Below, piece by piece: positions 1 through 64,000 of a stretch of 64,000 nt of DNA (position 1 is the first letter of the stretch; each line of letters opens with the position of its first letter). Position numbers and translations under genes: made by a program. Under the pieces are notes generated by a model, which searched no databases, was not told the origin of the DNA, and saw nothing but the letters and a program-made list of their open reading frames with translations. This DNA comes from Oscillospiraceae bacterium (lineage in GTDB: Bacteria > Bacillota > Clostridia > Oscillospirales > CAG-272), in NCBI GenBank assembly GCA_015065295.1, contig SVQN01000001.1, positions 62,001 through 126,000 on the forward strand, written 5' to 3'.

Positions 1-342
1 AGTGAATACGCCGTATTCGCACCAGATCATGCGCCCGTTCGCCTCGATGTGGAATTCGTCTTCCGGCGCACGCAGAAGGAGCGAATCGGTTCGGACGTAC
101 GCGGCCGCCTCGTCCTCTTCCCACCAGACAACGGCGTTGTCCGCCATGCAGGCGAATTCCCGCAGGGCGACGTAGGCAATATCGTTGACGGACAGCACGT
201 CCCCGTCGTAGGCGAAGCCGTCCACAACGATGTCAAAATCGGCAGGCTCGGTATCGTAGAGACATTCCGCCGCCGCAGGGACGGACAATACGGCAAGAGC
301 GGCAAGGCTGGCAATAAATTTGGATTTGGATGTAAGTTTCAT
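1..342 (-). CDS. Exported protein with copper-amine-oxidase-N-like (stalk) domain, truncated by window edge
   Basis: An open frame of 114 codons runs off the left edge, so only the N-terminus is present. The ATG at 342 follows a GGAGG box about 6 bases upstream. The first 22 or so residues form a signal peptide (basic start, Ala/Leu-rich core, AAA near the cleavage site). What follows has the pattern of the copper amine oxidase N-terminal or stalk domain: a VDG turn, then 'IAYVALREFA', then 'VVWWEED'. In Clostridia this domain is common at the front of secreted wall hydrolases and adhesins. The catalytic or binding part would lie outside the window, so the role is not known. Confidence 0.7.
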   Translation of the reverse strand, partial: MKLTSKSKFIASLAALAVLSVPAAAECLYDTEPADFDIVVDGFAYDGDVLSVNDIAYVALREFACMADNAVVWWEEDEAAAYVRTDSLLLRAPEDEFHIEANGRMIWCEYGVFT

Positions 343-435
343 AATTCCTCCGGTGAGTTGCTCATGAGATTGACGATCCGGAGATGCAGGAGCAGTATGG
401 ATTGGTACAGGGGCATTTTCCTCCCTGCGTCTCCG

Positions 436-464
436 ATTATACCATAATACCACCAAAAAATTAA
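436..464 (-). promoter_or_regulatory. Possible promoter of the truncated stalk-domain gene
   Basis: A TATAAT on the minus strand (436-441) lies about 95 bases upstream of the start at 342. The -35 region at 17-base spacing is only TTAATT, so the call rests on the -10. Confidence 0.35.
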
Positions 465-584
465 CAGGTAAATAATTCCGCACCACTTAACCCAATATTT
501 CCCAATCACCCGTTTTCACCCTGTCGAACGGTCTTCCCAATCCGGTCGAATGCGGTCGGAAACGGATTTTTTACATTAATACTA
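465..584. other. Intergenic, nothing recognised
   Basis: Part of the 333-base gap between two divergent genes. I see no open frame with a ribosome-binding site, no strong hairpin and no match to the repeat families found elsewhere in the window. Confidence 0.5.
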
Positions 585-613
585 TGGATTTTTTCTGCCG
601 GATGAATTATAAT
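585..613 (+). promoter_or_regulatory. Possible promoter of the 676 lipoprotein gene
   Basis: A consensus TATAAT sits at 608-613, 62 bases before the start codon. The hexamer 17 bases further upstream (TGGATT) is a poor -35. Confidence 0.4.
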
Positions 614-675
614 AAGTACATCTCTCCCTGAATCCAATAAATTTGAACGATTTTCCATAGATGGAGTAAATTCGC

Positions 676-2187
676 ATGAAATTCAAGCGCATCCCGTCCC
701 TTGCCGCCCTCGTTTCCGCAGCCGCCATCCTGCTGCAGGCGACATCGTGCGGGTTCATCATCGTCAACGATATGTCCCACGAAGCCGGTGAATCTGCCCC
801 CGGTTCCGCAGAAAATGCCGCTTCCGCCGAAACCACCGCGTTCCAGCCGGAAGACTATACCCCCTATACCCCAAAGGACTACTACAGCCTGTCCAGACAG
901 TATCTGGCAGACCTCCCCGAACGTGACTACGGCGGTTCCGTCTTCTTCATCACGACCCCCTCGACGGACTACATCGACCCCGACAATACCGCTTCCGTCG
1001 TCAATAAACTCGCCGTCGAGCGCAATGAAGATGTCGCGGAACAGTTCGGCGTGACCATGATCCCCACCGTTTCCGACGCGTCCACCATGCTGTCCGAGCT
1101 GGCGCAGGCGGTCGCCGCCGATTCCTACTATACCGACCTCCTCATGGTTCCGGTCTATATGGTCGGCAATTTCCGCGCCGCCGATACCCTCATCAATATG
1201 CGTACCCTCCCGTTTTTCAACGTCGATCAGCCCTACTTCAATAAGGATTCCTCCGACATGACCTCCGGCGGCTATTCGACCTACGGTATCGCGGGTCAGG
1301 CGAGCATTGCGCCGTCCTCCTTCTCCGCACTGTTTATGAACAAAAATGTCCTCATCGAAGCCGGTCTCGATCCTTACGCTCTCTACGATTCCGCCGCACA
1401 GGGAACCCTGACGTGGGACAATATCCTCACCTGTATCAATGCGGTCAAAACCCTCAACGGCGACCGTACCGCGTCCGGACTTCCCGCGTATTATACCATG
1501 ACCGCGCAGAATACCGCCGACCGCCTCCCTGACCTCGTCTTCAAATCCGGCGGCAACGATTACGTCAAAACCGGTACCCGCGCGATTCCCGTCATCGGCT
1601 ATACCGTCAAAACCGTCCAGAAAACCATGGATATTCTGGCACAGTTCTATAACGACCAGTATTCCATCACCGACTCCACCGCAGGCGCGATCAACTGCTT
1701 CTCCGGCGGCGAATCGGCATTTTTAGTCGATTATCTCTATATCATGTCATGGATGCCCGGCGCGAAAGCGGACTGGGGCGTTCTTCCGCTCCCGAAAGGC
1801 AAGGAAGCCGACGACTACCGGACACTGATCTCGAACACGGAACTGGTCTTTGCCGTCCCGAAGAATCATACCAACGGCGAAATCCCGGCAATCATCCTCT
1901 CGGCCCTGAACGCCGCTTCCTACGGCCATATTTATGACGAATATGTGAACTACCACATGGCCGAAGTCCTCCGCGACAACGACTCGATCAATATGCTGGA
2001 AATGATCCTCACAACCGCGTCGTTCGACTTCGCCCTCGCGTTCGGCAACGCATACCCGACAATCGCATCGGCAACGTACCGCCTGATCCGCGACTGCGCG
2101 GCGACGAACAATCTGGACGACTATTTCACAGACCGCCGCACGACCGCGCAGACAACGCTGAAGGAATACTTCCCGCTGAAGCATTAA
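676..2187 (+). CDS. Solute-binding-protein-like lipoprotein (orphan)
   Basis: A 503-residue exported protein. A basic start and hydrophobic stretch end in the lipobox LQATSC, so it is probably lipid-anchored on the outer face of the membrane. The body has the size and pattern of family 1 extracellular solute-binding proteins: an N-terminal lobe after a 50-residue Ser/Ala/Glu linker, and a C-terminal segment with 'SAFLVDYLYIM' and 'WGVLPLPKG', the latter typical of carbohydrate-binding members. GGAG at 662-666 fits the ATG at 676. No permease genes flank it, so its transporter, if any, is encoded elsewhere; it may serve a multi-use importer with the MsmK-type ATPase at 21064. The ligand cannot be inferred. 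Confidence 0.75.
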   Translation: MKFKRIPSLAALVSAAAILLQATSCGFIIVNDMSHEAGESAPGSAENAASAETTAFQPEDYTPYTPKDYYSLSRQYLADLPERDYGGSVFFITTPSTDYIDPDNTASVVNKLAVERNEDVAEQFGVTMIPTVSDASTMLSELAQAVAADSYYTDLLMVPVYMVGNFRAADTLINMRTLPFFNVDQPYFNKDSSDMTSGGYSTYGIAGQASIAPSSFSALFMNKNVLIEAGLDPYALYDSAAQGTLTWDNILTCINAVKTLNGDRTASGLPAYYTMTAQNTADRLPDLVFKSGGNDYVKTGTRAIPVIGYTVKTVQKTMDILAQFYNDQYSITDSTAGAINCFSGGESAFLVDYLYIMSWMPGAKADWGVLPLPKGKEADDYRTLISNTELVFAVPKNHTNGEIPAIILSALNAASYGHIYDEYVNYHMAEVLRDNDSINMLEMILTTASFDFALAFGNAYPTIASATYRLIRDCAATNNLDDYFTDRRTTAQTTLKEYFPLKH

Positions 2188-2232
2188 AGAAGAAACCCGC
2201 GAAAAAACAGCAATTTCGTCATGGCTATTTGT

Positions 2233-2410
2233 ACTGAACGAACAATTTAGACAAGTCTGCACCCAAACCTTGTCCCTTCCGAATGCCATGAATGCGGGCA
2301 AACCGCTGTATGTCTGAGGCCTTAAGGCCGAGTCCCACGAACGCCAAGCCGGGAATTCACAAAGGGGCGGCGATTGAGCCCCTTTGTGCGCCGTCCCGCG
2401 TAGGGACATA
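2233..2410 (+). repeat. Family A structured repeat, copy A1
   Basis: About 178 bases shared with 43999-44172, 61980-62158 and, inverted, 61782-61909. It holds three hairpins: GGCCTTAAGGCC (2318-2329), an 11-bp stem (2358-2368 with 2378-2388) and GTCCC/GGGAC (2393-2397 with 2403-2407). A fourth, terminator-like hairpin follows at 2418. It lies just downstream of the lipoprotein gene. See the findings for the base changes that preserve the pairing. Confidence 0.85.
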
Positions 2411-2417
2411 AAAATAG

Positions 2418-2442
2418 AAAAATGACCGGAACGGTCATTTTT
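2418..2442. terminator. Hairpin terminator, both directions
   Basis: An 11-bp perfect stem (AAAAATGACCG with CGGTCATTTTT) around a 3-base loop, with A-run and T-run flanks. It sits directly after repeat A1 and would end transcription from the lipoprotein gene. Confidence 0.7.
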
Positions 2443-2498
2443 CTACCTCTCAAAACGAACGATTTAAGCAAAACTATATTTTTTAAAGGAGACCCACT

Positions 2499-3392
2499 AT
2501 GTTCCGTATCAAGGAAGCCCTCAAAACCCCCGGGATCAAACGCGTGATCCTCGATACCGACACCTACAACGAGATCGACGACCAGTTCGCGCTGTCGCTC
2601 GCCATGCTCTCCGCCGATAAGCTCGACCTCGTTGCCGTCACCGCCGCTCCGTTCCATAACGATAAGAGCGACTCCTACGCCGACGGCATGGAGCGCAGCT
2701 ACCGTGAAATTGGCATCTGTGCAGGCCTCGTCAAGGAGTCCCACGGCGTCGAAATCCCCCCGTATTACCGCGGCTCCGTCGAACGTATGCCCGACGAAGA
2801 TACCCCCGTCCCCTCCGAAGCGGCCGAAGCCATCTACCGCCACGTTATGGAGTCCGACGACATCACCTACATCGCCGCCATCGGTGCCATCACCAACGTG
2901 TCCTCCGCTATCCTCCTGCACCCCGAAATCAAGGACAAAATTGCCGTCATCTGGCTCGGCGGCGGCGCAAGATGGTGCAGCGCGTCCGAATTCAACCTCA
3001 ACGGCGACCGCAACGCCGCGAACGCCCTCTATAAATCCGGCGTGCCGCTCCTCCAGCTCCCCGCACCCGGCATGACCTCCCACCTCATCGTCACCATCCA
3101 CGAGCTCGAACACTTCCTCCGTGGCAACTCCCCGCTCGGCGATTACCTCTGTGACAACGTCGCCGAATGCAAGCCTGCGAACGCCCTTTCGTGGAGCCGC
3201 GTCATCTGGGACATCTCCGCGATCTGCGCGATCATCGACCCGAACTGCTTCCACGAAACCATCCAGCCCCGCCCGCGCGTAGACGAACGCTACAACTACC
3301 GCTGGGGTGCCTACGACGGCGACTTCGAACACGCCGAATCCATGAACCGCGACTACGTTTTCTCGATTCTGTTCAAGAGACTGATGAAGTGA
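2499..3392 (+). CDS. Nucleoside hydrolase (inosine-uridine-preferring family)
   Basis: 297 residues with no signal peptide, so cytoplasmic. The N-terminal motif 'DTDTYNEIDDQFAL' is the calcium-binding aspartate cluster of nucleoside hydrolases, which cleave the N-glycosidic bond of ribonucleosides to base plus ribose in purine/pyrimidine salvage. The motif is two residues longer than the usual DTDPGIDD form, a variant found in sugar-catabolic members. A later 'VIWLGGGARW', 'EFNLNGDRNAA' and 'HETIQPRPRVD' correspond to the family's core strand, the N-x-x-D metal/ribose region and the C-terminal active-site side. The ATG follows AAAGGAG. The substrate could be a modified nucleoside or related glycoside. 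Confidence 0.85.
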   Translation: MFRIKEALKTPGIKRVILDTDTYNEIDDQFALSLAMLSADKLDLVAVTAAPFHNDKSDSYADGMERSYREIGICAGLVKESHGVEIPPYYRGSVERMPDEDTPVPSEAAEAIYRHVMESDDITYIAAIGAITNVSSAILLHPEIKDKIAVIWLGGGARWCSASEFNLNGDRNAANALYKSGVPLLQLPAPGMTSHLIVTIHELEHFLRGNSPLGDYLCDNVAECKPANALSWSRVIWDISAICAIIDPNCFHETIQPRPRVDERYNYRWGAYDGDFEHAESMNRDYVFSILFKRLMK

Positions 3393-3398
3393 GTTTTC

Positions 3399-3600
3399 TC
3401 GGGGAAACCTTTTTGCGAAAAAGGTTTCCCCGAACCCCTTCCAAAAAACTTCAATCTATAAACGAGACAAAAAAAGTGCAGATTTGAAGAAACAAAACGG
3501 CTGTAAGTTTTACAGAAATTTTGTAACTTTAAATCTGCACTTTCTTTGTCATATTTTTATTTGAAAAGGTTTTTCGGAGGGGTTCCCCAAGAAAATTCAT
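3399..3600. repeat. Family D hairpin inside a ~200-base imperfect palindrome between convergent genes
   Basis: A perfect 16-bp stem (3399-3414 with 3418-3433, loop GCG) is followed by AACCCCTTCCAAAAAACTT. A second inverted pair (GTGCAGATTT at 3476-3485 with its complement at 3531-3540) and a degenerate reverse copy of the first unit (3555-3595) make the whole gap a large imperfect inverted repeat. It lies between the nucleoside hydrolase and the oppositely oriented lipoprotein gene, so it probably terminates both. The unit recurs at 30593 and 43870. Confidence 0.75.
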
Positions 3601-3604
3601 TCCC

Positions 3605-5077
3605 TTACGGAAGTTTTTCGACCTTTTCGATGATTTTTTCGAGGCTCTTCTGGAGAACTTTCTGGTTCTTCTGGTAGGTGGAAGCGACTGTGCCGGCGGT
3701 GACGTTGTCACGAACCAGGTCGTCCAGGTTGGCAAAGGCACTGATCGCGGTCTGGTAGGCGAAGCCGAAGTCGATCTTCAGACGTTCCGACGCGAGGTCG
3801 AGCATCTTCATGTCGTTTTCGTCGCCCGCCAGCTTGGTCTTCATCGTGGTTTCGTAGAAGGCCGGACGGACGTAGTTGAAGTGCTGGCAGGAGAGAGCTT
3901 CCGTGATCGTACCGATCATGTCCGCCTTGCCCGCGCTCGATACCGGAATGCCCCAGTATACGTCGGTCGCACAGGTCATGTAGTCTTCCTGGTGTTCGTC
4001 GAGCTTTGGTGCGGGGAGATAGCCGTAGTTGATTTCGGAATCACGGATGACATTGCATACTTCGCGGAGGTTGCAGTAGCAGAACAGGGACTGCCCGTTC
4101 GAGAACATCGTTGCGCCGTAGCCGGTTTCGTAGAAGCCGTAGTTATTGACAATCGGTTCCATCTTTTCCAGATAGATCGTAGCGCGGTCTACGTCGAAGG
4201 CGAGGTAGGGCATATTGTCCGCGTCCTTCTTGATGATGTCGATGCCCATGGAGTTCTGGAGCGTGTAGAAGATTTCGTAGGACAGACCGTACTGGTCGTC
4301 CGCCGTCATCTGACCGTCGCCGTTCTTGTCGGACGTAGCGGCAGCGCACATTTCCACGAGATCGTCGAGGTACCAGTTTCCTTCATAGACGGCATCGTAG
4401 GGGATTTCCAGCCCGTAGTTTTTCGCCATGTCCTTGTTGATGACGAACATACGCATATAGTACAGACAGTAGTAGGACAGGTAGGAGGACGCAACATAGG
4501 ACTTGTCTCCGATGGAGATGGATTCGGTCGAGTCGATCCACCACGGCTGGTCAAAGTTGAACTGGGAAACGGATTTCAGATTGAGGTAGTTGCCGGACGT
4601 ACCCAGATTGATCTGCTGGGTATCTACGCCGAACGCAACGCCGTAGGTGTCGTCTCCGCTCGCAACGAGATTCTTGACGGCGGTCGCCATCGTATCGTCC
4701 GCGTCGGCGAGATCGACATAGGAAATTGCCGCGTTGAATCGGTCTTCGACAGTGCGTGCGGAGTTGTACTGCGCGTCGTTGATGACTTCGCCGTCCAGCT
4801 CGGCGGAGGTAACGGCGTTCGTGGTACGGTTGCTCAGACCGGCGATGATGTATTCGGCACCGCCGAAGTCGGCGTCGGCAAGGTCGTCCATGGCAAGTTC
4901 GGGTTCGGTTTCTTCGGGAACGGTTTCTTCGGCAGCAGCGTCAGCGGCAGCTTCGCCGGCTGCGGCATTGGTGCCGGATGAATTTTCCTCAGCCGTGTCG
5001 GAAGCACAGGAGAACATAACGGATGTTCCCAGCAGAAGCGCGAGGACAAGGGCGAGGAGACGGTTGTTGGATTTCAT
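3605..5077 (-). CDS. Solute-binding-protein-like lipoprotein (orphan)
   Basis: A 490-residue exported lipoprotein: basic N-terminus, Leu/Ala core and a Cys at the end of 'SVMFSC', followed by an Ala/Glu-rich linker of about 40 residues. The remainder resembles family 1 extracellular solute-binding proteins and shares its general plan with the product at 676, for example 'INYGYLPAPKLDE' and 'LSCQHFNYVRPAFYE'. AAAGGAG lies 8 bases before the ATG. It stands alone, with its own promoter and a palindromic terminator, and has no permease partners. It lies just downstream of the cytochrome operon on the same strand, but a terminator separates them, so a functional link is only a guess. Confidence 0.75.
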   Translation of the reverse strand: MKSNNRLLALVLALLLGTSVMFSCASDTAEENSSGTNAAAGEAAADAAAEETVPEETEPELAMDDLADADFGGAEYIIAGLSNRTTNAVTSAELDGEVINDAQYNSARTVEDRFNAAISYVDLADADDTMATAVKNLVASGDDTYGVAFGVDTQQINLGTSGNYLNLKSVSQFNFDQPWWIDSTESISIGDKSYVASSYLSYYCLYYMRMFVINKDMAKNYGLEIPYDAVYEGNWYLDDLVEMCAAATSDKNGDGQMTADDQYGLSYEIFYTLQNSMGIDIIKKDADNMPYLAFDVDRATIYLEKMEPIVNNYGFYETGYGATMFSNGQSLFCYCNLREVCNVIRDSEINYGYLPAPKLDEHQEDYMTCATDVYWGIPVSSAGKADMIGTITEALSCQHFNYVRPAFYETTMKTKLAGDENDMKMLDLASERLKIDFGFAYQTAISAFANLDDLVRDNVTAGTVASTYQKNQKVLQKSLEKIIEKVEKLP

Positions 5078-5123
5078 TGGGACAGCTCCTTTCGGAAATT
5101 TTAATAATATTCACAATATGTTC

Positions 5124-5152
5124 ATTATACCGCAGATTCCCCCATTTTGCAA
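5124..5152 (-). promoter_or_regulatory. Promoter of the 5077 lipoprotein gene
   Basis: TTGCAA (5147-5152), 17 bases, TATAAT (5124-5129) on the minus strand, 47 bases before the start codon. Confidence 0.7.
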
Positions 5153-5182
5153 CCACTTTTTCTGTGAAATTTCAATAACTAC

Positions 5183-5210
5183 AAAAACCACTCCCGCAAA
5201 GAAGTGGTTT
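5183..5210 (-). terminator. Terminator of the cytochrome operon
   Basis: An 8-bp stem (AAACCACT with AGTGGTTT) and a T-run on the minus strand, starting 18 bases past the stop codon of the HzsA-like gene. Confidence 0.65.
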
Positions 5211-5227
5211 CTGCATTTTTTATCGGT

Positions 5228-8200
5228 TTATCCGGCAATTTCCGTACCAATCGTTCGGATTTCCGTGATTGCCGCCCATTCGCCGTTTGCTGTAGTGAAT
5301 CCCGACAGCTTCACGTAGGTTGTTTCCTTCCCGCTCAGATCGAAGGTCATGAATTCCTCCGTCTTCCACAGGTCGATATGTTCCGACGTACCGTCTGAGA
5401 AGGTCACGTCTGCGCCGGTGAACCATGTGTCGTGCGGGAAGTCGCACCGGATCAGGATTTCCAGCGAATCCAGCTTGACCGTCCGTCCGAAGTCGATCAC
5501 GATCTCGTTCGTATCCATCGTTGCCTTGTCGGGACCCCACGACTGCACCGGATAGTCGCCGTGACCGGTGTTCGCCGTGAATCCGTCAATTGCACAGCGC
5601 GCCTCATAGTACGCCGTACCGTTGTCGGCTGCGCTGTTGGTCGATGCGTGCGGGAACACGTTCGCGGCGGATTTGAAGTCATACACGTTTTCCGCCAGAT
5701 TGCGCGGTTCCGCGAGTTCGTCATCGGTCGGAATCCGTGCGCTGATGACGTTGTTGATGTACACGACATTTTTGGAATCATCCAGTGCGCTCGGGAAGAG
5801 ATCGCCCATGTCCGACGGGAACCGGTATTCGAACACTCCGTCCGGACAGTACACGATCGTCTCACCCAGCTTGGACGACAGACAGACCGCGACGTACTTC
5901 TCACCTTCGGGAAGCGTGACGCGCACACCCTGCTTCGGTGCGTAGATTTCCGGTACGTTCAGGAGCGCATAGCCCTTTCCGGAAGCTATGTACGAAGCCG
6001 TACCGTTCGCCTGCAGGAATTCGATGGTCACGTCGCCGGTGTCCGCATAACGTCCCGCCTTTGTGTCGATGACCGCCTTGTTGAGATTGTCGTAATATTC
6101 GCGCTTGCTGCCCTTTTCGTCGTATTCGCGGCGTTCGTTGGAACCCCATTCGACGTTTTCGTCATACGAACCGTACGCCGGAACCACAAGGTCGATCCAG
6201 CATTCGATGGTGCGGATTTCTTCTTCCGTCAGATTTCCGTGACCGGAACGCAGTTTTTCGATCAGCAAACTCTTCGACGAACCGAAGGTCTGCGGAGGAA
6301 CGATTTCCGCGCCGCTCATGGACGACAGGAAGTTGACGAAATCGCCGTCCGGCGTGCAGAGCCAGTTCGTGCCGCTCGGGTAGGAGCCGGTCAGGACGAG
6401 ATACGACAGCGGCCAGAATTTCTTCTGACGGGTACCGATCACGTCGATGCCTTCGAGGGAGAATGCCGCTTCCCGGGAGGAATCGAGGGGGACAACGACT
6501 TCCGCACCGGGGTCTTTCTTATAGGAATACAGGCTCATGTCAAGCTGACGGCCGCCCGCCGTGTTGCAGAGGGATACCGCGAGGATGTTTTCGCCGTTGA
6601 CGAGACAGTCCGCCGCGTCGGAGGCGAGTTCCAGGTCAACGTAATTGTCCACCCAGTCCTTGTCGTAGAAGAGTTCCTTCCCGTTGAGGTAGATGCGGAT
6701 GCCGTCGTCGTAGGTGATATTCGTGCAGAGCGGGGAACCGCGGTACTGCTCGATGTCGTCCACGTTGAACGTGCGGCGGAGGAAAATCGCGTTCTGTCCG
6801 CCGCTCCAGTCGGTTTTCCACTTCACGCCGTCAATGGTGCGGTCGCCGAACGGTGCCATACCGGACTTCCATTTTGTGGAATCATCCTCCCCGGTGATCC
6901 ATCCGTCGGGAGCCTTGCCGAGGTCAGCCGCCTTGATGTAGTCCCACTTCGCCTGCTGACGGACGAAATTCTTGACTTCGCCCTGTGCCGCTTCCGCCGA
7001 GGAGGTCAGACCGAGCGTGAAATAGGTACCTTCGACCCGTACGGAAAGATGGTTATCGCCGAATTTGAACGCTTTCCGCATTTCGTTGGTCACAGGGATA
7101 TTGATTTCGGCAGATTCCGGGTGATCGAGTTCTGCGATCAGCGTCCCGTTGAGGAAAATTTCTGCCTTGCCGCAGAGCTGTCCGGTGAAGGTCAGCCCGC
7201 ATTCGTTGAGGTCATAATTTGTGCCGGTAAAGGTCGTCCATGCGCGGAACGCACCGGTTGTCATAAGGGTATTGTGTTCCTGCGGAGCGGTCCTGCCGTC
7301 GCCGAACGGAGCATGAACGGTGTAGGGATAGTCCGCGTCACCGTCCGGACCTTCTTTGCTGAACGGCGTACCTTCCATCGGCAGATACCGCCATACCGCG
7401 TCTTCCGCGAGAATGGTATCGGCAATGTTCGCCTTGAAGCGCGGAGCCTGCTTCGCATTCACCATCGAGAAGGCTTCCGCCGTATCGGAATGGCAGACGA
7501 CGCAGCTTTCGTCGAGAATCGGCTGCACTTCCTTCAGATACGAGAACCCGACGGAATCGCTGTACGGGTCGTAATCCTCCGGATAATCGTCCATCCACAG
7601 GTCGGGCTGGATTGCCGTCACGCCCTTTTTCATCGCCATCGTGGTCGTTCCCGAAACGGTCGGCGCGACATTTTTGTCCTCGTGACAGCCGACGCAGGAG
7701 AACGTTTCGTTCGGCATCAGCGTCGTCCACGACCGCATGGTCTGGATCACCGAGCCGTTTTCATCCAGAAGCTGGAAGTACAGCGGCGTATTCGCGGGAG
7801 CCGTGAACAGCGCACTGCCGTCTTCCTCCACCGGAACCACGCCGAGAACCTTCTTGATGTCCCACGCGCCGTTGCCGGTCGAAATCGGCGTGAACGGGTC
7901 GGAAGAACCGGAGCCGCGCGCAATGGTCGCACCGATCGCGGAGGTACGGAATTCCAGTTCCACCACGCGGAGATACTTCGCGGAACCGACGGTCACACCT
8001 TCCATAGAGGGACCTTCGTAAACGTTGGAAACGTAGAACGTGCCGGTTTCCGAAGCGTAGTTCACCATGCTCGGACGGGTGAACAGGTCACGTGCATACA
8101 CCGGAACGATCTGGGACGCACCGCTTCCGCCGGATGCTTCGACCAGTTCGACTTCGGTATCCGTGTTGCGGTCATACGCATAGATCGAGAAATCCGCGTT

Positions 8201-9325
8201 CACGCCGCTGTAACGCTTGACGGCGGAGTACAGGAGCAGGTCTTCCGAGAAGGCATAAGGGTACTTGTACTGCTTTCCGTCCTGCCCGAACGTGTCGTAG
8301 CCGCTCAGCTTCTGCGTGCCGTCCTGAAAGACGAAATCCACGGCATCATTGCCGTTCCGTCCGGTTGACGTGTCAATCCAGACGAGCTTGCCGTGCTGAT
8401 AAACGTGATGTCCGGAGGCAATGGAGACGTACAGACCGGCACTTCCGGGAACTTCGCGGGTATGCAGGAGCGAGGTCGGGAAGTCGGAGTTGTTGCCGTA
8501 CAGTTCGGTCTGGTTCGTCCCGTCCTCGAACATCTGGAACACACCCTGAATCCACATCTGCGTGCGGTCGTTGTAGTCCCAGCGGGTGTAGACCACGCGT
8601 CCGTCGGAGGTGACGGTCGGATAGGTCGTATGTACCTGGTCGTAGCCGAGACGGAGGATTTCCGATCCGTCGGCATTGCATTTGTAAAGATTGGAGACGG
8701 GCGTTTTCCAGCAGTCCACCACCTGAATGTCACGGCTGGAATTGAACAGAATCGAGCCGTCGGAGAGATATTTCGGTTCGGTATCCGCGACACCGGAGCC
8801 GAACGTAAGCTGTTTGAATTCGCGGGTTGCAAGGGTCATTTCGTACAGGTGATAATCGTCCACGGCGGACTGCTTCCACGAGAACAGGACTTTCGTACCG
8901 TCCGGCGAAACGTCGGGATCGCGGATCACACCCTGCTTGGATTTCAGAAGAACGCTCTCATAGGTCTGATAGTTGTCCCCGTCCTTCACGATACTGACGA
9001 GAACGAGTTCGGAGCCGGGATTGAAGATGGCTTCGCGGCCTTCGGGGTCTTTGTTGTCGCTGCCGAGGTCTTCCGCGAGAGCTTCGGTGTAGGCGTAATG
9101 CGATGCGCCGAGCTGCTTGTGGCGGACGACGATATAATACGGCGTTTCTTCGTAAATCCGGGCGATGACGTCCGTTTTTTTGCTTCCCGCTTCGTAGGTC
9201 ATGATCTGTTCGGCATCGTCTCCGGGAGAAAGCGTCACGCCTTCACCCGCCGCAAAAATGACGACCGCGCCGCAGATCAGTGTGAGAACGAGGACAAGCG
9301 ACAGAATTTTCACGATTTTCTTCAT
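5228..9325 (-). CDS. HzsA-related exported dihaem cytochrome c with carbohydrate-binding-like domains
   Basis: 1365 residues with a cleavable signal peptide (1-28), hence outside the membrane. Order of parts: TolB-like beta-propeller with 'PDVSPDGTKVLFSW' and 'YPTVTSDGRVVYTRWD' blades (about 60-480); a hydrazine-synthase-alpha-type middle domain, 'EDGSALFTAPANTPLYF' then 'MRSW', ending in the haem site CVGCH (544-548); a second site CVVCH (608-612) after 'VQPILDES'; two jelly-roll-like inserts (about 680-940); the HzsA-type tail 'FWPLSYLVLTG', 'LRSGHGNLTEEEI', 'WIDLVVPAYG' (970-1055); and a discoidin (F5/8 C)-like domain (about 1218-1362). Two c-type haems are therefore predicted. It is the last gene of resB-ccsA-propeller/MauG-like-this. 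AAAGGAGA lies 13 bases before the ATG, a long spacing. Hydrazine synthesis itself is not implied; the electron partner and substrate are unknown. Confidence 0.8.
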   Translation of the reverse strand: MKKIVKILSLVLVLTLICGAVVIFAAGEGVTLSPGDDAEQIMTYEAGSKKTDVIARIYEETPYYIVVRHKQLGASHYAYTEALAEDLGSDNKDPEGREAIFNPGSELVLVSIVKDGDNYQTYESVLLKSKQGVIRDPDVSPDGTKVLFSWKQSAVDDYHLYEMTLATREFKQLTFGSGVADTEPKYLSDGSILFNSSRDIQVVDCWKTPVSNLYKCNADGSEILRLGYDQVHTTYPTVTSDGRVVYTRWDYNDRTQMWIQGVFQMFEDGTNQTELYGNNSDFPTSLLHTREVPGSAGLYVSIASGHHVYQHGKLVWIDTSTGRNGNDAVDFVFQDGTQKLSGYDTFGQDGKQYKYPYAFSEDLLLYSAVKRYSGVNADFSIYAYDRNTDTEVELVEASGGSGASQIVPVYARDLFTRPSMVNYASETGTFYVSNVYEGPSMEGVTVGSAKYLRVVELEFRTSAIGATIARGSGSSDPFTPISTGNGAWDIKKVLGVVPVEEDGSALFTAPANTPLYFQLLDENGSVIQTMRSWTTLMPNETFSCVGCHEDKNVAPTVSGTTTMAMKKGVTAIQPDLWMDDYPEDYDPYSDSVGFSYLKEVQPILDESCVVCHSDTAEAFSMVNAKQAPRFKANIADTILAEDAVWRYLPMEGTPFSKEGPDGDADYPYTVHAPFGDGRTAPQEHNTLMTTGAFRAWTTFTGTNYDLNECGLTFTGQLCGKAEIFLNGTLIAELDHPESAEINIPVTNEMRKAFKFGDNHLSVRVEGTYFTLGLTSSAEAAQGEVKNFVRQQAKWDYIKAADLGKAPDGWITGEDDSTKWKSGMAPFGDRTIDGVKWKTDWSGGQNAIFLRRTFNVDDIEQYRGSPLCTNITYDDGIRIYLNGKELFYDKDWVDNYVDLELASDAADCLVNGENILAVSLCNTAGGRQLDMSLYSYKKDPGAEVVVPLDSSREAAFSLEGIDVIGTRQKKFWPLSYLVLTGSYPSGTNWLCTPDGDFVNFLSSMSGAEIVPPQTFGSSKSLLIEKLRSGHGNLTEEEIRTIECWIDLVVPAYGSYDENVEWGSNERREYDEKGSKREYYDNLNKAVIDTKAGRYADTGDVTIEFLQANGTASYIASGKGYALLNVPEIYAPKQGVRVTLPEGEKYVAVCLSSKLGETIVYCPDGVFEYRFPSDMGDLFPSALDDSKNVVYINNVISARIPTDDELAEPRNLAENVYDFKSAANVFPHASTNSAADNGTAYYEARCAIDGFTANTGHGDYPVQSWGPDKATMDTNEIVIDFGRTVKLDSLEILIRCDFPHDTWFTGADVTFSDGTSEHIDLWKTEEFMTFDLSGKETTYVKLSGFTTANGEWAAITEIRTIGTEIAG

Positions 9326-9347
9326 AATTATTATGCACTCTCCTTTC

Positions 9348-11510
9348 TCAGGTTTCCTTCACGGTCAGAACGTAGGTCGATGCGAGAGGATTTCCTTTTT
9401 TATCTACAATGGAAATTTCCAGACGGTACCGCTCGTCAACGAGAATCATAGAATCTTCGCCGACATCCACATGAACGGCGGTGTTGTACGCCATTTCACC
9501 GAGCGAATACCGGTAATTGACTTCGCCGTCATCCGTGACCCAGCGCACGTGCGCGTAACCCGGTTCGACGTTTTCCGCCTGACAGCGCACGGTGAATCCG
9601 GTAACCTTTGCATAGGACGGAATCCGTCCCTGACCTTCGTTTCCGTTGTCATCCGTCCAGAAGACCTGTTCCACGCCGTAATCCTCGCCGACCGTACCGA
9701 TCGAACGGACGAATTCGGACAGCTTCGCCACATCATCGTCGGATGTTCCCTCCGGAACAAAGTGACGTACCGCATCTTCAATCGTTTTCGCGGAGCCGTT
9801 GTACATATACGGCGCGCTTCGCCATACTTCAACGAGCGTGGGTGTTGCGAAATCACGGTTTTCCCATCCGCCGTCCTCGCCGAGAATCGGGGACTGGTGC
9901 AGTTTCAGATCGGTGTACAGCGGCGCGGGATGGCATTCCGCACAGCCGTACTGCTCAAAGAGAACCTCGCCTTCCGCCGCTGTTTCGGTCAGCGTACCGC
10001 CAAGTTGGAGCGCGGGCGACTCCACGGGAAGCATGGATTTGAGGTATTCGTCGATTGCGCGGTTCGATTCCTCGTCGATCGTGTTGAACTGGATGAACTT
10101 CATCCCCGCACGGACGGCCGTTTCCGCATTCGCACGGATGCCGGTAATCATGACCGGCGGACAGCGGTGCGTGAACATCATCGACACCGCCGATTTCGGA
10201 TTGCCGAGACCGTCGTTGAGGTTGTCCCAGTTGAATCCGTCCACCCGTCCGTCGGGATGACAGGACGCGCAGGCTTCCCAGTTCTGATAGCATTTTGTCG
10301 CGTCGTACCACAGCGTTTCGCCGAGCCGCACGATGTCCGCTTCCGGCTGTTCGCCGAGCGAAAGGGTGGAAACGCTGAAATCGGATGTGTTCATCACGGC
10401 AATGTCGCCGGTGAAATATTCGGTGCAGTAGAGCTTTCCGCCGCTGTACAGGATGTCACGCACACCTTCGCCGGGCATCTGCGTCCGCGTCCGGACGGCA
10501 TTCAGAATCCCGATTTCGTCGGCAAGTTCACGTCCCTTGTTTTCCTTGGAATTCAGGATGTTGTCGAGCTTCTGCATGGGGAAGGAGATAATTTCGCCCG
10601 TACCGGATGCCGCGAAGTAGGCGTTGTCCTCGTCAAAGGCGATCCCCCACGGGGAAGCCGCACCGAGGGTCACGTCGTCGAGCAGAATCGTGTTGACGTG
10701 GGAGTCGGTTTCCGCGTCGATGATAGCGAAGCCGTTCGAGTTGATCCACGCGCCGTCAAGCTGGGTCGTGGGGTATTGATACCGCGCGATCACGGCGGAG
10801 ACAAACAGACGTTTTCCGTCCGGTGTGGCTTCGATATCCTTCACGCCGCCGGTCCCGTTGACGAGGTCGATGGCTCTCTGATACCGGACAGTTCTCACAT
10901 CCTCCAGATCATGGAAAACATGGACGGACGTGCTGACGACCTCTTCATTCGCCGCATCGTCCGGCAGGTGACAGGCGACGTAGAGCTTATCTCCTGCAAT
11001 TGCCGCCGCGATGGGTTCACGGCTGACGTGGAAAGTCGAGGTATCCCCATCGGTTTCCAGATCAATGGCGATGATCGTGTCGGAAAAACGGTTTGTGACA
11101 TACGCAATATGTCCGGCGAATTCCACATCGGTCGGCGTATGTCCGACGGGGTATTCTTTCTCAAGTTTCAGGTCCGTACTCAGCACAGTCAGTGTTCCGT
11201 CCAGACCGCCGCGCGTGACATAAACCTTGCCGTCGTACAGCTTGACGCAGTGTGCGCCGCCGTCGAGGTCAATCTGCGCGGCAATGGTTCCGTCGGGATT
11301 CAGCTTGATGACCCGTCCGCCGGTCTCGTCGGCAGCGTAGACACACCCGTCCGCGTCCACGGCAACAGAGGAGGGGGAAATGTAATTTTCCGCCGCAACC
11401 CGCGTTTCCAGCGTGGGAGTGACGTTGTCCGAAGCGGGTTCCGTCTTGCCGCAGGAAGCGGTCACAAGCAGAAGCACCGCCGCGAACAGCAGATTCCATT
11501 TTGTTTTCAT
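9348..11510 (-). CDS. Exported lipoprotein: beta-propeller fused to a dihaem cytochrome c peroxidase/MauG-like domain
   Basis: I start at the second ATG (11510), which has GGAG 9 bases upstream; the ATG at 11525 overlaps the ccsA stop and has no such site. The product is 720 residues, with a lipobox-like VTASC at the end of its signal sequence. Residues 40-395 read as YncE/NHL-type propeller repeats ('YISPSSVAVDADG', 'HTPTDVEFAGHIAYVTN', 'ATPDGKRLFVSA'). Residues 395-610 carry two haem c sites, CASCH (414-418) and CAECH (523-527), and 'APYMYNGSAKTIEDAVRHF', the family signature around the axial Met of bacterial dihaem peroxidases and MauG. About 100 C-terminal residues look like a beta-sandwich. 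Peroxidase or oxidative maturation activity is possible. The propeller-plus-peroxidase arrangement matches the fused beta-gamma subunit of some hydrazine synthases. Confidence 0.85.
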   Translation of the reverse strand: MKTKWNLLFAAVLLLVTASCGKTEPASDNVTPTLETRVAAENYISPSSVAVDADGCVYAADETGGRVIKLNPDGTIAAQIDLDGGAHCVKLYDGKVYVTRGGLDGTLTVLSTDLKLEKEYPVGHTPTDVEFAGHIAYVTNRFSDTIIAIDLETDGDTSTFHVSREPIAAAIAGDKLYVACHLPDDAANEEVVSTSVHVFHDLEDVRTVRYQRAIDLVNGTGGVKDIEATPDGKRLFVSAVIARYQYPTTQLDGAWINSNGFAIIDAETDSHVNTILLDDVTLGAASPWGIAFDEDNAYFAASGTGEIISFPMQKLDNILNSKENKGRELADEIGILNAVRTRTQMPGEGVRDILYSGGKLYCTEYFTGDIAVMNTSDFSVSTLSLGEQPEADIVRLGETLWYDATKCYQNWEACASCHPDGRVDGFNWDNLNDGLGNPKSAVSMMFTHRCPPVMITGIRANAETAVRAGMKFIQFNTIDEESNRAIDEYLKSMLPVESPALQLGGTLTETAAEGEVLFEQYGCAECHPAPLYTDLKLHQSPILGEDGGWENRDFATPTLVEVWRSAPYMYNGSAKTIEDAVRHFVPEGTSDDDVAKLSEFVRSIGTVGEDYGVEQVFWTDDNGNEGQGRIPSYAKVTGFTVRCQAENVEPGYAHVRWVTDDGEVNYRYSLGEMAYNTAVHVDVGEDSMILVDERYRLEISIVDKKGNPLASTYVLTVKET

Positions 11511-11524
11511 AAGATATATCTCCA

Positions 11525-12304
11525 TTAATTATAAGTATGCATCGACGTTTCCGACGCAGTCATGCCGTTGACGAAGAAGAAGGTGACGATCACACACGCA
11601 AATCCGGCGATCAGCACCGCATCACGGAATTTCGTCAAATCCGCACTCCGGCGGATATGCAGCCACGTCATGAACATCAGCCATGTTACCAGTGCCCAGC
11701 ATTCCTTGATGTCCCAGCTCCAGAACGCTCCCCAGACCTCGTTCGCCCAGACCGCGCCGCACAGCATCCCCGCTGTCATAAAGGGGAACAGGACGCACAC
11801 GCAGTCGTAAATGCCGCCGTCAAGCTGCTTCTGCCGCAGAGGATCGTTCCGCACGAAAAATTTCGTCACCGTCATGGCAAACGCGGCCGCCGCCATGATG
11901 TAGGAAATCACATACATCAGAATGTGCGGCACAAAATAGACCGAGCGCAGAGCCGGCGGGAACTGCCAGACGGACGCAATGTCCATGAAGCACAGCCCCA
12001 TCGACAGGATGAGCGAACACCCGATCACATACGGCGCAGCCCAGGCTCCATCCCGCAGGAACGCCATGTAGAGGTAAACCGCGCCGAACAATGCCGACGC
12101 GAACGTCAGCACCTGATACATACTGACGAACGGGACGTAATCGTTCACGAGAAAATTGTTGACGACCAGCGTGACCGAACCGGCTTCCGCAAGAATCCAG
12201 AAGACCGCGCCGGGTTTCGTTTTTTTGAGAAGGTACAGGACGAACGCCGCCGTGTAGAACACTGTGGCGATGATAATGATGATCCGAAGGATGGTGTCAG
12301 TCAT
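11525..12304 (-). CDS. ccsA: Cytochrome c biogenesis protein CcsA/ResC
   Basis: A 259-residue polytopic membrane protein of the haem-handling CcsA/CcmC/CcmF superfamily. The diagnostic tryptophan-rich motif is present as 'WGAFWSWDIKECWALVTW', flanked by His-containing helices ('YFVPHILMYVISY' upstream, 'TWLHIRR' downstream). With ResB it forms the System II synthase that carries haem across the membrane and attaches it to CxxCH cysteines. Its start overlaps the resB end by 8 bases, with AAGGAGG 9 bases before the ATG, so translation is coupled. Its stop sits just before the MauG-like gene. Finding it with two CxxCH proteins in one operon argues strongly that they receive haem. Confidence 0.9.
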   Translation of the reverse strand: MTDTILRIIIIIATVFYTAAFVLYLLKKTKPGAVFWILAEAGSVTLVVNNFLVNDYVPFVSMYQVLTFASALFGAVYLYMAFLRDGAWAAPYVIGCSLILSMGLCFMDIASVWQFPPALRSVYFVPHILMYVISYIMAAAAFAMTVTKFFVRNDPLRQKQLDGGIYDCVCVLFPFMTAGMLCGAVWANEVWGAFWSWDIKECWALVTWLMFMTWLHIRRSADLTKFRDAVLIAGFACVIVTFFFVNGMTASETSMHTYN

Positions 12305-13019
12305 GAGCGGATTCCTCCTTCGTTTTCTTATGCGGACGGACCGCGTTTCCGACGAGCAGTTCGAGAACGGTTCCCGCAGCCAGCACGATCACGCCTGCTT
12401 TCACGACATATTCGCCTGGATCACGGCGGAAGAGCAGATTGACGTATTCCCCGATCCCGTCCGCCGTGAAGCCCTTGCCGTGGTTCATGAGATAGATTTT
12501 CCAGCCATTTTTCCGCACGGGATGATTCACGGAAAGTTCTTTGTTTTCGACTTTCAGCGTCACCGCGTCTGCAAACAGAAGATCGGCGGAATATTGTCTG
12601 TCCGATCCGTCGTCGTACCTTTCTATCTCAAAATTTTCAACGCAGATATTGAAGCCGAGATCACAGATTTCCCCATTTTCGCGCTGGATGTTCGAATAAT
12701 AGGTATACACCTCTTCACTCACCGGAACCGCCGCCGTAACGGAATCGCCGCCCAGTTCAAACAAAGCGAATCCGGCGAGCATCAGGACGATTCCCGCGTG
12801 GGTCAGATAAAATCCGATCCGTTTCGGGAGATTTCCGGACGGTCGGGCAAATACCAGAGAACCGGCCATCAGGATTCCGCCGAATGTCAGAACCGCTGTC
12901 ACGGCGATTCCACGGAAGTTTACGGGAACCCCGGCGGAAAACAGGATCGTCAGGACGAGAAAAAACAGCGTGATCCCGAGGAGGAGAAGTCCGATGACGG
13001 TATGTACACGGCGTTTCAT
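12297..13019 (-). CDS. resB: Cytochrome c biogenesis protein ResB/CcsB
   Basis: A 240-residue membrane protein, first gene of the cytochrome operon. Helices at about 8-28, 36-58, 70-88 and 205-225 surround a large extracytoplasmic loop. 'FYLTHAGIVLMLAGFALF' holds the conserved histidine of the third helix, and 'VNHPVRKNGWKIYLMNHGK' is the ResB loop signature. It is shorter than Bacillus ResB (over 500 residues) but close to the compact CcsB forms seen in other anaerobes. It works with CcsA in haem ligation at the outer face. GGAGGG is 7 bases before the ATG. The thiol-reducing partners (CcdA, ResA) are not in the window. Confidence 0.85.
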   Translation of the reverse strand: MKRRVHTVIGLLLLGITLFFLVLTILFSAGVPVNFRGIAVTAVLTFGGILMAGSLVFARPSGNLPKRIGFYLTHAGIVLMLAGFALFELGGDSVTAAVPVSEEVYTYYSNIQRENGEICDLGFNICVENFEIERYDDGSDRQYSADLLFADAVTLKVENKELSVNHPVRKNGWKIYLMNHGKGFTADGIGEYVNLLFRRDPGEYVVKAGVIVLAAGTVLELLVGNAVRPHKKTKEESAHD

Positions 13020-13064
13020 GGAAAAGCCCTCCGTTCATGGAATGGAATTGAAAGAATTATCTTT

Positions 13065-13093
13065 ATTATAACACGGGCAGGACGATTGTACAA
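13065..13093 (-). promoter_or_regulatory. Promoter of the resB-ccsA-cytochrome operon
   Basis: TATAAT at 13065-13070 with TTGTAC at 13088-13093, 17-base spacer, 46 bases before the resB start. The -35 is weak, which would suit activation or an alternative sigma factor. Confidence 0.6.
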
Positions 13094-13235
13094 GATGATT
13101 TTTTCAGGATTTACAGGACGCACCGCAATTTGACATTATGGGACAGATGAGGTATACTGTAAAAAATATCAACGAGCAATCCGAAATCTGACGAACATCA
13201 GAATGATAAGCCAAACCTTCCCCTTGCGCCCAACG

Positions 13236-13553
13236 TTGTCATTCCGAAGGCGAAACTTGCTGAAAATCAAAACTGCACGTCCTGCCTGAGGAATCTTTGC
13301 ACGCCACTGTGTCATCCGTAGAGAAAGTCCGTGGTTGTGTTGAAATTTCGACTTCAGAGGTTTACGAACGCCTGTAACGAACAATTTGCACAAATATAGG
13401 GACAGCAGATTATACGTTAGGACAAAGTTGAACCTCTGTAGCTGAATAGTTGTGAATACCACGGGCATTTTTTACGGCTTACACAGTGGCGTGCAAAGAT
13501 TCCTCGGACAAGAACTTCAGTTGAAATTTATAGTAATAAGTCCTCGGAATGAC
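13236..13553. repeat. Family E element, ~318 bases with ~75-base imperfect inverted ends
   Basis: The left end (GTCATTCCGA... to ...GAATCTTTGCACGCCACTGTG) recurs inverted on the right (CACAGTGGCGTGCAAAGATTC... to ...TCGGAATGAC). The interior has no credible coding frame; the 99-codon frame here is not preceded by a ribosome-binding site. It fills most of the 680-base gap between the cytochrome operon promoter and the ECF sigma gene. The GTCATTCCGA...GAATC pattern resembles non-autonomous inverted-repeat elements common in gut bacteria. Confidence 0.65.
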
Positions 13554-13701
13554 AACGGGAAGCTGAATACGAATGAATTCTGTCTATTTTCGGATTTGCT
13601 CATTTATAGGTAAAAAATAAAAATTTTTTCTTCCTTCCCGTAAAGAAATTCCGTTCTCCGGTGACTATATCCATGAACCCACATTCCACGGAGGAACCGA
13701 C

Positions 13702-15096
13702 ATGACCGAACATTATCCCTATCTCTACGGCTACATTGCCAGCCGCATTTCCTCGCTTGCCGATACCGAGGACATTCTTCAGGAAACCTACCTCGCCGCC
13801 ATCGTTTCGCGTACGACCCTGTCCGACGAAACGAAGATTAAAGCGTGGCTGCGCGGCATCGCGGACAACAAAATCAAGCAGTATTACCGCCGTCAGGCGA
13901 TTTACCGCGCCCGTCACACCGGCGAAGAAGCGGATGAGGAACTTCCGTCCCCCGACACATCTGCCGACCGTATGACCGCCGAAACCGCTCTGGCACGTCT
14001 GCACGAGGAAGTCTCCCGTCTGCCGGAGGATTTCCGGAACTGCGCGGTTGTTTCGCTGATGTGCGGACTGTCCGGTGCGGATGCCGCCGAAATCCTGAAC
14101 GTTCCGGTTCAGACCGTGTACAACCGGGTTCACAAAACCAAGCAGATTCTGCGTGAACGACTGGAGGACATTATGGACATCTCTCTCGAAACCTTTGCCG
14201 CCCTGCTCGACGACGGAAAATCCAAAACCGAGCGCACCTGCGAATATCTCCGCACTTTTTACGCCTTGAACGACGCACAGAAATACGACGACATGGCGGT
14301 CCTGCTCATGACCGCGCCCGTCTTTGCGTCCGACTGCCCGATGGCGCATTATATCATCATGCAGTACTGTACGATGGCGGTGCGGATCATGCGCGGTCCG
14401 AACGCCGGGACGGTCAAGCCCGCGCTGAAACGGCTCGGAGAATCGGAATTCCGTCTGGCGGAAAAGCTCGGTCTTGCGGGCATTCTGGACGATGATACTG
14501 GTGAGGAAATCCCGGAATATCAGTTTTACGAATCCTTTGCGGACTTTTATTCCGCGATGGGCGATCACGAAGCGGCGTTTGCCGTGTGCGAAAAAGTCCG
14601 CGAACTCGGCTGTCCGCGGGAAATGCAGTATGCGATGACTCTACAGGATGCCGGACAGTACGAAGAAGCGATGGAAGTTTTCAAAAGGGAAGCTGAACGC
14701 GCCGGTGAGACATCGCCCGACCGCTACATGGCGTACAACCGCATCTACTGCTGTCTGCGGAACCTCGGCGATCTCCGCGGCGGTCTGGAATATCAGCTGA
14801 AAAACTACACGGCGATCAAACAGGGGCTGATTTACGCCGAGCCGGATGCCAACGCGCATTTCCTCGGCGGCGAAGCGTATTCACTCGCCATGACCTACGC
14901 TTATCTCGACGAACCGGCGGACATGATGAAGTATCTTACGGAAGCCGTGTCGATCAACCGCTGCTACCGTGACTGGGCACGCGCACAGGGAGCCTTTGCG
15001 AAGTACCGGGACACGGAGGAATTCGTGAAACTCTGCGGCGGCGGGGAAGGAAAGCAGTACAGCATCCACGCCGGCGGATATCATGAGTTTGAATGA
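13702..15096 (+). CDS. ECF-type sigma factor with C-terminal TPR-like extension
   Basis: 464 residues, more than twice a minimal ECF sigma factor. Residues 1-70 are region 2 ('DTEDILQETYLAAI', then 'IKAWLRGIADNKIKQYYRR'). Residues about 95-155 are region 4, ending in a helix-turn-helix ('GADAAEILNVPVQTVYNRVH'). The rest (about 165-450) is all-helical with paired-helix spacing and Tyr/Ala/Gly-rich turns, as in tetratricopeptide repeats ('FYSAMGDHEAAFAVCEKV', 'GQYEEAMEVFKREAERAG'). Such tails usually regulate the sigma factor or bind a partner in place of an anti-sigma gene. GGAGG is 7 bases before the ATG. It is divergent from the cytochrome operon, about 0.7 kb away, so it could control it, but no promoter match was tested. 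Confidence 0.8.
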   Translation: MTEHYPYLYGYIASRISSLADTEDILQETYLAAIVSRTTLSDETKIKAWLRGIADNKIKQYYRRQAIYRARHTGEEADEELPSPDTSADRMTAETALARLHEEVSRLPEDFRNCAVVSLMCGLSGADAAEILNVPVQTVYNRVHKTKQILRERLEDIMDISLETFAALLDDGKSKTERTCEYLRTFYALNDAQKYDDMAVLLMTAPVFASDCPMAHYIIMQYCTMAVRIMRGPNAGTVKPALKRLGESEFRLAEKLGLAGILDDDTGEEIPEYQFYESFADFYSAMGDHEAAFAVCEKVRELGCPREMQYAMTLQDAGQYEEAMEVFKREAERAGETSPDRYMAYNRIYCCLRNLGDLRGGLEYQLKNYTAIKQGLIYAEPDANAHFLGGEAYSLAMTYAYLDEPADMMKYLTEAVSINRCYRDWARAQGAFAKYRDTEEFVKLCGGGEGKQYSIHAGGYHEFE

Positions 15097-15111
15097 TGAG
15101 CTGTAAATGAA

Positions 15112-15168
15112 AATGAGTTCGGCGGGAAGAGACTTTTTTGATGAAAAGTTTCCCCCGTCGAACTCATT
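15112..15168. terminator. Shared hairpin terminator between convergent genes
   Basis: Outer stem AATGAGTTCG/CGAACTCATT with an inner GGGA...ACTTTT/AAAAGTTTCCC arm. It lies between the sigma factor and the DUF4832-like gene and would stop both. Confidence 0.65.
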
Positions 15169-15179
15169 GAATGATAAAC

Positions 15180-16601
15180 TTATTTGATTTCCGTCGTACC
15201 GATCGGATAGAATCCGTCTTCGCCGTTTTTCATGCCGAACTCAATCGGGCGTTCGTTTTCGAACAGTCCGATCGAAACCTGATACGTTCCCTTCATCGTC
15301 CACATCGGGTGAATCGTCAGCGGAACACGGGTCACGGTTCCCGCTTCCCATGTCCGGTTGTCGCATTCCACATCCTGAAGGAAGCGTCCCATGTCCCCTT
15401 CCAGCTTCACGCGGAGATTGTACTTGTGGTATGCCTTCGCAAAGCCGCGGTTTTCGACATACAGAACGATTTTGTTCCCGTAACCGCCGCTCATGACCGC
15501 CGGAACGTCCGCACCTTCGAGGAGATACCAGTAGCCGAGACGGTTCGCCGCGTATTCGGTCAGGTACGGCTCGCGTTCCAGCCACGGCACCGGATAGCCG
15601 TGGAATCCCGCGAAGGTACACCGCGTCCGCTGCATTGCGTCGATGAACGGGAAGCCGCCCTTGAAGATTTCCGGCGCAACGCTTGTATAATGCTCGAATT
15701 CCAGAACGGTCGGCGCGTTTTCGTAGAACTTATCGAACAGCCACGGCGAACGCAGGGTATTGTACCCGCAGTTTTCCGCGTAATAGCGCACACAGACGGA
15801 GTCGTCTTCCAGACCCATCCCGCGTGCTGCGGCGTAGTCGATCAGATCCATGTTTTCTTCCCATCCGCGCGACCAGCGGTGGTTGATGTGGTCGTCGTTC
15901 AGGATGACAAACGTATCGGGGAAATACCGTTTGGTGAGGTCGATGTGCTTCTTGATGACCTCCGCCGGGTAGATGATGTCGCTGCCGTTGCCGGTGTGAC
16001 CTTCGCCCCATGTGCCGAACGTGCCGAGGTCGATCAGCTCCAGAAGCGGATGGCCGTTGAACCGCCGTCCGGCTTCTTCCAGGAAACGTTCGAGGTTTTC
16101 GAGGAAAATCGGGTCGCCGTAATCGGGTTCCAGACGGCCGCCGGGAAGTGCATAGCCGCGTGCGCCTTCCTTATAGACATACTCCGGCGTTGCGAACGGG
16201 ATCGAACCGTCGCCTTCGTAGGTCACGAGACGCATGGAGAAGCGGTAATCGTACTGACTCCATTCGTCCATGATCTGGTAGATATACGACCAGTCGTAAA
16301 CGCCCTTTTCCTTTTCGATGTCGCCCCAGTCGAACCGGAGATAGAGATGGTTCAGTCCCGGGAAACGTTCGAGATGGTCGGCGGGATCGTGGTTCGCGCG
16401 GTAGTTGGCGCGGGGATAGCCGTTGTCGATGTAGTGCCAGTACCAGCCCTTGTGGGGATTGCGGAGGATGCGGCGGTCATCCTGAAACGGCCGCAGATCG
16501 CGGTAGTCCGGAGACACGGATGTCCGGTCAAACGGTGCGAAGCCAGTCGCATAAGCCGTCGTCGGTTCCGGCTTTTCCATGATGTTCGGATAATCGTACA
16601 T
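15180..16601 (-). CDS. TIM-barrel glycoside-hydrolase-like protein with C-terminal DUF4832-type domain
   Basis: 473 residues, no signal peptide. The N-terminal two thirds follow the beta-galactosidase (GH42-like) barrel: 'NHLYLRFDWGDIEKEKGVYD' is the typical strand-helix entry, and 'GTFGTWGEGHTG' and 'PTVLEFEHYTS' each offer a glutamate at the position of an acid/base and a nucleophile. The last 130 residues ('NRLGYWYLLEGADVP', 'VYVENRGFAKAYHKYNLRV') match the DUF4832 beta-sandwich found behind such barrels. It probably acts on an oligosaccharide inside the cell, but the substrate is open and activity is not certain. AAAGGAG is 7 bases before the ATG. Confidence 0.7.
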   Translation of the reverse strand: MYDYPNIMEKPEPTTAYATGFAPFDRTSVSPDYRDLRPFQDDRRILRNPHKGWYWHYIDNGYPRANYRANHDPADHLERFPGLNHLYLRFDWGDIEKEKGVYDWSYIYQIMDEWSQYDYRFSMRLVTYEGDGSIPFATPEYVYKEGARGYALPGGRLEPDYGDPIFLENLERFLEEAGRRFNGHPLLELIDLGTFGTWGEGHTGNGSDIIYPAEVIKKHIDLTKRYFPDTFVILNDDHINHRWSRGWEENMDLIDYAAARGMGLEDDSVCVRYYAENCGYNTLRSPWLFDKFYENAPTVLEFEHYTSVAPEIFKGGFPFIDAMQRTRCTFAGFHGYPVPWLEREPYLTEYAANRLGYWYLLEGADVPAVMSGGYGNKIVLYVENRGFAKAYHKYNLRVKLEGDMGRFLQDVECDNRTWEAGTVTRVPLTIHPMWTMKGTYQVSIGLFENERPIEFGMKNGEDGFYPIGTTEIK

Positions 16602-16663
16602 AAAAATGCTCCTTTCCGATGCGGATTGATTTATCTGATGTTTTTGATAACGTTATGTAATTC

Positions 16664-16802
16664 GTAGGGACACGGCGTGCCGTGTCCGTCGATCAATTTG
16701 GACAAACGATATTTGATCGGAAATCCATTCATATCGGACGTTTTATTGATAAAATATGCTCTGTTCAAATCCTTTGGCGGACACGGCACGCCGTGTCCCT
16801 AC
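16664..16802. repeat. Family B palindromic element, copy B1 (139 bases)
   Basis: Bounded by GTAGGGACACGGCGTGCCGTG and its inverse complement, with an AT-rich middle. The same 139-base length recurs at 35117-35255 and a solo end at 37416-37447. Homology between B1 and B2 continues outside the core for about 35 bases each side (for example 'CGAACAGGTCTAT'), so the full unit is nearer 200 bases. The right flank supplies the stop codon of the acetyltransferase at 16830. Confidence 0.8.
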
Positions 16803-16829
16803 AGTTTGACGTCCGGTCATCGAACAGGT

Positions 16830-17342
16830 CTATCGAAGAGTTTTGCTCATCCAGAGAAGAAGATCGTCGTCGTTCTCGCACGGCGCGTACTGCTCAAGCT
16901 GTCTGCCGTTCCACCAGACGCCGCTTCCGTCAAAGATGTACCCGCGCTTGACATACATCCGCTGTGCCGCGCCGTAGCCGCTGTGACAGCCGACCGCGAG
17001 ACAGACGGTATCGGACATCTTTGCCGCTTCGGTTTCCAGAACGTCGAGCAGGCGGGAAGCAATTCCGCGGTTGTGAAGATGGAAGAACACGCAGAGGTCG
17101 GAAATCAGCGGCAGTCCCGGGAACGGGCCTTCCTCCGCCGTGTAAATCAGCGAAACATGACCGGCAACCTCGCCGTCGTATTCCGCAACAAAGGTCGTGC
17201 GGGCAGTATCCTGTTCGGCAAAATAGCGTTCGTAGGTTTCCAGCGACGGATGCCAGCCGTAGGAGAGGTAAGTGTCGTAAATTTTCCGCGCATCGGATTC
17301 GATCATCCGGCGGATGGTAATGTGGTCGTCGGTATAGTACAT
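16830..17342 (-). CDS. GNAT-family N-acetyltransferase
   Basis: 170 residues from the ATG at 17342, chosen because AAAGGAGG lies 7 bases upstream; the longer frame runs back into tRNA-Gln and is rejected. Pattern: 'HITIRRMIESDARKIYDTYL' at the start, 'TTFVAEYDGEVAGHVSLIY' for the central strands, 'RGIASRLLDVLETEA' as the acetyl-CoA pyrophosphate loop (the usual Q/R-x-x-G-x-G/A is reduced to N-R-G-I-A), and 'AAQRMYVKRGYIFDGSGVWW' for the last helix and strand. The acceptor is unknown. Its final two codons and stop come from the flank of repeat B1, so the natural C-terminus may have been altered. Confidence 0.8.
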   Translation of the reverse strand: MYYTDDHITIRRMIESDARKIYDTYLSYGWHPSLETYERYFAEQDTARTTFVAEYDGEVAGHVSLIYTAEEGPFPGLPLISDLCVFFHLHNRGIASRLLDVLETEAAKMSDTVCLAVGCHSGYGAAQRMYVKRGYIFDGSGVWWNGRQLEQYAPCENDDDLLLWMSKTLR

Positions 17343-17383
17343 GGTATGCCTCCTTTGATGTGCGGAACACAGAATGAAATAAA

Positions 17384-17413
17384 GAAAACCGCCCGGACGA
17401 TTGTCCAGACGGT
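17384..17413 (-). terminator. Terminator after tRNA-Gln
   Basis: An 11-bp imperfect stem (17388-17398 with 17403-17413) and a T-rich run on the minus strand, 13 bases after the tRNA. It separates the tRNA from the acetyltransferase gene. Confidence 0.6.
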
Positions 17414-17425
17414 GTTTCTTTTGAA

Positions 17426-17496
17426 CAGCGGTATAGGGATTCGAACCCCAACATACAGAGTCAGAGTCTGCTGTGCTACCTTTACACAATACCGCT
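17426..17496 (-). tRNA. tRNA-Gln (anticodon CTG)
   Basis: The minus strand folds as a cloverleaf: acceptor AGCGGTA/TACCGCT, D arm GTGT/GCAC, anticodon stem GCAGA/TCTGT with loop CTCTGAC (anticodon CTG) and T arm with TTCGAAT. The CCA end is not encoded. Confidence 0.92.
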
Positions 17497-17546
17497 ATCA
17501 GCAGTTCTTCCGGGAGAGGTTTGCGTCTCTCTCGCTGACAGTGTAT

Positions 17547-17575
17547 ATTATATCAGATTCATTTTCGTTTGTCAA
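17547..17575 (-). promoter_or_regulatory. Consensus promoter of tRNA-Gln
   Basis: Perfect TTGACA (17570-17575), 17-base spacer, TATAAT (17547-17552) on the minus strand. Confidence 0.85.
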
Positions 17576-17631
17576 TACCTTTTTGAAAGTTTTTTAAAAA
17601 AATTGAGATTTTTTTCGCAGCCTCCATCCCC

Positions 17632-17660
17632 TTGAAAAAGCAGAATAAATATGGTATCAT
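17632..17660 (+). promoter_or_regulatory. Promoter of the small-ORF/rsuA unit
   Basis: TTGAAA, 17-base spacer, TATCAT, 42 bases before the 40-residue gene. Confidence 0.6.
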
Positions 17661-17701
17661 AAAGGCAATCCTACGGATATTCCACAAGAGGAGATATCTG
17701 T

Positions 17702-17824
17702 ATGCGAGCCTATTATTTTTTCATGAAATTCATCCGGAGCTTTTTCATCGGATTCTGTTCCGCTGCCGCAATTCTTGCTGTTGCCGCCGCAGCCGGACTG
17801 ATTCTTTACACAGTGTATCTGTGA
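17702..17824 (+). CDS. Small single-span membrane protein (40 residues)
   Basis: A 40-codon frame with GAGGAG about 8 bases before its ATG, a promoter upstream and rsuA 36 bases downstream. The product has a short basic/aromatic N-terminus ('MRAYYFFMKFIR') and one long hydrophobic helix rich in Ala, Leu and Ile (about 13-37). I do not recognise a family. Promoter, ribosome-binding site and spacing together make it a likely real gene. Confidence 0.6.
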   Translation: MRAYYFFMKFIRSFFIGFCSAAAILAVAAAAGLILYTVYL

Positions 17825-17860
17825 ACCGCTCCGTTTCAGAGAAAGAGAAAAGGAAGCCTT

Positions 17861-18556
17861 ATGATACGACTGGACAAATATCTCGGCGAAAGCGGCGTCT
17901 TTTCCCGGAGCGAAGCCACCCGTGCGATCCGTTCGGGGAGAGTCGCCGTGAACGGAGAGGTCGTGCGCGATGCCTCCGCCAAGATTGACGAAACGACCGC
18001 CGCCGTCACCGTGGACGGACAGACCGTCCGCTGGACAAAGTACAAATACGTCATGCTCAACAAGCCCGCCGACGTGGTCAGCACAACCGACGATACCCCG
18101 AAGTCCGTCATGAAGCTGTTCCCGCCGGAATTCACCCGTCTGGGGATGTTCCCCTGCGGACGGCTGGACATCGACACCGTCGGCCTTCTTCTCGTGACCA
18201 ACGACGGCCCGACCGCGCACGAGCTTCTCTCCCCGAAGCACCACCGGGAAAAAACCTACGGCTTTGAATGCCTGCCCCTGACCATGGACATGAAGAAAAA
18301 GCTGGAGGAAGGGGTCGAACTGTCCGACTTCACCTCCAAGCCGTGCACCGTTCAGCTCGACGACGCGACCCACGGCAAAATCACCGTCACGGAAGGGAAG
18401 TACCACCAGATCAAGCGGATGTTCCACGCGGTCGGCAGTGAAATCACCTTCCTCGAACGCCTGACTTTCGCCGGACTGACGCTTGACAAAAAACTCGCGC
18501 GCGGTGAATGGCGCGAACTTACCGAAGACGAAATCAAAATTTTGACTAAGGGCTAA
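17861..18556 (+). CDS. rsuA: 16S rRNA pseudouridine synthase, RsuA/RluB family
   Basis: 231 residues. An N-terminal S4 RNA-binding domain ('IRLDKYLGESGVFSRSEA', then 'RVAVNGEVV') precedes the catalytic domain. The active-site motif is 'GRLDIDTVGLLLVTNDG', whose first Asp after GRL is the catalytic residue. 'YHQIKRMFHAVG' is the other family signature. RsuA converts uridine to pseudouridine in 16S rRNA; RluB (23S) and RluE-type members look alike, so the exact target is inferred from the overall length. AAAAGGAAG lies just before the ATG. It is followed by a family F repeat and tex. Confidence 0.88.
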   Translation: MIRLDKYLGESGVFSRSEATRAIRSGRVAVNGEVVRDASAKIDETTAAVTVDGQTVRWTKYKYVMLNKPADVVSTTDDTPKSVMKLFPPEFTRLGMFPCGRLDIDTVGLLLVTNDGPTAHELLSPKHHREKTYGFECLPLTMDMKKKLEEGVELSDFTSKPCTVQLDDATHGKITVTEGKYHQIKRMFHAVGSEITFLERLTFAGLTLDKKLARGEWRELTEDEIKILTKG

Positions 18557-18655
18557 CGGTGAAGGGTGAATGACTAAATCATATTGTCCGTCAAGCCGAC
18601 AGACGGAGGTTTTGTTATAGTCCTTCACCATTCACCCTTAGTCATTAGTCCCAAA
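18551..18655. repeat. Family F repeat, copy F1
   Basis: Inverted motifs built from GGTGAAGGGTGAATGACTAA at the left and TTCACCCTTAGTCATTAGTCC at the right fill the space between rsuA and the tex ribosome-binding site. A similar block lies at 50151-50258. Confidence 0.65.
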
Positions 18656-18663
18656 GGAGTCCC

Positions 18664-20814
18664 ATGAACATTCTTGAACGCCTTTCCCATGAACTGAACC
18701 TGCCCCTTGACCGGCTGGAAGCAACCGTGGCTCTGCTTGACGAAGGAAATACCGTTCCCTTTGTCGCGCGGTACCGGAAGGAAGTGACCGGCGGTCTGGA
18801 CGATACCGTCCTGCGTACCCTCTGCGACCGGCTGACGTACCTCCGTAATCTTGAAAAACGCAAGGACGAAGTCCGCGTGTTGATTGACGCACAGGGAGCT
18901 CTGGATGACGCTGTGAACGCCGCCATCGACGCTGCGGAGACCGTCACCGAAGTGGATGACATCTACCGTCCCTTCCGCCCGAAACGCCGCACACGCGCTT
19001 CTGTCGCTCGGGAACGCGGTCTGTCGCCCCTTGCCGATCTTCTGATGAAGCAGGAGGCACGCTACACGCCTTCGCTGGAAGAAGCGGCGGCTGCCTACAT
19101 TAATGAAGAAAACTCGATCACTTCCGTTGAGGACGCGTTTGCCGGTGCGCGGGACATTCTCGCCGAACAGATTTCCGACAACGCCGTCTACCGCCGGGAA
19201 CTCCGTTCGCTGACCGAGCGGCACGGGACGATTTCGTCCAGAAAGCTCGAAAATGCCGCTGCCGTGTACGAACAGTATTTTGAATATTCCGAACCGGCGG
19301 CGAAAATTCCGTCCCACCGGATTCTCGCGCTCAACCGCGGTGAAAACGAGGGCGCGCTGTCCGTTTCCGTGACCGTGGAACGCGATCTGATCCTGAATTA
19401 TCTGTTCTCCGAGGTCGTCACCAATCCGAAAAGTCCGGCGTTCGCGCATATTTCTTCGGCGGTCTGCGACAGCTATGACCGTCTCATCGCGCCGTCGGTC
19501 GAACGTGAAATCCGGAACGATCTGACCGACCGTGCAAGCGAAAGCGCGATTGCACTGTTTTCGATGAATCTCAAGAATCTTCTTTTACAATCCCCGCTGA
19601 AGGGAAAGACCGTCCTTGGCTATGACCCCGGCTACCGCACCGGATGCAAGCTCGCCGTTGTTACCAAAACGGGCGCGGTTGTCGAAACGGCGGTGATCTA
19701 CCCGACCAAGCCGCACGAACGGATCGCGGAATCGAAGAAAACCGTGACCCGTCTGATTCAGAAGTACGGCGTGGACGTGGTCGCCATCGGCAACGGAACG
19801 GCTTCCGGCGAATCGGAAAAGTTCATCGCGGAACTCCTCGGCGAACTCGGCGGAAAGACGAAGTATATCATCGTCTCCGAAGCGGGCGCGTCGGTGTATT
19901 CGGCATCCGAACTGGGGGCGGAGGAATTCCCGGATTTCGACGTGACCGAGCGCAGTGCCGTTTCCATCGCCAGACGTTTGCAGGATCCTCTCGCCGAACT
20001 GGTGAAGATCGACCCGAAATCCATCGGCGTCGGGCAGTATCAGCACGACATGAAGCCCGCACGTCTGGACGAAGCCCTCACCGGCGTGGTCGAGGATGCG
20101 GTCAACTCCGTCGGCGTGGATGTCAACACCGCGTCGTACTCGCTTCTGTCGTACATAGCGGGGATCAACAAAACCTCCGCGAAAAATATCGTAAAATACC
20201 GCGAGGAAAACGGCGAATTCCGGACACGGAAAGAGATTCTGAAAGTGCCGCGCTTCGGTGCGAAAGCATTCCAGCAGGCGGCCGGCTTCCTGCGTATCCC
20301 GGACGGGGAGGAAATCCTCGACAACACGGGTGTGCATCCGGAATCCTACGCGGTCACGAAGAAGCTGCTCGAAACCTTCGGACGCACCCTCGCGGACGTT
20401 CGCGGCGGTCTGAATCTGCGGGACGACGTGAAGAAATACGGCGGCATGAAGAAACTGGCGGACACGCTCGGCTGCGGCGAACCGACCCTCGCGGACATTC
20501 TCGCCGAAATCGAAAAGCCGGGACGCGATATCCGCGACAGCCTCCCGCCGCCGATCCTGCGTGACAAGGTTCTCTCCATCGAAGACCTTGAACCCGGCAT
20601 GACCATGACCGGTACGGTGCGGAACGTCATCGACTTCGGCGCGTTTGTCGATATCGGCGTACATCAGGACGGGCTGGTTCACATCAGTGAAATCGCCGAC
20701 CGGTTCATCCGGCATCCGTCCGAAGTCCTCTCCGTCGGCGATGTTGTAACCGTCCGGATCAAGTCCGTGGACGTAAAAAAAGGCCGCATCGGACTGACCA
20801 TGCGGAAGGAATAA
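18664..20814 (+). CDS. tex: Tex-family RNA-binding transcription accessory protein
   Basis: 716 residues, the normal length. Order: Tex N-terminal helical domain ('VPFVARYRKEVTGGLDD', 'DIYRPFRPKRRTRASVARE'), YqgF/RNase H-like domain ('VLGYDPGYRTGCKLAVV', 'AIGNGTASGESEKF'), helix-hairpin-helix repeats ('SYIAGINKTSAKNIV', 'LKVPRFGAKAFQQAAGFLR') and a C-terminal S1 domain ('GTVRNVIDFGAFVDIG', 'HQDGLVHISE'). Tex is a cytoplasmic nucleic-acid-binding factor tied to transcription and stress survival. AAAGGAG is 5 bases before the ATG. Confidence 0.93.
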   Translation: MNILERLSHELNLPLDRLEATVALLDEGNTVPFVARYRKEVTGGLDDTVLRTLCDRLTYLRNLEKRKDEVRVLIDAQGALDDAVNAAIDAAETVTEVDDIYRPFRPKRRTRASVARERGLSPLADLLMKQEARYTPSLEEAAAAYINEENSITSVEDAFAGARDILAEQISDNAVYRRELRSLTERHGTISSRKLENAAAVYEQYFEYSEPAAKIPSHRILALNRGENEGALSVSVTVERDLILNYLFSEVVTNPKSPAFAHISSAVCDSYDRLIAPSVEREIRNDLTDRASESAIALFSMNLKNLLLQSPLKGKTVLGYDPGYRTGCKLAVVTKTGAVVETAVIYPTKPHERIAESKKTVTRLIQKYGVDVVAIGNGTASGESEKFIAELLGELGGKTKYIIVSEAGASVYSASELGAEEFPDFDVTERSAVSIARRLQDPLAELVKIDPKSIGVGQYQHDMKPARLDEALTGVVEDAVNSVGVDVNTASYSLLSYIAGINKTSAKNIVKYREENGEFRTRKEILKVPRFGAKAFQQAAGFLRIPDGEEILDNTGVHPESYAVTKKLLETFGRTLADVRGGLNLRDDVKKYGGMKKLADTLGCGEPTLADILAEIEKPGRDIRDSLPPPILRDKVLSIEDLEPGMTMTGTVRNVIDFGAFVDIGVHQDGLVHISEIADRFIRHPSEVLSVGDVVTVRIKSVDVKKGRIGLTMRKE

Positions 20815-20842
20815 ACGGCCTCTAATTTTATTAGAAACCGTT
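20814..20842 (+). terminator. Weak hairpin after tex
   Basis: AACGG/CCGTT around TCTAAT/ATTAGA with a TTT loop, directly at the tex stop codon. There is no T-run, so it may be only a weak terminator. Confidence 0.35.
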
Positions 20843-20933
20843 GTCCGGGTATCCCCGCCGGCGGAAAGTACAAGGGTAGTCATCCTGTACAGAATACACA
20901 AAGTATCAAAATAAATTTCGGTAAAAAAAACTC

Positions 20934-20962
20934 TTTAAAAAAAGAACGGAATTTGATACAAT
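20934..20962 (+). promoter_or_regulatory. Probable promoter of the MsmK/UgpC gene
   Basis: TTTAAA, 17-base spacer, TACAAT. The 100-base leader that follows contains a small hairpin (GCGGAC/GTCCGC near 21002-21019) just after the expected start of the transcript. Confidence 0.45.
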
Positions 20963-21063
20963 ATACCACGGTAAATAGTATATGGACATGGAAGTCCCCC
21001 GGCGGACCTATGTGTCCGCTGCTTAAATAAAATGGATAGTATCTATCCAAGGAGGATTAATTA

Positions 21064-22176
21064 ATGGCTAGCTTATCTCTCAAGCACATCTATAAGAAAT
21101 ATCCCGGCGGCGTTACCGCTGTATCCGACTTCTGCCTTGAAATCAAGGACAAGGAATTCCTCGTTCTCGTAGGTCCGTCCGGTTGCGGTAAGTCCACTAC
21201 CCTCCGTATGGTTGCAGGTCTTGAAGAAATCTCCGAAGGCGAACTCTTCATCGGCGACAAGCTCGTCAACGACGTAGCTCCGAAGGACCGTGACATTGCG
21301 ATGGTATTCCAGAACTACGCTCTTTACCCGCACATGTCCGTATTTGACAACATGGCATTCGGTCTGAAGCTCCGCAAGACTCCGAAGGAAGAAATCAAGC
21401 GCCGCGTTGAAGAAGCTGCCCGCATCCTCGACATCACTCACCTCCTCGACAGAAAGCCGAAGGCTCTGTCCGGTGGTCAGAAGCAGCGTGTTGCTCTCGG
21501 TCGTGCAATCGTTCGTAACCCGAAGGTATTCCTTCTCGACGAACCGCTTTCCAACCTTGACGCAAAGCTCCGTGCATCCATGAGAACCGAACTTACCAAG
21601 ATTCACCAGAGAGTCGGTACCACCTTCATTTACGTTACTCACGACCAGGTCGAAGCTATGACCATGGCTACCCGTATCGTTGTTATGAAGGACGGTCTCA
21701 TCCAGCAGGTTGATACTCCTCAGAACCTCTACGACTATCCCGTAAACCTCTTCGTTGCAGGCTTCATCGGCACTCCTCAGATGAACTTCATCAACTGCGT
21801 GCTCGAAAAGAAGGGCGAAGATCTTTACATCACCTTCGGTTCCAACTCCCTCAAGATTCCCGCAGAAAAGGCAACCAACCCTGCTCTCAAGGAATATGTA
21901 GGCAAGGAAATCGTTGCAGGTATCCGTCCCGAATGTATCTTTGACGACGCTCAGTCCCTCAAGGCTATGTCCGATTCCGTTATCGAATGCGACGTAGAAG
22001 TTACCGAACTTATGGGTGCTGAAATCTATCTCTACCTCGTAGCAGAAGAAACTTCCCTCACCGCTCGCGTATCTCCTCGTTCCACCTCCCGCGCAGGCGA
22101 CATCGTCAACGTTGCTTTCGATATGTCCAGAGTTCACCTCTTCGACAAGGATACCGAACGTTACATCGCTCACTAA
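21064..22176 (+). CDS. msmK: Carbohydrate ABC-importer ATPase, MsmK/UgpC/MalK family
   Basis: 370 residues. Walker A 'GPSGCGKST', Q-loop 'VFQNYALYPH', signature 'LSGGQKQR', Walker B 'VFLLDEP', D-loop 'LSNLDAKLR', H-loop 'VTHDQ', then a TOBE/OB-fold regulatory domain (about 240-370). This subfamily energises several sugar importers in trans when their operons lack an ATPase, so it could serve orphan solute-binding proteins such as those at 676 and 3605 (inference). Third-position use is more T/A-rich (GCT, GTT, GTA) than in most neighbours, like dnaK here, which suggests high expression. AAGGAGG precedes the ATG and a strong terminator follows. Confidence 0.92.
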   Translation: MASLSLKHIYKKYPGGVTAVSDFCLEIKDKEFLVLVGPSGCGKSTTLRMVAGLEEISEGELFIGDKLVNDVAPKDRDIAMVFQNYALYPHMSVFDNMAFGLKLRKTPKEEIKRRVEEAARILDITHLLDRKPKALSGGQKQRVALGRAIVRNPKVFLLDEPLSNLDAKLRASMRTELTKIHQRVGTTFIYVTHDQVEAMTMATRIVVMKDGLIQQVDTPQNLYDYPVNLFVAGFIGTPQMNFINCVLEKKGEDLYITFGSNSLKIPAEKATNPALKEYVGKEIVAGIRPECIFDDAQSLKAMSDSVIECDVEVTELMGAEIYLYLVAEETSLTARVSPRSTSRAGDIVNVAFDMSRVHLFDKDTERYIAH

Positions 22177-22197
22177 GTTATTCTTTATTGAATATCC

Positions 22198-22229
22198 GAA
22201 CCGCTTCCATTACGGAGGCGGTTCTTTTT
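22198..22229 (+). terminator. Terminator of the MsmK/UgpC gene
   Basis: An 11-bp perfect stem (GAACCGCTTCC with GGAGGCGGTTC; loop ATTAC) followed by TTTTT. Confidence 0.85.
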
Positions 22230-22259
22230 GCATTTCATGGAAATTTTCGTTGGAAGCTA

Positions 22260-22288
22260 TTGCAATTCCCGCAGAAACATGATATAAT
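22260..22288 (+). promoter_or_regulatory. Promoter of tRNA-Leu
   Basis: TTGCAA, 17-base spacer, TATAAT, ending 13 bases before the mature tRNA. Confidence 0.8.
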
Positions 22289-22301
22289 AAACAACACGCA
22301 G

Positions 22302-22385
22302 GCCGGTATGTTGGAATTGGCAGACGAGGCGGACTCAAAATCCGCTGCTGGCGACAGCGTGCGGGTTCGACCCCCGCTACCGGCA
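22302..22385 (+). tRNA. tRNA-Leu (anticodon CAA)
   Basis: Class II tRNA of 84 bases: acceptor GCCGGTA/TACCGGC, anticodon stem GCGGA/TCCGC with loop CTCAAAA (anticodon CAA), long variable arm GCTG/CAGC and T arm GCGGG-TTCGACC-CCCGC. CCA is not encoded. A terminator follows directly. Confidence 0.95.
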
Positions 22386-22386
22386 G

Positions 22387-22420
22387 AAAAAAAGACAGGT
22401 TTTGAAAGCCTGTCTTTTTT
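22387..22420 (+). terminator. Terminator of tRNA-Leu
   Basis: A-run/T-run stem around GACAGG/CCTGTC, 2 bases after the tRNA. The same roughly 42-base sequence, including the CATTTCCG that follows, is repeated at 22926-22968. Confidence 0.85.
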
Positions 22421-22455
22421 CATTTCCGATAAATATTTACAGAAAGCGATATTTG

Positions 22456-22484
22456 TTGGTTTTGGGATTCTTTTGTGATATAAT
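22456..22484 (+). promoter_or_regulatory. Promoter of the 35-residue gene
   Basis: TTGGTT, 17-base spacer, TATAAT, 33 bases before the start codon. Confidence 0.65.
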
Positions 22485-22516
22485 ATCCCCCGCGGCACTC
22501 ACAGGAAGAGGAACAG

Positions 22517-22624
22517 ATGAACATTTGTGAAATGATCGACATGGTCTGCAACATTGCGCGAACACTTGCCGCAATCATTTCTGCGCTGTGTGCGGTTCTC
22601 TCCCGTAAAAACAGCAAGAAATAA
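22517..22624 (+). CDS. Small amphipathic/membrane-active-type protein (35 residues)
   Basis: A 35-codon frame with AGGAAGAGGAAC before the ATG and its own promoter. The product has a short acidic N-terminus, a central hydrophobic stretch ('TLAAIISALCAVLS') and a basic end (RKNSKK). That is the layout of holin-like type I toxins and of small membrane regulators, but no family was recognised. It is followed at once by a multi-stem inverted-repeat structure. Confidence 0.55.
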   Translation: MNICEMIDMVCNIARTLAAIISALCAVLSRKNSKK

Positions 22625-22631
22625 TCCATAA

Positions 22632-22755
22632 GGATATCATGACGGCATTCCGGAATAAGCGGATAAGAGGCCTCCCACCTCTTGTGCCGCCGACCGTCCG
22701 CTAAACGGTCAAAAATTCGTGATGAAGCTTATCCGGAATTGCCGGATATCCGTTA
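22632..22755 (+). other. Multi-stem inverted-repeat structure downstream of the small gene
   Basis: An outer stem pairs 22632-22638 with 22744-22750 and 22644-22660 with 22727-22743. Inside lie two hairpins, AAGAGG/CCTCTT (22665-22670 with 22678-22683) and GACCGT/ACGGTC (22692-22697 with 22705-22710). A T-run follows, so it may act as an elaborate terminator or as a structured 3' end. No known RNA family was recognised. Confidence 0.5.
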
Positions 22756-22761
22756 TTTTTC

Positions 22762-22790
22762 TTGACATTTTCGAGAGATTGGTGTATAAT
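22762..22790 (+). promoter_or_regulatory. Consensus promoter of the candidate small RNA
   Basis: Perfect TTGACA, 17-base spacer, perfect TATAAT. Confidence 0.85.
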
Positions 22791-22796
22791 ACCTTT

Positions 22797-22918
22797 GCAG
22801 ATGTTCATCAACGGCATCCTCGGTTCGCAGTTTGGGAGACTGCGGACAAATGACGATTAAAATTACCGTCATCTTTTATCCATGGCAGGCAGCAGGATTA
22901 GCACCCCTGCTGCTTTTT
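22797..22918 (+). ncRNA. Candidate small RNA of about 120 nt, family not recognised
   Basis: A consensus promoter (22762-22790) and a strong terminator (GCAGCAGG/CCTGCTGC, 22889-22913, then TTTTT) bound about 120 bases with no ribosome-binding site. Between them lie hairpins CGCAGT/ACTGCG (near 22827-22845) and ATGACG/CGTCAT (near 22850-22873). A 19-codon frame from the ATG at 22801 has no Shine-Dalgarno. It does not look like SRP, 6S, tmRNA or RNase P RNA. Confidence 0.6.
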
Positions 22919-22925
22919 CTTATTC

Positions 22926-22959
22926 AAAAAAAGACAGGTTTTGAAAGCCTGTCTTTTTT
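22926..22959. terminator. Bidirectional terminator, duplicate of the tRNA-Leu terminator
   Basis: The same A-run/GACAGG...CCTGTC/T-run hairpin as at 22387. It can back up the small RNA and terminate the oppositely oriented surface-protein gene. Confidence 0.8.
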
Positions 22960-22977
22960 CATTTCCGTTTCTTCGGA

Positions 22978-24039
22978 TTACCGTCTCTTCTTGCCGAGAA
23001 CAACGCCTGCACCGGTGATAACCGCTGCGACTGCTGTCATAACGCCAAGGTCGAAGGTTGCGGGAGCTTCTTCAACGGTTTCTTCAACCGGTTCTTCCAC
23101 AACTTCTTCTGCGGGTTCTTCTTCCACAACTTCCGGAACGGGTTCTTCGACTACTTCTTCAACGGGAGTTTCTTCAACAACCGGAGCCGGAGCTTCTTCA
23201 ACTACAGGAGCTTCTTCGACTGCAGGAGCTTCTTCAACGACCGGAGCCGGTTCTTCTGCTGCCGGTTCTTCTGCGGTCAGCGGGTAGTCAAACACAGTGT
23301 AGTCCGCTACAAATTCCAGATTGTCCAGAATGAAGGGAGTGTCTGTATAAACGCCGTTGTCCGAATAGTCCCAGAACAGATATACGCCGACAACATCGTT
23401 CACCGGCGCGGGAGTCAGTGCTTCATAAACCTCCCAGTTCGCATTGCTGCGGATGGTGAAGTCTGCTACGGGGAACGCAAACCAGCCCTTCATGCCGAGC
23501 ATATAGCTGCCCTGTGCGTCGCCGAAGCATCCGTCGTCGCCGTGTACCATTTCGGTCCATTCCGCGCCGTCTTCGGAGTAGTAGAACTTGCATTCCCACG
23601 AGGTGTCAACTTCGTCGGTACTGTAGAGGCAGTACATACCGTCTACAAGACCGAAGTTTGCCTTACGGAATTCAACTTCGCTGAAGTCCGCCCATACGCG
23701 GAGATACTGTGCGCCGGTGTGATCGCGCACGATGCCGTTGCCTTCGTTTGCAAAGACATACAGACCGACATTGTTGGCACCGGACGAGGAAACTGCCAGA
23801 CCCTTGGAGCCGTTGAAGCCGACGCCGTCGGTGATGACGGTGGTCAGGGTGTCGCCGTTGTCGCCGCCGCCGTTCCATTCGCCATCCCAGTAGTCGGCGG
23901 GATCGTTGAGCGTATACGCCGGGTTATCCCCTTCTTCAAAAGACGTATAGTTCTCGAAATCGGTGAACATTGCCGCACTGGTCGAGGTTGCACAGGCAGC
24001 CGCGAGAAGTGCCGCTACGAGAAGAGTGCTTTTCTTCAT
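22978..24039 (-). CDS. Secreted surface protein: beta-sandwich domain, E/V/A/P-rich repeat linker, C-terminal membrane anchor
   Basis: 353 residues. A signal peptide (1-22) is followed by a roughly 235-residue all-beta region of carbohydrate-binding-module type ('MFTDFENYTSFEEGDNPAY' at its start, many Trp/Tyr and Gly-Asp turns). Then comes an 80-residue linker of VVEEAP / AVEEAP repeats, and at the end 'ATFDLGVMTAVAAVITG' plus a KKRR tail: a short motif, one hydrophobic span and basic residues, the layout of a wall- or membrane-anchoring signal though without LPxTG. GGAGG lies 10 bases before the ATG. The ligand is unknown. Confidence 0.7.
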   Translation of the reverse strand: MKKSTLLVAALLAAACATSTSAAMFTDFENYTSFEEGDNPAYTLNDPADYWDGEWNGGGDNGDTLTTVITDGVGFNGSKGLAVSSSGANNVGLYVFANEGNGIVRDHTGAQYLRVWADFSEVEFRKANFGLVDGMYCLYSTDEVDTSWECKFYYSEDGAEWTEMVHGDDGCFGDAQGSYMLGMKGWFAFPVADFTIRSNANWEVYEALTPAPVNDVVGVYLFWDYSDNGVYTDTPFILDNLEFVADYTVFDYPLTAEEPAAEEPAPVVEEAPAVEEAPVVEEAPAPVVEETPVEEVVEEPVPEVVEEEPAEEVVEEPVEETVEEAPATFDLGVMTAVAAVITGAGVVLGKKRR

Positions 24040-24080
24040 AATTGATTATCCTCCATTTATTTGAAATTCACCCATCTTGT

Positions 24081-24109
24081 ATTGTAACATATAATGAGGA
24101 GAATGTCAA
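24081..24109 (-). promoter_or_regulatory. Promoter of the 24039 surface-protein gene
   Basis: Minus-strand TTGACA (24104-24109), 17-base spacer, TACAAT (24081-24086). Confidence 0.8.
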
Positions 24110-24353
24110 GTTGGTGGAAATATGTAAAGAGGGTGTAGAAATTATAGTAAAACCGAGAATTGTCACACCTAATTGGCGTGATGGGAAGATAGATATTTGT
24201 GGGGAAGAGTTACTTGGGGGCGAAAAGTTTTGTGGAAGCGATCAAGGCTTGAAGTCGATGCTTGAGAGAATGTTCACAATATTCTTCTTCCTCTTTATTG
24301 AACAAATCGTATCAAAAAAGTTGAAAAAATACCGAAAAAATGTGAATAAATAC
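24110..24353. other. Intergenic, nothing recognised
   Basis: AT-rich stretch between two divergent promoters. An open frame crosses it but lacks a ribosome-binding site and has non-coding-like composition. I see no repeat or strong structure. Confidence 0.5.
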
Positions 24354-24382
24354 TTGACGGGAAAACCGAAACAATATATAAT
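24354..24382 (+). promoter_or_regulatory. Promoter of the 24416-25318 gene pair
   Basis: TTGACG, 17-base spacer, TATAAT, 34 bases before the start codon. Confidence 0.8.
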
Positions 24383-24415
24383 AGGTACAGAATTTATTTT
24401 TTGTGCGGAGGCGGT

Positions 24416-25288
24416 ATGAAACGATTCCTTGTTCGGCTGACGGCATCTGCGCTTCTCTTTGTCCTGCTGGTCATGAGCGCGGTGCTTCCGGGAACTGCGG
24501 GCGACTGGCAGAAACCCGTCGGCGAGGTACTCTATCATCAGGATTTTTCGGTTCTCTCCGAACTGGAAAAGTCCGGGATTGTGCGCGGAACGTCGAGTTC
24601 CGAAAACTCCCATTTTACCTGCGAAAACGACGCGCTGGAACTGAATACCTTTGACAATGAGCGTGTATACGCCCTTCTTCCGGTGACAAAAACGGGCGAT
24701 TCCTACACGATCGAATTTGACTTCGCGTTCTCCGAAATCACGAGTGACAACGGCTACGTCGGATTTCTTCTGACCTGCCGCGGCACGGAGCCGACGAATA
24801 TCACGGCACTGATTATCCGTGCGGACGGGACGATTGATGATTTTGAAGAACCGGACGACGCGCTGAAAAAGGCGATTCACGGCGGCAGTGAGATTCATGT
24901 GAAGATTCCGATCGAGAAAAACGTTCTTCACAAGATCGAGCTGACGGCGGGCGGAACCGTGTATACGCTGGAACGGGAAAACGTCAAGGTCATTGACGAC
25001 GGCGAAACGGGGTTTGTGGTACGCAACGCCAGTGTGGACGTGACGGAAATCTACATAGTAAACGGAGTCGGCTATACGGCAAAGAGCGGTGCTTACGCAA
25101 CGGAATCGTATGCATCGGATGAAGCCGCGGCATCGCTGGATGCGTCTGCAGAGCAGGAATTTCTTCCTGTATCGGCGGAGGAAATTCCGGCGGTGTCCCC
25201 CGATACCGGTGACTTCATGCTCCCATACGGTGCGGTGTTTACCGCTGCTGTTATGGGACTTTTGCGTCATTGGCGGAAACGTTCGTAA
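24416..25288 (+). CDS. Secreted protein with lectin-like beta-sandwich and sortase-type C-terminal signal
   Basis: 290 residues from the ATG at 24416, which has GGAGG 4 bases upstream; the earlier TTG overlaps that site. A signal peptide (1-29) precedes a concanavalin/LamG-like all-beta domain ('YHQDFSVLSELEKSG', 'YTIEFDFAFSE', 'NGYVGFLLTCRG'). An Ala/Ser-rich linker leads to 'SPDTGD', a hydrophobic span and 'RHWRKRS', which is an xPxTG-type sortase signal. It shares a transcript with the GH43 gene 29 bases downstream, so a role in binding or displaying glycan at the wall is plausible but unproven. Confidence 0.7.
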   Translation: MKRFLVRLTASALLFVLLVMSAVLPGTAGDWQKPVGEVLYHQDFSVLSELEKSGIVRGTSSSENSHFTCENDALELNTFDNERVYALLPVTKTGDSYTIEFDFAFSEITSDNGYVGFLLTCRGTEPTNITALIIRADGTIDDFEEPDDALKKAIHGGSEIHVKIPIEKNVLHKIELTAGGTVYTLERENVKVIDDGETGFVVRNASVDVTEIYIVNGVGYTAKSGAYATESYASDEAAASLDASAEQEFLPVSAEEIPAVSPDTGDFMLPYGAVFTAAVMGLLRHWRKRS

Positions 25289-25317
25289 AACTATATCGGG
25301 CATAGGGAGGTACCATT

Positions 25318-26346
25318 ATGCTTTTGAAGAAAAACAATCAATTCGTGATTCCTGAACCGGAGATTCCGGCGGAAGGGATGGGGTTCCACAACCCGCTTGA
25401 CCCGAACCGCGACAACGCCGACCCCCGTGTGGTCTGGTGTGAAGCGACGGGGTATTACTACGGTATTTCGACCGGCAACACCACGCTGACGCTGTTCCGC
25501 GCACATTCGATGGCGGAGCTGTTCCGCGCGGGCGAGTCGAAGGTGATCTATCAGGCAAATGCGGCGGATGACACCTACGGTTTCCTCTGGGCACCGGAAC
25601 TGCATTTTGTGGACGGTCACTGGTACATTTACACGAGTACGCATCAGACGGCGGAAAACAAGGGCTTCAAGCACGTTATTGTTCTGTCCGCGAAGACGGA
25701 CGACCCGTTTGACGGATTTGAACTGGGCGGGCACATCAACCATGACGTATACGCGATTGACCCGACGGTACACTGCTGGAAGGGGACGTGGTACATCTGC
25801 TACTCCATTGTGACGGACGGTCAGCAGAAGCTGGCGGTTCAGCGGATGAAGTCGCCGACCGAGGTGGAAGGGGACTACACGATCATGGCGCAGGCGGAGT
25901 ACGACTGGGAACTGGTGCCGCCGTATCACAAAGAGGGTGCGCCGATCAACGAAGGTGCGTTCTTTGTGGAGCGGGACGGACGTCTGTTCATCATTTACTC
26001 GGGCAACGGCTGTTGGAGCGACGATTATATTCTCGGCATTATTGAGCTGGTGGGCGACGATCCTCTGGATGCGTCCGCATGGCGGAAGGATGACGAACCG
26101 GTGATGGTGAAGGGCAACGGCAACTACGGCCCCGGTCACGCGACGTTCTTCTTCTCGCCGGACAGAAGCGAGCTCTGGATTTCGCATCACTGTCTGCACG
26201 ACCACAATCCGTCAGTGACGGGGATGGTGCGGCACTGCCACTGTCAGCGGGTATACTTTGACGAAACGGGATTCCCGCACATCGGTATGCCGGTTGCGAA
26301 GGATGTGTACTATCCGCTGCCGGCAGGGGATTGCGGAATTAAGTAA
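25318..26346 (+). CDS. Glycoside hydrolase family 43-like enzyme
   Basis: 342 residues, five-bladed propeller type, no signal peptide. The three catalytic acids can be placed: Asp35 in 'NADPRVVW' (base), Asp148 in 'AIDPTVHCW' (pKa modulator) and Glu212 in 'INEGAFFVERD' (acid). 'FLWAPELHFVDGHWYIYTS' is the most typical GH43 strand. Members are mostly alpha-L-arabinofuranosidases or beta-xylosidases, so it probably trims arabinose or xylose from imported oligosaccharides. GGGAGG lies 7 bases before the ATG. The partner gene upstream encodes a wall-anchored protein. A family C repeat starts right after the stop codon. Confidence 0.85.
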   Translation: MLLKKNNQFVIPEPEIPAEGMGFHNPLDPNRDNADPRVVWCEATGYYYGISTGNTTLTLFRAHSMAELFRAGESKVIYQANAADDTYGFLWAPELHFVDGHWYIYTSTHQTAENKGFKHVIVLSAKTDDPFDGFELGGHINHDVYAIDPTVHCWKGTWYICYSIVTDGQQKLAVQRMKSPTEVEGDYTIMAQAEYDWELVPPYHKEGAPINEGAFFVERDGRLFIIYSGNGCWSDDYILGIIELVGDDPLDASAWRKDDEPVMVKGNGNYGPGHATFFFSPDRSELWISHHCLHDHNPSVTGMVRHCHCQRVYFDETGFPHIGMPVAKDVYYPLPAGDCGIK

Positions 26347-26347
26347 G

Positions 26348-26508
26348 ACGCTCGCGCGGGATTTGGAGAATACCTCCTTTATTCAGATGAAGCTGTATGG
26401 TGGAGCGAACCCCTGTTTGTGTCCAGAGAGTTTCGACCTCTGCGGAGGTCGACCAAGGACGCTGTCCTTGGAACCTGCAAGCCTTTAAAAAGGCTTGAGC
26501 GAAACTTT
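26348..26508 (+). repeat. Family C structured repeat, copy C1
   Basis: About 161 bases from GACGCTCGCGCGGG to GCGAAACTTTT, with an inverted copy at 28480-28643. Hairpins: TCGACCTC/GAGGTCGA (26433-26440 with 26445-26452), CCAAGGAC/GTCCTTGG and AAGCCTTT/AAAGGCTT. It starts 2 bases after the GH43 stop codon. Confidence 0.85.
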
Positions 26509-26554
26509 TAATATGACAACGTGTAGCTTATGATTATGTGAAACTTACAAAATA

Positions 26555-26587
26555 AAGGGCGGAATGCTAACGGCGTTCTGCCTTTTT
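26555..26587 (+). terminator. Terminator after the GH43 gene and repeat C1
   Basis: A 10-bp stem with two non-canonical pairs (26558-26567 with 26573-26582) and TTTTT. Confidence 0.7.
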
Positions 26588-26630
26588 GCGTCTATTCATA
26601 GATATTTAACAAATAATCCGCATATTGTTA

Positions 26631-26659
26631 TTGAAAAGAAGCGCGTAAAATGGTAAATT
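26631..26659 (+). promoter_or_regulatory. Heat-shock operon promoter
   Basis: TTGAAA, 17-base spacer, TAAATT; a TAAAAT at 26646 is an alternative -10. The CIRCE operator begins 12 bases downstream, over the expected transcript start. Confidence 0.55.
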
Positions 26660-26670
26660 TATACCACGGT

Positions 26671-26697
26671 TTAGCACTCGTGGTTTTTAAGTGCTAA
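26671..26697 (+). promoter_or_regulatory. CIRCE operator (HrcA-binding site)
   Basis: TTAGCACTC, 9 bases, AAGTGCTAA: an inverted repeat matching the CIRCE consensus except for one base in the right arm (A for G). It indicates autorepression of the chaperone operon by HrcA. Confidence 0.93.
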
Positions 26698-26757
26698 ACT
26701 TCAGAGAAAAGAAATCCCCTTCACGGGTTTTTCCGTTTTCCGGGGAGGTGCTGACGT

Positions 26758-27825
26758 TTGGAAGACCGAAAAAAAGACCTGAGTGACCGAAAAAAGATCA
26801 TATTAAAAGCGATCATTGACGCCCATATCGAAAACGGTGAGCCGGTCGGAAGCAAATTCCTGACCGGGCATAAGCAAATATCCTGCTCCTCTGCTACCAT
26901 CCGGAACGAAATGGCGGAGCTTGAGGAAATGGGCTTCCTCGAACAGCCCCATACCTCCGCAGGCCGCATTCCGTCCGAAGCCGGGTACCGCTTCTATGTG
27001 GACTGGCTGATCGACCAGTACAATTTCACGCAGGGTGAAATCGACGAACTCCGCCGTACGCTCAATCAGAAGCAGTCCGAACTGGACGCGATCATGCAGA
27101 CGGCAGTCACGCTGGCGGCCAAGCTGACCAACTACACCGCACTTGCCATCAAGCCCCGTCAGCCGCGCATCACCGTCGGACGCTACGAACTCCTGCGCCT
27201 CGACGAAACGACCCTCGTGCTGATTATGGTCATCGGCGGTATCGTCAAGACCAAATACGTCCACGCCAACCGGCCCATCCCGAACGAAGCGGCCGCACGC
27301 CTGTCCGCCGTACTCAACAAGTACGTCACCGGCATCACGGCGGCGGAAATCACGCTCCCGATGATGATGGAAATGGAACGCGTTATGGGCGAGTACGAAT
27401 ACCTCGTTTCTCCCGTCATCAAGGCGGTCTGCGAAACGATTTCCGTATTCGACGGCGGCGAACTCCGTTTTGAAGGCATCAACCGCCTGCTGTCCTATCC
27501 GGAATTCTACGACATGGATCGTCTGCGCGATATGCTCGCGCTGTTCGAGAAAAAGGACGACCTGCTCGAAGTCCTGTCCGAAGAAACGACCCATACTTCC
27601 GACGACCGGGTGCAGGTCTACATCGGCCGTGAGAACATCGTCAAGGTGATGGACAATTCCACGCTCATCTTCAAGGCGGTGCGCGATCAGGGAAAGACCG
27701 TCGGTGCGATCGGCATCATCGGCCCGACCCGAATGGATTACCGCCGGGTGATCGCCACCATCGACCATCTGACGCGCGGTGTTTCGGAAATGCTCGGCGA
27801 CGGAAACAATACAGATAACAATTAA
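26758..27825 (+). CDS. hrcA: Heat-inducible transcription repressor HrcA
   Basis: 355 residues starting at TTG, with GGGGAGGTG upstream; no better ATG exists in frame. Winged-helix N-terminus ('IIDAHIENGEPVGSKFL', 'SSATIRNEMAELEEMGF'), then the HrcA signature 'PHTSAGRIPSEAGYRFYVD', a GAF-like middle domain and 'DQGKTVGAIGIIGPTRMDY' near the end. HrcA binds CIRCE and represses chaperone genes until unfolded protein titrates it (via GroE in model species). A CIRCE lies 61 bases before the start. It is bracketed, with grpE, by inverted family C repeats. Confidence 0.95.
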   Translation: MEDRKKDLSDRKKIILKAIIDAHIENGEPVGSKFLTGHKQISCSSATIRNEMAELEEMGFLEQPHTSAGRIPSEAGYRFYVDWLIDQYNFTQGEIDELRRTLNQKQSELDAIMQTAVTLAAKLTNYTALAIKPRQPRITVGRYELLRLDETTLVLIMVIGGIVKTKYVHANRPIPNEAAARLSAVLNKYVTGITAAEITLPMMMEMERVMGEYEYLVSPVIKAVCETISVFDGGELRFEGINRLLSYPEFYDMDRLRDMLALFEKKDDLLEVLSEETTHTSDDRVQVYIGRENIVKVMDNSTLIFKAVRDQGKTVGAIGIIGPTRMDYRRVIATIDHLTRGVSEMLGDGNNTDNN

Positions 27826-27839
27826 ATTTGGAGATAGAA

Positions 27840-28454
27840 ATGACTGAAATGATGAATCAGGATCCGAAGCGGAATCCGCCTTACATTGAAGAAGACGATC
27901 CCGTGGAAGCGGAACCGGCGGCGGAAGCGGAAGAAACCGCAGAACCCGTAAAGGAAGAAAAGACGGACAAAAAGTCCGACAAGAAGCTCAAGAACGAACT
28001 CGCAGACATGGAAAAGAAGCTCGAAGCCGAAAAGAAACGCGCGGATGAGTTGAATGACAAGTATCTGCGTACCGCGGCGGAATATGAAAACTTCCGCAGA
28101 CGTTCGGCAAAGGAACGCGAAACCGTGTACGGCGAAGCGGTCAACGATACGCTGACCGGTCTGCTGCCGATTCTGGATAATCTGCAGTATGCCGCAAAGT
28201 TCACCGACGGGGATGCGGACAAATTTGCCGAAGGCGTGAAGCTGATTCTCGGCAAGCTGCCGGAAACGCTGGAAAAGATGAACATCAAGATGTTCGGCGA
28301 ACCGGGCGAGACGTTCAATCCGGAAATTCATAACGCAGTCATGCACATTGACGACGAGAACTACGGCGAAGGCGAAATCACCGACGTACTCCAGTGCGGA
28401 TATATGTACGGCGATAAAGTCCTCCGTTACGCAATGGTTCGTGTAGCAAACTAA
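27840..28454 (+). CDS. grpE: Nucleotide exchange factor GrpE
   Basis: 204 residues from the ATG at 27840, which has GGAG 6 bases upstream; an upstream in-frame TTG overlaps that site. An acidic disordered head (1-40) leads to a long coiled coil ('KKLKNELADMEKKLEAEKKR') and then 'TAAEYENFRRRSAKERE', the GrpE signature. The C-terminal beta domain includes 'HNAVMHIDDENYGEGEI'. It exchanges ADP for ATP on DnaK. The gap to dnaK is filled by repeat C2. Confidence 0.95.
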   Translation: MTEMMNQDPKRNPPYIEEDDPVEAEPAAEAEETAEPVKEEKTDKKSDKKLKNELADMEKKLEAEKKRADELNDKYLRTAAEYENFRRRSAKERETVYGEAVNDTLTGLLPILDNLQYAAKFTDGDADKFAEGVKLILGKLPETLEKMNIKMFGEPGETFNPEIHNAVMHIDDENYGEGEITDVLQCGYMYGDKVLRYAMVRVAN

Positions 28455-28479
28455 AACATAAAGCTGCACATTGTCAGCC

Positions 28480-28643
28480 GAAAAGTTTCGCTCAAGCCTT
28501 TTTAAAGGCTTGCAGGTTCCAAGGACAGCGTCCTTGGTCGACCACCGCAGTGGTCGAAACACCCTAGACACAAACAGGGGTTCGCTGAAAATATCAACTG
28601 CATGAGGATAAAGGAGGTATTCTCCAAATCCCGCGCGAGCGTC
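28480..28643 (-). repeat. Family C structured repeat, copy C2 (inverted relative to C1)
   Basis: Read on the minus strand it matches C1 from GACGCTCGCG to GCGAAACTTTT. The central hairpin is TCGACCAC/GTGGTCGA, a T-A to A-T swap relative to C1 that keeps the pair. It lies inside the chaperone operon, between grpE and dnaK. Confidence 0.85.
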
Positions 28644-28718
28644 CCCAATAACCCAAGCCAACCCGCAATTTTATATATAAAAATCTAACTTAAACAATAT
28701 TTTGGAGGAACATCCATC

Positions 28719-30575
28719 ATGGGAAAGATCATTGGCATAGATTTAGGTACTACCAACTCCTGCGTCGCTGTATTTGAAGGCGGCGAACCCACCGTTATTC
28801 CGAACCCCGAAGGAGCAAGAACCACTCCCTCCGTCGTAGCGTTCTCCAAGTCCGGCGAACGTATGATCGGTCAGGTCGCAAAGCGTCAGGCCATCACCAA
28901 CCCCGACCGTACCATCATGTCCATCAAGCGTGAAATGGGTACCGCATACAACGTATCCGTTGACGATAAGAAGTATACTCCTCAGGAAATCTCCGCAATG
29001 ATCCTCCAGAAGCTCAAGGCGGACGCAGAAGCATACCTCGGTACCTCTGTTACTCAGGCCGTTATCACCGTTCCCGCATACTTCTCCGACGCTCAGCGTC
29101 AGGCAACCAAGGACGCCGGTAAGATCGCAGGCCTCGAAGTTCTCCGTATCATCAACGAACCCACCGCAGCCGCTCTCGCTTACGGTATGGATAAGGAAGA
29201 AGACCAGAAGATCATGATCTATGACCTCGGCGGCGGTACCTTCGACGTATCTCTCCTCGAAATCTCCGACGGCGTGTTTGAAGTTCTTGCTACTGCCGGC
29301 AATAACCGTCTCGGCGGCGACGACTTCGACAACCGCATCATCAACTGGATCGCGGAAACCTTCGCCAAGGAAAACTCCGGCATCGACCTCCGCAAGGATA
29401 AGATGGCTCTCCAGAGACTCAAGGATGCTGCTGAAAAGGCAAAGATCGAGCTCTCCGGTATGACCACCTCCAACATCAACCTCCCCTTCATCACCGCAGA
29501 CGCTACCGGCCCGAAGCACTTCGACGCAACCCTCACCCGCGCGCAGTTCAACGATATGACCGCTGACCTCGTCCGCGCAACCATCGAACCCACCAAGCAG
29601 GTTCTCCGTGACGCAGGCCTCCAGCCCGGTCAGGTTGACAAGGTCCTCCTCGTCGGCGGTTCCACCAGAATCCCCGCTGTTCAGGACGCAATCAAGCAGT
29701 ATCTCGGCAAGGAACCCTTCAAGGGCATTAACCCCGACGAATGTGTTGCTCTCGGCGCAGCAATTCAGGGCGGCGTTCTCGGCGGCGACGTCAAGGACCT
29801 CCTCCTTCTCGACGTAACTCCTCTGTCCCTCGGTATCGAAACCCTCGGCGGCGTATTCAACCGCATCATTGATAGAAACACCACCATCCCGGTAAAGAAG
29901 AGCCAGGTTTACTCCACCGCAGCAGACGGTCAGACCTCCGTTGAAATCCACGTCCTCCAGGGCGAACGCGATATGGCTGCCGGCAACACCACCCTCGGCC
30001 GCTTCATCCTCGACGGCATCACTCCCGCACCGCGCGGCGTTCCGCAGATCGAAGTTACCTTCGACATCGACGCAAACGGCATCGTAAATGTAACCGCTCT
30101 CGATAAGGGCACCGGCAAGGAACAGCATATCACCATCACCTCCTCCACCAATATGTCTCAGGATGACATCGACCGCGCTGTCAACGAAGCAGCCAAGTTC
30201 GCAGAAGAAGACCGTAAGAACAAGGAAGCCGTTGAACTCAAGAACCGTGCGGAATCCCTCGTTTACCAGAGCGAAAAGAGCCTGAACGACCTCGGCGATA
30301 AGGCCTCCGAAGACGACAAGGCGTCCGTTCGTGCTGCAATCGAAAAACTGAAGGAAACCGTCAAGGGCAACGACCTCGAAGCAATCAAGGCGGACACCGA
30401 AGCCCTCGAAAAGGCATTCTACCCGATCGCCGAAAAGATGTACGCACAGCAGCAGGCTGACCCGAACATGGGCGGCGCAGGCTTCGACGCATCCGGCTTC
30501 GGCGGCGCAGGTGCACAGGGCGGCGACGGCAACACCTACTACAGCGCAGACTTCGAAGACAAGTCCGGCAACTAA
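28719..30575 (+). CDS. dnaK: Molecular chaperone DnaK (Hsp70)
   Basis: 618 residues, full length. ATPase domain motifs: '[19 protein letters not shown]', '[20 protein letters not shown]' and '[15 protein letters not shown]'. Substrate-binding domain: '[17 protein letters not shown]'. The helical lid ends in a Gly/Ala-rich tail and an acidic terminus. GGAGG precedes the ATG. Codon choice favours GTT, GCA and CTC in the manner of highly expressed genes. It is the central chaperone of the operon hrcA-grpE-dnaK-dnaJ. Confidence 0.98.
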
Positions 30576-30592
30576 TTAATAAATGGAATTTC

Positions 30593-30655
30593 TTGGGGAA
30601 AACTTTTTTGGAAAAAAGTTTTCCCCAAACCCCTTTCAAAAAACTTTATACTATT
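30593..30655 (+). repeat. Family D hairpin repeat between dnaK and dnaJ
   Basis: A 17-bp perfect stem (30593-30609 with 30612-30628) followed by AACCCCTTTCAAAAAACTTT, as at 3399 and 43870. Lacking a T-run after the stem, it may attenuate rather than stop dnaJ transcription. Confidence 0.75.
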
Positions 30656-30708
30656 GTAGATAACAAGGTGAGTGCAGAGCGTATGTTCTTCACTTGCTTG
30701 GAGGATAT

Positions 30709-31851
30709 ATGGCAGACTCTACCAAGAGAGACTACTACGAGGTCCTTGGCGTAACCAAGGAATCGGATGAAAATACAATAAAAAAGGCATACCGTCAGCT
30801 TGCGAAAAAGTATCACCCTGACATGAATCCGGGCGATGCGGAAGCGGAAGCAAAATTCAAGGAAGTCAACGAGGCGTATGACGTTCTTTCCGACCCCGAC
30901 AAGAAGGCGAAGTACGATCAGTACGGTCATGCGGCGTTTGATCCTTCGTCCGGTATGGGCGGCGGCGGATTCGGCGGGTTCGGGGACTTCGGCGGATTCG
31001 ACATCAACGACATTTTCTCGAGCTTCTTCGGCGGTGGCGGCGGAACGTCCAGACGCAACGGTCCCATCCGCGGTGACAGTATCACTGTCCGTCTGACGCT
31101 GACCTTTGAAGAAGCCGTCTTCGGCTGCAAGAAGGAAATCACCTATCAGAAGGTGCAGAAGTGCGCGGAATGTGATGGTTCCGGTGCGGCAAAGGGTTCG
31201 TCCCCGAAGACCTGTGAAGCCTGCCGCGGTACCGGGCAGGTGCGCGTTCAGCAGCGTTCTCCGTTCGGCATGATCCAGACCATGAAGACCTGTGAAACCT
31301 GCCGCGGTACGGGGAAAATCATCGAAAACAAGTGTGAAAAGTGCCGCGGTACGGGATTTGTCCGGGCATCGAAGAAGCTGGAAGTCAACATTCCGGCCGG
31401 CATTGATGACGGTCAGCAGATCGCACTGCGCGGTCAGGGCAGCGACGGCATGAACGGCGGTCAGCCCGGCGACCTCAATATCATCATCAGCGTTCGTCCG
31501 CACTCCGTCTTTGAACGTGACGGTGACGACCTCTACTGCGAAGTCCCGATTACTTACGCGGAAGCAACCCTCGGCGCGAAGATTCAGATTCCGACCCTCG
31601 AAGGCAGTCAGGAATTCGAAATTCCCGAAGGCACGCAGACCGGCACAACGTTCACGCTCCGCAACAAGGGCGTGACCCGCGTCAATTCGAAGGTACGCGG
31701 CAATCTGTACATCACCGTCGTTGTGGAAGTGCCGAAGAACCTCAATTCCGAGCAGAAGGCACTGCTGGAAAAGTTCGCGGCGTCCTGCGGCGAATCCAAC
31801 TACAACAAGAGAACGAAATTCTTCAAGAGATTTTTCAATAAGGATAATTGA
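30709..31851 (+). CDS. dnaJ: Co-chaperone DnaJ (Hsp40)
   Basis: 380 residues from the ATG at 30709 (GGAGG 4 bases upstream; an upstream TTG is rejected because it overlaps that site). J domain with 'KKYHPDMNP' (HPD motif), Gly/Phe-rich linker, four zinc-finger repeats ([32 protein letters not shown]) and the C-terminal substrate-binding domains. It delivers substrates to DnaK and stimulates its ATPase. Confidence 0.97.
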
Positions 31852-31872
31852 CCCCGTAAAGGAGTAACTATT

Positions 31873-32829
31873 ATGGACGACAACAAGAGCTGGGTGCAGA
31901 TCAAGGTAAAGTGCGACGCCAAGGACATTGACACCGTTTCGAGCGTCATGGGAATGGTGGACAACGGTCTCATGATCGAGGACTATTCCGACGTTGACCT
32001 CGTTCTCGACGGTGTTTACGGCGATCTCATCGACGAATCCATCCTCAATGCCGACCGGAACGCGGCGGCGGTTTCGGTGTTCATCTCCGAAATGAAGTCT
32101 CCGGCAGAAAGCGAACTGTACATCAAGAACCGTCTCGAACAGCTCGGCGTGAAGTTCGAGATCGTCCACGAAGGCATCCGCGAAGAAGACTGGGCGGATT
32201 CGTGGAAGCAGTATTACAAGCCGATCAAGACCGGCGACCGTCTGGTTATCGTTCCTGTATGGGAATGGGAAGACTATACCCCCGAAGAAGGCGAAGTCAT
32301 CGTGCTGATGGACCCCGGCATGGCGTTCGGCACCGGTACGCATGAAACGACCCGTCTCTGCGCGGGCTTTGTCGAAAAGTACACGACCGAATATAAGGCG
32401 GAAAAGGGAACCTGTACCGTCCTTGACGTGGGATGCGGCTCCGGGATTCTTGCGATTGCGGCATCCAAGGTCGGCGCGGATTCCTGTTTTGCCTGCGATA
32501 TCGACCCCGTTGCGGTTCGCGTTGCTGTGGAAAACACCGAGCTGAACGAGACGCCGAACGTCAAGTGCGCGGTGTCCGACCTGCTCCGTCAGGTGGAAAA
32601 GGTGGACGGCGGGTACAATGTCGTCGTGGCGAACATCGTTGCGGACATCATCATCCGTCTTGCACCGGACGTTGGTGCGTACCTCGCGGACGACGGTGTG
32701 TTCATCGTTTCCGGCATTATCGAGGAACGTGCGAACGAAGTCACCGATGCGCTGAACGCGAACGGCTATAAGGTAGTCGATGACCGCCGCGAAAACGGCT
32801 GGTACGCGGCTGCGGTGAAGAAGGCGTAA
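31873..32829 (+). CDS. prmA: Ribosomal protein L11 methyltransferase PrmA
   Basis: 318 residues. An N-terminal substrate-recognition domain is followed by a SAM-binding Rossmann fold: 'MDPGMAFGTGTHETTRLC' is the PrmA signature, 'VLDVGCGSGILAIAASKVG' is motif I, and 'VVVANIVADIIIRLAP' holds the family's catalytic-region motif. It trimethylates L11. Following dnaJ is the usual order in Firmicutes. AAAGGAG precedes the ATG and a terminator closes the unit. Confidence 0.94.
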   Translation: MDDNKSWVQIKVKCDAKDIDTVSSVMGMVDNGLMIEDYSDVDLVLDGVYGDLIDESILNADRNAAAVSVFISEMKSPAESELYIKNRLEQLGVKFEIVHEGIREEDWADSWKQYYKPIKTGDRLVIVPVWEWEDYTPEEGEVIVLMDPGMAFGTGTHETTRLCAGFVEKYTTEYKAEKGTCTVLDVGCGSGILAIAASKVGADSCFACDIDPVAVRVAVENTELNETPNVKCAVSDLLRQVEKVDGGYNVVVANIVADIIIRLAPDVGAYLADDGVFIVSGIIEERANEVTDALNANGYKVVDDRRENGWYAAAVKKA

Positions 32830-32844
32830 AATTTTGGATAAATG

Positions 32845-32877
32845 AAAAATGACAGGATGGAATGTCCTGTCATTTTT
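32845..32877 (+). terminator. Terminator of the chaperone/prmA operon
   Basis: A 13-bp stem (AAAAATGACAGGA with TCCTGTCATTTTT). It can also serve the converging lipoprotein gene. Confidence 0.85.
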
Positions 32878-32882
32878 TGTGT

Positions 32883-33407
32883 TTAGCCAACAATTTCCGC
32901 GGAATAAATCCACACATACTGCGAGCCGGTCATCGCGTTGCAGAGGAAGTTTGCCTTGTTTCCTACGGCAAGTTCATCCGCGCCGGTGTAAATCGTGGTG
33001 TTTGCGGTGTTCAGCTTCACGGTCGTACCGTCGTCAAGCTGAACCGTGACCGTGCGGGTCGTCGCTTCACCGACCGGTTCGGCAATTTCCGTTACCGTTC
33101 CCGTATAGGCAATCTGATACGAAATCAGTGCGCTGTTGTAGGTATTGTCGCCGTTGTAGTAGACGTTCAGCAGGGTTTCCAGTTCGCCGCCGAGGTCCCA
33201 GATGTCGCCCGCCAGGGTGGTGACAAGAGCGTCGGGTTCGCCCCACGCCTTGATAAGATCGTCACGGGAACAGCCGGGGAGGTCTTCGTTGAGCTGCTGG
33301 ATAGTGTCCACGCTGATTTCATTGAGTGCGGGAATGTCATAGCCGCAGCCGGTGAGCGTGAGGGTCAGGGCGCAGAGCAGGGTACATACAATTTTTTTCA
33401 TGTTCAT
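32883..33407 (-). CDS. Small lipoprotein with BamE/SmpA-like N-terminal motif
   Basis: 174 residues; signal sequence with lipobox LTLTGC. The start at 33407 is chosen because AAGGAG lies 9 bases upstream. 'CSRDDLIKAWGEPDAL' resembles the helix-turn of SmpA/OmlA-type domains, which are also used in Gram-positive surface lipoproteins. The C-terminal half is a small beta-barrel-like region with 'TVQLDDGTTVKLNTANTTIY'. It is the last gene of antitoxin-peptidase-lipoprotein, 34 bases after the peptidase. Role unknown. Confidence 0.65.
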   Translation of the reverse strand: MNMKKIVCTLLCALTLTLTGCGYDIPALNEISVDTIQQLNEDLPGCSRDDLIKAWGEPDALVTTLAGDIWDLGGELETLLNVYYNGDNTYNSALISYQIAYTGTVTEIAEPVGEATTRTVTVQLDDGTTVKLNTANTTIYTGADELAVGNKANFLCNAMTGSQYVWIYSAEIVG

Positions 33408-33441
33408 GGGAAGTTGTCTCCTTGTTTGGTTTTTCTATGGA

Positions 33442-34674
33442 TTATTTTTTCATCAGGTCTTCGATTTCTTCAATCGTTCTCGGCACATTCACGCCGAGGT
33501 TTTCGCAGCCGGTTTCGGTGACAAGGCAGTTGTCCTCGAGACGGAAGCCGATGCCCCAGTCTTCGTTGTAAATTCCAACGTCCACGCAGAAGACCATGCC
33601 CGGTGCGACCAGTTCCGGACGGACGACGATGTCGTGGGTGTCATAGCCGACATGGTGTGCGCCGCCGTGCCACATGACCCGTCCCGCTTCTTCGACCGTT
33701 TTCAGAACGCCGATGTCGCAGAGCCGCTGGGCGCAGAACCGACGGACTTCCCCGTCCACTTCCGCCATCGGATAACCGGGCTTGATGATATCAAACAGGT
33801 GTGCGCTGGTGGCATAAGCGCATTCGTACAGAGCGCGCTGACGGTCGGTGAATTTACCGTTCACGGGGAATCCGCGCGAGATATCGCAGCCGACGTTGTC
33901 ATAGCACGCGCCGACGTCGCAGAGAACCATGTCCCCGTCATGCGCGGTACCGGTGTAGGAGTAATAGTGGATGCAGAAATTGTTCTCTCCGGCGGAGATG
34001 ATCGAGGGGAAGCCGGGTTCGAGACAGCCGTTCGCCACGAGTGCCGCGTCGTAAAGCTGCTTGATTTCGTATTCCTTCATGCCGTCGCGTACGCCGCGCA
34101 TCATGGCACGGATGCCGTCTCCGGTGATGCGTACGGCTTCGCGCATGGCGGCAATTTCGCAGTCCGCCTTGATCGTACGCAGTCCGGCGATTACCGGACG
34201 GACGTTCGACACATTCTGACCGTGCGCGAGAACTTTTGCGGCGAAGCGGTGTGCCTCGGTGAAGTCACGTTCGTCCCGGCTGCCGTCAATGTCGAGCCAA
34301 ACGGCGGAGCAGTCGCGCGCCCATGCGGAGAATGTCGGCAGAAAATCGTCGGTATAGGCGATCTTTGCAATGCCGGAGAGGGCGGATGCCTCGTCGGCTT
34401 TGGTGCGGCGTCCCGTCCAGCGTTCCTTCATCATGTCGGGCGGAAGGAGGAACAGGGTTTCTTCATAGGACGCGCCGGTTTTCTTTGCCATGTAAACCAG
34501 TCCCGCGTCGCGGGTGATGCCGGTCAGGTAGACGAAATTGCGGTCGGCGAAGAAGGGGTAATCTTCGTCCGCACGTTTGCGGGGTGCATAGCCGGAAAAA
34601 AGAACGACGAGCGCACCGTCGGGCAGGGCGTTCATCAGATTGGTGCGGTTTCGGATATGAAATTCGGATGTCAT
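33442..34674 (-). CDS. pepP: Xaa-Pro aminopeptidase (M24B)
   Basis: 410 residues from the ATG at 34674, with GGAGG 7 bases upstream; a longer in-frame start is less likely. The N-terminal creatinase-like domain includes 'FFADRNFVYLTGI'. The C-terminal pita-bread fold shows the metal ligands of the family: Asp in 'VLCDVGACYDNVGCDISR' (two), His in 'WHGGAHHVGYDTHD', and Glu in 'IGFRLEDNCLV' near the end. It removes N-terminal residues before proline in the cytosol. It is transcribed from the promoter of a damaged toxin-antitoxin locus 0.7 kb upstream, 28 bases after the antitoxin gene. Confidence 0.9.
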   Translation of the reverse strand: MTSEFHIRNRTNLMNALPDGALVVLFSGYAPRKRADEDYPFFADRNFVYLTGITRDAGLVYMAKKTGASYEETLFLLPPDMMKERWTGRRTKADEASALSGIAKIAYTDDFLPTFSAWARDCSAVWLDIDGSRDERDFTEAHRFAAKVLAHGQNVSNVRPVIAGLRTIKADCEIAAMREAVRITGDGIRAMMRGVRDGMKEYEIKQLYDAALVANGCLEPGFPSIISAGENNFCIHYYSYTGTAHDGDMVLCDVGACYDNVGCDISRGFPVNGKFTDRQRALYECAYATSAHLFDIIKPGYPMAEVDGEVRRFCAQRLCDIGVLKTVEEAGRVMWHGGAHHVGYDTHDIVVRPELVAPGMVFCVDVGIYNEDWGIGFRLEDNCLVTETGCENLGVNVPRTIEEIEDLMKK

Positions 34675-34702
34675 GGATGTGCCTCCGTGAAGAAAAAGTA
34701 GT

Positions 34703-35014
34703 TCAGTGGATGATAATTCCGGAACGAACCGGGAAACTGGGATCATTGCGGGTGAGGGTGAGCAGACGGCAGGCGGTTCCTTCCGGATGATTGCGTCCGG
34801 CTTCCCATGCTTCCACGGTTTTCACCGATACGCCCATGTATTTGGCGAAAACGACCTGCGTCAGTCCGGTGCGGAGGCGAATCGCACGGATTTCTTCCGG
34901 ACGGAAGGTATCCACCGGGGTGACGCTCAATTTGGTTGTTTTTGCTTCCAGTGTTCCTTTTTCGTAAGCGATCGCTTCTTCAAGGCCGAGTTTGATTTTA
35001 TCAAAAGCACTCAT
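34703..35014 (-). CDS. HTH (XRE) antitoxin of a RelE/HigB-type locus, NadS/HigA-like
   Basis: 103 residues. After a helical start, 'RAIRLRTGLTQVVFAKYMG' and 'KTVEAWEAGRNHPEG' form the five-helix XRE DNA-binding domain of NadS/HigA-type antitoxins, which usually follow a RelE-like toxin gene. The ATG overlaps the stop of a toxin remnant (ATGA), with AAAGGAGG upstream inside the remnant. The locus promoter at 35361 carries a perfect palindrome that this protein may bind. With the toxin gone it would now work only as a regulator. Confidence 0.8.
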   Translation of the reverse strand: MSAFDKIKLGLEEAIAYEKGTLEAKTTKLSVTPVDTFRPEEIRAIRLRTGLTQVVFAKYMGVSVKTVEAWEAGRNHPEGTACRLLTLTRNDPSFPVRSGIIIH

Positions 35015-35329
35015 TTGGATTCTTTTCCTCCTTTGCCGTTGTTCAGCAGTTGGCTTTCCAGATAGTCAACAAGCTGATGGAGTTCACCAGACCTGTTTAA
35101 TGATATTACGTCATTTGTAGGGACACGGCGTGCCGTGTCCGTCTATCAATCCGGGTGAACAATATTTTGTGGGAAATTCATTCGAATTGGACATCTGTTT
35201 TACAAAATATTCTCTGTTTAGGTTGTTTGACGGACACGGCACGCCGTGTCCCTACATTATGCCATCCGGTTATTGAACACGTCTATTGCGTTTTGACGTA
35301 CTTAAATTTCCCTTTAAAAGTCGTGTCAT
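35011..35329 (-). pseudogene. Remnant of a toxin gene (RelE/HigB-like) replaced internally by a family B element
   Basis: The 3' end survives as an open frame of about 33 codons ending in 'LVDYLESQLLNNGKGGKESK', overlapping the antitoxin start as toxin genes of this type do. The 5' end survives as a Shine-Dalgarno (GAGGGG) and an ATG at 35329 followed by only about 18 codons before a stop. Between them lies repeat B2 (core 35117-35255 plus flanks). The body of the toxin is missing. Assignment to RelE/HigB rests on the partner and the position, not on the short remnant itself. Confidence 0.6.
35117..35255. repeat. Family B palindromic element, copy B2 (139 bases)
   Basis: Same ends as B1 (GTAGGGACACGGCGTGCCGTG and its inverse complement) and exactly the same core length. 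Homology to B1 extends about 35 bases on each side. It is embedded in the toxin remnant. Confidence 0.85.
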
Positions 35330-35360
35330 AGTATACCCCTCGTTCCAGTTGTCTGATTGT

Positions 35361-35389
35361 ATTATACCCTATTTGATAGGGTGTGTCAA
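35361..35389 (-). promoter_or_regulatory. Autoregulated-type promoter of the antitoxin-pepP operon
   Basis: Perfect TTGACA (35384-35389), 17-base spacer, perfect TATAAT (35361-35366) on the minus strand. A perfect palindrome, ACCCTAT-3-ATAGGGT (35366-35382), fills the spacer and is the likely antitoxin operator. Confidence 0.85.
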
Positions 35390-35419
35390 GGAGGTTGAGC
35401 AGACTTTTGGAAATACCTC

Positions 35420-35449
35420 TTGACGAATCTGCAAACGATAGTATATACT
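35420..35449 (+). promoter_or_regulatory. Promoter of the activase gene
   Basis: TTGACG, 18-base spacer, TATACT, 31 bases before the start codon and divergent from the antitoxin promoter. Confidence 0.65.
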
Positions 35450-35480
35450 TTACACAGAATATCAGACCAATGGAGGAACT

Positions 35481-36311
35481 ATGCAGACAGGAACGATTTT
35501 CGATATCAAAGGCTTTGCCTTAAACGACGGCCCCGGCATCCGGACGACGGTGTTCCTCAAGGGATGTCCGCTGCGCTGTCTCTGGTGCCACAATCCGGAG
35601 GGACTGTCCCCGCAGCCGGAGCTTTACCGGAAGCACAGCAAATGCGCGCACTGCGGAAAATGTGCCCAGCCGTGTGAACACGACGACTGCCGTCCCTACG
35701 GCTGCTGTCTGCACGTCTGCCCGAACGACTGCCTGTCGGTCTGCGGCTATTCGATGACCTCGGCGGAACTGGCGGAACGTCTTCTGCGCGACCGCGACGT
35801 GTACGAAATGTCGGGCGGCGGCGTGACCTTTTCCGGCGGGGAACCGCTGATGCAGCACGCCTTTGTCTCGGAGGTACTGGACATCCTCGCAGGGGAAGGA
35901 ATTTCCGCCGCGATGGAGACCTCGTCGTTCGCGTCTCCGGAGGCTTACCGCAAAACGCTGGAGCACATCGATTATGTGATGGCCGATCTGAAGCTGTTCG
36001 ACCGGGTCGCGCATATCCGGTATACCGGCGTGCCGAACGATTCCATCAAACAAAATCTCCGCTGGCTCATGGACGAATCGGGGAAAAAGTACGTCATCCG
36101 TGTACCGCTGATTCCCGGGATCACCGATACGGACGAAAATCTTGCCGCCATCGGGGAATTTGTCGGGGATGCACCGGTGGAGCTTCTGCCGTACAATGCG
36201 CTTGCGGGAGCGAAATATCCGTCGGTCGGAAAGACCTACCCGCTGTCCGCCGAAGAATACCGCGCGGACGGGAGAATACTGAACTTTTTCAGCCATGCTG
36301 TAATCAAATAA
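35481..36311 (+). CDS. Glycyl-radical-enzyme activating enzyme (radical SAM, PflA-like)
   Basis: 276 residues. The radical-SAM cluster motif is CPLRCLWC in 'FLKGCPLRCLWCHNPEG'. An inserted ferredoxin-like segment ('CAHCGKCAQPC', 'CLHVCPNDC') supplies one or two more clusters, as in activases of glycerol dehydratase, HPDL-type decarboxylases and related enzymes rather than PflA itself. 'VTFSGGEPLMQ' is the SAM-binding GGE motif. Such enzymes install the glycyl radical on a partner. No glycyl-radical enzyme lies next to it; NrdD at 46891 is activated by the different NrdG family. The next gene, 12 bases downstream, is not a glycyl-radical enzyme. Confidence 0.88.
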   Translation: MQTGTIFDIKGFALNDGPGIRTTVFLKGCPLRCLWCHNPEGLSPQPELYRKHSKCAHCGKCAQPCEHDDCRPYGCCLHVCPNDCLSVCGYSMTSAELAERLLRDRDVYEMSGGGVTFSGGEPLMQHAFVSEVLDILAGEGISAAMETSSFASPEAYRKTLEHIDYVMADLKLFDRVAHIRYTGVPNDSIKQNLRWLMDESGKKYVIRVPLIPGITDTDENLAAIGEFVGDAPVELLPYNALAGAKYPSVGKTYPLSAEEYRADGRILNFFSHAVIK

Positions 36312-36323
36312 AGGAGGCACCCC

Positions 36324-37376
36324 ATGAAAATTTACAACATTGATCCGCTTGTTGAGAAAATTCACAGCGTTGTCCGGAGCCATCGTCTGCCGGACGGCGG
36401 ATACTGCCGCTGGCTGTGGGACAAAAACGGTTCCCGTCAGCTCGGCATCAACGAATACGGCTGTGCGGACGCGGCGAACATTCTCTACACGATCGGGTAT
36501 TTCCCGGCGTACAACGATCCCGAACGGGAATCCCTGCGGAAATCTATCGAAGGTCTGCGCCATCCCGACGGCAGCTTCCGAGAACGGACGCATCACCCGA
36601 TTCACACGACCGCGCACTGCATTGCGGCACTCGAACTGTTTGACGCGGTTCCGCAGTCGAAGGAACCGTGCGAATTTCTGGCTCCTTACCGGACAAAAGA
36701 GGGACTGTACGCCCTGCTCAACTCTTTGCAGTGGGTTGAAAATCCGTGGCCGCAGTCGCATCAGGGGGCGGGGGGCTATGCAGCAATGCTCCTGACCGGT
36801 GCGGCCGACCTCGAATGGCAGACCTGGTATTTCGACTGGCTGTGGGAGCACACCGACGTGGAATACGGCATGAGCCGTCAGGGAACCATCGGACACCGGA
36901 AGGACGACCGCGGAAACCGGTTTGACCGCCATAGTATCGACGGAGCCGCGCCGGTCTGCCATCACCTGTACGGCTGGTTCCACTATATGTTCAACATGGA
37001 ACACGCGAAACGTCCGCTCCGTTATCCGGAAAAGCTGATCGACACCTGCATCCACCTCTGGAAGAACAAAGGACTGACGGATGCGTTCGCACATGAAATC
37101 GGTTTCATGGAAATCGACTGGGTCTTTGCGATCAACCGCGCGTCCCGGCAGACGGCGTACCGCTTCGACGAAGTCCGCGAATGCCTGCGCGAATTTGCGG
37201 AAGAGCATATTTCTTATCTGAACGAACTCGATCCCGCGACCCACGAAGGCATGAACGACCTGCACGCGCTGTTCGGCACGGTTTGTGTTCTTGCGGAACT
37301 CCAGCGCGCATTGCCGGGTGAAATTATTACCGAGCGTCCGCTGAAGCTGGTACTCGACCGGAGACCGTTTATTTGA
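36324..37376 (+). CDS. Uncharacterised protein, probable alpha/alpha-barrel fold
   Basis: 350 residues, no signal peptide, no recognised family. Repeated short motifs ('SHRLPDGGYCRWLWD', 'GLRHPDGSFRERTHH', then 'HTTAHCIAALELFD') alternate loops containing a DGG/DGS turn with helices, as in prenyltransferase/terpene-cyclase or glycosidase toroids. Conserved-looking His, Trp and Asp residues cluster in 'HRKDDRGNRFDRHSIDG' and 'HEIGFMEIDWVFAINRAS'. It follows the activase by 12 bases with AAAGGAGG before its ATG, so the two form an operon and probably act together. No glycyl-radical motif (RVxGY) is present at its C-terminus. Confidence 0.55.
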   Translation: MKIYNIDPLVEKIHSVVRSHRLPDGGYCRWLWDKNGSRQLGINEYGCADAANILYTIGYFPAYNDPERESLRKSIEGLRHPDGSFRERTHHPIHTTAHCIAALELFDAVPQSKEPCEFLAPYRTKEGLYALLNSLQWVENPWPQSHQGAGGYAAMLLTGAADLEWQTWYFDWLWEHTDVEYGMSRQGTIGHRKDDRGNRFDRHSIDGAAPVCHHLYGWFHYMFNMEHAKRPLRYPEKLIDTCIHLWKNKGLTDAFAHEIGFMEIDWVFAINRASRQTAYRFDEVRECLREFAEEHISYLNELDPATHEGMNDLHALFGTVCVLAELQRALPGEIITERPLKLVLDRRPFI

Positions 37377-37415
37377 TATTGGATGAAATTCCGATGAATT
37401 ATTGTGTATCCAAAT

Positions 37416-37447
37416 TGATAGACGGACACGGCACGCCGTGTCCCTAC
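37416..37447. repeat. Solo end of a family B element (B3)
   Basis: 32 bases identical to the inverse complement of the left end of B2. No second end is found nearby, so this is a truncated copy or a relic. Confidence 0.7.
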
Positions 37448-37504
37448 GGAATATTCGCTTGGTATTGCATCTTTTGGGGGAATTGCTGTAGGAAAAAGGA
37501 TGAT

Positions 37505-37819
37505 ATGAAAAAAATTATTGCATTCTTATTGGTATTCATCTGTGTGTGGTTCATGGTTGGCTGTGATAATAAATTAATCGAAGGGTCTGAAAAAACGTAC
37601 ACCGGGACGGTTGTTGACTATGCCATGAGTCCTGTGAATGAGGGTGATTGGTTCAGCCGCAGCTATATAACGCTTTCAGCCGATGATGAAACCCATTGCT
37701 TCTGGCTGAGAGAGGATTGTGAAAATCCCGCTCGAATCGGTGATCGTGTAATTATTGAAAGTGCTGTTGAAGAATATTCAAATTTGCTTGTAGCAATAAG
37801 CATTACGGTTATCGAATAG
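37505..37819 (+). CDS. Small lipoprotein (104 residues)
   Basis: Signal sequence ending in the lipobox WFMVGC; the ATG at 37505 is preceded by AAAAAGGATGAT. The rest reads as a small beta-rich (OB-fold-like) domain: 'YTGTVVDYAMSPVNEG', then 'HCFWLREDC' and 'IGDRVIIESA'. Its AT-rich codons differ from the GC-rich neighbours, which suggests recent acquisition. Function unknown. Confidence 0.6.
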   Translation: MKKIIAFLLVFICVWFMVGCDNKLIEGSEKTYTGTVVDYAMSPVNEGDWFSRSYITLSADDETHCFWLREDCENPARIGDRVIIESAVEEYSNLLVAISITVIE

Positions 37820-37882
37820 GCTTGATTTTTCTGTATTTATGAAATACCGAGAGAATTGAAATTTATTAAAAAGGAATACAAA

Positions 37883-38254
37883 ATGAAGAAAAACAGAATT
37901 TTATGTCTGCTTCTTGCGGCTGTAACCCTTGTTCTTCTGCTCGGTTCGTGTAATCAGGTGGCGAAGAACCGGGATAAGCTCATCGGAACATGGGAAGGCG
38001 ACGGGACGCTGGAACTTTTGAGCATGGAAATGGAGCTGGGCGAAGAACTGCCGTTTGATTATGTGGAAATCCTCCATTTTTCGGCAGACGGCAGCGGTTA
38101 TCTGTCGAACGGCGAGGAACGAATGGAATTCACCTACAAACTGACCGACGATACACTCACGTTTCAATTTCCGGAAATCGCCATGGGAAGACCCTATCAG
38201 TTCACGGGCGACACGCTGTTAGTCAGTCGTTCGGAATTCCGACGGATCGCGTAA
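37883..38254 (+). CDS. Small lipoprotein, lipocalin-like domain
   Basis: 123 residues from the ATG at 37883 (AAAGGA 7 bases upstream). Signal sequence with lipobox LLGSC. 'KLIGTWEGDGTLEL' and 'EILHFSADGSGYLSN' match the opening strands of short lipocalin-like/DUF5640-type domains common in gut Firmicutes. Ligand unknown. It follows another small lipoprotein and ends at a bidirectional terminator. Confidence 0.65.
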   Translation: MKKNRILCLLLAAVTLVLLLGSCNQVAKNRDKLIGTWEGDGTLELLSMEMELGEELPFDYVEILHFSADGSGYLSNGEERMEFTYKLTDDTLTFQFPEIAMGRPYQFTGDTLLVSRSEFRRIA

Positions 38255-38265
38255 CAGAAAAATTT

Positions 38266-38302
38266 TGCGGGAAACCTTATTTGGAAGGTTTCCCGCATTT
38301 TT
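38266..38302. terminator. Bidirectional hairpin terminator
   Basis: A 13-bp perfect stem (TGCGGGAAACCTT with AAGGTTTCCCGCA) with A-run and T-run flanks, between convergent genes. Confidence 0.8.
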
Positions 38303-38310
38303 CATTCGAT

Positions 38311-39873
38311 TCAGTTGAAATTCACGCCGTAGTCGATGGCTTTTCCGTCCGGACCGACAACTGTATAATACAGAATCTCGCCGGATGCGTTTACGCGGAT
38401 ATTGCCGAGCTGTCCAGTGTAGACGGTCTGCGTGTTGCCGTTGGAGAAGATCATCACCAGACGGTAGTCCGATGCGCCCGAACCGTAGAGGCCGCGTCCG
38501 TACAGGATCGTACAGCGGTCGCATTCGTAATTGAACAGGATCTCAACCGCGCCCGCTTTCGCATCGCTGACTGCCTTGCTGTACGCGCTCGTTGTTCCGG
38601 CAGCCGACGTGGGAGCCTGATAGATCGGAACGGTTGTGCTCTTGTTGAGGTCGGAGAGTGCCTTCAGACCGCTCGCTTCGAGAATGACGGAGTCCTGCAT
38701 TCCCGCAAGGAATTTGATATCGTAGATCGAGGAGAAGTCGATGGATTCCGAGAAATAGAACGCGTAGGTCGTGTATTTCGCGCCGTTCGCGTCGGTGTGA
38801 TCCGCATACCAGAGCTGCGTGATCGGAATGCGCTTTTCGTTGATGTAGAGATACATCAGGCTGTTGATCGCGTCGTACTTGTCGGCGATTGCATTGACGG
38901 CAGTGCCGTTCACGCCGACCGCCGCATTATCCAGCCAGCCGCGCGCGATGCTGAGGGATTCGTAGCCGCATCCTTCGTACAGACGGAAGGACAGGCAGTC
39001 CTTTTCCAGTTCCACGTTGGTGGCAAGGCTGAGCATACACGCACTGTCCACGGTAACAGAGCCGTTGGCAACCGTGAAGTCCGCGCCGATACCGCTGATG
39101 CCGGTGATGGTCTGCGCTTTTTTCGTGCCGGGATACAGGCTGAGCTTGTTGGTGGAGGTCTGCGTGGTGACATTTCCGACGGTTGTATTGCCGGTGTTCG
39201 TGCCGGCAGACGGTTTCGCGCCGACGGTCACACGGGTATTCGTGTCGATCATACGCATGACCACGGCGGAAATCTCACTCCGCTTGACGGCGGATTCGGG
39301 ATAGATATTGCGGTTGGTGTCGCCGGTCATGATGCCGAGACGGTACAGACGGTAGACTGCGGCGGAATACCACGCATCGGTGGAGATGTCCGGAAGATCG
39401 CCGAACGCCGCCGTGTTGATTTCGTCCAGATTGCCCTTGGCGGAAATCAGCGCGCGGGAAAACAGAACGGCAACCTGTCCGCGCGTTGCGGGAGCGTTGT
39501 AATCCGGGTAATCGTCGGTGACAATGCCGTTGGTGATCGCGTAATCCACATAGCCGTCGTACCAGTTGGCGGTGGAGGAAGGGATGTTCGATGCTGCACC
39601 GGCCGAAATCAGCTGATGGCAGGATGCCGCGAGCTTGACGGTTTCGGCAAGGGTCAGACTGTCGTCGGGTTTGAAGGAAGTTGCGCTTTTTCCGTTGATG
39701 AGTCCGAGCGAATAGGCAGACGCGACTTCGTCATAGTACCATGCGGAAGCGGCGACGTCGCTGAATTCGCCGTTGTAGGTACGCTGCGCCGTATACGCGC
39801 TGACGGGGAGGCCGAACGGTGCGGCAAGAAGGACAGCCGTCAGTGCGGAAGCAAGAAATTTCTGGTATTTCAT
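38311..39873 (-). CDS. SLH-domain surface protein
   Basis: 520 residues with a signal peptide (1-26). Three S-layer homology domains follow (about 35-80, 95-145, 155-205): 'FSDVAASAWYYDEVASAYS', 'NWYDGYVDYAITNGIVT' and 'FGDLPDISTDAWYSAAVY'. These would bind pyruvylated wall polymer. A Thr/Asn-rich linker leads to a roughly 280-residue beta-rich domain of unknown function. GGAG lies 6 bases before the ATG. It has its own promoter. Confidence 0.85.
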   Translation of the reverse strand: MKYQKFLASALTAVLLAAPFGLPVSAYTAQRTYNGEFSDVAASAWYYDEVASAYSLGLINGKSATSFKPDDSLTLAETVKLAASCHQLISAGAASNIPSSTANWYDGYVDYAITNGIVTDDYPDYNAPATRGQVAVLFSRALISAKGNLDEINTAAFGDLPDISTDAWYSAAVYRLYRLGIMTGDTNRNIYPESAVKRSEISAVVMRMIDTNTRVTVGAKPSAGTNTGNTTVGNVTTQTSTNKLSLYPGTKKAQTITGISGIGADFTVANGSVTVDSACMLSLATNVELEKDCLSFRLYEGCGYESLSIARGWLDNAAVGVNGTAVNAIADKYDAINSLMYLYINEKRIPITQLWYADHTDANGAKYTTYAFYFSESIDFSSIYDIKFLAGMQDSVILEASGLKALSDLNKSTTVPIYQAPTSAAGTTSAYSKAVSDAKAGAVEILFNYECDRCTILYGRGLYGSGASDYRLVMIFSNGNTQTVYTGQLGNIRVNASGEILYYTVVGPDGKAIDYGVNFN

Positions 39874-39904
39874 ACAATACTCCGTTTCAATCGATTCTTC
39901 CTAT

Positions 39905-39933
39905 ATTATACCATACTGTGCCGCACAATTCAA
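39905..39933 (-). promoter_or_regulatory. Promoter of the SLH protein gene
   Basis: Minus-strand TTGAAT, 17-base spacer, TATAAT, 32 bases before the start codon. Confidence 0.7.
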
Positions 39934-40013
39934 CGGGTTATTGAAACATTGAACACACCCGTATGTACGAAAACTTTGTGGGATTTGACTACGGATTTTC
40001 ATGTGAAGGGAAC

Positions 40014-40043
40014 AAAAAACTCCCCCGCAGAGCAGGGGAGTTT
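40014..40043 (-). terminator. Terminator of the E/V/A-repeat protein gene
   Basis: A 9-bp stem (AAACTCCCC with GGGGAGTTT) and a T-run on the minus strand, 16 bases after the stop codon. Confidence 0.75.
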
Positions 40044-40058
40044 GGAAGCAAGCAGAAA

Positions 40059-40835
40059 TTACTTGATAACGGGAGCAAGGAAGGTGAGGTCAGCACCGCC
40101 GATACCAGCGATAATGATCTTTTCGCCGTTAGCCTTGGTAACCTTGCGAACAGGAGCGAGGAAGGGATCGTTGGTGATGTTGAGAACAAATTCTTCTTCA
40201 GCAACTTCTTCAACTACAGCTTCTTCTTCAACAACTTCTTCAACGATAGCTTCTTCAGCTACAACTTCTTCAGCTGCAACTTCTTCAGCAACAGCTTCTT
40301 CAACTGCAACTTCTTCAGCAACAGCTTCTTCAACTGCAACTTCTTCAGCAACAACTTCTTCAACTACAGCTTCTTCAGCAACAGCTTCTTCAACTACAGC
40401 TTCTTCAGCAACAGCTTCTTCAACTACAGCTTCTTCAGCTACAACTTCTGCGATGGGAGCGGGAGTGTTAGCGATGAGTTCGATAAGAGCGGTGATGAAT
40501 TCTTCGGGAAGTTCAATGTTGAGGGTAGCAGCGTAGAGCTTGAGGTTTTCAGCAGTGATTTCGATGCCGCTGTTCAGAATCAGGGTAACAACTTCGGGAG
40601 TGAGTTCGAGGCCGTATTCAGCAGCGAGAGCAACAACTGCGTTTACGTCAACAGCAACGATGAGTTCTTCAACAACAGTGTCTTCTTCAGCAACTGCTTC
40701 TTCAGCAGCAACTTCTTCAACAACAGCGGGTTCTTCAACGATTGCTTCGTCAACAACAGCTTCTTCTGCCATAACTGCGGGAGTCATTGCAGCGCAGAGA
40801 AGAGCTGCGAGAATGAGAGAAAGAGTCTTCTTCAT
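40059..40835 (-). CDS. Exported E/V/A-repeat protein
   Basis: 258 residues from the ATG at 40835; AGGAGG is 12 bases upstream, a long spacing, but no other in-frame start exists. A signal peptide (1-23, ending in AMA-like) is followed by two acidic repeat tracts built from VVEEAVAEE-type units, flanking a globular segment of about 80 residues ('YGLELTPEVVTLILNSG', 'LKLYAATLNIELPEEFI'). A short C-terminal region follows ('DPFLAPVRKVTKANG'). At DNA level the repeats are 15-base units. It is probably a flexible surface spacer; the same kind of tract occurs in the protein at 22978. Confidence 0.65.
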   Translation of the reverse strand: MKKTLSLILAALLCAAMTPAVMAEEAVVDEAIVEEPAVVEEVAAEEAVAEEDTVVEELIVAVDVNAVVALAAEYGLELTPEVVTLILNSGIEITAENLKLYAATLNIELPEEFITALIELIANTPAPIAEVVAEEAVVEEAVAEEAVVEEAVAEEAVVEEVVAEEVAVEEAVAEEVAVEEAVAEEVAAEEVVAEEAIVEEVVEEEAVVEEVAEEEFVLNITNDPFLAPVRKVTKANGEKIIIAGIGGADLTFLAPVIK

Positions 40836-40869
40836 TTTTTTAAAAATCCTCCTAAGATAGATTATCCAT

Positions 40870-40898
40870 ATTATATCACAATCTTTTCCGATTGTCAC
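40870..40898 (-). promoter_or_regulatory. Promoter of the E/V/A-repeat protein gene
   Basis: Minus-strand GTGACA (40893-40898), 17-base spacer, TATAAT (40870-40875). Confidence 0.7.
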
Positions 40899-41184
40899 TA
40901 TTTTCCGGAAAAATTTTATGTACAAGAATTAACAAAAAAAATGATGAAAACTTGTCAAAACGGGGAATCTCCACAGAATAGGCGTAGTTTGGCGGCCGCA
41001 CTCTAAAATACAGGAGTACATTCAGAAGTAACTGGAAGAAGATAAATGGTCTGAGGCCTCCTTTCTTCGACTTAATGCTACCACAATTTTCTTATCAGTG
41101 TTAATGCAGCCTCAAATGCCTTTTCTGCATTTACTTTGAGAATTAACCGAAAATTTTTCTTCCTTACAAATTTCACATTTACCC
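40899..41184. other. Intergenic, nothing recognised
   Basis: About 285 bases between divergent promoters. I see no open frame with a ribosome-binding site and no copy of the repeat families. Confidence 0.5.
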
Positions 41185-41213
41185 TTGACAAACTCCGCTG
41201 TCTGCGATACAAT
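41185..41213 (+). promoter_or_regulatory. Promoter of the T-box transcript
   Basis: TTGACA, 17-base spacer, TACAAT. Confidence 0.8.
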
Positions 41214-41219
41214 ATACCC

Positions 41220-41512
41220 AATAGCGATGACGGAGAGCGTACGGACGTAAGATTTCCAGAGAATGCGGCAGCCGATTTTTTCGGCAGACGGTGTGAGCCG
41301 CTGATCCCAACCCCGATACGGTAGCTCCCAAGCTGAAAGAAAGAAAACGGCTCCGCCGTGAGTAGAATCTTTCCGTACCTGCCCCGTAAACGGCATAGGA
41401 CTTGCTGGAGTCCGAGAGAGGCAGATTTTTCGTTTTTTCCGGAAATCTGCAATTTGAGTGGTACCGCGGACATGATCGTTCGTCTCAAAGTTTCTCTTTG
41501 GGGCGTTTTTTT
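41220..41512 (+). promoter_or_regulatory. T-box riboswitch leader
   Basis: The leader has the T-box parts in order: GATGA...AGAG near 41225-41237 (stem I K-turn side), an AGAGA-type loop (CCAGAGAATGCGG, 41256-41268), the distal GGTGTGAGCCG, a stem III hairpin (GCAGATTT/AAATCTGC), the T-box GAGTGGTACCGCGG (41456-41469) and an intrinsic terminator (41481-41504, T-run to 41512). Uncharged tRNA would stabilise the antiterminator. The specifier loop appears to be ATACGGTAG (41316-41324) before CTCC. GTA (Val) or GGT (Gly) are the likeliest codons, and TAC (Tyr) cannot be excluded. Confidence 0.9.
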
Positions 41513-41556
41513 ATTGAATCCGTCCCGCCAAATCTCACTTCTGTCTGGAGTTTATC

Positions 41557-43860
41557 ATGAAAAGCAATATTACCGCGCTGGAATTCAAAATCCACGAAAT
41601 GGCCGCCCGTATCGCGGCTCTTCGGGAAATCGAAGGCTTTACCACTGCCGAAATGGCGGCGAAAACCGGGATTCCCGAGGATGAATACATCGAGTGCGAA
41701 AGCGGACGTTCGAACCTGACCTTCGCCTTCATCTACCGCTGTGCGCTGGCGTTCAACGTGGACGTCACCGATATCATCGAGGGGAAAAGCCCGACGCTTG
41801 CCGGCTACACCGTTACCCGTGCCGGAAACGGTCAGAAAATCGAACAGGCGCACGGTCTGACCTACTTCAACCTCGCATCCTCCTTCAAGAACCGTATCGC
41901 CGAACCGCTGTACGTCGTTGCCGAATACAGTGAAGCCGCCGAACGTTCCGACATCGAACTGACAACGCATGACGGTCAGGAATGCGACATCGTTGTTTCC
42001 GGTACTCTCAAGGTGCAGGTCGGCGAACACAGCGAAATCCTCCACGAAGGTGACAGCATCTATTACGACAGCTCCACCCCGCACGGCATGATCGCTCTCG
42101 ACGGTAAGGACTGTCTGTTCTATGCGATCGTTCTGAATCCGTCCGTGGAAGCCGAAGACGAACGCGAAGTCGAAATGACCGCCGCTCGTCCCTCTCCCGT
42201 TGCCACAACGGACAAGTCCAAATTCCTCTACAAGCAGTACATCGAAACCAAAAAGGATGAAAACGGTACTCCCGTCTCGATTAAATTTACCGGCGAGGAC
42301 AAATTCAACTTTGCCTTTGACATTATCGACCGGCTCGGCACTGAAAAGCCCGACAAGCTGGCGATGCTTTACGTTGCCAACGACTGCGTGACCGAAAAGC
42401 GCATCACCTTCCACGACCTCAAGCGTGCGTCCGCACAGTGCGCGAACTACTTCAAGTCGCTCGGCATCAAGAAGGGCGACCGCGTCATGCTCATCCTCAA
42501 GCGGCACTATCAGTACTGGTTTGCGATGCTCGGTCTGAACAAGCTCGGTGCGATTGCAATTCCCGCGCCGAACCAGCTTCTTGTGCATGACCTCGAATAC
42601 CGCTTCAACTCCGCCGGTGTTTCCGCAATCCTCTGCACTGCCGACGGCGATACCGCGCATCAGGTCGATCTCGCCGCCGAAAAATGCGATACGCTCAAGA
42701 CGAAAATCATCGTCAACGGCGAACGCGAAGGCTGGCGCAATTTCGATGAAGAATACAACCTGTTCAGCGGCAAGTTCGAACGCACCGACGACAGTCCGTG
42801 CGGCGACGATCCTCTTCTCATGTTCTTCACCTCCGGTACAACCGGTTATCCGAAGATTGCCATGCACAACCACAAGTACCCGCTCGGTCACTTCCACACG
42901 GCGAAATACTGGCACTGCGTGGATTCGTCCGACACCGGTCTGCACTTCACCATTTCCGACACCGGCTGGGCAAAGTCGATGTGGGGCAAGATGTACGGTC
43001 AGTGGCTCTGCGAAGCGGCGATTTTCGTCTTCGACTTCGATCGGTTCGACGCGGCAAAGATTCTGCCGATGATCGGCAAGCACCGCATCACGACCTTCTG
43101 CGCGCCGCCGACGATGTATCGTATGCTTATCAAGGAAGACCTGTCGAAGTATGATTTTTCTTCCCTCAAGCACGCGACCACCGCAGGCGAAGCCCTCAAC
43201 CCGGAAGTTTACCGCAAATTCGAAGAAATCACCGGACTCCAGATCATGGAAGGCTTCGGTCAGTCCGAAACGACCTGCATGATCGGCAACCTGACCGGCG
43301 CACCGCATAAGCTCGGCTCCATGGGACGTCCGTGCCCGCTTTACGATATCCACCTCATCGACGCGGACGGCAACGAAACCGCGGACGGTGAAACGGGTGA
43401 AATCGTAGTCAACGTTGCGAACGGCGCACCGTGCGGCCTCTTCACCGGCTACTACAACGATGAAGCCAAGACCGCCGAAGTATGGCACGACGGCTACTAC
43501 CACACCGGCGACACCGCATGGCGCGACGAAGACGGCTTCCTCTGGTACGTCGGCCGCGTGGACGACGTCATCAAGTCGTCCGGCTACCGCATCGGCCCGT
43601 TCGAAATTGAAAACGTCATCATGGAACTTCCCTACGTTGTGGAATGCGGCGTATCGCCCGAACCGGACGAAATCCGCGGCCAGGTTGTCAAAGCGTCGAT
43701 CGTCCTGACGAAAGGCACCGAACCGACCGAAGACCTCAAGAAAGAAATCCAGAACTACGTCAAGCAGAACACCGCGCCGTACAAATACCCGCGCATCATC
43801 GTCTTCCGCGACGAACTCCCAAAGACCACCAGCGGCAAGATTATGCGTAATAAGTTATAA
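41557..43860 (+). CDS. HTH-cupin-acyl-CoA synthetase fusion (AMP-forming)
   Basis: 767 residues in three parts. Residues 1-70 are an XRE-type helix-turn-helix ('RIAALREIEGFTTAEMAAK'). Residues 80-190 are a cupin barrel ('GQECDIVVSGTLKVQVG', 'LHEGDSIYYDSSTPHGM'). Residues 215-767 are an AMP-forming acyl-CoA synthetase close to the medium-chain/ACSM group: P-loop 'MFFTSGTTGYPKIAMHN', 'EGFGQSETT', 'YYHTGDTAWRDEDGFLWYVG' and the catalytic Lys in 'PKTTSGKIMRNKL'. It activates a carboxylic acid to its CoA ester. The T-box upstream ties expression to one uncharged tRNA, so the acid may be a precursor of that amino acid (for example a branched-chain or aryl acid used by reductive carboxylation); this is inference. 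GGAG lies 6 bases before the ATG. Confidence 0.85.
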   Translation: MKSNITALEFKIHEMAARIAALREIEGFTTAEMAAKTGIPEDEYIECESGRSNLTFAFIYRCALAFNVDVTDIIEGKSPTLAGYTVTRAGNGQKIEQAHGLTYFNLASSFKNRIAEPLYVVAEYSEAAERSDIELTTHDGQECDIVVSGTLKVQVGEHSEILHEGDSIYYDSSTPHGMIALDGKDCLFYAIVLNPSVEAEDEREVEMTAARPSPVATTDKSKFLYKQYIETKKDENGTPVSIKFTGEDKFNFAFDIIDRLGTEKPDKLAMLYVANDCVTEKRITFHDLKRASAQCANYFKSLGIKKGDRVMLILKRHYQYWFAMLGLNKLGAIAIPAPNQLLVHDLEYRFNSAGVSAILCTADGDTAHQVDLAAEKCDTLKTKIIVNGEREGWRNFDEEYNLFSGKFERTDDSPCGDDPLLMFFTSGTTGYPKIAMHNHKYPLGHFHTAKYWHCVDSSDTGLHFTISDTGWAKSMWGKMYGQWLCEAAIFVFDFDRFDAAKILPMIGKHRITTFCAPPTMYRMLIKEDLSKYDFSSLKHATTAGEALNPEVYRKFEEITGLQIMEGFGQSETTCMIGNLTGAPHKLGSMGRPCPLYDIHLIDADGNETADGETGEIVVNVANGAPCGLFTGYYNDEAKTAEVWHDGYYHTGDTAWRDEDGFLWYVGRVDDVIKSSGYRIGPFEIENVIMELPYVVECGVSPEPDEIRGQVVKASIVLTKGTEPTEDLKKEIQNYVKQNTAPYKYPRIIVFRDELPKTTSGKIMRNKL

Positions 43861-43869
43861 GATTTTTCT

Positions 43870-43925
43870 CGGGGGAACCTTTTTTAAGGAAAAAGGTTCC
43901 CCCGAACCCCTTCCAAAAACCTTTT
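43870..43925 (+). repeat. Family D hairpin repeat
   Basis: A 15-bp perfect stem (43870-43884 with 43890-43904) and AACCCCTTCCAAAAACCTTTTC, matching 3399 and 30593. It directly follows the ligase gene and probably ends its transcript. Confidence 0.75.
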
Positions 43926-43998
43926 CAAACAAAAAAGACAGAGTATGTGCAAATCGAAAAAAGCGAAAATCCCAAGCCTTCCTCCCCGGCTTGTTACT

Positions 43999-44172
43999 AC
44001 TGAACGCACGATTTGGACAGCTTTGCACCCAAACCTTGTCTCTTCCTAAAAATCTGAATGCGGGCAAACCGCTGTCTGTCCGAGCCCTCAAGGGCGAGTC
44101 CCCCGAACGCCAAGCCGGGAATTCACAAAGGGGCGGCGTCTGAGCCCCTTTGTGCGCCGTCCGCGCAGGACA
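43999..44172 (+). repeat. Family A structured repeat, copy A2
   Basis: Hairpin GCCCTCAAGGGC (44084-44095), the 11-bp CACAAAGGGGC stem and GTCC/GGAC. It is followed by the hairpin GTCTGCA/TGCAGAC (44180-44195), in the place where other copies carry a terminator. Confidence 0.85.
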
Positions 44173-44299
44173 ATGTCAAGTCTGCACTTGCAGACAATCA
44201 GCAGGCAAAATAAAAATTTCAAAAAAACAAAAAAATTTTCTCCCCCATGCAATAAAACCGCACCCCGGTGCATTATTAAAATGAAAGGTGGTGGAACCC

Positions 44300-44890
44300 G
44301 TGATTTTACTTCATCTGGCAGAACTCGACGGACTTCGTGAAACGGTCGATCCGTCCGCACTCGATATCTATCTCCGGCGGATCGCGCAGGGCGATACCCA
44401 CGCCCTCGAATGCCTGTATCATGAAACCTCCTCTTCGGTTTACGCGTACGCATTGTCGATCCTGAAAAATCCCCACGATGCGGAGGACGTACTGCATGAC
44501 TGCTACCTCGCGGTGCACAGCGCGGCGGTCAACTACAGCTCGTCCGGCAAACCGATGGCATGGCTCATCACCATTGCAAAAAACCTCTGTCTCATGAAGC
44601 TCCGCGAACGGAAGAAAAAAGCGGATGTCGAGGATGAGGATTTCTTCATCAACGCACAGACCCGCGCCGATTCCGCACTCACCCCGGAGGATGCCTTCAT
44701 CCTGAACGAGTGCATGAACGAGCTTTCCGACGAGGAACGGCAGATCGTCGTCCTGCACGTCGTCTCCGGCTTCAAACACCGGGAAATCGCGGCATTTCTG
44801 GACATGGCACTCCCCACCGTACTTTCCAAATATCACCGCGCATTAAAAAAGCTGAAAACTTCACTTTTGAAAGGAGAACGGGAACAATGA
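44300..44890 (+). CDS. ECF-type sigma factor
   Basis: 196 residues from the GTG at 44300, with AAAGGTGG 8 bases upstream; GTGs at 44288 and 44291 are alternatives. Region 2: 'DAEDVLHDCYLAVHSAAVNY' and 'PMAWLITIAKNLCLMKLRER'. Region 4: 'LSDEERQIVVLHVVSGFKHR' and 'AFLDMALPTVLSKYHRALKK'. It overlaps the next gene by 4 bases (ATGA), and that gene encodes an RsgI-like membrane protein, so the pair is a sigma/anti-sigma unit. The signal and target promoters are not known. Confidence 0.88.
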   Translation: MILLHLAELDGLRETVDPSALDIYLRRIAQGDTHALECLYHETSSSVYAYALSILKNPHDAEDVLHDCYLAVHSAAVNYSSSGKPMAWLITIAKNLCLMKLRERKKKADVEDEDFFINAQTRADSALTPEDAFILNECMNELSDEERQIVVLHVVSGFKHREIAAFLDMALPTVLSKYHRALKKLKTSLLKGEREQ

Positions 44891-46710
44891 GAAACGATGA
44901 TCTTCAGGCGAAAATCAAAACCGCATTTGACCATGCCGCACCGGATATTCTCGATTCCGTACTCTCGGATATCGCTTCCGGGAACTCCGATACCAAACCG
45001 ATTCTTGTCATGGGAGGACAGAACAATATGAAAAATACCATCCGAAACCTCACCGCAATCGCCGCTGCTGCCGTCCTCGTGATCGGCGGAGGCGCAGGAC
45101 TTGCCGTATACAACAACAATTACAAGGTCGCATCGACCATTTCCCTCGACGTCAACCCCAGCGTGGAAATCACCGCCAATAAGAAGGAAGACGTTCTCGC
45201 TGTCAACGCCCTCAACGACGACGGACGGAAGATCATCGGCGACATGGATTTCTCCGGCAGCAGCATCGACGTGACCGTCAACGCTCTGATCGGCTCCATG
45301 CTCCGCGAAGGCTATCTCTCCGACCTCGCCAACTCCATTCTCATCAGCGTGGAAGACGATGACGCGAACCACGGCGCACAGCTCCGTAAAAAGCTGGCGG
45401 ACGACGTGAACGCGATTCTTCAGGTCAACGCTTTCGACGGCGCGGTTCTCAGCCAGACCGTCACCAAAAACAGCGACGCATGGACGCTCGCGGAAGAATA
45501 CGGCATCACGGCAGGCAAGGCACAGCTCGTCAGCGAAATCGTTGCCGGAAATCCCGTGCATACGTTCGATGAACTGGCGAAGCTGTCGATCAACGAGCTG
45601 AATCTGCTCAGCACCAATCCCACCGTAACGACCACAGCGGAATCCGTCGGTCAGGCAAGCGATAAGGCGTACATCGGTCGTGACCGTGCGAAGGAAATCG
45701 CACTGGAAAACGCGGGAATTACCGAGGCAGCTGTGCGTACTCTCGAAATAGAGATCGACTATGAAGGCGGAAAAATGGTGTATGAAGTGGAAATCTATGC
45801 TGACCAGAAGGAATACGACTATGACATCCACGCGGAAACCGGCGAAATTCTGAAATACGATGCCGAACATGACGATGACGACTGGGTATTCGACTGGAAC
45901 AATCAGGTCTACGTTCAGGAAGAAAAGCCGAAGAAATCCTCCGGCATGGCAGAAGCTCCCGAAGGAGATTACCTCTCCGTAGACGAAGTCAAGACCATTG
46001 TTTTTGAACACGCGGGCGTTACGGAAGACACTGTTTTCGATCTCGAAACCGAATTCGACTATGACGACGGACGTGCCGAATACGAAATCGACTTTGAATC
46101 CGGCGAATTCGATTATGACTATGACGTGGATGCCGTTACCGGCGAGATCCGCAGGGATGTCAAAAAGTATGACCCCGAAAATCTTATCGAACACGGAATT
46201 GACAAGGAATCCATTGTGAAGAAGATTATACTTCGTGAAGAAGATTTCGATGCTGTACAAAAATCCATCGTAGCAGGTGACCTTGAAAGAATCGTTTCGA
46301 TCGCAGCGGAATATGATATCGTTCTCCCCTACGAAACGGTAGAAGATATTTTGGTTGACCGAAAGGCGAATAATAAAGATCAACTTACAGCAGGCGATGT
46401 GACCGCATTTGCGAAGAATCTCAGTACGGCAGAAGCTGCCGCTGTAGCTTCACTCATCAACGGAAAAGCCGTTGCTTCCGTGAATACCGGAAATACGGAC
46501 TATATCACCGCCGAACGTGCGAAGGAAATCGCGCTCACCCACGCAAACGTGACGGAAACCAATGTCTTCGACTACGACTGCGAATTCGACAACGAAAAAG
46601 GCCGCGCGGTTTACGAAATCGACTTTGACTCCATGAACTACGAGCATGAATATGACATCGACGCAGTGACCGGAGAAATTCTGAAAAGCGAAAAAGAACC
46701 CCTCGACTGA
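44887..46710 (+). CDS. RsgI-like anti-sigma factor with three PepSY-type repeats
   Basis: 607 residues, translationally coupled to the sigma gene (AAAGGAG upstream). A cytoplasmic head of about 52 residues is followed by one transmembrane helix (about 54-75). Just outside it, 'STISLDVNPSVEIT' is the RsgI periplasmic-domain signature; the Asn-Pro bond (90-91) is the reported self-cleavage site in that family. Beyond lie three PepSY-like repeats (about 261-325, 361-425, 545-607), each with 'AKEIALENAG'- or 'VFEHAGVTE'-type helices and a closing 'DAVTGEI' strand. The outer domains probably sense a wall or protease signal and release the sigma factor through regulated proteolysis. Confidence 0.82.
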   Translation: MRNDDLQAKIKTAFDHAAPDILDSVLSDIASGNSDTKPILVMGGQNNMKNTIRNLTAIAAAAVLVIGGGAGLAVYNNNYKVASTISLDVNPSVEITANKKEDVLAVNALNDDGRKIIGDMDFSGSSIDVTVNALIGSMLREGYLSDLANSILISVEDDDANHGAQLRKKLADDVNAILQVNAFDGAVLSQTVTKNSDAWTLAEEYGITAGKAQLVSEIVAGNPVHTFDELAKLSINELNLLSTNPTVTTTAESVGQASDKAYIGRDRAKEIALENAGITEAAVRTLEIEIDYEGGKMVYEVEIYADQKEYDYDIHAETGEILKYDAEHDDDDWVFDWNNQVYVQEEKPKKSSGMAEAPEGDYLSVDEVKTIVFEHAGVTEDTVFDLETEFDYDDGRAEYEIDFESGEFDYDYDVDAVTGEIRRDVKKYDPENLIEHGIDKESIVKKIILREEDFDAVQKSIVAGDLERIVSIAAEYDIVLPYETVEDILVDRKANNKDQLTAGDVTAFAKNLSTAEAAAVASLINGKAVASVNTGNTDYITAERAKEIALTHANVTETNVFDYDCEFDNEKGRAVYEIDFDSMNYEHEYDIDAVTGEILKSEKEPLD

Positions 46711-46728
46711 TTTTTTGTGAAACTGCCC

Positions 46729-46757
46729 AAGGGTACGGTATTCTCCGTACCCTTTTT
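46729..46757 (+). terminator. Terminator of the sigma/anti-sigma operon
   Basis: A 10-bp stem (AAGGGTACGG with CCGTACCCTT) and a T-run, 19 bases after the stop codon. Confidence 0.85.
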
Positions 46758-46773
46758 CTGTCGCCGCAGACAA

Positions 46774-46820
46774 ACACAACATCTTGTGGTCTGCAAATTT
46801 TGTCACCACAAGATATTGAC
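46774..46820 (+). promoter_or_regulatory. Two NrdR boxes
   Basis: Box 1 (46774-46789) is ACACAACATCTTGTGG and box 2 (46805-46820), read on the minus strand, is GTCAATATCTTGTGGT. Each fits the ACACwATATaTwGTGT consensus with a few mismatches. Their starts are 31 bases apart, three helical turns, as known for NrdR pairs. Box 2 overlaps the -35 element, so repression by NrdR is expected. Confidence 0.8.
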
Positions 46821-46844
46821 AAGAGAGGACAGATATGATATAAT
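46816..46844 (+). promoter_or_regulatory. Consensus promoter of nrdD
   Basis: Perfect TTGACA, 17-base spacer, perfect TATAAT, 46 bases before the start codon. Confidence 0.88.
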
Positions 46845-46890
46845 AGGCGCACTCGAATCACTGACCCGAAATACAGAAACGGAGTATTCT

Positions 46891-49266
46891 ATGGCATATA
46901 CAGTAATCAAACGCGACGGTTCCGCCGTCCGCTTCGATATCGGCAAAATTTCCACCGCGATCACCAAGGCGTTCGACGCCTGCGGCATCGCGCATGATCC
47001 CAGCATTATCGACCTCCTCGCTCTCCGCGCAACGGCAGATTTCGCCCCGAAGGTTCAGAACGATTCCATCGGCGTCGAAACCATTCAGGACAGCGTGGAA
47101 CGCGTCCTCAGCGAAACCGGCTACGCGGACGTTGCCAAGTCCTATATTCTGTACCGCAAGCAGCGCGAAAAGCTCCGCAACACCGAAAAGACCCTCCTCG
47201 ACTACAAGAAGCTCGTGGACGGCTATCTCGGAAACCTTGACTGGCGCGTCAAGGAAAACTCCACCGTTACCTATTCCGTCGGCGGTCTGATCCTCTCCAA
47301 CAGCGGCGCGATCACGGCGAATTACTGGCTCTCCGAAATGTACGACAAGGAAATCGCCGAAGCGCACCAGTCCGCCGCCATGCATATCCACGACCTCGGG
47401 ATGCTCACCGGCTACTGCGCGGGATGGTCGCTCAAGCAGCTCATTCTGGAAGGTCTCGGCGGCGTGACAGGCAAGATCACGTCCCGTCCGGCAAAGCACC
47501 TCTCCACCCTCTGCAACCAGATGGTCAACTTCCTCGGCATCATGCAGAACGAATGGGCGGGCGCACAGGCATTCTCTTCCTTCGACACCTACCTCGCACC
47601 GTTCGTCAAGAAGGATAATCTCACCTATTACGAAGTCAAGAAGTGCCTCCAGTCCTTCATTTTCGGTGTAAACACCCCGTCCAGATGGGGTACGCAGGCT
47701 CCCTTCTCGAACATCACCCTTGACTGGACGGTTCCGGCTGACCTCGCGGAACTCCCCGCAATCGTCGGCGGCGTGGAACAGGACTTCTGCTACAAGGACT
47801 GCAAGAAGGAAATGGACATGGTCAACCGCGCGTTCATGGAACTCATGATCGAAGGCGACGCCAACGGACGCGGCTTCCAGTACCCGATCCCGACCTACTC
47901 CATCACCAGCGATTTCGACTGGTCCGAAACCGAAAACAACAAGCTCCTCTTTGAGATGACTGCGAAATACGGTACCCCGTACTTCTCCAACTACATCAAC
48001 TCCGACATGGAACCGAGCGATGTCCGCAGTATGTGCTGCCGTCTGCGTCTCGACCTGCGTGAACTGCGCCGCAAGTCCGGCGGGTTCTTCGGAAGCGGCG
48101 AATCCACCGGCTCTATCGGCGTTGTCACCATCAACCTTCCCAGAATCGCGTACCTCGCGGAAAACGAAGCGGACTTCTACAAGAGACTCGACAAGCTCAT
48201 GGACATCGCGGCACGTTCGCTCAAGATCAAGCGTCAGGTCATCGCGGAACTCATGGACAAGGGACTGTATCCGTACACCAAGCGGTATCTCGGCAATTTC
48301 GACAGCCATTTCTCCACCATCGGTCTGGTCGGCATGAACGAAGCCTGCCTCAACGCGAAGTGGCTCGGCGGCATCATTGCCGAAGAAAAGTCCCTCCAGT
48401 TTGCGAAGGATGTCCTCAACCACATGAGAGAACGTCTCTCCGACTATCAGGAAGAATACGGCGACCTCTACAACCTCGAAGCAACTCCGGCGGAATCCAC
48501 CAGCTACCGTCTTGCCAAGCATGACAAGGAAGCGTATCCGGATATCGTCACCGCCAACGAAAACGGTACTCCGTACTATACGAACTCCTCTCACCTCCCC
48601 GTCGGCTACACCGCAGACATTTTTGAAGCCCTCGACATCCAGGACGAACTCCAGACCCTGTATACCTCCGGTACGGTCTTCCATGCGTTCCTCGGTGAAA
48701 AGCTCCCCGACTGGAAGGCAGCGGCCACCCTCGTCCGCAAGATCGCGGAAAACTACAAGCTCCCGTACTACACGATGAGCCCGACCTACTCCATCTGCAA
48801 GAACCACGGCTACATCACCGGCGAACACTACACCTGCCCCGAATGCGGCGAAGTCACGGAAGTCTACAGCCGCATCACCGGTTACTACCGTCCCGTACAG
48901 AACTGGAACAGCGGCAAGGCACAGGAATTCAAGGATCGCCGCCTGTACGAAATCGACATGACCTCCGATGCAGCACCGGCATCCGCGGACAAAGCAGTCT
49001 GCGGCAATGCACCGGCAGCATCCGAAGCGGTTCTGGAAGACGGCGTATACCTGATCGCCACGCAGACCTGCCCGAACTGCCGCGCGGCGGAAGCAAGACT
49101 GACCGCAGCCGGAGTTTCCTATACGAAGCTGTTCGCGGAAGATCACGCGGACCTCTGCCGAACCCTCGGCATCACGCAGGCTCCGACGCTGGCGGATGTT
49201 TCGGATGGAACGATCACCCTGTACGGCAACCTTTCGGAAATCGTGAAGTTCTGTGCAAAGAAATAA
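46891..49266 (+). CDS. nrdD: Anaerobic (class III) ribonucleoside-triphosphate reductase NrdD fused to a redoxin domain
   Basis: 791 residues from the ATG at 46891 (GGAG 6 bases upstream). An N-terminal ATP-cone ('VIKRDGSAVRFDIGKISTAI') precedes the ten-stranded barrel, with an active-site Cys in 'RSMCCRLRLDLRELRRKS'. A zinc site follows in 'CKNHGYITGEHYTCPECG', and the glycyl-radical site is 'RITGYYRPVQNWNSGK' (Gly about 664). Beyond the usual end, an Ala/Ser-rich linker leads to about 75 residues with 'TQTCPNCRAAEARL' (CPNC about 727-730) and 'TQAPTLADVSDG', a glutaredoxin/NrdH-like fold. A fused redoxin suggests reduction by thiols rather than formate. No nrdG is adjacent. Confidence 0.93.
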   Translation: MAYTVIKRDGSAVRFDIGKISTAITKAFDACGIAHDPSIIDLLALRATADFAPKVQNDSIGVETIQDSVERVLSETGYADVAKSYILYRKQREKLRNTEKTLLDYKKLVDGYLGNLDWRVKENSTVTYSVGGLILSNSGAITANYWLSEMYDKEIAEAHQSAAMHIHDLGMLTGYCAGWSLKQLILEGLGGVTGKITSRPAKHLSTLCNQMVNFLGIMQNEWAGAQAFSSFDTYLAPFVKKDNLTYYEVKKCLQSFIFGVNTPSRWGTQAPFSNITLDWTVPADLAELPAIVGGVEQDFCYKDCKKEMDMVNRAFMELMIEGDANGRGFQYPIPTYSITSDFDWSETENNKLLFEMTAKYGTPYFSNYINSDMEPSDVRSMCCRLRLDLRELRRKSGGFFGSGESTGSIGVVTINLPRIAYLAENEADFYKRLDKLMDIAARSLKIKRQVIAELMDKGLYPYTKRYLGNFDSHFSTIGLVGMNEACLNAKWLGGIIAEEKSLQFAKDVLNHMRERLSDYQEEYGDLYNLEATPAESTSYRLAKHDKEAYPDIVTANENGTPYYTNSSHLPVGYTADIFEALDIQDELQTLYTSGTVFHAFLGEKLPDWKAAATLVRKIAENYKLPYYTMSPTYSICKNHGYITGEHYTCPECGEVTEVYSRITGYYRPVQNWNSGKAQEFKDRRLYEIDMTSDAAPASADKAVCGNAPAASEAVLEDGVYLIATQTCPNCRAAEARLTAAGVSYTKLFAEDHADLCRTLGITQAPTLADVSDGTITLYGNLSEIVKFCAKK

Positions 49267-49299
49267 CATAGGCTGAGTTTTCTCTGTCTGTAAATATTC

Positions 49300-49363
49300 A
49301 ACGGCTGTACTCCGGTACAGCCGTTCATACCGCTGACAAACCCGTCAGCGGTTATATTTTTTT
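49300..49363 (+). terminator. Tandem hairpins after nrdD
   Basis: An 11-bp perfect stem (49300-49310 with 49315-49325) and a 9-bp perfect stem (49329-49337 with 49344-49352), then a T-run. The rest of the gap to ruvC (49364-49548) shows no gene. Confidence 0.8.
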
Positions 49364-49548
49364 GTGCAGAAAGGAAGAAACAGAAACAAAAACCGTAAAT
49401 CCGCTGCCGTGCAGAATAGGAAGAAAATCTCCACCATCTTCCATCGGATGGTTGTTTTTTCTTCCTCGCTTTTTCCTTAAAAGTCCAACGAACAATTTGC
49501 AATTGGAAAATGTTATACTTTGTTCACCAAAAAAATATAGAAACTGTT

Positions 49549-49577
49549 TTGACATACGCGGTATTCTATGCTATAAT
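49549..49577 (+). promoter_or_regulatory. Consensus promoter of ruvC
   Basis: Perfect TTGACA, 17-base spacer, perfect TATAAT, 42 bases before the start codon. Confidence 0.85.
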
Positions 49578-49619
49578 ATATCATTGCAAAACTATAATCG
49601 GAGAACTGTTGAATTTTTT

Positions 49620-50150
49620 ATGAGAATCCTTGGCATCGACCCCGGGATCGCCATCGTCGGCTGGGGGGTCATCGACTACGCCGGACTCGGCACCAAATGC
49701 CGCCCCGTCGCCTACGGCGCGATCACAACCGGCGCGGATGAGAAGACCGAAGACCGTATTCTCACGGTCTATGACGAAATGACGGCGGTCATCGCAAAAT
49801 ATAAGCCGGACTGCGCGGCGGTCGAAGAACTGTTCTTCAATACCAACCAGAAAACCGGTATCATCGTCGCGGAGGCACGCGGAGTCCTTCTTCTTGCCTG
49901 CCGTCAGGCGGGACTGCCGATTTACGAATACACCCCGCTTCAGATCAAGCAGGCTGTGGTCGGCTACGGACGCGCGGAAAAGCACCAGATCATCGAAATG
50001 GTGACGATGCTTCTCGCTCTCCCGAAGCCGCCGAAACCCGACGATACCGCCGATGCCATCGCCGCCGCGATCTGTCACGCGCATACCGGCACATCCAGAC
50101 TTGCCGAATATTACAACAAACCGACCTCCATGGCGGGGAAGATAAAATAG
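49620..50150 (+). CDS. ruvC: Holliday junction resolvase RuvC
   Basis: 176 residues. 'MRILGIDPGIAIVGWGVID' carries the first catalytic Asp (residue 7), 'CAAVEELFFNTNQKT' the catalytic Glu, and 'KPDDTADAIAAAICHAH' the last acidic residues. It resolves Holliday junctions in recombination. The ATG at 49620 is the only start in frame; GGAG is 16 bases upstream, too far, so initiation may be weak. ruvA and ruvB do not follow, unlike the common arrangement. Confidence 0.93.
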   Translation: MRILGIDPGIAIVGWGVIDYAGLGTKCRPVAYGAITTGADEKTEDRILTVYDEMTAVIAKYKPDCAAVEELFFNTNQKTGIIVAEARGVLLLACRQAGLPIYEYTPLQIKQAVVGYGRAEKHQIIEMVTMLLALPKPPKPDDTADAIAAAICHAHTGTSRLAEYYNKPTSMAGKIK

Positions 50151-50258
50151 CTAAGGACTAAGAACTAAGGGTGAATGACTATTCCGGATTTGTCCGTCAG
50201 CGGACAGAGAGAAAGTATGGGTATAGTCATTAGTCATTTACCATTAGTCCTTAGTCCA
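50151..50258. repeat. Family F repeat, copy F2
   Basis: CTAAGGACTAAGAACTAAGG...GTGAATGACTA at the left and TAGTCATTAGTCATTTACC...TAGTCCTTAGTCC at the right form an inverted pair between ruvC and the next gene's ribosome-binding site. Similar to 18551-18655. Confidence 0.65.
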
Positions 50259-50271
50259 AAAAGGAGTTATT

Positions 50272-51162
50272 ATGTGGGCTGCTGATAAATGGAAAGACTA
50301 TGAATTGATTGACTGCGAAGGCGGGGAACGGCTCGAACGCTGGGGAAAATATATCCTTATCCGCCCCGATCCGCAGGTCATCTGGAACGGCAAACGGAAA
50401 AATCCGCTGTGGCGTGAGGCGCACGGTGTGTATCGTCGTCAGGGCGGCGGCGGGTCGTGGGTCGTCAACAATATGCCCGAAAACTGGTGCATCAATTATG
50501 GGAAATACCAGTTCCGTCTGCGGCCGATGGGCTTCAAGCACACCGGTCTGTTCCCCGAACAGGCGACCAACTGGGACTGGACAGACGGTGTGATCCGCCG
50601 ACGGATTGCCGATCATGGGGACGGGGCGGAACGTCCGAAGGTTTTGAATCTCTTTGCCTACACCGGCGGTGCTACCGTTGCCTGCTCCATGGCGGGGGCT
50701 TCCCTCTGTCATGTGGACGCGTCCAAGGGGATGACCAACGCGGCGAAGGAAAATATGCAGCTTTCCGGGCAGGGCGACGCGCCGTGCCGCTATATTGTGG
50801 ACGACTGCCGCAAGTTTGTCGAACGGGAAATCCGGCGCGGTGTCCGCTACGACGGCATTATCATGGACCCGCCGTCCTACGGCAGAGGCCCGAACGGGGA
50901 AGTCTGGAAGCTCGAGGAATGCGCGGCCGATCTCGTTGCGCTGACCGTCAAGGTTCTGTCCGACCGTCCGGCGTTCTTCCTTATCAATTCGTACACGACG
51001 GGGCTGTCTCCCGCGACGATGGCGTACATTCTCCAGACCGCGCTTCCCGCGAACCTGCGTCACGCGGCACACGTCGAATTCGGCGAAACCGGGATTCCTG
51101 TGACGGATTCCGGATTGATTCTGCCGAGCGGTGCGTCGGTGCGCTGTGAATTCCGATTCTGA
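50272..51162 (+). CDS. SAM-dependent methyltransferase, RlmI/RlmK-like
   Basis: 296 residues. The Rossmann motifs are 'VLNLFAYTGGATVACSMAG' (motif I), 'VDASKGMTNAAKENMQLSG' (motif II) and 'GIIMDPPSYGRGPNG' (the DPPSY catalytic motif of base-modifying enzymes). This matches the RlmI/RlmK class of 23S rRNA cytosine/guanine methyltransferases, without the N-terminal PUA domain, so the target is uncertain. AAAGGAG lies before the ATG. It is 26 bases upstream of ecfA1 and could share its transcript. Confidence 0.85.
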   Translation: MWAADKWKDYELIDCEGGERLERWGKYILIRPDPQVIWNGKRKNPLWREAHGVYRRQGGGGSWVVNNMPENWCINYGKYQFRLRPMGFKHTGLFPEQATNWDWTDGVIRRRIADHGDGAERPKVLNLFAYTGGATVACSMAGASLCHVDASKGMTNAAKENMQLSGQGDAPCRYIVDDCRKFVEREIRRGVRYDGIIMDPPSYGRGPNGEVWKLEECAADLVALTVKVLSDRPAFFLINSYTTGLSPATMAYILQTALPANLRHAAHVEFGETGIPVTDSGLILPSGASVRCEFRF

Positions 51163-51188
51163 TTTTTTGAAAACGGGACGGTATCATT

Positions 51189-52070
51189 ATGAAGAAAGAA
51201 CCGATCATAAAAGCCGAAAACCTTACCTTTTCCTATCCGGGCGACGCCGAATCCAAGCCGGTACGCGCCCTTGACAACGTTTCCTTTGAAATTGAGGAAG
51301 GCTCGTTCACGGCCATTCTCGGACACAACGGAAGCGGAAAATCCACCCTTGCCAAGCTGATGTGCATGGTCAATTACCCCGATTCCGGAAAACTCTGGCT
51401 CTGCGGGAAGGAACTCACCGATCCCGACGTGACCGACGCGGACATTCTTGCCGCCCGCCGCGACATCGGGATGGTTTTCCAGAATCCCGACAACCAGATT
51501 GTTGCCTCCATTGTCGAGGAAGACGTGGCGTTCGGATGCGAAAATCTCGGACTTCCGTCGGACGAAATCCGGAAACGCGTGGATCGTGCTCTGGAGGAAG
51601 TCGGCATGACCAAGCACGCGCGCAGTTCGCCGCACAATCTGTCCGGCGGGCAGAAACAGCGTGTTGCCATTGCCGGCGTTGTTGCCATGAAGCGCAAATG
51701 CGTTATTTTTGATGAATCCACCGCGATGCTCGACCCGCTCGGACGGCGCGATGTCATGAACACTGCCATGAAGCTCAACCGCGAGGATGGGATCACGGTC
51801 ATTCTCATCACGCACTATATGAGCGAAGCGGCGATGGCTGACCGCATTATTGTCATGGATCACGGGAAGATTCTGCGCGACGGTACGCCGTCCGAAGTCT
51901 TTTCCGATCCCGAAGCCATGTGGGACGCCGGTCTCGACGTTCCCCAGACGACGGAACTGCTTTATAAGATGAAGAAAGCCGGACTGGACGTGCGGCTCGA
52001 TCTCTTTGACATCAACGACTGCGCGGCGGAAATCGCCCGTGCAATCCGGAAGGCGAAAGGGGAAGCGTGA
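51189..52070 (+). CDS. ecfA1: Energy-coupling factor transporter ATPase EcfA1
   Basis: 293 residues. Walker A 'GHNGSGKST', Q-loop 'VFQNPDNQ', signature 'LSGGQKQR', Walker B 'CVIFDESTAMLDP', H-loop 'ITHYM'. The FQNPDNQ segment and the C-terminal extension are typical of EcfA proteins. With EcfA2 and EcfT it powers vitamin and metal uptake by exchangeable S-components; none is encoded here. The gap to ecfA2 is 3 bases. Confidence 0.93.
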   Translation: MKKEPIIKAENLTFSYPGDAESKPVRALDNVSFEIEEGSFTAILGHNGSGKSTLAKLMCMVNYPDSGKLWLCGKELTDPDVTDADILAARRDIGMVFQNPDNQIVASIVEEDVAFGCENLGLPSDEIRKRVDRALEEVGMTKHARSSPHNLSGGQKQRVAIAGVVAMKRKCVIFDESTAMLDPLGRRDVMNTAMKLNREDGITVILITHYMSEAAMADRIIVMDHGKILRDGTPSEVFSDPEAMWDAGLDVPQTTELLYKMKKAGLDVRLDLFDINDCAAEIARAIRKAKGEA

Positions 52071-52073
52071 CCG

Positions 52074-52925
52074 ATGGCAACCATTGAACTGAAAAATCTC
52101 ACCTTTTCTTACAATAAAAATACTCCCTCCGCCGTATGTGCGCTCGATCATGTGTCGCTGACCATCGACGGCGCGGCGGACGGCATTACCGGTCTGATCG
52201 GTCATACGGGCAGCGGCAAGTCCACACTCGTGCAGATGCTCAACGGTCTGCTGAAGCCGGACGAGGGTCAGGTCATCCTCGACGGAACGGACATCTGGGC
52301 GGAACCGAAAAAAATCCGCGATGTGCGTTTCAAGGCGGGGCTGGTCATGCAGTATCCGGAATACCAGCTGTTCGCGGAAACCGTGCGCGAGGATATCGCA
52401 TTCGGACCGAAAAATATGGGGCTGACCGGCGACGAGCTGACCGCACGCGTCATGGAAGCGGCGAAATTCTCCGGTCTGGCACCGGAACTTCTCGATAAAT
52501 CCCCGTTTGAACTGTCGGGCGGTCAGAAACGCCGTGCGGCACTGGCGGGCGTTATGGCGATGCAGCCGAAAATCCTGATTCTCGACGAACCGGCGGCGGG
52601 ACTTGACCCGGTCGGACGGCGCGACATCCTCGGCGGTATCCGGCAGTACGCGGGAGAAAGCGGCACGACGGTCATCATCGTCAGCCACAGCATGGAGGAT
52701 ATGGCGATGTACTGCGACAAACTCGTCGTGATGGCGAACGCGAAGATTCTCATGCACAAAACCTGTGCGGAGGTCTTTTCCGAATATCAGGAACTGATTG
52801 CCGTGGGACTGGACGTTCCGCAGATCACGCGCATTGCCTCTGCTCTGGCAATGAACGGCGCGGATATCGGCGCGGACATCTACACCGTGGACTATGCGGT
52901 CAAGCAGCTGATGAAAAAGCTGTAA
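52074..52925 (+). CDS. ecfA2: Energy-coupling factor transporter ATPase EcfA2
   Basis: 283 residues. Walker A 'GHTGSGKST', Q-loop 'VMQYPEYQLFAETV', signature 'LSGGQKRR', Walker B 'ILILDEPAAGLDP', H-loop 'VSHSMEDMA'. The Q-loop sequence QYPEYQLF distinguishes EcfA2 from EcfA1. It forms the heterodimeric motor with the preceding gene's product. Confidence 0.93.
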   Translation: MATIELKNLTFSYNKNTPSAVCALDHVSLTIDGAADGITGLIGHTGSGKSTLVQMLNGLLKPDEGQVILDGTDIWAEPKKIRDVRFKAGLVMQYPEYQLFAETVREDIAFGPKNMGLTGDELTARVMEAAKFSGLAPELLDKSPFELSGGQKRRAALAGVMAMQPKILILDEPAAGLDPVGRRDILGGIRQYAGESGTTVIIVSHSMEDMAMYCDKLVVMANAKILMHKTCAEVFSEYQELIAVGLDVPQITRIASALAMNGADIGADIYTVDYAVKQLMKKL

Positions 52926-52940
52926 CGGGGAGGGACATCT

Positions 52941-53768
52941 ATGAAATCTGACATTACGTTCGGTCAATACTGCGAGGGAAACTCGCTGATTCACCGGCTT
53001 GACCCCCGTGCGAAGATCATCCTTGCGATCCTGTACATCGCGGTCATTTTTCTGGCGAAGAGCGTGACGGCGTTTGCCCTGCTGATCGTCTCGGCACTGG
53101 TGCTGGTCGGGCTGACAAAGCTCTCTCCGGTGATGATCCTGCGCGGAATGCGGCCGCTTCTCTTCATTATCGTCTTTACCGCCGTCATCAACATTTTCTG
53201 GATGACCGGCGATGTTCTGCTCCTTTCTCTGGGGCCGATCAAAATCTATCTCGAGGGGATTATCAACGCGGTACTGATTATCCTGCGTATCGTTCTCCTG
53301 ATCGTGGCAACCTCCGTGTTCCTGACCTACACGACCACGCCGCTCGCGCTGACGGACGGTCTCGAACAGCTCCTGTCACCGCTCAAGAAGCTGCACGTTC
53401 CGGTGCATGAATTCTCGATGATGATGACCATTGCCCTGCGCTTCATCCCGACGCTGATCGACGAAACGCAGAAGATCATGAACGCCCAGAAGGCGCGCGG
53501 CGCGGACTTTTCCACAGGAAGTCTGATCCAGCGTGCGAAGGCGTTGATCCCGATTCTGATTCCGCTGTTCATTTCGGCGTTCCGGCGTGCGGACGAACTG
53601 GCGACGGCAATGGAATGCCGCTGCTACACCGGCGGAGAGGGACGGACGCGCATGAACGTCCTGCACACCACGGCGAAGGACATTGTGTTTATTCTGGCAC
53701 TTGTCCTGCTCGGCGCGGCGATCGTTCTCCTGAACCGGTATTTCCCCCTCTACGGACTGAGCTTATAA
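52941..53768 (+). CDS. ecfT: Energy-coupling factor transmembrane protein EcfT
   Basis: 275 residues with about five transmembrane helices. The N-terminal 'YCEGNSLIHRLDPRAKIIL' is the EcfT signature. The two coupling motifs that dock into the ATPases appear as 'MNAQKARGADFSTG' (ARG) and 'FRRADELATAMECRCYTGG' (a variant of the second Ala-Arg motif). It scaffolds EcfA1A2 and the S-component. GGGAGG precedes the ATG. Confidence 0.93.
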   Translation: MKSDITFGQYCEGNSLIHRLDPRAKIILAILYIAVIFLAKSVTAFALLIVSALVLVGLTKLSPVMILRGMRPLLFIIVFTAVINIFWMTGDVLLLSLGPIKIYLEGIINAVLIILRIVLLIVATSVFLTYTTTPLALTDGLEQLLSPLKKLHVPVHEFSMMMTIALRFIPTLIDETQKIMNAQKARGADFSTGSLIQRAKALIPILIPLFISAFRRADELATAMECRCYTGGEGRTRMNVLHTTAKDIVFILALVLLGAAIVLLNRYFPLYGLSL

Positions 53769-53771
53769 ATC

Positions 53772-54554
53772 ATGAAATTATTGTTGAAACTTCGATATGA
53801 CGGTACGGCCTACTGCGGCTATCAGGCGCAGCCGGACAAGCCGTCGATCCAGCGGGTGCTGACGGACGCCGTTTCCGCCTGTTTCGGCTTTCCGTGCACC
53901 GTGACCGGATGCAGCCGTACCGATTCGGGCGTTCATGCCCTCGGATTCTGCGCGGCGGTCGAACCGGTGAATGCGGAAAACCGCATTACAATTCCGACGG
54001 GGCGTGTCCATCGCGCTCTGCGGCGGTTTCTGCCGGCGGACATTTCCGTCTGCGGCGAAGCGGACGTTCCCGACGATTTTCACCCGCGCTATTCCGTGAT
54101 CCGGAAGGAATACCTCTACCGGATGTACGATACGGTCTGGGACGATCCGTTTGAAACCACCCGCGCGTGGCATCTGAAGCATCCCGTGACGGACGAAGGT
54201 CTTGCACGGATGAACCGTGCCGCCGCGCATATTGTCGGACATCACGATTTTACGTCGCTGATGGCGGCGGGATCGAAAATCGTGGACGCGCACCGCACCG
54301 TCTATTCGCTGAGCGTACAGCGGACGGGAGATTTCCTCGATCTGCGCGTATCGGCGGACGGATTTCTGTACAATATGGTACGGATTATCACGGGAACCCT
54401 CGCGGACTGCGCGTACGGCGTATTCGAACCGGACGATATGAAAGCCATTCTGGAGGCAAAGGATCGTGCGAAAGCGGGGAAAACCGCACCGCCGCACGGA
54501 CTCTACCTCGCGGAAGTGACCTACGACCGTCCGGTGGAATGGAAAATATTATAG
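53772..54554 (+). CDS. truA: tRNA pseudouridine synthase A (TruA)
   Basis: 260 residues. 'LLKLRYDGTAYCGYQAQP' is the N-terminal signature; 'GCSRTDSGVHALG' carries the catalytic Asp; 'FHPRYSVIRKEYLYRMY' and 'VRIITGTLADCAYG' are further family blocks. It modifies U38-U40 in the anticodon arm. The gap to ecfT is 3 bases. The ecfA1-ecfA2-ecfT-truA order is the classical Firmicutes arrangement, usually found beside ribosomal protein genes, which are absent here. Confidence 0.95.
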   Translation: MKLLLKLRYDGTAYCGYQAQPDKPSIQRVLTDAVSACFGFPCTVTGCSRTDSGVHALGFCAAVEPVNAENRITIPTGRVHRALRRFLPADISVCGEADVPDDFHPRYSVIRKEYLYRMYDTVWDDPFETTRAWHLKHPVTDEGLARMNRAAAHIVGHHDFTSLMAAGSKIVDAHRTVYSLSVQRTGDFLDLRVSADGFLYNMVRIITGTLADCAYGVFEPDDMKAILEAKDRAKAGKTAPPHGLYLAEVTYDRPVEWKIL

Positions 54555-54566
54555 GGAGGGGAACTC

Positions 54567-55832
54567 ATGGCAGACATACGTTCCGCATCTCCGCAGCCGG
54601 CCAGGGCGGGCGGGAATTCCCCGGAGAAACGTCCTCTGCGGGTTGCCGGAAGAATTCCGCCGCAGGTGAATGCATATTATAAAAAAGTATCGAATGCGTA
54701 CAAAGGGTGCGCGATTGCGCTGCTGCTTCTTCTGGTTCTGTTCTTTCTGATGATGACCGTGTTTTTCGGGGATTACATGACCTACGAAAACGTGCGTTAT
54801 CTGGTGCGGGACTTCGGCGCGATGATGTCGTCGGACGACGGCGGGACGGGATTTGCGCCCGTCGTCTACAACGGCTCCGACAGCATGAAATTCGATACGT
54901 TCAAAAACGGGCTTGCCGCGGCGAGCGGGGATAAATATCTCTACTACGACGCGACGGGCATCCGCATGATCGAGGAAGATTCGGGATGCTCCGAACCGGT
55001 TCTCGTTCCGGCGGATAAATATCTCCTGCTGTACGATCTCGGCGGAACGGGGTATTCGGTTTACAATCAGCTGACGCGGATCATCCGGCGGACGGCGGAA
55101 AACCCCATTCTGTGCGGCAGCATGAGCGATTCCGGGGCGTTTCTGCTGGTGACCCGTTCCAGAGAAACGCGGTATGTGGTGGAGGTGTATAATTCCGCGT
55201 TCACGCATACCATGCGGATCTACAAGGAAAATTACGTTCTCGACGCGGCACTTTCGCCCGACGGAACGAACATTATGATTGCTTCGGCCGTTCCGGACAG
55301 CACGGACTTCCGCTGTGAAGTGGCGTTCTGCCGTGTCGGACAGTCGGAAGCGTCGGCAACGCTGTATTATGAGCACACCATGCCTCTGGATGTCTGTGCC
55401 ACGGAGGACGGTTTTATTCTCCTCTGCGATACCGCGCTGTATTTTTATGATTTTGACGGGACGCTTCAGACGAGCGTCAGTCTCGCGGGTACGGCACTGA
55501 GCTACGCGGACATGAACGATCACTCGATTGCCGTGGTCGGGAACGTGAACGCGCTCGGCATGGAAAGCCGTGTGCTGGTTCTTGCACCGTCGGGAGAAAT
55601 CCTTCTCGACACGGTTCTGCAGGACACACGCGTGACGGGGGTGGAAGCCTCCGTGAATCCGGAGAAGGCTCTGGTCTATCTGGAAACGCCGGAAGGAATT
55701 TTACAGATCGGCGCGGACGGGGAACAGAACCTGTATGATGCCGGAGATGCGTCGGTCATCGGACTGGTTCCGGTGAGAAACGGCGCGATCATCTGTACAA
55801 AAACCAGTGCTTACGCCGCGTTTGCGGAGTAG
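54567..55832 (+). CDS. Membrane-anchored beta-propeller protein (DUF5711-like)
   Basis: 421 residues. A basic Pro-rich cytoplasmic head (1-50) and one transmembrane helix ('CAIALLLLLVLFFLMMTVFF', about 48-67) precede an external region of repeated four-stranded units ('FDTFKNGLAAASGDKYLYYD', 'AALSPDGTNIMIASAVP', 'YADMNDHSIAVVGNVNA'), a six- or seven-bladed propeller. This matches the DUF5711 pattern of gut Firmicutes, usually next to a cvpA-like gene as here. GGGAGG lies before the ATG. Function unknown; an envelope scaffold or sensor is plausible. Confidence 0.75.
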   Translation: MADIRSASPQPARAGGNSPEKRPLRVAGRIPPQVNAYYKKVSNAYKGCAIALLLLLVLFFLMMTVFFGDYMTYENVRYLVRDFGAMMSSDDGGTGFAPVVYNGSDSMKFDTFKNGLAAASGDKYLYYDATGIRMIEEDSGCSEPVLVPADKYLLLYDLGGTGYSVYNQLTRIIRRTAENPILCGSMSDSGAFLLVTRSRETRYVVEVYNSAFTHTMRIYKENYVLDAALSPDGTNIMIASAVPDSTDFRCEVAFCRVGQSEASATLYYEHTMPLDVCATEDGFILLCDTALYFYDFDGTLQTSVSLAGTALSYADMNDHSIAVVGNVNALGMESRVLVLAPSGEILLDTVLQDTRVTGVEASVNPEKALVYLETPEGILQIGADGEQNLYDAGDASVIGLVPVRNGAIICTKTSAYAAFAE

Positions 55833-55878
55833 GCGGATTATAAACGAACGACATTTTTGCAATTTGGAGGTGGAACTT

Positions 55879-56613
55879 TTGAGTCTTGCGCTTGATGCCG
55901 TGATTTTGTTTGCGGCGGTACTCATTCTTTGGCTGGGAGTCCGGAACGGGTTTGTACGATCCGTGATGGGACTGGTGAGCGGAGTGGCATCCGTGATTGC
56001 CGCGTATGCCTATACGCCCGCGCTGTCGGCGTATATCCGGAAAAATTATCTGATTGAAAATATCACGAACGGAATCGCGGAGACCCTGCGTTCTCTCGCG
56101 CTCGACACGGAGACCGACCTCTACAATCTCGAACGTCTCGCGGAGGATCTGCCGGAGCCGTTCACTGCCATTCTGGAACGGTACGGGGTGGATATCACCG
56201 CGTTTACCGAACAGCTTCACGGACTGACCGGATGCAATGAAGAAGTGGTCCGTGCGTTTGCCGCGCAGATTGCCGCTCCGACGACGGCGGTGATCTCCTC
56301 CGTAATTGCATTTGCGATCCTGTTTTTCGCGGTCTTTCTCGTTCTCTCCCTGCTGACGGGGCTGCTCGATCTGATTTTCACGCTGCCGGTTCTCCGGAGC
56401 GCGAATCTGCTGCTCGGGTTCCTGCTCGGCGCGGTCGAAGCGGCGTTTTTCGCCTGCATTCTGGCGACGGTACTGTCCGTTCTGGTGGACGCGCTCGGAG
56501 CAATCGATCCGGGAACCTTCGGCACGGATGTGGTGGAGGATACGATCATCTGCAAGTTCGTATTGAAGCACAATATGCTTGATAAACTGGTACAGGCACT
56601 CGGCTGGAACTGA
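55879..56613 (+). CDS. CvpA-family membrane protein
   Basis: 244 residues from the TTG at 55879, chosen because GGAGG lies 8 bases upstream. Four hydrophobic helices in the CvpA pattern: 'AVILFAAVLILWLGVRNGF' then 'SVMGLVSGVASVIAAYAY', and late 'LLLGFLLGAVEAAFFACIL'. A cytoplasm/exterior domain of about 90 residues sits between the second and third helix. CvpA proteins are linked to envelope homeostasis and colicin V production. It follows the DUF5711-like gene by 46 bases. Confidence 0.8.
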   Translation: MSLALDAVILFAAVLILWLGVRNGFVRSVMGLVSGVASVIAAYAYTPALSAYIRKNYLIENITNGIAETLRSLALDTETDLYNLERLAEDLPEPFTAILERYGVDITAFTEQLHGLTGCNEEVVRAFAAQIAAPTTAVISSVIAFAILFFAVFLVLSLLTGLLDLIFTLPVLRSANLLLGFLLGAVEAAFFACILATVLSVLVDALGAIDPGTFGTDVVEDTIICKFVLKHNMLDKLVQALGWN

Positions 56614-56654
56614 GCTGCCAATAATCCACAGGAATAAAGGAATCTGGAATCAAT

Positions 56655-58958
56655 ATGACGATGTGTTCAAGATGCCACAAGCGTGTGGCAGTAGTGTTTG
56701 TTACCAAACTGGGCGAAACCAAGCCGGAGGGGCTGTGCCTCAAATGTGCGAAGGAACTCGGGATCACACAGATCAACGACATCCTCGCGCAGAGCGGACT
56801 GGATGACGAAACCATCGAGGGACTGAACAGCCAAATGGAAGCGATGATGGAAAACGGGGATATTGTCCCCGACGAAACCTCGTCCAGCGCACCGCTGTTC
56901 AATTTCTCCAAGCTCATGGGCGAAGGCGCGAAAAATGCCCGCGACCGTGAAAACAACAAAAAGAAATCCGATAAAAAAGACGGAACCTCCAAGCCGGAAA
57001 AAGAAGAACCGGAAATGAAGTTCCTCAAAAATTATACGACCAATCTGACCGCGCGCGCAAAGGAAGGGAAGCTCGACCGTATCGTCGGACGTGACCGTGA
57101 ACTCGAACGGGTTGTTCAGATTCTCTGCCGCCGCCAGAAAAACAACCCCTGTCTGATCGGGGAACCAGGCGTCGGCAAGACAGCCATTGCGGAAGCACTC
57201 GCGCAGAAGATCGCGGCAAACGACGTTCCCTACAAACTGAAGGATCACGACGTCTGCCTGCTCGATCTGACTGCGCTCGTTGCCGGAACCCAGTTCCGCG
57301 GACAGTTTGAGTCCCGTGTGCTCGGTCTGCTCGGCGATGTGAAGGCGCACGGCAAGGTCATTCTTGTCATCGACGAAGTCCACAATCTCGTCGGTGTGGG
57401 GGATGCGGAAGGAAGCATGAACGCCGCGAATATCCTCAAGCCCGCACTGTCGAGAGGGGAAATTCAGGTGATCGGCGCGACCACGCTGACCGAATACCGC
57501 AAGTACATCGAAAAGGATACCGCACTCGAACGCCGGTTCCAGCCTGTCATGGTAAACGAACCGTCGGTTGCCGATACTGTGGAAATCCTGAAGGGCATCA
57601 AGTCCTATTACGAAGATTACCACGGCGTGAAGATTGCGAACGAAATCCTCACCTCCGCGGCAACTCTGTCCGAACGGTATATCACCGACCGTTACCTCCC
57701 CGACAAGGCGATTGACCTCATTGACGAAGCGGCGTCCCACATTTCCGTTCATACTCCGGAAATCAACGAACGCCATGAACTCGCCGACCGTAGGGAAGTG
57801 GTGAAGAAGGAATACGAAGACCTCGAAAATTCCATCAGCAATGCGGAAAATCCGAACGAAGACGGAAAAATCGAGGAAAAATATCAGAAGCTCTCCGAAC
57901 TCAAAGCGGAGGAAATGCGGATCGAAGACCGTCTCGACGAACTGGACGAAATCTGCGGAAAGGTACGGATGCGCGAATCCGACCTCGCGGACGTCATTGA
58001 AATCTGGACGGGAATTCCCGCATCCACCATTGCGGAAAGCGAATACGAAAAGCTCGAACAGCTTGACAAACGCCTGAAGGAACGCATCATCGGGCAGGAT
58101 ACCGCCGTTGACGCAGTGGCGCGTGCTGTCCGCCGGAACCGTGCGGGCGTATCGTACAAGCGCAAGCCCGTTTCGTTCATTTTTGCAGGTCCGACCGGTG
58201 TGGGCAAGACGGAACTTGTCAAGGTTCTTGCCGCCGACCTGTTCTCCTCTCCGGATACGCTCATCCGTCTTGACATGAGCGAATTTATGGACAAATTCTC
58301 CGTATCGCGCATCATCGGTTCGCCTCCGGGCTACGTTGGCTACGACGATGCCGGACAGCTCACCGAAAAGATCCGCCGCCGCCCGTATTCCGTCGTCCTG
58401 TTCGACGAAATCGAAAAGGCGCATCCGGATGTTATGAATATCCTTCTGCAGATTCTCGACGACGGCATCATCACCGACTCGCACGGCAAGCAGGTCGACT
58501 TCTGCAATACCATCATTGTCATGACGACCAATGCCGGCAGTACCTATGCGACTGCCAAAGCCGGATTCTCCGACCTTGCGGATACCGCGCGTACCGAAGA
58601 CAAGACGAGAAAGGCTCTCGAGGAATTCCTGCGCCCCGAATTCATCAACCGCGTGGACGAGATTATCACGTTCAACGCGCTGTCCCGTGAAAACTTCATT
58701 GAAATCGCGCGTATCATGACGGGCGACCTGACGAAGCTGCTGTACGACAAGGGCATGGACGCACACTTTACGGAAGCGTGCATTGCCCATATTGCCGATA
58801 AATCGTACTCCGCGAAGTACGGTGCAAGAAATATGCGCCGCTTCATCCAGACCGAGATCGAAGACAAAATTGCCGCCGAGCTGATTGCCGCGCGCGGACT
58901 GCTGTCCGAAATCACCGTGGACTGCGCGGACGATACGCTCCGAATCACGGCGGAATAA
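56655..58958 (+). CDS. ClpE-like AAA+ unfoldase with N-terminal zinc finger
   Basis: 767 residues. Instead of the ClpC N-domain there is a four-Cys zinc ribbon, CSRC...CLKC (about 4-32), as in ClpE and McsA. After an acidic/basic linker come AAA-1 ('GEPGVGKT', '[13 protein letters not shown]'), a coiled middle domain with UVR-like helices (about 385-450), and AAA-2 ('GPTGVGKT', '[14 protein letters not shown]') with the sensor region '[13 protein letters not shown]'. It should unfold proteins for ClpP. No McsB or CtsR gene and no CtsR box is visible, so its regulation differs from the Bacillus clpC operon or lies elsewhere. The ribosome-binding site is weak. Confidence 0.85.
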
Positions 58959-58973
58959 GCGGAATCAATTGCT

Positions 58974-61763
58974 ATGAAATACCAAAACGATTGGCATCTC
59001 AAAAAAAATGCCGACGTTCTGACCTCCCTCGGAACCGACCTGTACAAGGGTCTGTCCGACAGGGAAGCGGCGCGGCGGAGACGGAAATATGGTGCCAACA
59101 ATATCTGGCGGGTGAAGAAGGCGTCCGCGTGGGATGCGGTCTGCGAGTCCCTGTTTGATATCGCTACGCTCCTGATGATTGTCAGTGCGGCGGCCGCCGC
59201 TTTGTTCGATCAGAGCGGAGCGGCACTGGCGGTCACGGTCATTCTGGTGATCGGCGGGATTCTGCGCTCGGTGGTTTACATCCGTGCGAGCCGGATTCTG
59301 GAAACGATGGCGGAGGGGTTTCTGCCCGTTGCCACCGTGATCCGCGACGGCAGAATCTGTCTGCTGCCCTCGTCGGAGATCGTTCCGGGCGATATTGTAT
59401 TTCTGGAAGCCGGAAGTACCGTCCCGTGCGACGGACGCGTTCTTGCCGGGGAGGATTCCGTTGTCAGCGAACGCGGAATCACGGAAAATCCGTCGCCCGT
59501 CCATAAATTCGATATGGTGATCGATACCGATGCGGAAAGCGGGGAAGTCCCGTGCGAATGCCGCCCGAATATGGTGTTTGCCGGATCGGTCGTCCTGTCG
59601 GGGAATCTCCGGATTGCCGCGACTGCGTGCGGAAAACGTTCCCTTATCGGCATGAAGCAGGACGGGATCGTCATCGAACCGTCCGGAAAACTGCCTTTGA
59701 TCGAGAAACTTCAGGGATGGTGCAAGTTCACCAGTCTGGTGATGCTTGCCTGCGTAATGGGCATCACGGTGCTGTCCCTGTTCTGCCGCGACGGATTCAC
59801 GCTCCCGCAGATTTTCCTTACCACGCTTGCCATGTCGGTCGCCGCGATGAGCGAATACCTGACGGTGATCGGGTACATCATTATTGCCGCCGCCGTCCAC
59901 CGCTGTGCCGGAAACGGAGACGGGAAGAAAAATGAAAAAACAGCGGTTACGCGGATCCGCCGTCCGTCCGAGATCGAAAAACTCGCGCGGGTCGGTCGGA
60001 TTGTGTTCAGCGGCAGTTCGTTCTTTGAATCGGGCAGTGCCGACCTGTATGCGAACCGCGTCAACGGAACCTATTATGACCGTTCGTCCGGACAGACGGA
60101 TGACGGTGCTCTCGGCGAACTGATATCGCTGGCAATGCCGGCGGCGGCATCCGGTGCGGCCGGACGTTCGCTCTCCAGCGGCACGGCGGAAACGATCAGC
60201 GAACGTGCGCGGACGGTGCGGACTGCCGCCGCGATTTACGCGAAAAAAACAGAGGGGAAAATTTCTCTGCCGGACTATCCGGTTCTCGATCATGTGGATG
60301 CGTCCAACGTCTTCGCGGCGGGGCTGGATACCTCGCTGATCGCTTACGACGATCATGTGCTTGCGGTTTCCTGCGGCAACATTGCGGAGGTTCTCCGTGT
60401 GTGCGCCGTACAGCAGACGGCAGACGGGGACGTTCCCCTCGATACGGAAACGCGCCGCCGTATTTTTACGGAATGTGCCAAACTGGAATACATCGGCGCG
60501 ACCATCGTTGCCGTGGCGAAGCGTCCGTCGGAATACACGACGCTCAACCGTCTTGCCGTGATTATTCAGGATATGACGTTTGTCGGATTTTTTGCCGTGG
60601 CGGAACAGCCGGAAGCGGGAATGAACGACAGTATCGCGTATCTGCGCAAAAACGGCATCGTTCCGATCCTGTTTTCGTCGCAGGCGGAACGCGATTTGTA
60701 TTACTGCCACGATATCGGTCTGATGGGGAAGAAAACGAAAGTGATCCCCTATACCGAACTGAAAGAAGACGATATCCGCGGCCTGTCGCCGTACGGAATG
60801 ATCGTATCGTTCCCGGAAATGCCGTACGGAATTCCGTCCTCAGCAAAGGCGGAAGCGATGAAGACGATCATGGCGGGCGATGCGGAAACGCGCCCGGTCA
60901 CAGCGGCGGTCGGCAGGGAAGTCAGCGACGGCGAAATGCTCCGTCTGGCGGACATCGGTTTTGCGGCGGCGGGCTCGGCGTACCGTCCCGTACCGGAACC
61001 GCTGTCGAGAAATGCGGCGGCAGTCGTGTGTCCGTCAACTGCGAACGGACACGGCGGTCTGGACGGCATCCTGCGTTCCTTCCGGACAGCGGGACAGGCG
61101 GTGCGGAACATCAAAGCGGCGGCGTTTTATCTGACGACGGCGCAGATCGCACGTCTTGCCGTGATTCTGGCGGCGGTTCTTCTGCCGCAGGTACCCCTGC
61201 TGAACGAAGGGACGATTCTTGTCTGGGGACTGCTGTTTGACTTTGCGGCGGTTCTGGTCATGGCGTTCGAACAGGGCGAAGATAATCCGTCTGTAAACGA
61301 AAAAACGCCGCCCACGGGACGGTTTGTACCGATCCGGATCCGTCGTGCGGCAGGAATCGGGCTTGCCTGGGGGCTGTCCGCACCGGCGACGGTACTGCTG
61401 GTGAAGCTGCTGTACAGCCGGTTTCCGCTGCGGTTTTCGGGCGGGAAGGAAATCACGCTTCTGGTCGGCGCGCTGCTTCTGTGCGGACTGGTGACTGCCA
61501 GCGAGAGCATGAAGCAGGGAAGTCTGTTCCGGCATATCCGGGTCAACTATGCCTTTTTCGGATTTCTTCTGATGACGGTTGTATTGGTACCGGTTCTGAT
61601 GCTGACTCCGTTCGGCGCGGCATGGATCGGCGGAAAGCCGTGCGGCTGGATGGCGGTTTTTGCGCTGATTCCGGCGGTGGTGATGCTGGCGGTCTGGGAG
61701 ATTTCCAAAGCGTTGAAGAAGAAAGGAGCACCTTCGGTGCGGAAGGAAGAAAAAAGTACCTGA
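58974..61763 (+). CDS. P-type ATPase homologue lacking all catalytic motifs (pseudoenzyme)
   Basis: 929 residues, intact, with the helix plan and domain order of a type II P-type ATPase. The actuator domain is recognisable ('SSEIVPGDIVFLEAGSTVPC'), but the usual TGES is ITEN (169-172), the membrane PEGL is SEYL (293-296), and the phosphorylation motif SDKTGT is SGSSFF (346-351), so the catalytic Asp is Gly347. The nucleotide-domain TGD is FSS, and GDGVNDAPAL reads GREVSDGEML before an intact 'LADIGFAAAGS'. It therefore cannot form the phospho-enzyme. A long frame free of stops implies a kept function, perhaps structural or regulatory. It is 15 bases downstream of the ClpE-like gene, so probably co-transcribed. 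Confidence 0.8.
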   Translation: MKYQNDWHLKKNADVLTSLGTDLYKGLSDREAARRRRKYGANNIWRVKKASAWDAVCESLFDIATLLMIVSAAAAALFDQSGAALAVTVILVIGGILRSVVYIRASRILETMAEGFLPVATVIRDGRICLLPSSEIVPGDIVFLEAGSTVPCDGRVLAGEDSVVSERGITENPSPVHKFDMVIDTDAESGEVPCECRPNMVFAGSVVLSGNLRIAATACGKRSLIGMKQDGIVIEPSGKLPLIEKLQGWCKFTSLVMLACVMGITVLSLFCRDGFTLPQIFLTTLAMSVAAMSEYLTVIGYIIIAAAVHRCAGNGDGKKNEKTAVTRIRRPSEIEKLARVGRIVFSGSSFFESGSADLYANRVNGTYYDRSSGQTDDGALGELISLAMPAAASGAAGRSLSSGTAETISERARTVRTAAAIYAKKTEGKISLPDYPVLDHVDASNVFAAGLDTSLIAYDDHVLAVSCGNIAEVLRVCAVQQTADGDVPLDTETRRRIFTECAKLEYIGATIVAVAKRPSEYTTLNRLAVIIQDMTFVGFFAVAEQPEAGMNDSIAYLRKNGIVPILFSSQAERDLYYCHDIGLMGKKTKVIPYTELKEDDIRGLSPYGMIVSFPEMPYGIPSSAKAEAMKTIMAGDAETRPVTAAVGREVSDGEMLRLADIGFAAAGSAYRPVPEPLSRNAAAVVCPSTANGHGGLDGILRSFRTAGQAVRNIKAAAFYLTTAQIARLAVILAAVLLPQVPLLNEGTILVWGLLFDFAAVLVMAFEQGEDNPSVNEKTPPTGRFVPIRIRRAAGIGLAWGLSAPATVLLVKLLYSRFPLRFSGGKEITLLVGALLLCGLVTASESMKQGSLFRHIRVNYAFFGFLLMTVVLVPVLMLTPFGAAWIGGKPCGWMAVFALIPAVVMLAVWEISKALKKKGAPSVRKEEKST

Positions 61764-61775
61764 CGGTACTTTTTT
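61750..61775. terminator. Hairpin terminator after the P-type ATPase-like gene
   Basis: An 11-bp perfect stem (AAAAAAGTACC with GGTACTTTTTT), overlapping the end of the gene. The mirror copy is at 62167-62192. Confidence 0.8.
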
Positions 61776-61781
61776 CAATTT

Positions 61782-61909
61782 TATGTCCCTGCGCGGGACG
61801 GCGCACAAAGGGGCTCAGACGCCGCCCCTTTGTGAATTCCCGGCTAACGTTCGGGGGACTCGCCCTTAAGGGCTCAAACAGACAGCGGTTTGCACTCAGC
61901 AAATTGCAC
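61782..61909 (-). repeat. Family A structured repeat, copy A3 (inverted, truncated)
   Basis: Read on the minus strand it matches the family from the GCAAACCGCTG part to GGGACATAAAA, with hairpins GCCCTTAAGGGC, the CACAAAGGGGC stem and GTCCC/GGGAC. The outer left part is degenerate. It faces copy A4 across about 70 bases. Confidence 0.85.
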
Positions 61910-61979
61910 GGAAGAATAGAGATTTCGTTTTGCTGAAAGGTGGAACCTGAATTTTCAGTTTTTCTTTACGGCTGTTTCT

Positions 61980-62158
61980 ACTGAACGAACGTTTTGGACA
62001 GATTTGCACTGCACCTTGTTTCTTCCTAAAAATCTGAATGCGGGCAAACCGCTGTCTGTCTGAGGCCTTAAGGCCGAGTCCCCCGAACGATTTCCAAGCC
62101 GGCAATTCATAAAGGGGCGGCGTCTGAGCCCCTTTATGCGCCGTCCGCGCAGGACATA
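61980..62158 (+). repeat. Family A structured repeat, copy A4
   Basis: Full-length copy with GGCCTTAAGGCC, the 11-bp stem in the form CATAAAGGGGC/GCCCCTTTATG (62108-62118 with 62128-62138) and GTCC/GGAC. With A3 and the two flanking terminator hairpins it makes 61750-62192 one long inverted repeat. Confidence 0.85.
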
Positions 62159-62166
62159 AAAAATTG

Positions 62167-62192
62167 AAAAAAGTACCGTCAGGTACTTTTTT
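62167..62192. terminator. Hairpin terminator, mirror of 61750
   Basis: An 11-bp perfect stem (AAAAAAGTACC with GGTACTTTTTT) following repeat A4. Confidence 0.75.
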
Positions 62193-62288
62193 CTTCCTTA
62201 AAATCCCTAGAGCTTCTTTTTTTTCCCTTATCCGCTTTTTTGTACGAAAAAATTGCGTAAGTTGACGGAAGATTCTCGGTCTTAGGTA

Positions 62289-62317
62289 TTGTATTTTGAA
62301 GCAATTTGTTATATAAT
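62289..62317 (+). promoter_or_regulatory. Promoter of the mrp unit
   Basis: TTGTAT, 17-base spacer, TATAAT. The leader is about 115 bases long and includes a 21-codon frame (62380-62445) that overlaps the mrp start. Confidence 0.65.
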
Positions 62318-62437
62318 ATTCATACCCCCAAAGGCGATAACCCGATTATAAGAATATAACCTACAAAGATTATATGGATATGTCCGGCAAAGCCCTGAGG
62401 TGTATTAAGATATTTATGGAAAGGATTATAGATTGTT

Positions 62438-63277
62438 ATGGCTGAAAACAACGAATGCACCCATGACTGTTCCACGTGCTCGGCGAACTGCTCTTCCCGT
62501 AAGGAAGGCCCTACGTTTGAAGCTCCTCACAAGGATTCCCATGTGAAGCACGTTATCGGGATTGTATCCGGCAAGGGCGGCGTTGGTAAGTCTATCGTGA
62601 CGTCCATGCTCACAACCGTAATGCAGAGACGCGACTATAAGTGCGCGATCCTTGACGCGGACGTGACCGGCCCGTCCATTCCGAAGGCGTTCGGCACCAA
62701 GGGTGACATCCTCTCGACCGGTGACGGTCTGCTGCCCCTCGAAACCAAGACCGGTATCAAGATGATCTCGGTCAACCTCCTTCTCGAAGAAGAAACCCGT
62801 CCTGTTGTATGGAGAGGTCCCGTCATCGCGGGTACCGTCAAGCAGTTCTGGACCGATGTGGTCTGGGGCGACGTAGACTATATGTTTATTGACATGCCTC
62901 CGGGAACCGGCGACGTTCCGCTGACCGTCTTCCAGTCGATCAAGCTCGACGGTATCGTGATCGTTACCACTCCTCAGGATCTCGTTTCCATGATCGTCGG
63001 CAAGGCGGTTAATATGGCCAACCTCATGAATATTCCGGTCGTCGGTCTGATTGAAAATATGTCCTATGTGAAGTGCCCCGACTGCGGCCGCGAACTCCAT
63101 GTCTTCGGGAAGTCCAAGGCAGAGGAAGTCTGCGCGAAGTACGATATCCCGCTTCTCGCAAGAATGCCCATTGACGAACGTCTCGCTTCCCTCATCGACC
63201 ACGGCGTGATCGAACTGATGGAAAACGATTACCTCGAAGGCGCGGCAGATGCTGTCGTCAAGTTCTGCGAAGAATAA
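62438..63277 (+). CDS. mrp: Mrp/NBP35-family Fe-S cluster carrier ATPase
   Basis: 279 residues. A Cys-rich N-terminus ('CTHDCSTCSANCSS') is followed by the deviant Walker A 'SGKGGVGKS', then 'AILDADVTGPSIPKAFG', 'FIDMPPGTGDVPL' (Walker B region) and the cluster-binding CxxC in 'YVKCPDCGRELHVFG'. These proteins bind and transfer Fe-S clusters in the cytosol. It lies just upstream of a NuoE-like Fe-S subunit, which suggests a role in loading hydrogenase or NADH-oxidising modules. AAAGGATT precedes the ATG. Confidence 0.92.
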   Translation: MAENNECTHDCSTCSANCSSRKEGPTFEAPHKDSHVKHVIGIVSGKGGVGKSIVTSMLTTVMQRRDYKCAILDADVTGPSIPKAFGTKGDILSTGDGLLPLETKTGIKMISVNLLLEEETRPVVWRGPVIAGTVKQFWTDVVWGDVDYMFIDMPPGTGDVPLTVFQSIKLDGIVIVTTPQDLVSMIVGKAVNMANLMNIPVVGLIENMSYVKCPDCGRELHVFGKSKAEEVCAKYDIPLLARMPIDERLASLIDHGVIELMENDYLEGAADAVVKFCEE

Positions 63278-63350
63278 TTCCGGGGAATCATCCTCAAATT
63301 GCCAGCAAAAAAAATATATATCAAACTCTTTTTAGGAGGACATTTGTTCT

Positions 63351-63845
63351 ATGAAAAAAGCACTGACCACCGTTGCTTTCAACGGTACAGCGGAACAGCT
63401 CGCTGCTCTTGACGCAGTGATCGCTGAGCACAAGGGAACGGCAGGCGCACTCATGCCTGTTCTTCAGAAGGCGCAGGACATCTACGGTTATCTTCCGGAA
63501 GAAGTACAGCGTCACATTGCAAAGGGTCTTGATGTTCCGTACTCCGAAGTATTCGGTGTTGTAACCTTCTACGCTCAGTTCCTTCTCAATCCGAAGGGTG
63601 AACATCCGGTCGCTGTATGTCTCGGTACCGCCTGCTACGTTAAGGGTTCCGGTCTCCTTATGGAAAAGCTCGAATCTCTTCTCGGCATCGGCAACGGCGG
63701 CATCACCGAAGACCTCAAGTTCAGCCTTGACGCAACCAGATGTATCGGTGCGTGCGGTCTCGCTCCCGTACTGACCATCGGCGAAGACGTTTACGGCCGT
63801 CTTGAACCCAATATGCTCGAAGGCATCCTCAAGAAGTATCAGTAA
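63351..63845 (+). CDS. NuoE-like [2Fe-2S] subunit of an NAD(P)H-dependent hydrogenase/dehydrogenase
   Basis: 164 residues of thioredoxin-like fold. 'LMPVLQKAQDIYGYLPEEVQ' is the family start; the cluster ligands are the Cys pairs in 'AVCLGTACYVKGS' and 'RCIGACGLAPVLTIG'. In anaerobic Firmicutes this is HndA/HydC, the small subunit of electron-bifurcating [FeFe] hydrogenases or related NADH modules. Large subunits are expected beyond the window. AGGAGG lies before the ATG. Confidence 0.9.
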   Translation: MKKALTTVAFNGTAEQLAALDAVIAEHKGTAGALMPVLQKAQDIYGYLPEEVQRHIAKGLDVPYSEVFGVVTFYAQFLLNPKGEHPVAVCLGTACYVKGSGLLMEKLESLLGIGNGGITEDLKFSLDATRCIGACGLAPVLTIGEDVYGRLEPNMLEGILKKYQ

Positions 63846-63910
63846 TTCGCAGCAGCCGCTCCGCACACTGCTGATTTTCCTGCCGACGATACGGCAGAAT
63901 GGTGGGTACT

Positions 63911-64000
63911 ATGAAAATATGTGAAATCAAGGATCTGCTCGGTGCTGAAGTGCTGTGCGGCGAAGATATGCTCGAACACGACGTATCTTCCGCGTGCTGC
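63911..64000 (+). CDS. DRTGG-domain-type protein, first 30 codons only
   Basis: Open frame from the ATG at 63911 to the window end. 'ICEIKDLLGAEVLCGEDMLE' fits the start of the small DRTGG-domain proteins that lie beside nuoE in hydrogenase operons of Clostridia. The ribosome-binding site is weak (GGTGGG). Confidence 0.55.
   Translation, partial: MKICEIKDLLGAEVLCGEDMLEHDVSSACC

Follow-up and report, generated by a model that had tools for sequence, protein, structure and literature searches.

The hydrazine synthase (HZS) of anammox bacteria, as seen in the Kuenenia HzsABC structure (PDB ID: 5c2v), consists of an alpha subunit with a propeller and two haem domains, a beta propeller and a di-haem gamma subunit. 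Tyr591 of the alpha subunit is the proximal ligand of haem alpha-I, and Cys165, His144 and Asp168 of the gamma subunit sit at haem gamma-I (accessible parts of PMC12758564 and PMC12607021). Cys303, which shares a zinc site with His587, is also missing from some anammox species (PMC12758564, accessible part). The same part of that study (Hagglund et al. 2025) divides HZS homologues outside anammox bacteria, from Planctomycetota and others, into clades I–IV, describes these other clades as lacking key HZS residues, and includes Bacteroidota and 'Bacillus' among the beta-gamma homologues. Searching its main text for 'Clostridi', 'Bacillota', 'ResB' and 'cytochrome c biogenesis' gave no match.

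Two further described systems are related to the locus reported here. With the di-haem peroxidase/MauG/MbnH superfamily it shares the fold family and the two CxxCH motifs of the gamma half, and with System II (ResB/CcsA) the tryptophan-rich haem motif of CcsA and a ResB match. A literature search covering titles and the starts of abstracts, with long lists taken in part, returned no report on such a four-gene unit in gut Clostridia.

Organization of the locus

The window, i.e., the whole stretch of 64,000 nucleotides analysed here, carries four genes head to tail on the minus strand at 5228-13019: resB, ccsA, an HzsB/HzsC-like di-haem fusion (HzsBC-like) and an HzsA-like gene. Their place and strand agree with an earlier note made from the DNA letters. 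The features are as follows, in the direction of transcription.

13065..13092, minus strand: promoter-like site, TGTACA-16-TATAAT, in which TG precedes the second hexamer (consensus match only)
12297..13019, minus strand: resB, short form, 240 aa (PF05140)
11525..12304, minus strand: ccsA, haem-handling cytochrome c synthase subunit (PF01578 and the tryptophan-rich motif WGAFWSWD)
9348..11525 (likely start 11510), minus strand: HzsB-HzsC-like fusion, 725 aa
HzsBC-like, near the start: lipobox-like LVTASC (read by eye)
HzsBC-like, residues about 45-390: propeller
HzsBC-like, residues about 395-612: di-haem CCP/MauG-like domain with CxxCH at 419-423 and 528-532
HzsBC-like, residues 616-725: C-terminal beta domain
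5228..9325, minus strand: HzsA-like exported protein, 1365 aa
HzsA-like, residues about 60-420: TolB/PD40-like propeller
HzsA-like, residues 447-549: HZS_alpha middle domain with CxxCH at 544-548
HzsA-like, second haem domain: CxxCH at 608-612, followed by beta-sandwich-like inserts and resuming at about 950-1090
HzsA-like, residues 1232-1356: F5/8-type-C-like end (match below cut-off)
about 5183..5210, minus strand: terminator-like hairpin and T-run after hzsA (read by eye)

With the listed starts, resB and ccsA overlap by 8 bases and ccsA and the HzsBC-like gene by 1 base, and the latter is separated from the HzsA-like gene by 22 bases. The true start of the HzsBC-like gene is likely M6 (11510), since GGAG precedes this codon and the corresponding genes of two other clostridial loci (L012 and L013) start there. 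The promoter-like site, read from 13092 to 13065, ends 45 bases upstream of resB; the region 4900-13750 holds 10 promoter-type consensus matches, compared with 4.6 (sd 1.9) in shuffles. The hairpin is absent from the list of the hairpin scan because its loop of 10 exceeds the limit of that scan. The four genes are presumably transcribed as one unit.

Contamination, which the earlier note had raised, was considered and judged unlikely, given that the unit recurs in other clostridial assemblies, that it differs little in G+C from its flanks, and that its neighbours, read by eye, resemble housekeeping genes.

Homology of the two haem proteins to hydrazine synthase

The HzsA-like protein matches the Pfam profile HZS_alpha (PF18582) with 118.7 bits (cut-off 26.6, E 1.7e-34), and NCBIfam hydrazine_alpha with 53 bits (1.3e-14), far below the curated cut-off of 800. 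The alpha plan of a propeller, a haem middle domain and a haem C-terminal domain is present, and the best PDB match of the predicted structure is Kuenenia HZS (5c2v). The HzsBC-like protein matches Pfam CCP_MauG (PF03150) with 27.7 bits (cut-off 25.6, E 4.7e-6) and NCBIfam hydrazine_BC with 66.9 bits (1e-18), far below the curated cut-off of 1250; hydrazine_beta and hydrazine_gamma also match significantly, again far below their curated cut-offs. Both the beta propeller and the di-haem gamma part are recognised by sequence. Its predicted structure also has 5c2v as the best PDB match, with the fold likeness covering the beta part; 5c2v_C was not among the 50 matches listed in the fold searches for the gamma half, which the sequence profile does match. 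The same profile matches the di-haem peroxidases 3o5c (9.1e-20) and 1iqc (3.1e-14). With both Pfam profiles over cut-off, and with the sequence-profile and fold matches to 5c2v, the likeness to the alpha, beta and gamma subunits seen in the earlier note can be taken with high confidence as homology to HZS, and the existence of the module is held at the same confidence.

The haem motifs are kept across the homologues and are thus not chance occurrences, which answers a doubt left in the earlier note. Both CxxCH motifs of the HzsBC-like protein, Cys and His of each, are kept in 141/141 HzsBC rows, and each of the four HzsA haem cysteines in 100 or 101 of 103 HzsA rows. W433, D434, D438 and K444 of the HzsBC-like protein are likewise found in 141/141 rows. 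In the beta loop beside the tunnel, P252, Q255 and W260 are present in 140/141, the one other row being gapped. Nearly invariant in HzsA are Cys205 (99/103 rows) and His307 (100/103), which may line the alpha haem pocket.

The places of the HZS active-site residues are occupied differently. The Tyr591 place is N552, in a column with Asn in 80 of 103 HzsA rows, and in 1/100 rows a Tyr follows the haem motif at a distance of up to 8 residues. Cys303 aligns beside N278/N279, where no Cys is present; the CxxCH His at the His587 place is kept. In the gamma half, the His144 place is I460 (column I 59, V 29, S 27, T 15, A 7, W 3 and H 1 of 141), and Cys165 and Asp168 fall in an unaligned loop lacking a conserved Cys: any Cys in 463-500 occurs in 35/141 HzsBC rows, at most 20 per column, and the window has none. 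Judged from these alignments, the kept haem and loop residues combined with the changed active-site places indicate that the family retains the HZS architecture with altered catalytic ligands. Hydrazine synthesis is unlikely because the HZS active-site residues are missing, in line with the earlier note, which saw no sign of hydrazine chemistry. Identity as a true hydrazine synthase was rejected on these missing residues and on the scores far below the curated cut-offs.

In anammox bacteria, as in the window, the beta-gamma gene precedes alpha, and the beta-gamma fusion of the window resembles that of Scalindua japonica (PMC12758564, accessible part). Unlike anammox HZS, the alpha protein of the window has inserted modules and an F5/8C-like tail, the locus has its own haem-attachment genes and a clostridial host, and equivalents of Tyr591, Cys303 and His144 and a conserved Cys for Cys165 are lacking. 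The homologues of clades I–IV share with the window the co-located alpha and fused beta-gamma and the non-conservation of HZS residues; clades I–III, however, place alpha before beta-gamma with an FG-GAP gene nearby, and the clade of the window is likely nearest to clade IV (comparison with the accessible part of PMC12758564). As a correction to the earlier note, HZS-like proteins beyond anammox bacteria have already been published, and they are abundant in planctomycete-type bacteria; the clostridial unit was not found in the accessible part of that source.

Distribution and ancestry of the unit

A contig scan yielded 179 stretches encoding HzsA relatives. Eighty were kept, 14 of them clostridial (L012-L025) and the others mainly from Planctomycetota, Verrucomicrobiota, Lentisphaerota and Hydrogenedentota. 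Nine of the 14 clostridial records are labelled ungulate hindgut, the public clostridial relatives are labelled Clostridia or Oscillospiraceae, and the host of the window likely comes from an animal gut. The order resB-ccsA-HzsBC-HzsA is found in 12/14 clostridial loci, with flanking genes that vary by lineage; in L017, resB and ccsA are absent within the stretch covered, and the L024 stretch begins just before hzsA. The order is also kept in L135 and L136, and L137 has resB, ccsA, HzsA (1903 aa) and HzsBC (1148 aa), i.e., with the two large genes swapped.

In the related genomes, HzsA, HzsBC and ResB (the last over cut-off) occur in the identical 7 of 59 (own included), so some relatives do share the cluster, contrary to what would have refuted the earlier note. 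One further genome of the 59 (G020) has ResB over cut-off without HzsA or HzsBC, its resB adjoining a gene for a protein with four CxxCH, and two more have ResB below cut-off. PF18582 was found in 7/59 genomes of this relatives search, 7/394 of the order and 4/391 of the class, the own genome being included in each. By comparison, 12 genomes from which planctomycete, verrucomicrobial or lentisphaeral loci derive hold 7 to 121 matches each, with 107 and 121 in two Phycisphaerae.

In a quick tree of 98 HzsA rows, in which rows with long branches and odd composition were flagged, a branch with SH-aLRT 100 separates the 15 clostridial rows (window included) from all others, and their placement next to rows from Lentisphaerota and Kiritimatiellota has weak support (84). 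The simplest reading is a single old transfer into Clostridia.

Another arrangement is found in L132 and L133, from another family of the same class, with CcsA-like, HzsA-like (704 aa each) and HzsBC-like (870 and 874 aa) proteins in one row. The haem-lyase-like protein of L132 matches Cytochrom_C_asm and CcmF_C over cut-off, and its NrfE-type score is below cut-off. Of the best 120 of 466 relatives of the L132 HzsBC-like protein, 22 combine PF18582 and the di-haem part in one protein; the domains of two such fusions (P0277 and P0280) were confirmed directly.

Haem attachment and haem supply

The unit contains the System II pair, ResB together with CcsA. ResB matches PF05140 with 78.8 bits (cut-off 24.6, E 5.1e-22) over profile positions 150-268 of 486; against NCBIfam, it gives no hit with an E of 1 or less. 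CcsA matches Cytochrom_C_asm (PF01578) over cut-off with 84.2 bits (E 1.3e-23), and TIGR03144, the CcsB equivalog, with 125.1 bits, below the cut-off of 187.6. The window differs from System II in its short ResB and in this equivalog score. A thiol-reducing CcdA-type protein is indicated in the own genome by a PF02683 match over cut-off and, with this genome counted, in 4/11 carriers. These 11 carriers are all those from the relatives and order searches, with completeness of 71-99%; six of them reach 90% completeness or more with contamination of 5% or less. A ccsA-like gene is present in 11/11. The dedicated assembly system proposed in the earlier note is supported in that resB and ccsA travel with both cytochromes in the genomes and loci counted above; resB and ccsA are likely haem-attachment genes dedicated to the two haem proteins.

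Ferrochelatase was found in 0/11 carriers and 8/14 controls, cytochrome bd in 0/11 carriers and 10/14 controls, and AhbD over cut-off in 0/11 carriers. AhbD was judged by the cut-off alone because matches to radical-SAM proteins below it occur in 11/11 carriers and 14/14 controls. As no recognised enzyme for the last step of haem synthesis was found in the carriers by these searches, they probably scavenge haem and spend it on the HzsA/HzsBC complex.

Polysaccharide-related modules in relatives

In the HzsBC-like protein of L132, a type I dockerin (59.1 bits, cut-off 22.9) accompanies a lectin domain. Precomputed domains show a dockerin in 28 of the best 120 of its 466 relatives, a list biased towards dockerin and lectin proteins because the query carries both; in 15 of these 120, all domains shown are of lectin type or of other kinds that bind no haem. 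Among the best 120 of 1313 relatives of the HzsBC-like protein of the window, one, P0081, has a dockerin (30.8 bits, cut-off 22.9). Dockerins over cut-off were also found in P0264 from Pseudobacteroides cellulosolvens, a species that forms cellulosomes (34.0 bits), P0266 from Anaerobacterium chartisolvens, P0267 from a Ruminiclostridium and P0271, a Spirochaetales record, and P0272 carries CBM2 and CBM6. For the proteins of the window itself, the matches listed at E up to 1 include neither a dockerin nor an assigned CBM, and the dockerin match of L017 (19.5) is below the cut-off of 22.9. Dockerins are found on proteins other than polysaccharide enzymes, too.

The distribution of dockerins over the beta-gamma tree requires five changes. 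P0081 adjoins the clade of the window on a long branch, and the other dockerin-rich relatives, with about 36% identity to the window, belong to a different large branch. The P. cellulosolvens genome has 212 dockerin genes, about 85 of them without a CAZy module, and a search of the main text of its description for ricin, cytochrome, heme and redox gave no match (PMC5590126).

Six of ten hand-picked neighbours in four planctomycete, verrucomicrobial or lentisphaeral loci are of glycan type: two sulfatases, a pectate lyase, GH16, GH95 and a 3-keto-disaccharide hydrolase. In one Phycisphaerae genome, sulfatases are mildly commoner near alpha-like genes (5/95 versus 2/108 in the background), a weak difference counted on proteins of 200-1100 aa alone and after 23/131 background proteins were dropped from four regions holding alpha-like genes. 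In Clostridia, neighbouring genes gave no shared clue to function, as they change from lineage to lineage. A Gfo/Idh/MocA oxidoreductase was observed near the unit in L135 and L136, and two AP_endonuc_2 proteins and a BD-FAE-type esterase in L135; this hint of sugar chemistry is confined to a single genus.

Proposed function and alternatives

Our preferred reading, for which we would claim slightly less than even chances, is a surface haem redox enzyme with dedicated haem assembly, aimed at plant polysaccharide or its decorations. For plant polysaccharide as the substrate in particular, our confidence is moderate to low. The guess of the earlier note at oxidative attack on a glycan gains support because relatives carry dockerin, CBM and lectin modules, and such an attack by the window's own complex is suggested by way of these relatives. 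Here, an exported redox complex with four haems, descended from HZS-type proteins, would be assembled by its own ResB/CcsA, with haem scavenged if the last synthesis step is truly missing. The alpha and beta-gamma proteins would bind each other as in HZS, an idea helped by the natural beta-gamma/alpha fusions in relatives, and a small intermediate may leave the gamma-type haem and reach the alpha haem via a tunnel beside the beta loop P252, Q255 and W260. Most speculatively, an oxidant could be activated, or electrons could enter, at the gamma haem pair, and the substrate could lie on the glycan side. No gene for an electron-transfer partner is found within the four-gene unit.

A surface peroxidase, whose gamma-type haem pair removes hydrogen peroxide in the manner of bacterial cytochrome c peroxidase (bCcP), would explain the PF03150 match over cut-off and the profile matches to 3o5c and 1iqc. 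The distal methionine of the second haem, at what we take to be its aligned place in HzsBC, is replaced by F589, with Met in 2/141 rows of this column. The place of the inter-haem tryptophan of bCcP/MauG enzymes, whose role is given in the accessible part of PMC12758564, is I460 in the window, with Trp in 3/141 rows. Together with its propeller fusion and HzsA-like partner, this Ile sets the window apart from the di-haem peroxidase/MauG/MbnH superfamily, and it weakens for the clade of the window the peroxide reduction that the earlier note had also considered; the dockerin-bearing lineage, however, has Trp at this place. Moreover, a peroxidase leaves the alpha protein without a role, yet HzsA and HzsBC share the same genomes. 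We therefore regard this alternative as unlikely.

Four haem c motifs on two proteins with export-type N-termini (read by eye) would also suit a surface reductase that passes fermentation electrons to an outside acceptor, be it humic, phenolic or metal. Such a route is quite unlikely, as the unit has no membrane cytochrome or quinol dehydrogenase, no fifth gene is kept across the clostridial lineages, and cytochrome bd was not found in the 11 carriers. Least probable is HZS-like nitrogen chemistry with altered haem ligands (NO or hydroxylamine reduction, or N-N bond making), which has in its favour the same subunits, the tunnel-side loop and the beta-gamma then alpha gene order of anammox bacteria, but against it the altered places of Tyr591, Cys303 and His144, the lack of a conserved Cys for Cys165, the like conclusion for other homologues in the accessible part of PMC12758564, and more than 100 paralogues in some genomes, a misfit for a single core reaction.

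Implications

In strict anaerobes, both cellulosomes and the breakdown of fibre in the gut are described as hydrolytic. If the preferred reading of a glycan-directed surface redox enzyme is true, an HZS-derived haem complex would give anaerobic fibre degradation a redox arm, the basis being the dockerin, CBM and lectin fusions in relatives and an own haem lyase despite no recognised end enzyme of haem synthesis. A wider version, which we consider doubtful, would make the family an HZS-fold haem redox enzyme of plant-fibre degradation in strict anaerobes: docked to the cellulosome in some species, encoded in gut Clostridia as a four-gene unit with private assembly and scavenged haem, and acting as an anaerobic counterpart of the cellulose-loosening copper oxygenases. 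The finding is also relevant to where hydrazine synthase came from: this large family outside anammox bacteria shares with HZS its subunits, tunnel-side loop and gene pairing, and offers a concrete, ancestor-like set with testable activity.

Fusions, conserved residues and variants

Among the 120 listed relatives (of 466 found) of the fused beta-gamma di-haem (HzsBC-like) protein of locus L132, P0277, P0280 and 20 others are naturally joined to the alpha-like protein as one chain. In the HzsA-like protein of the window, Cys205 and His307 are nearly invariant (99 and 100 of 103 rows, respectively); both lie outside the haem motifs and are candidate metal or pocket ligands. Locus L137 carries all four genes, with the two large ones swapped, and encodes oversized variants of both:

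L137, 2-3445: HzsBC-like variant, 1148 aa
L137, 3472-9180: HzsA-like variant, 1903 aa

The 1148-aa variant bears an FctA/pilin isopeptide-type domain, which perhaps has a role in wall attachment.

Genomic surroundings and paralogues

Upstream of resB lies a divergent gene that, by our own reading, looks like a sigma factor; a similar gene was found again near the unit in the clostridial loci L012 and L013.

Window, 13702-15096: divergent gene upstream of resB

Genome G020, of the same genus, lacks the hydrazine synthase-like unit; its locus L134 encodes a longer ResB adjoining a protein with four CxxCH motifs; we read the neighbouring genes as resembling Rnf subunits.

L134, 6252-7634: longer ResB
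L134, 4890-6167: four-CxxCH protein

Single Phycisphaerae genomes contain 107 (G424, locus L026) and 121 (G425, locus L030) HZS_alpha-domain matches, which is an unusual paralogue expansion.
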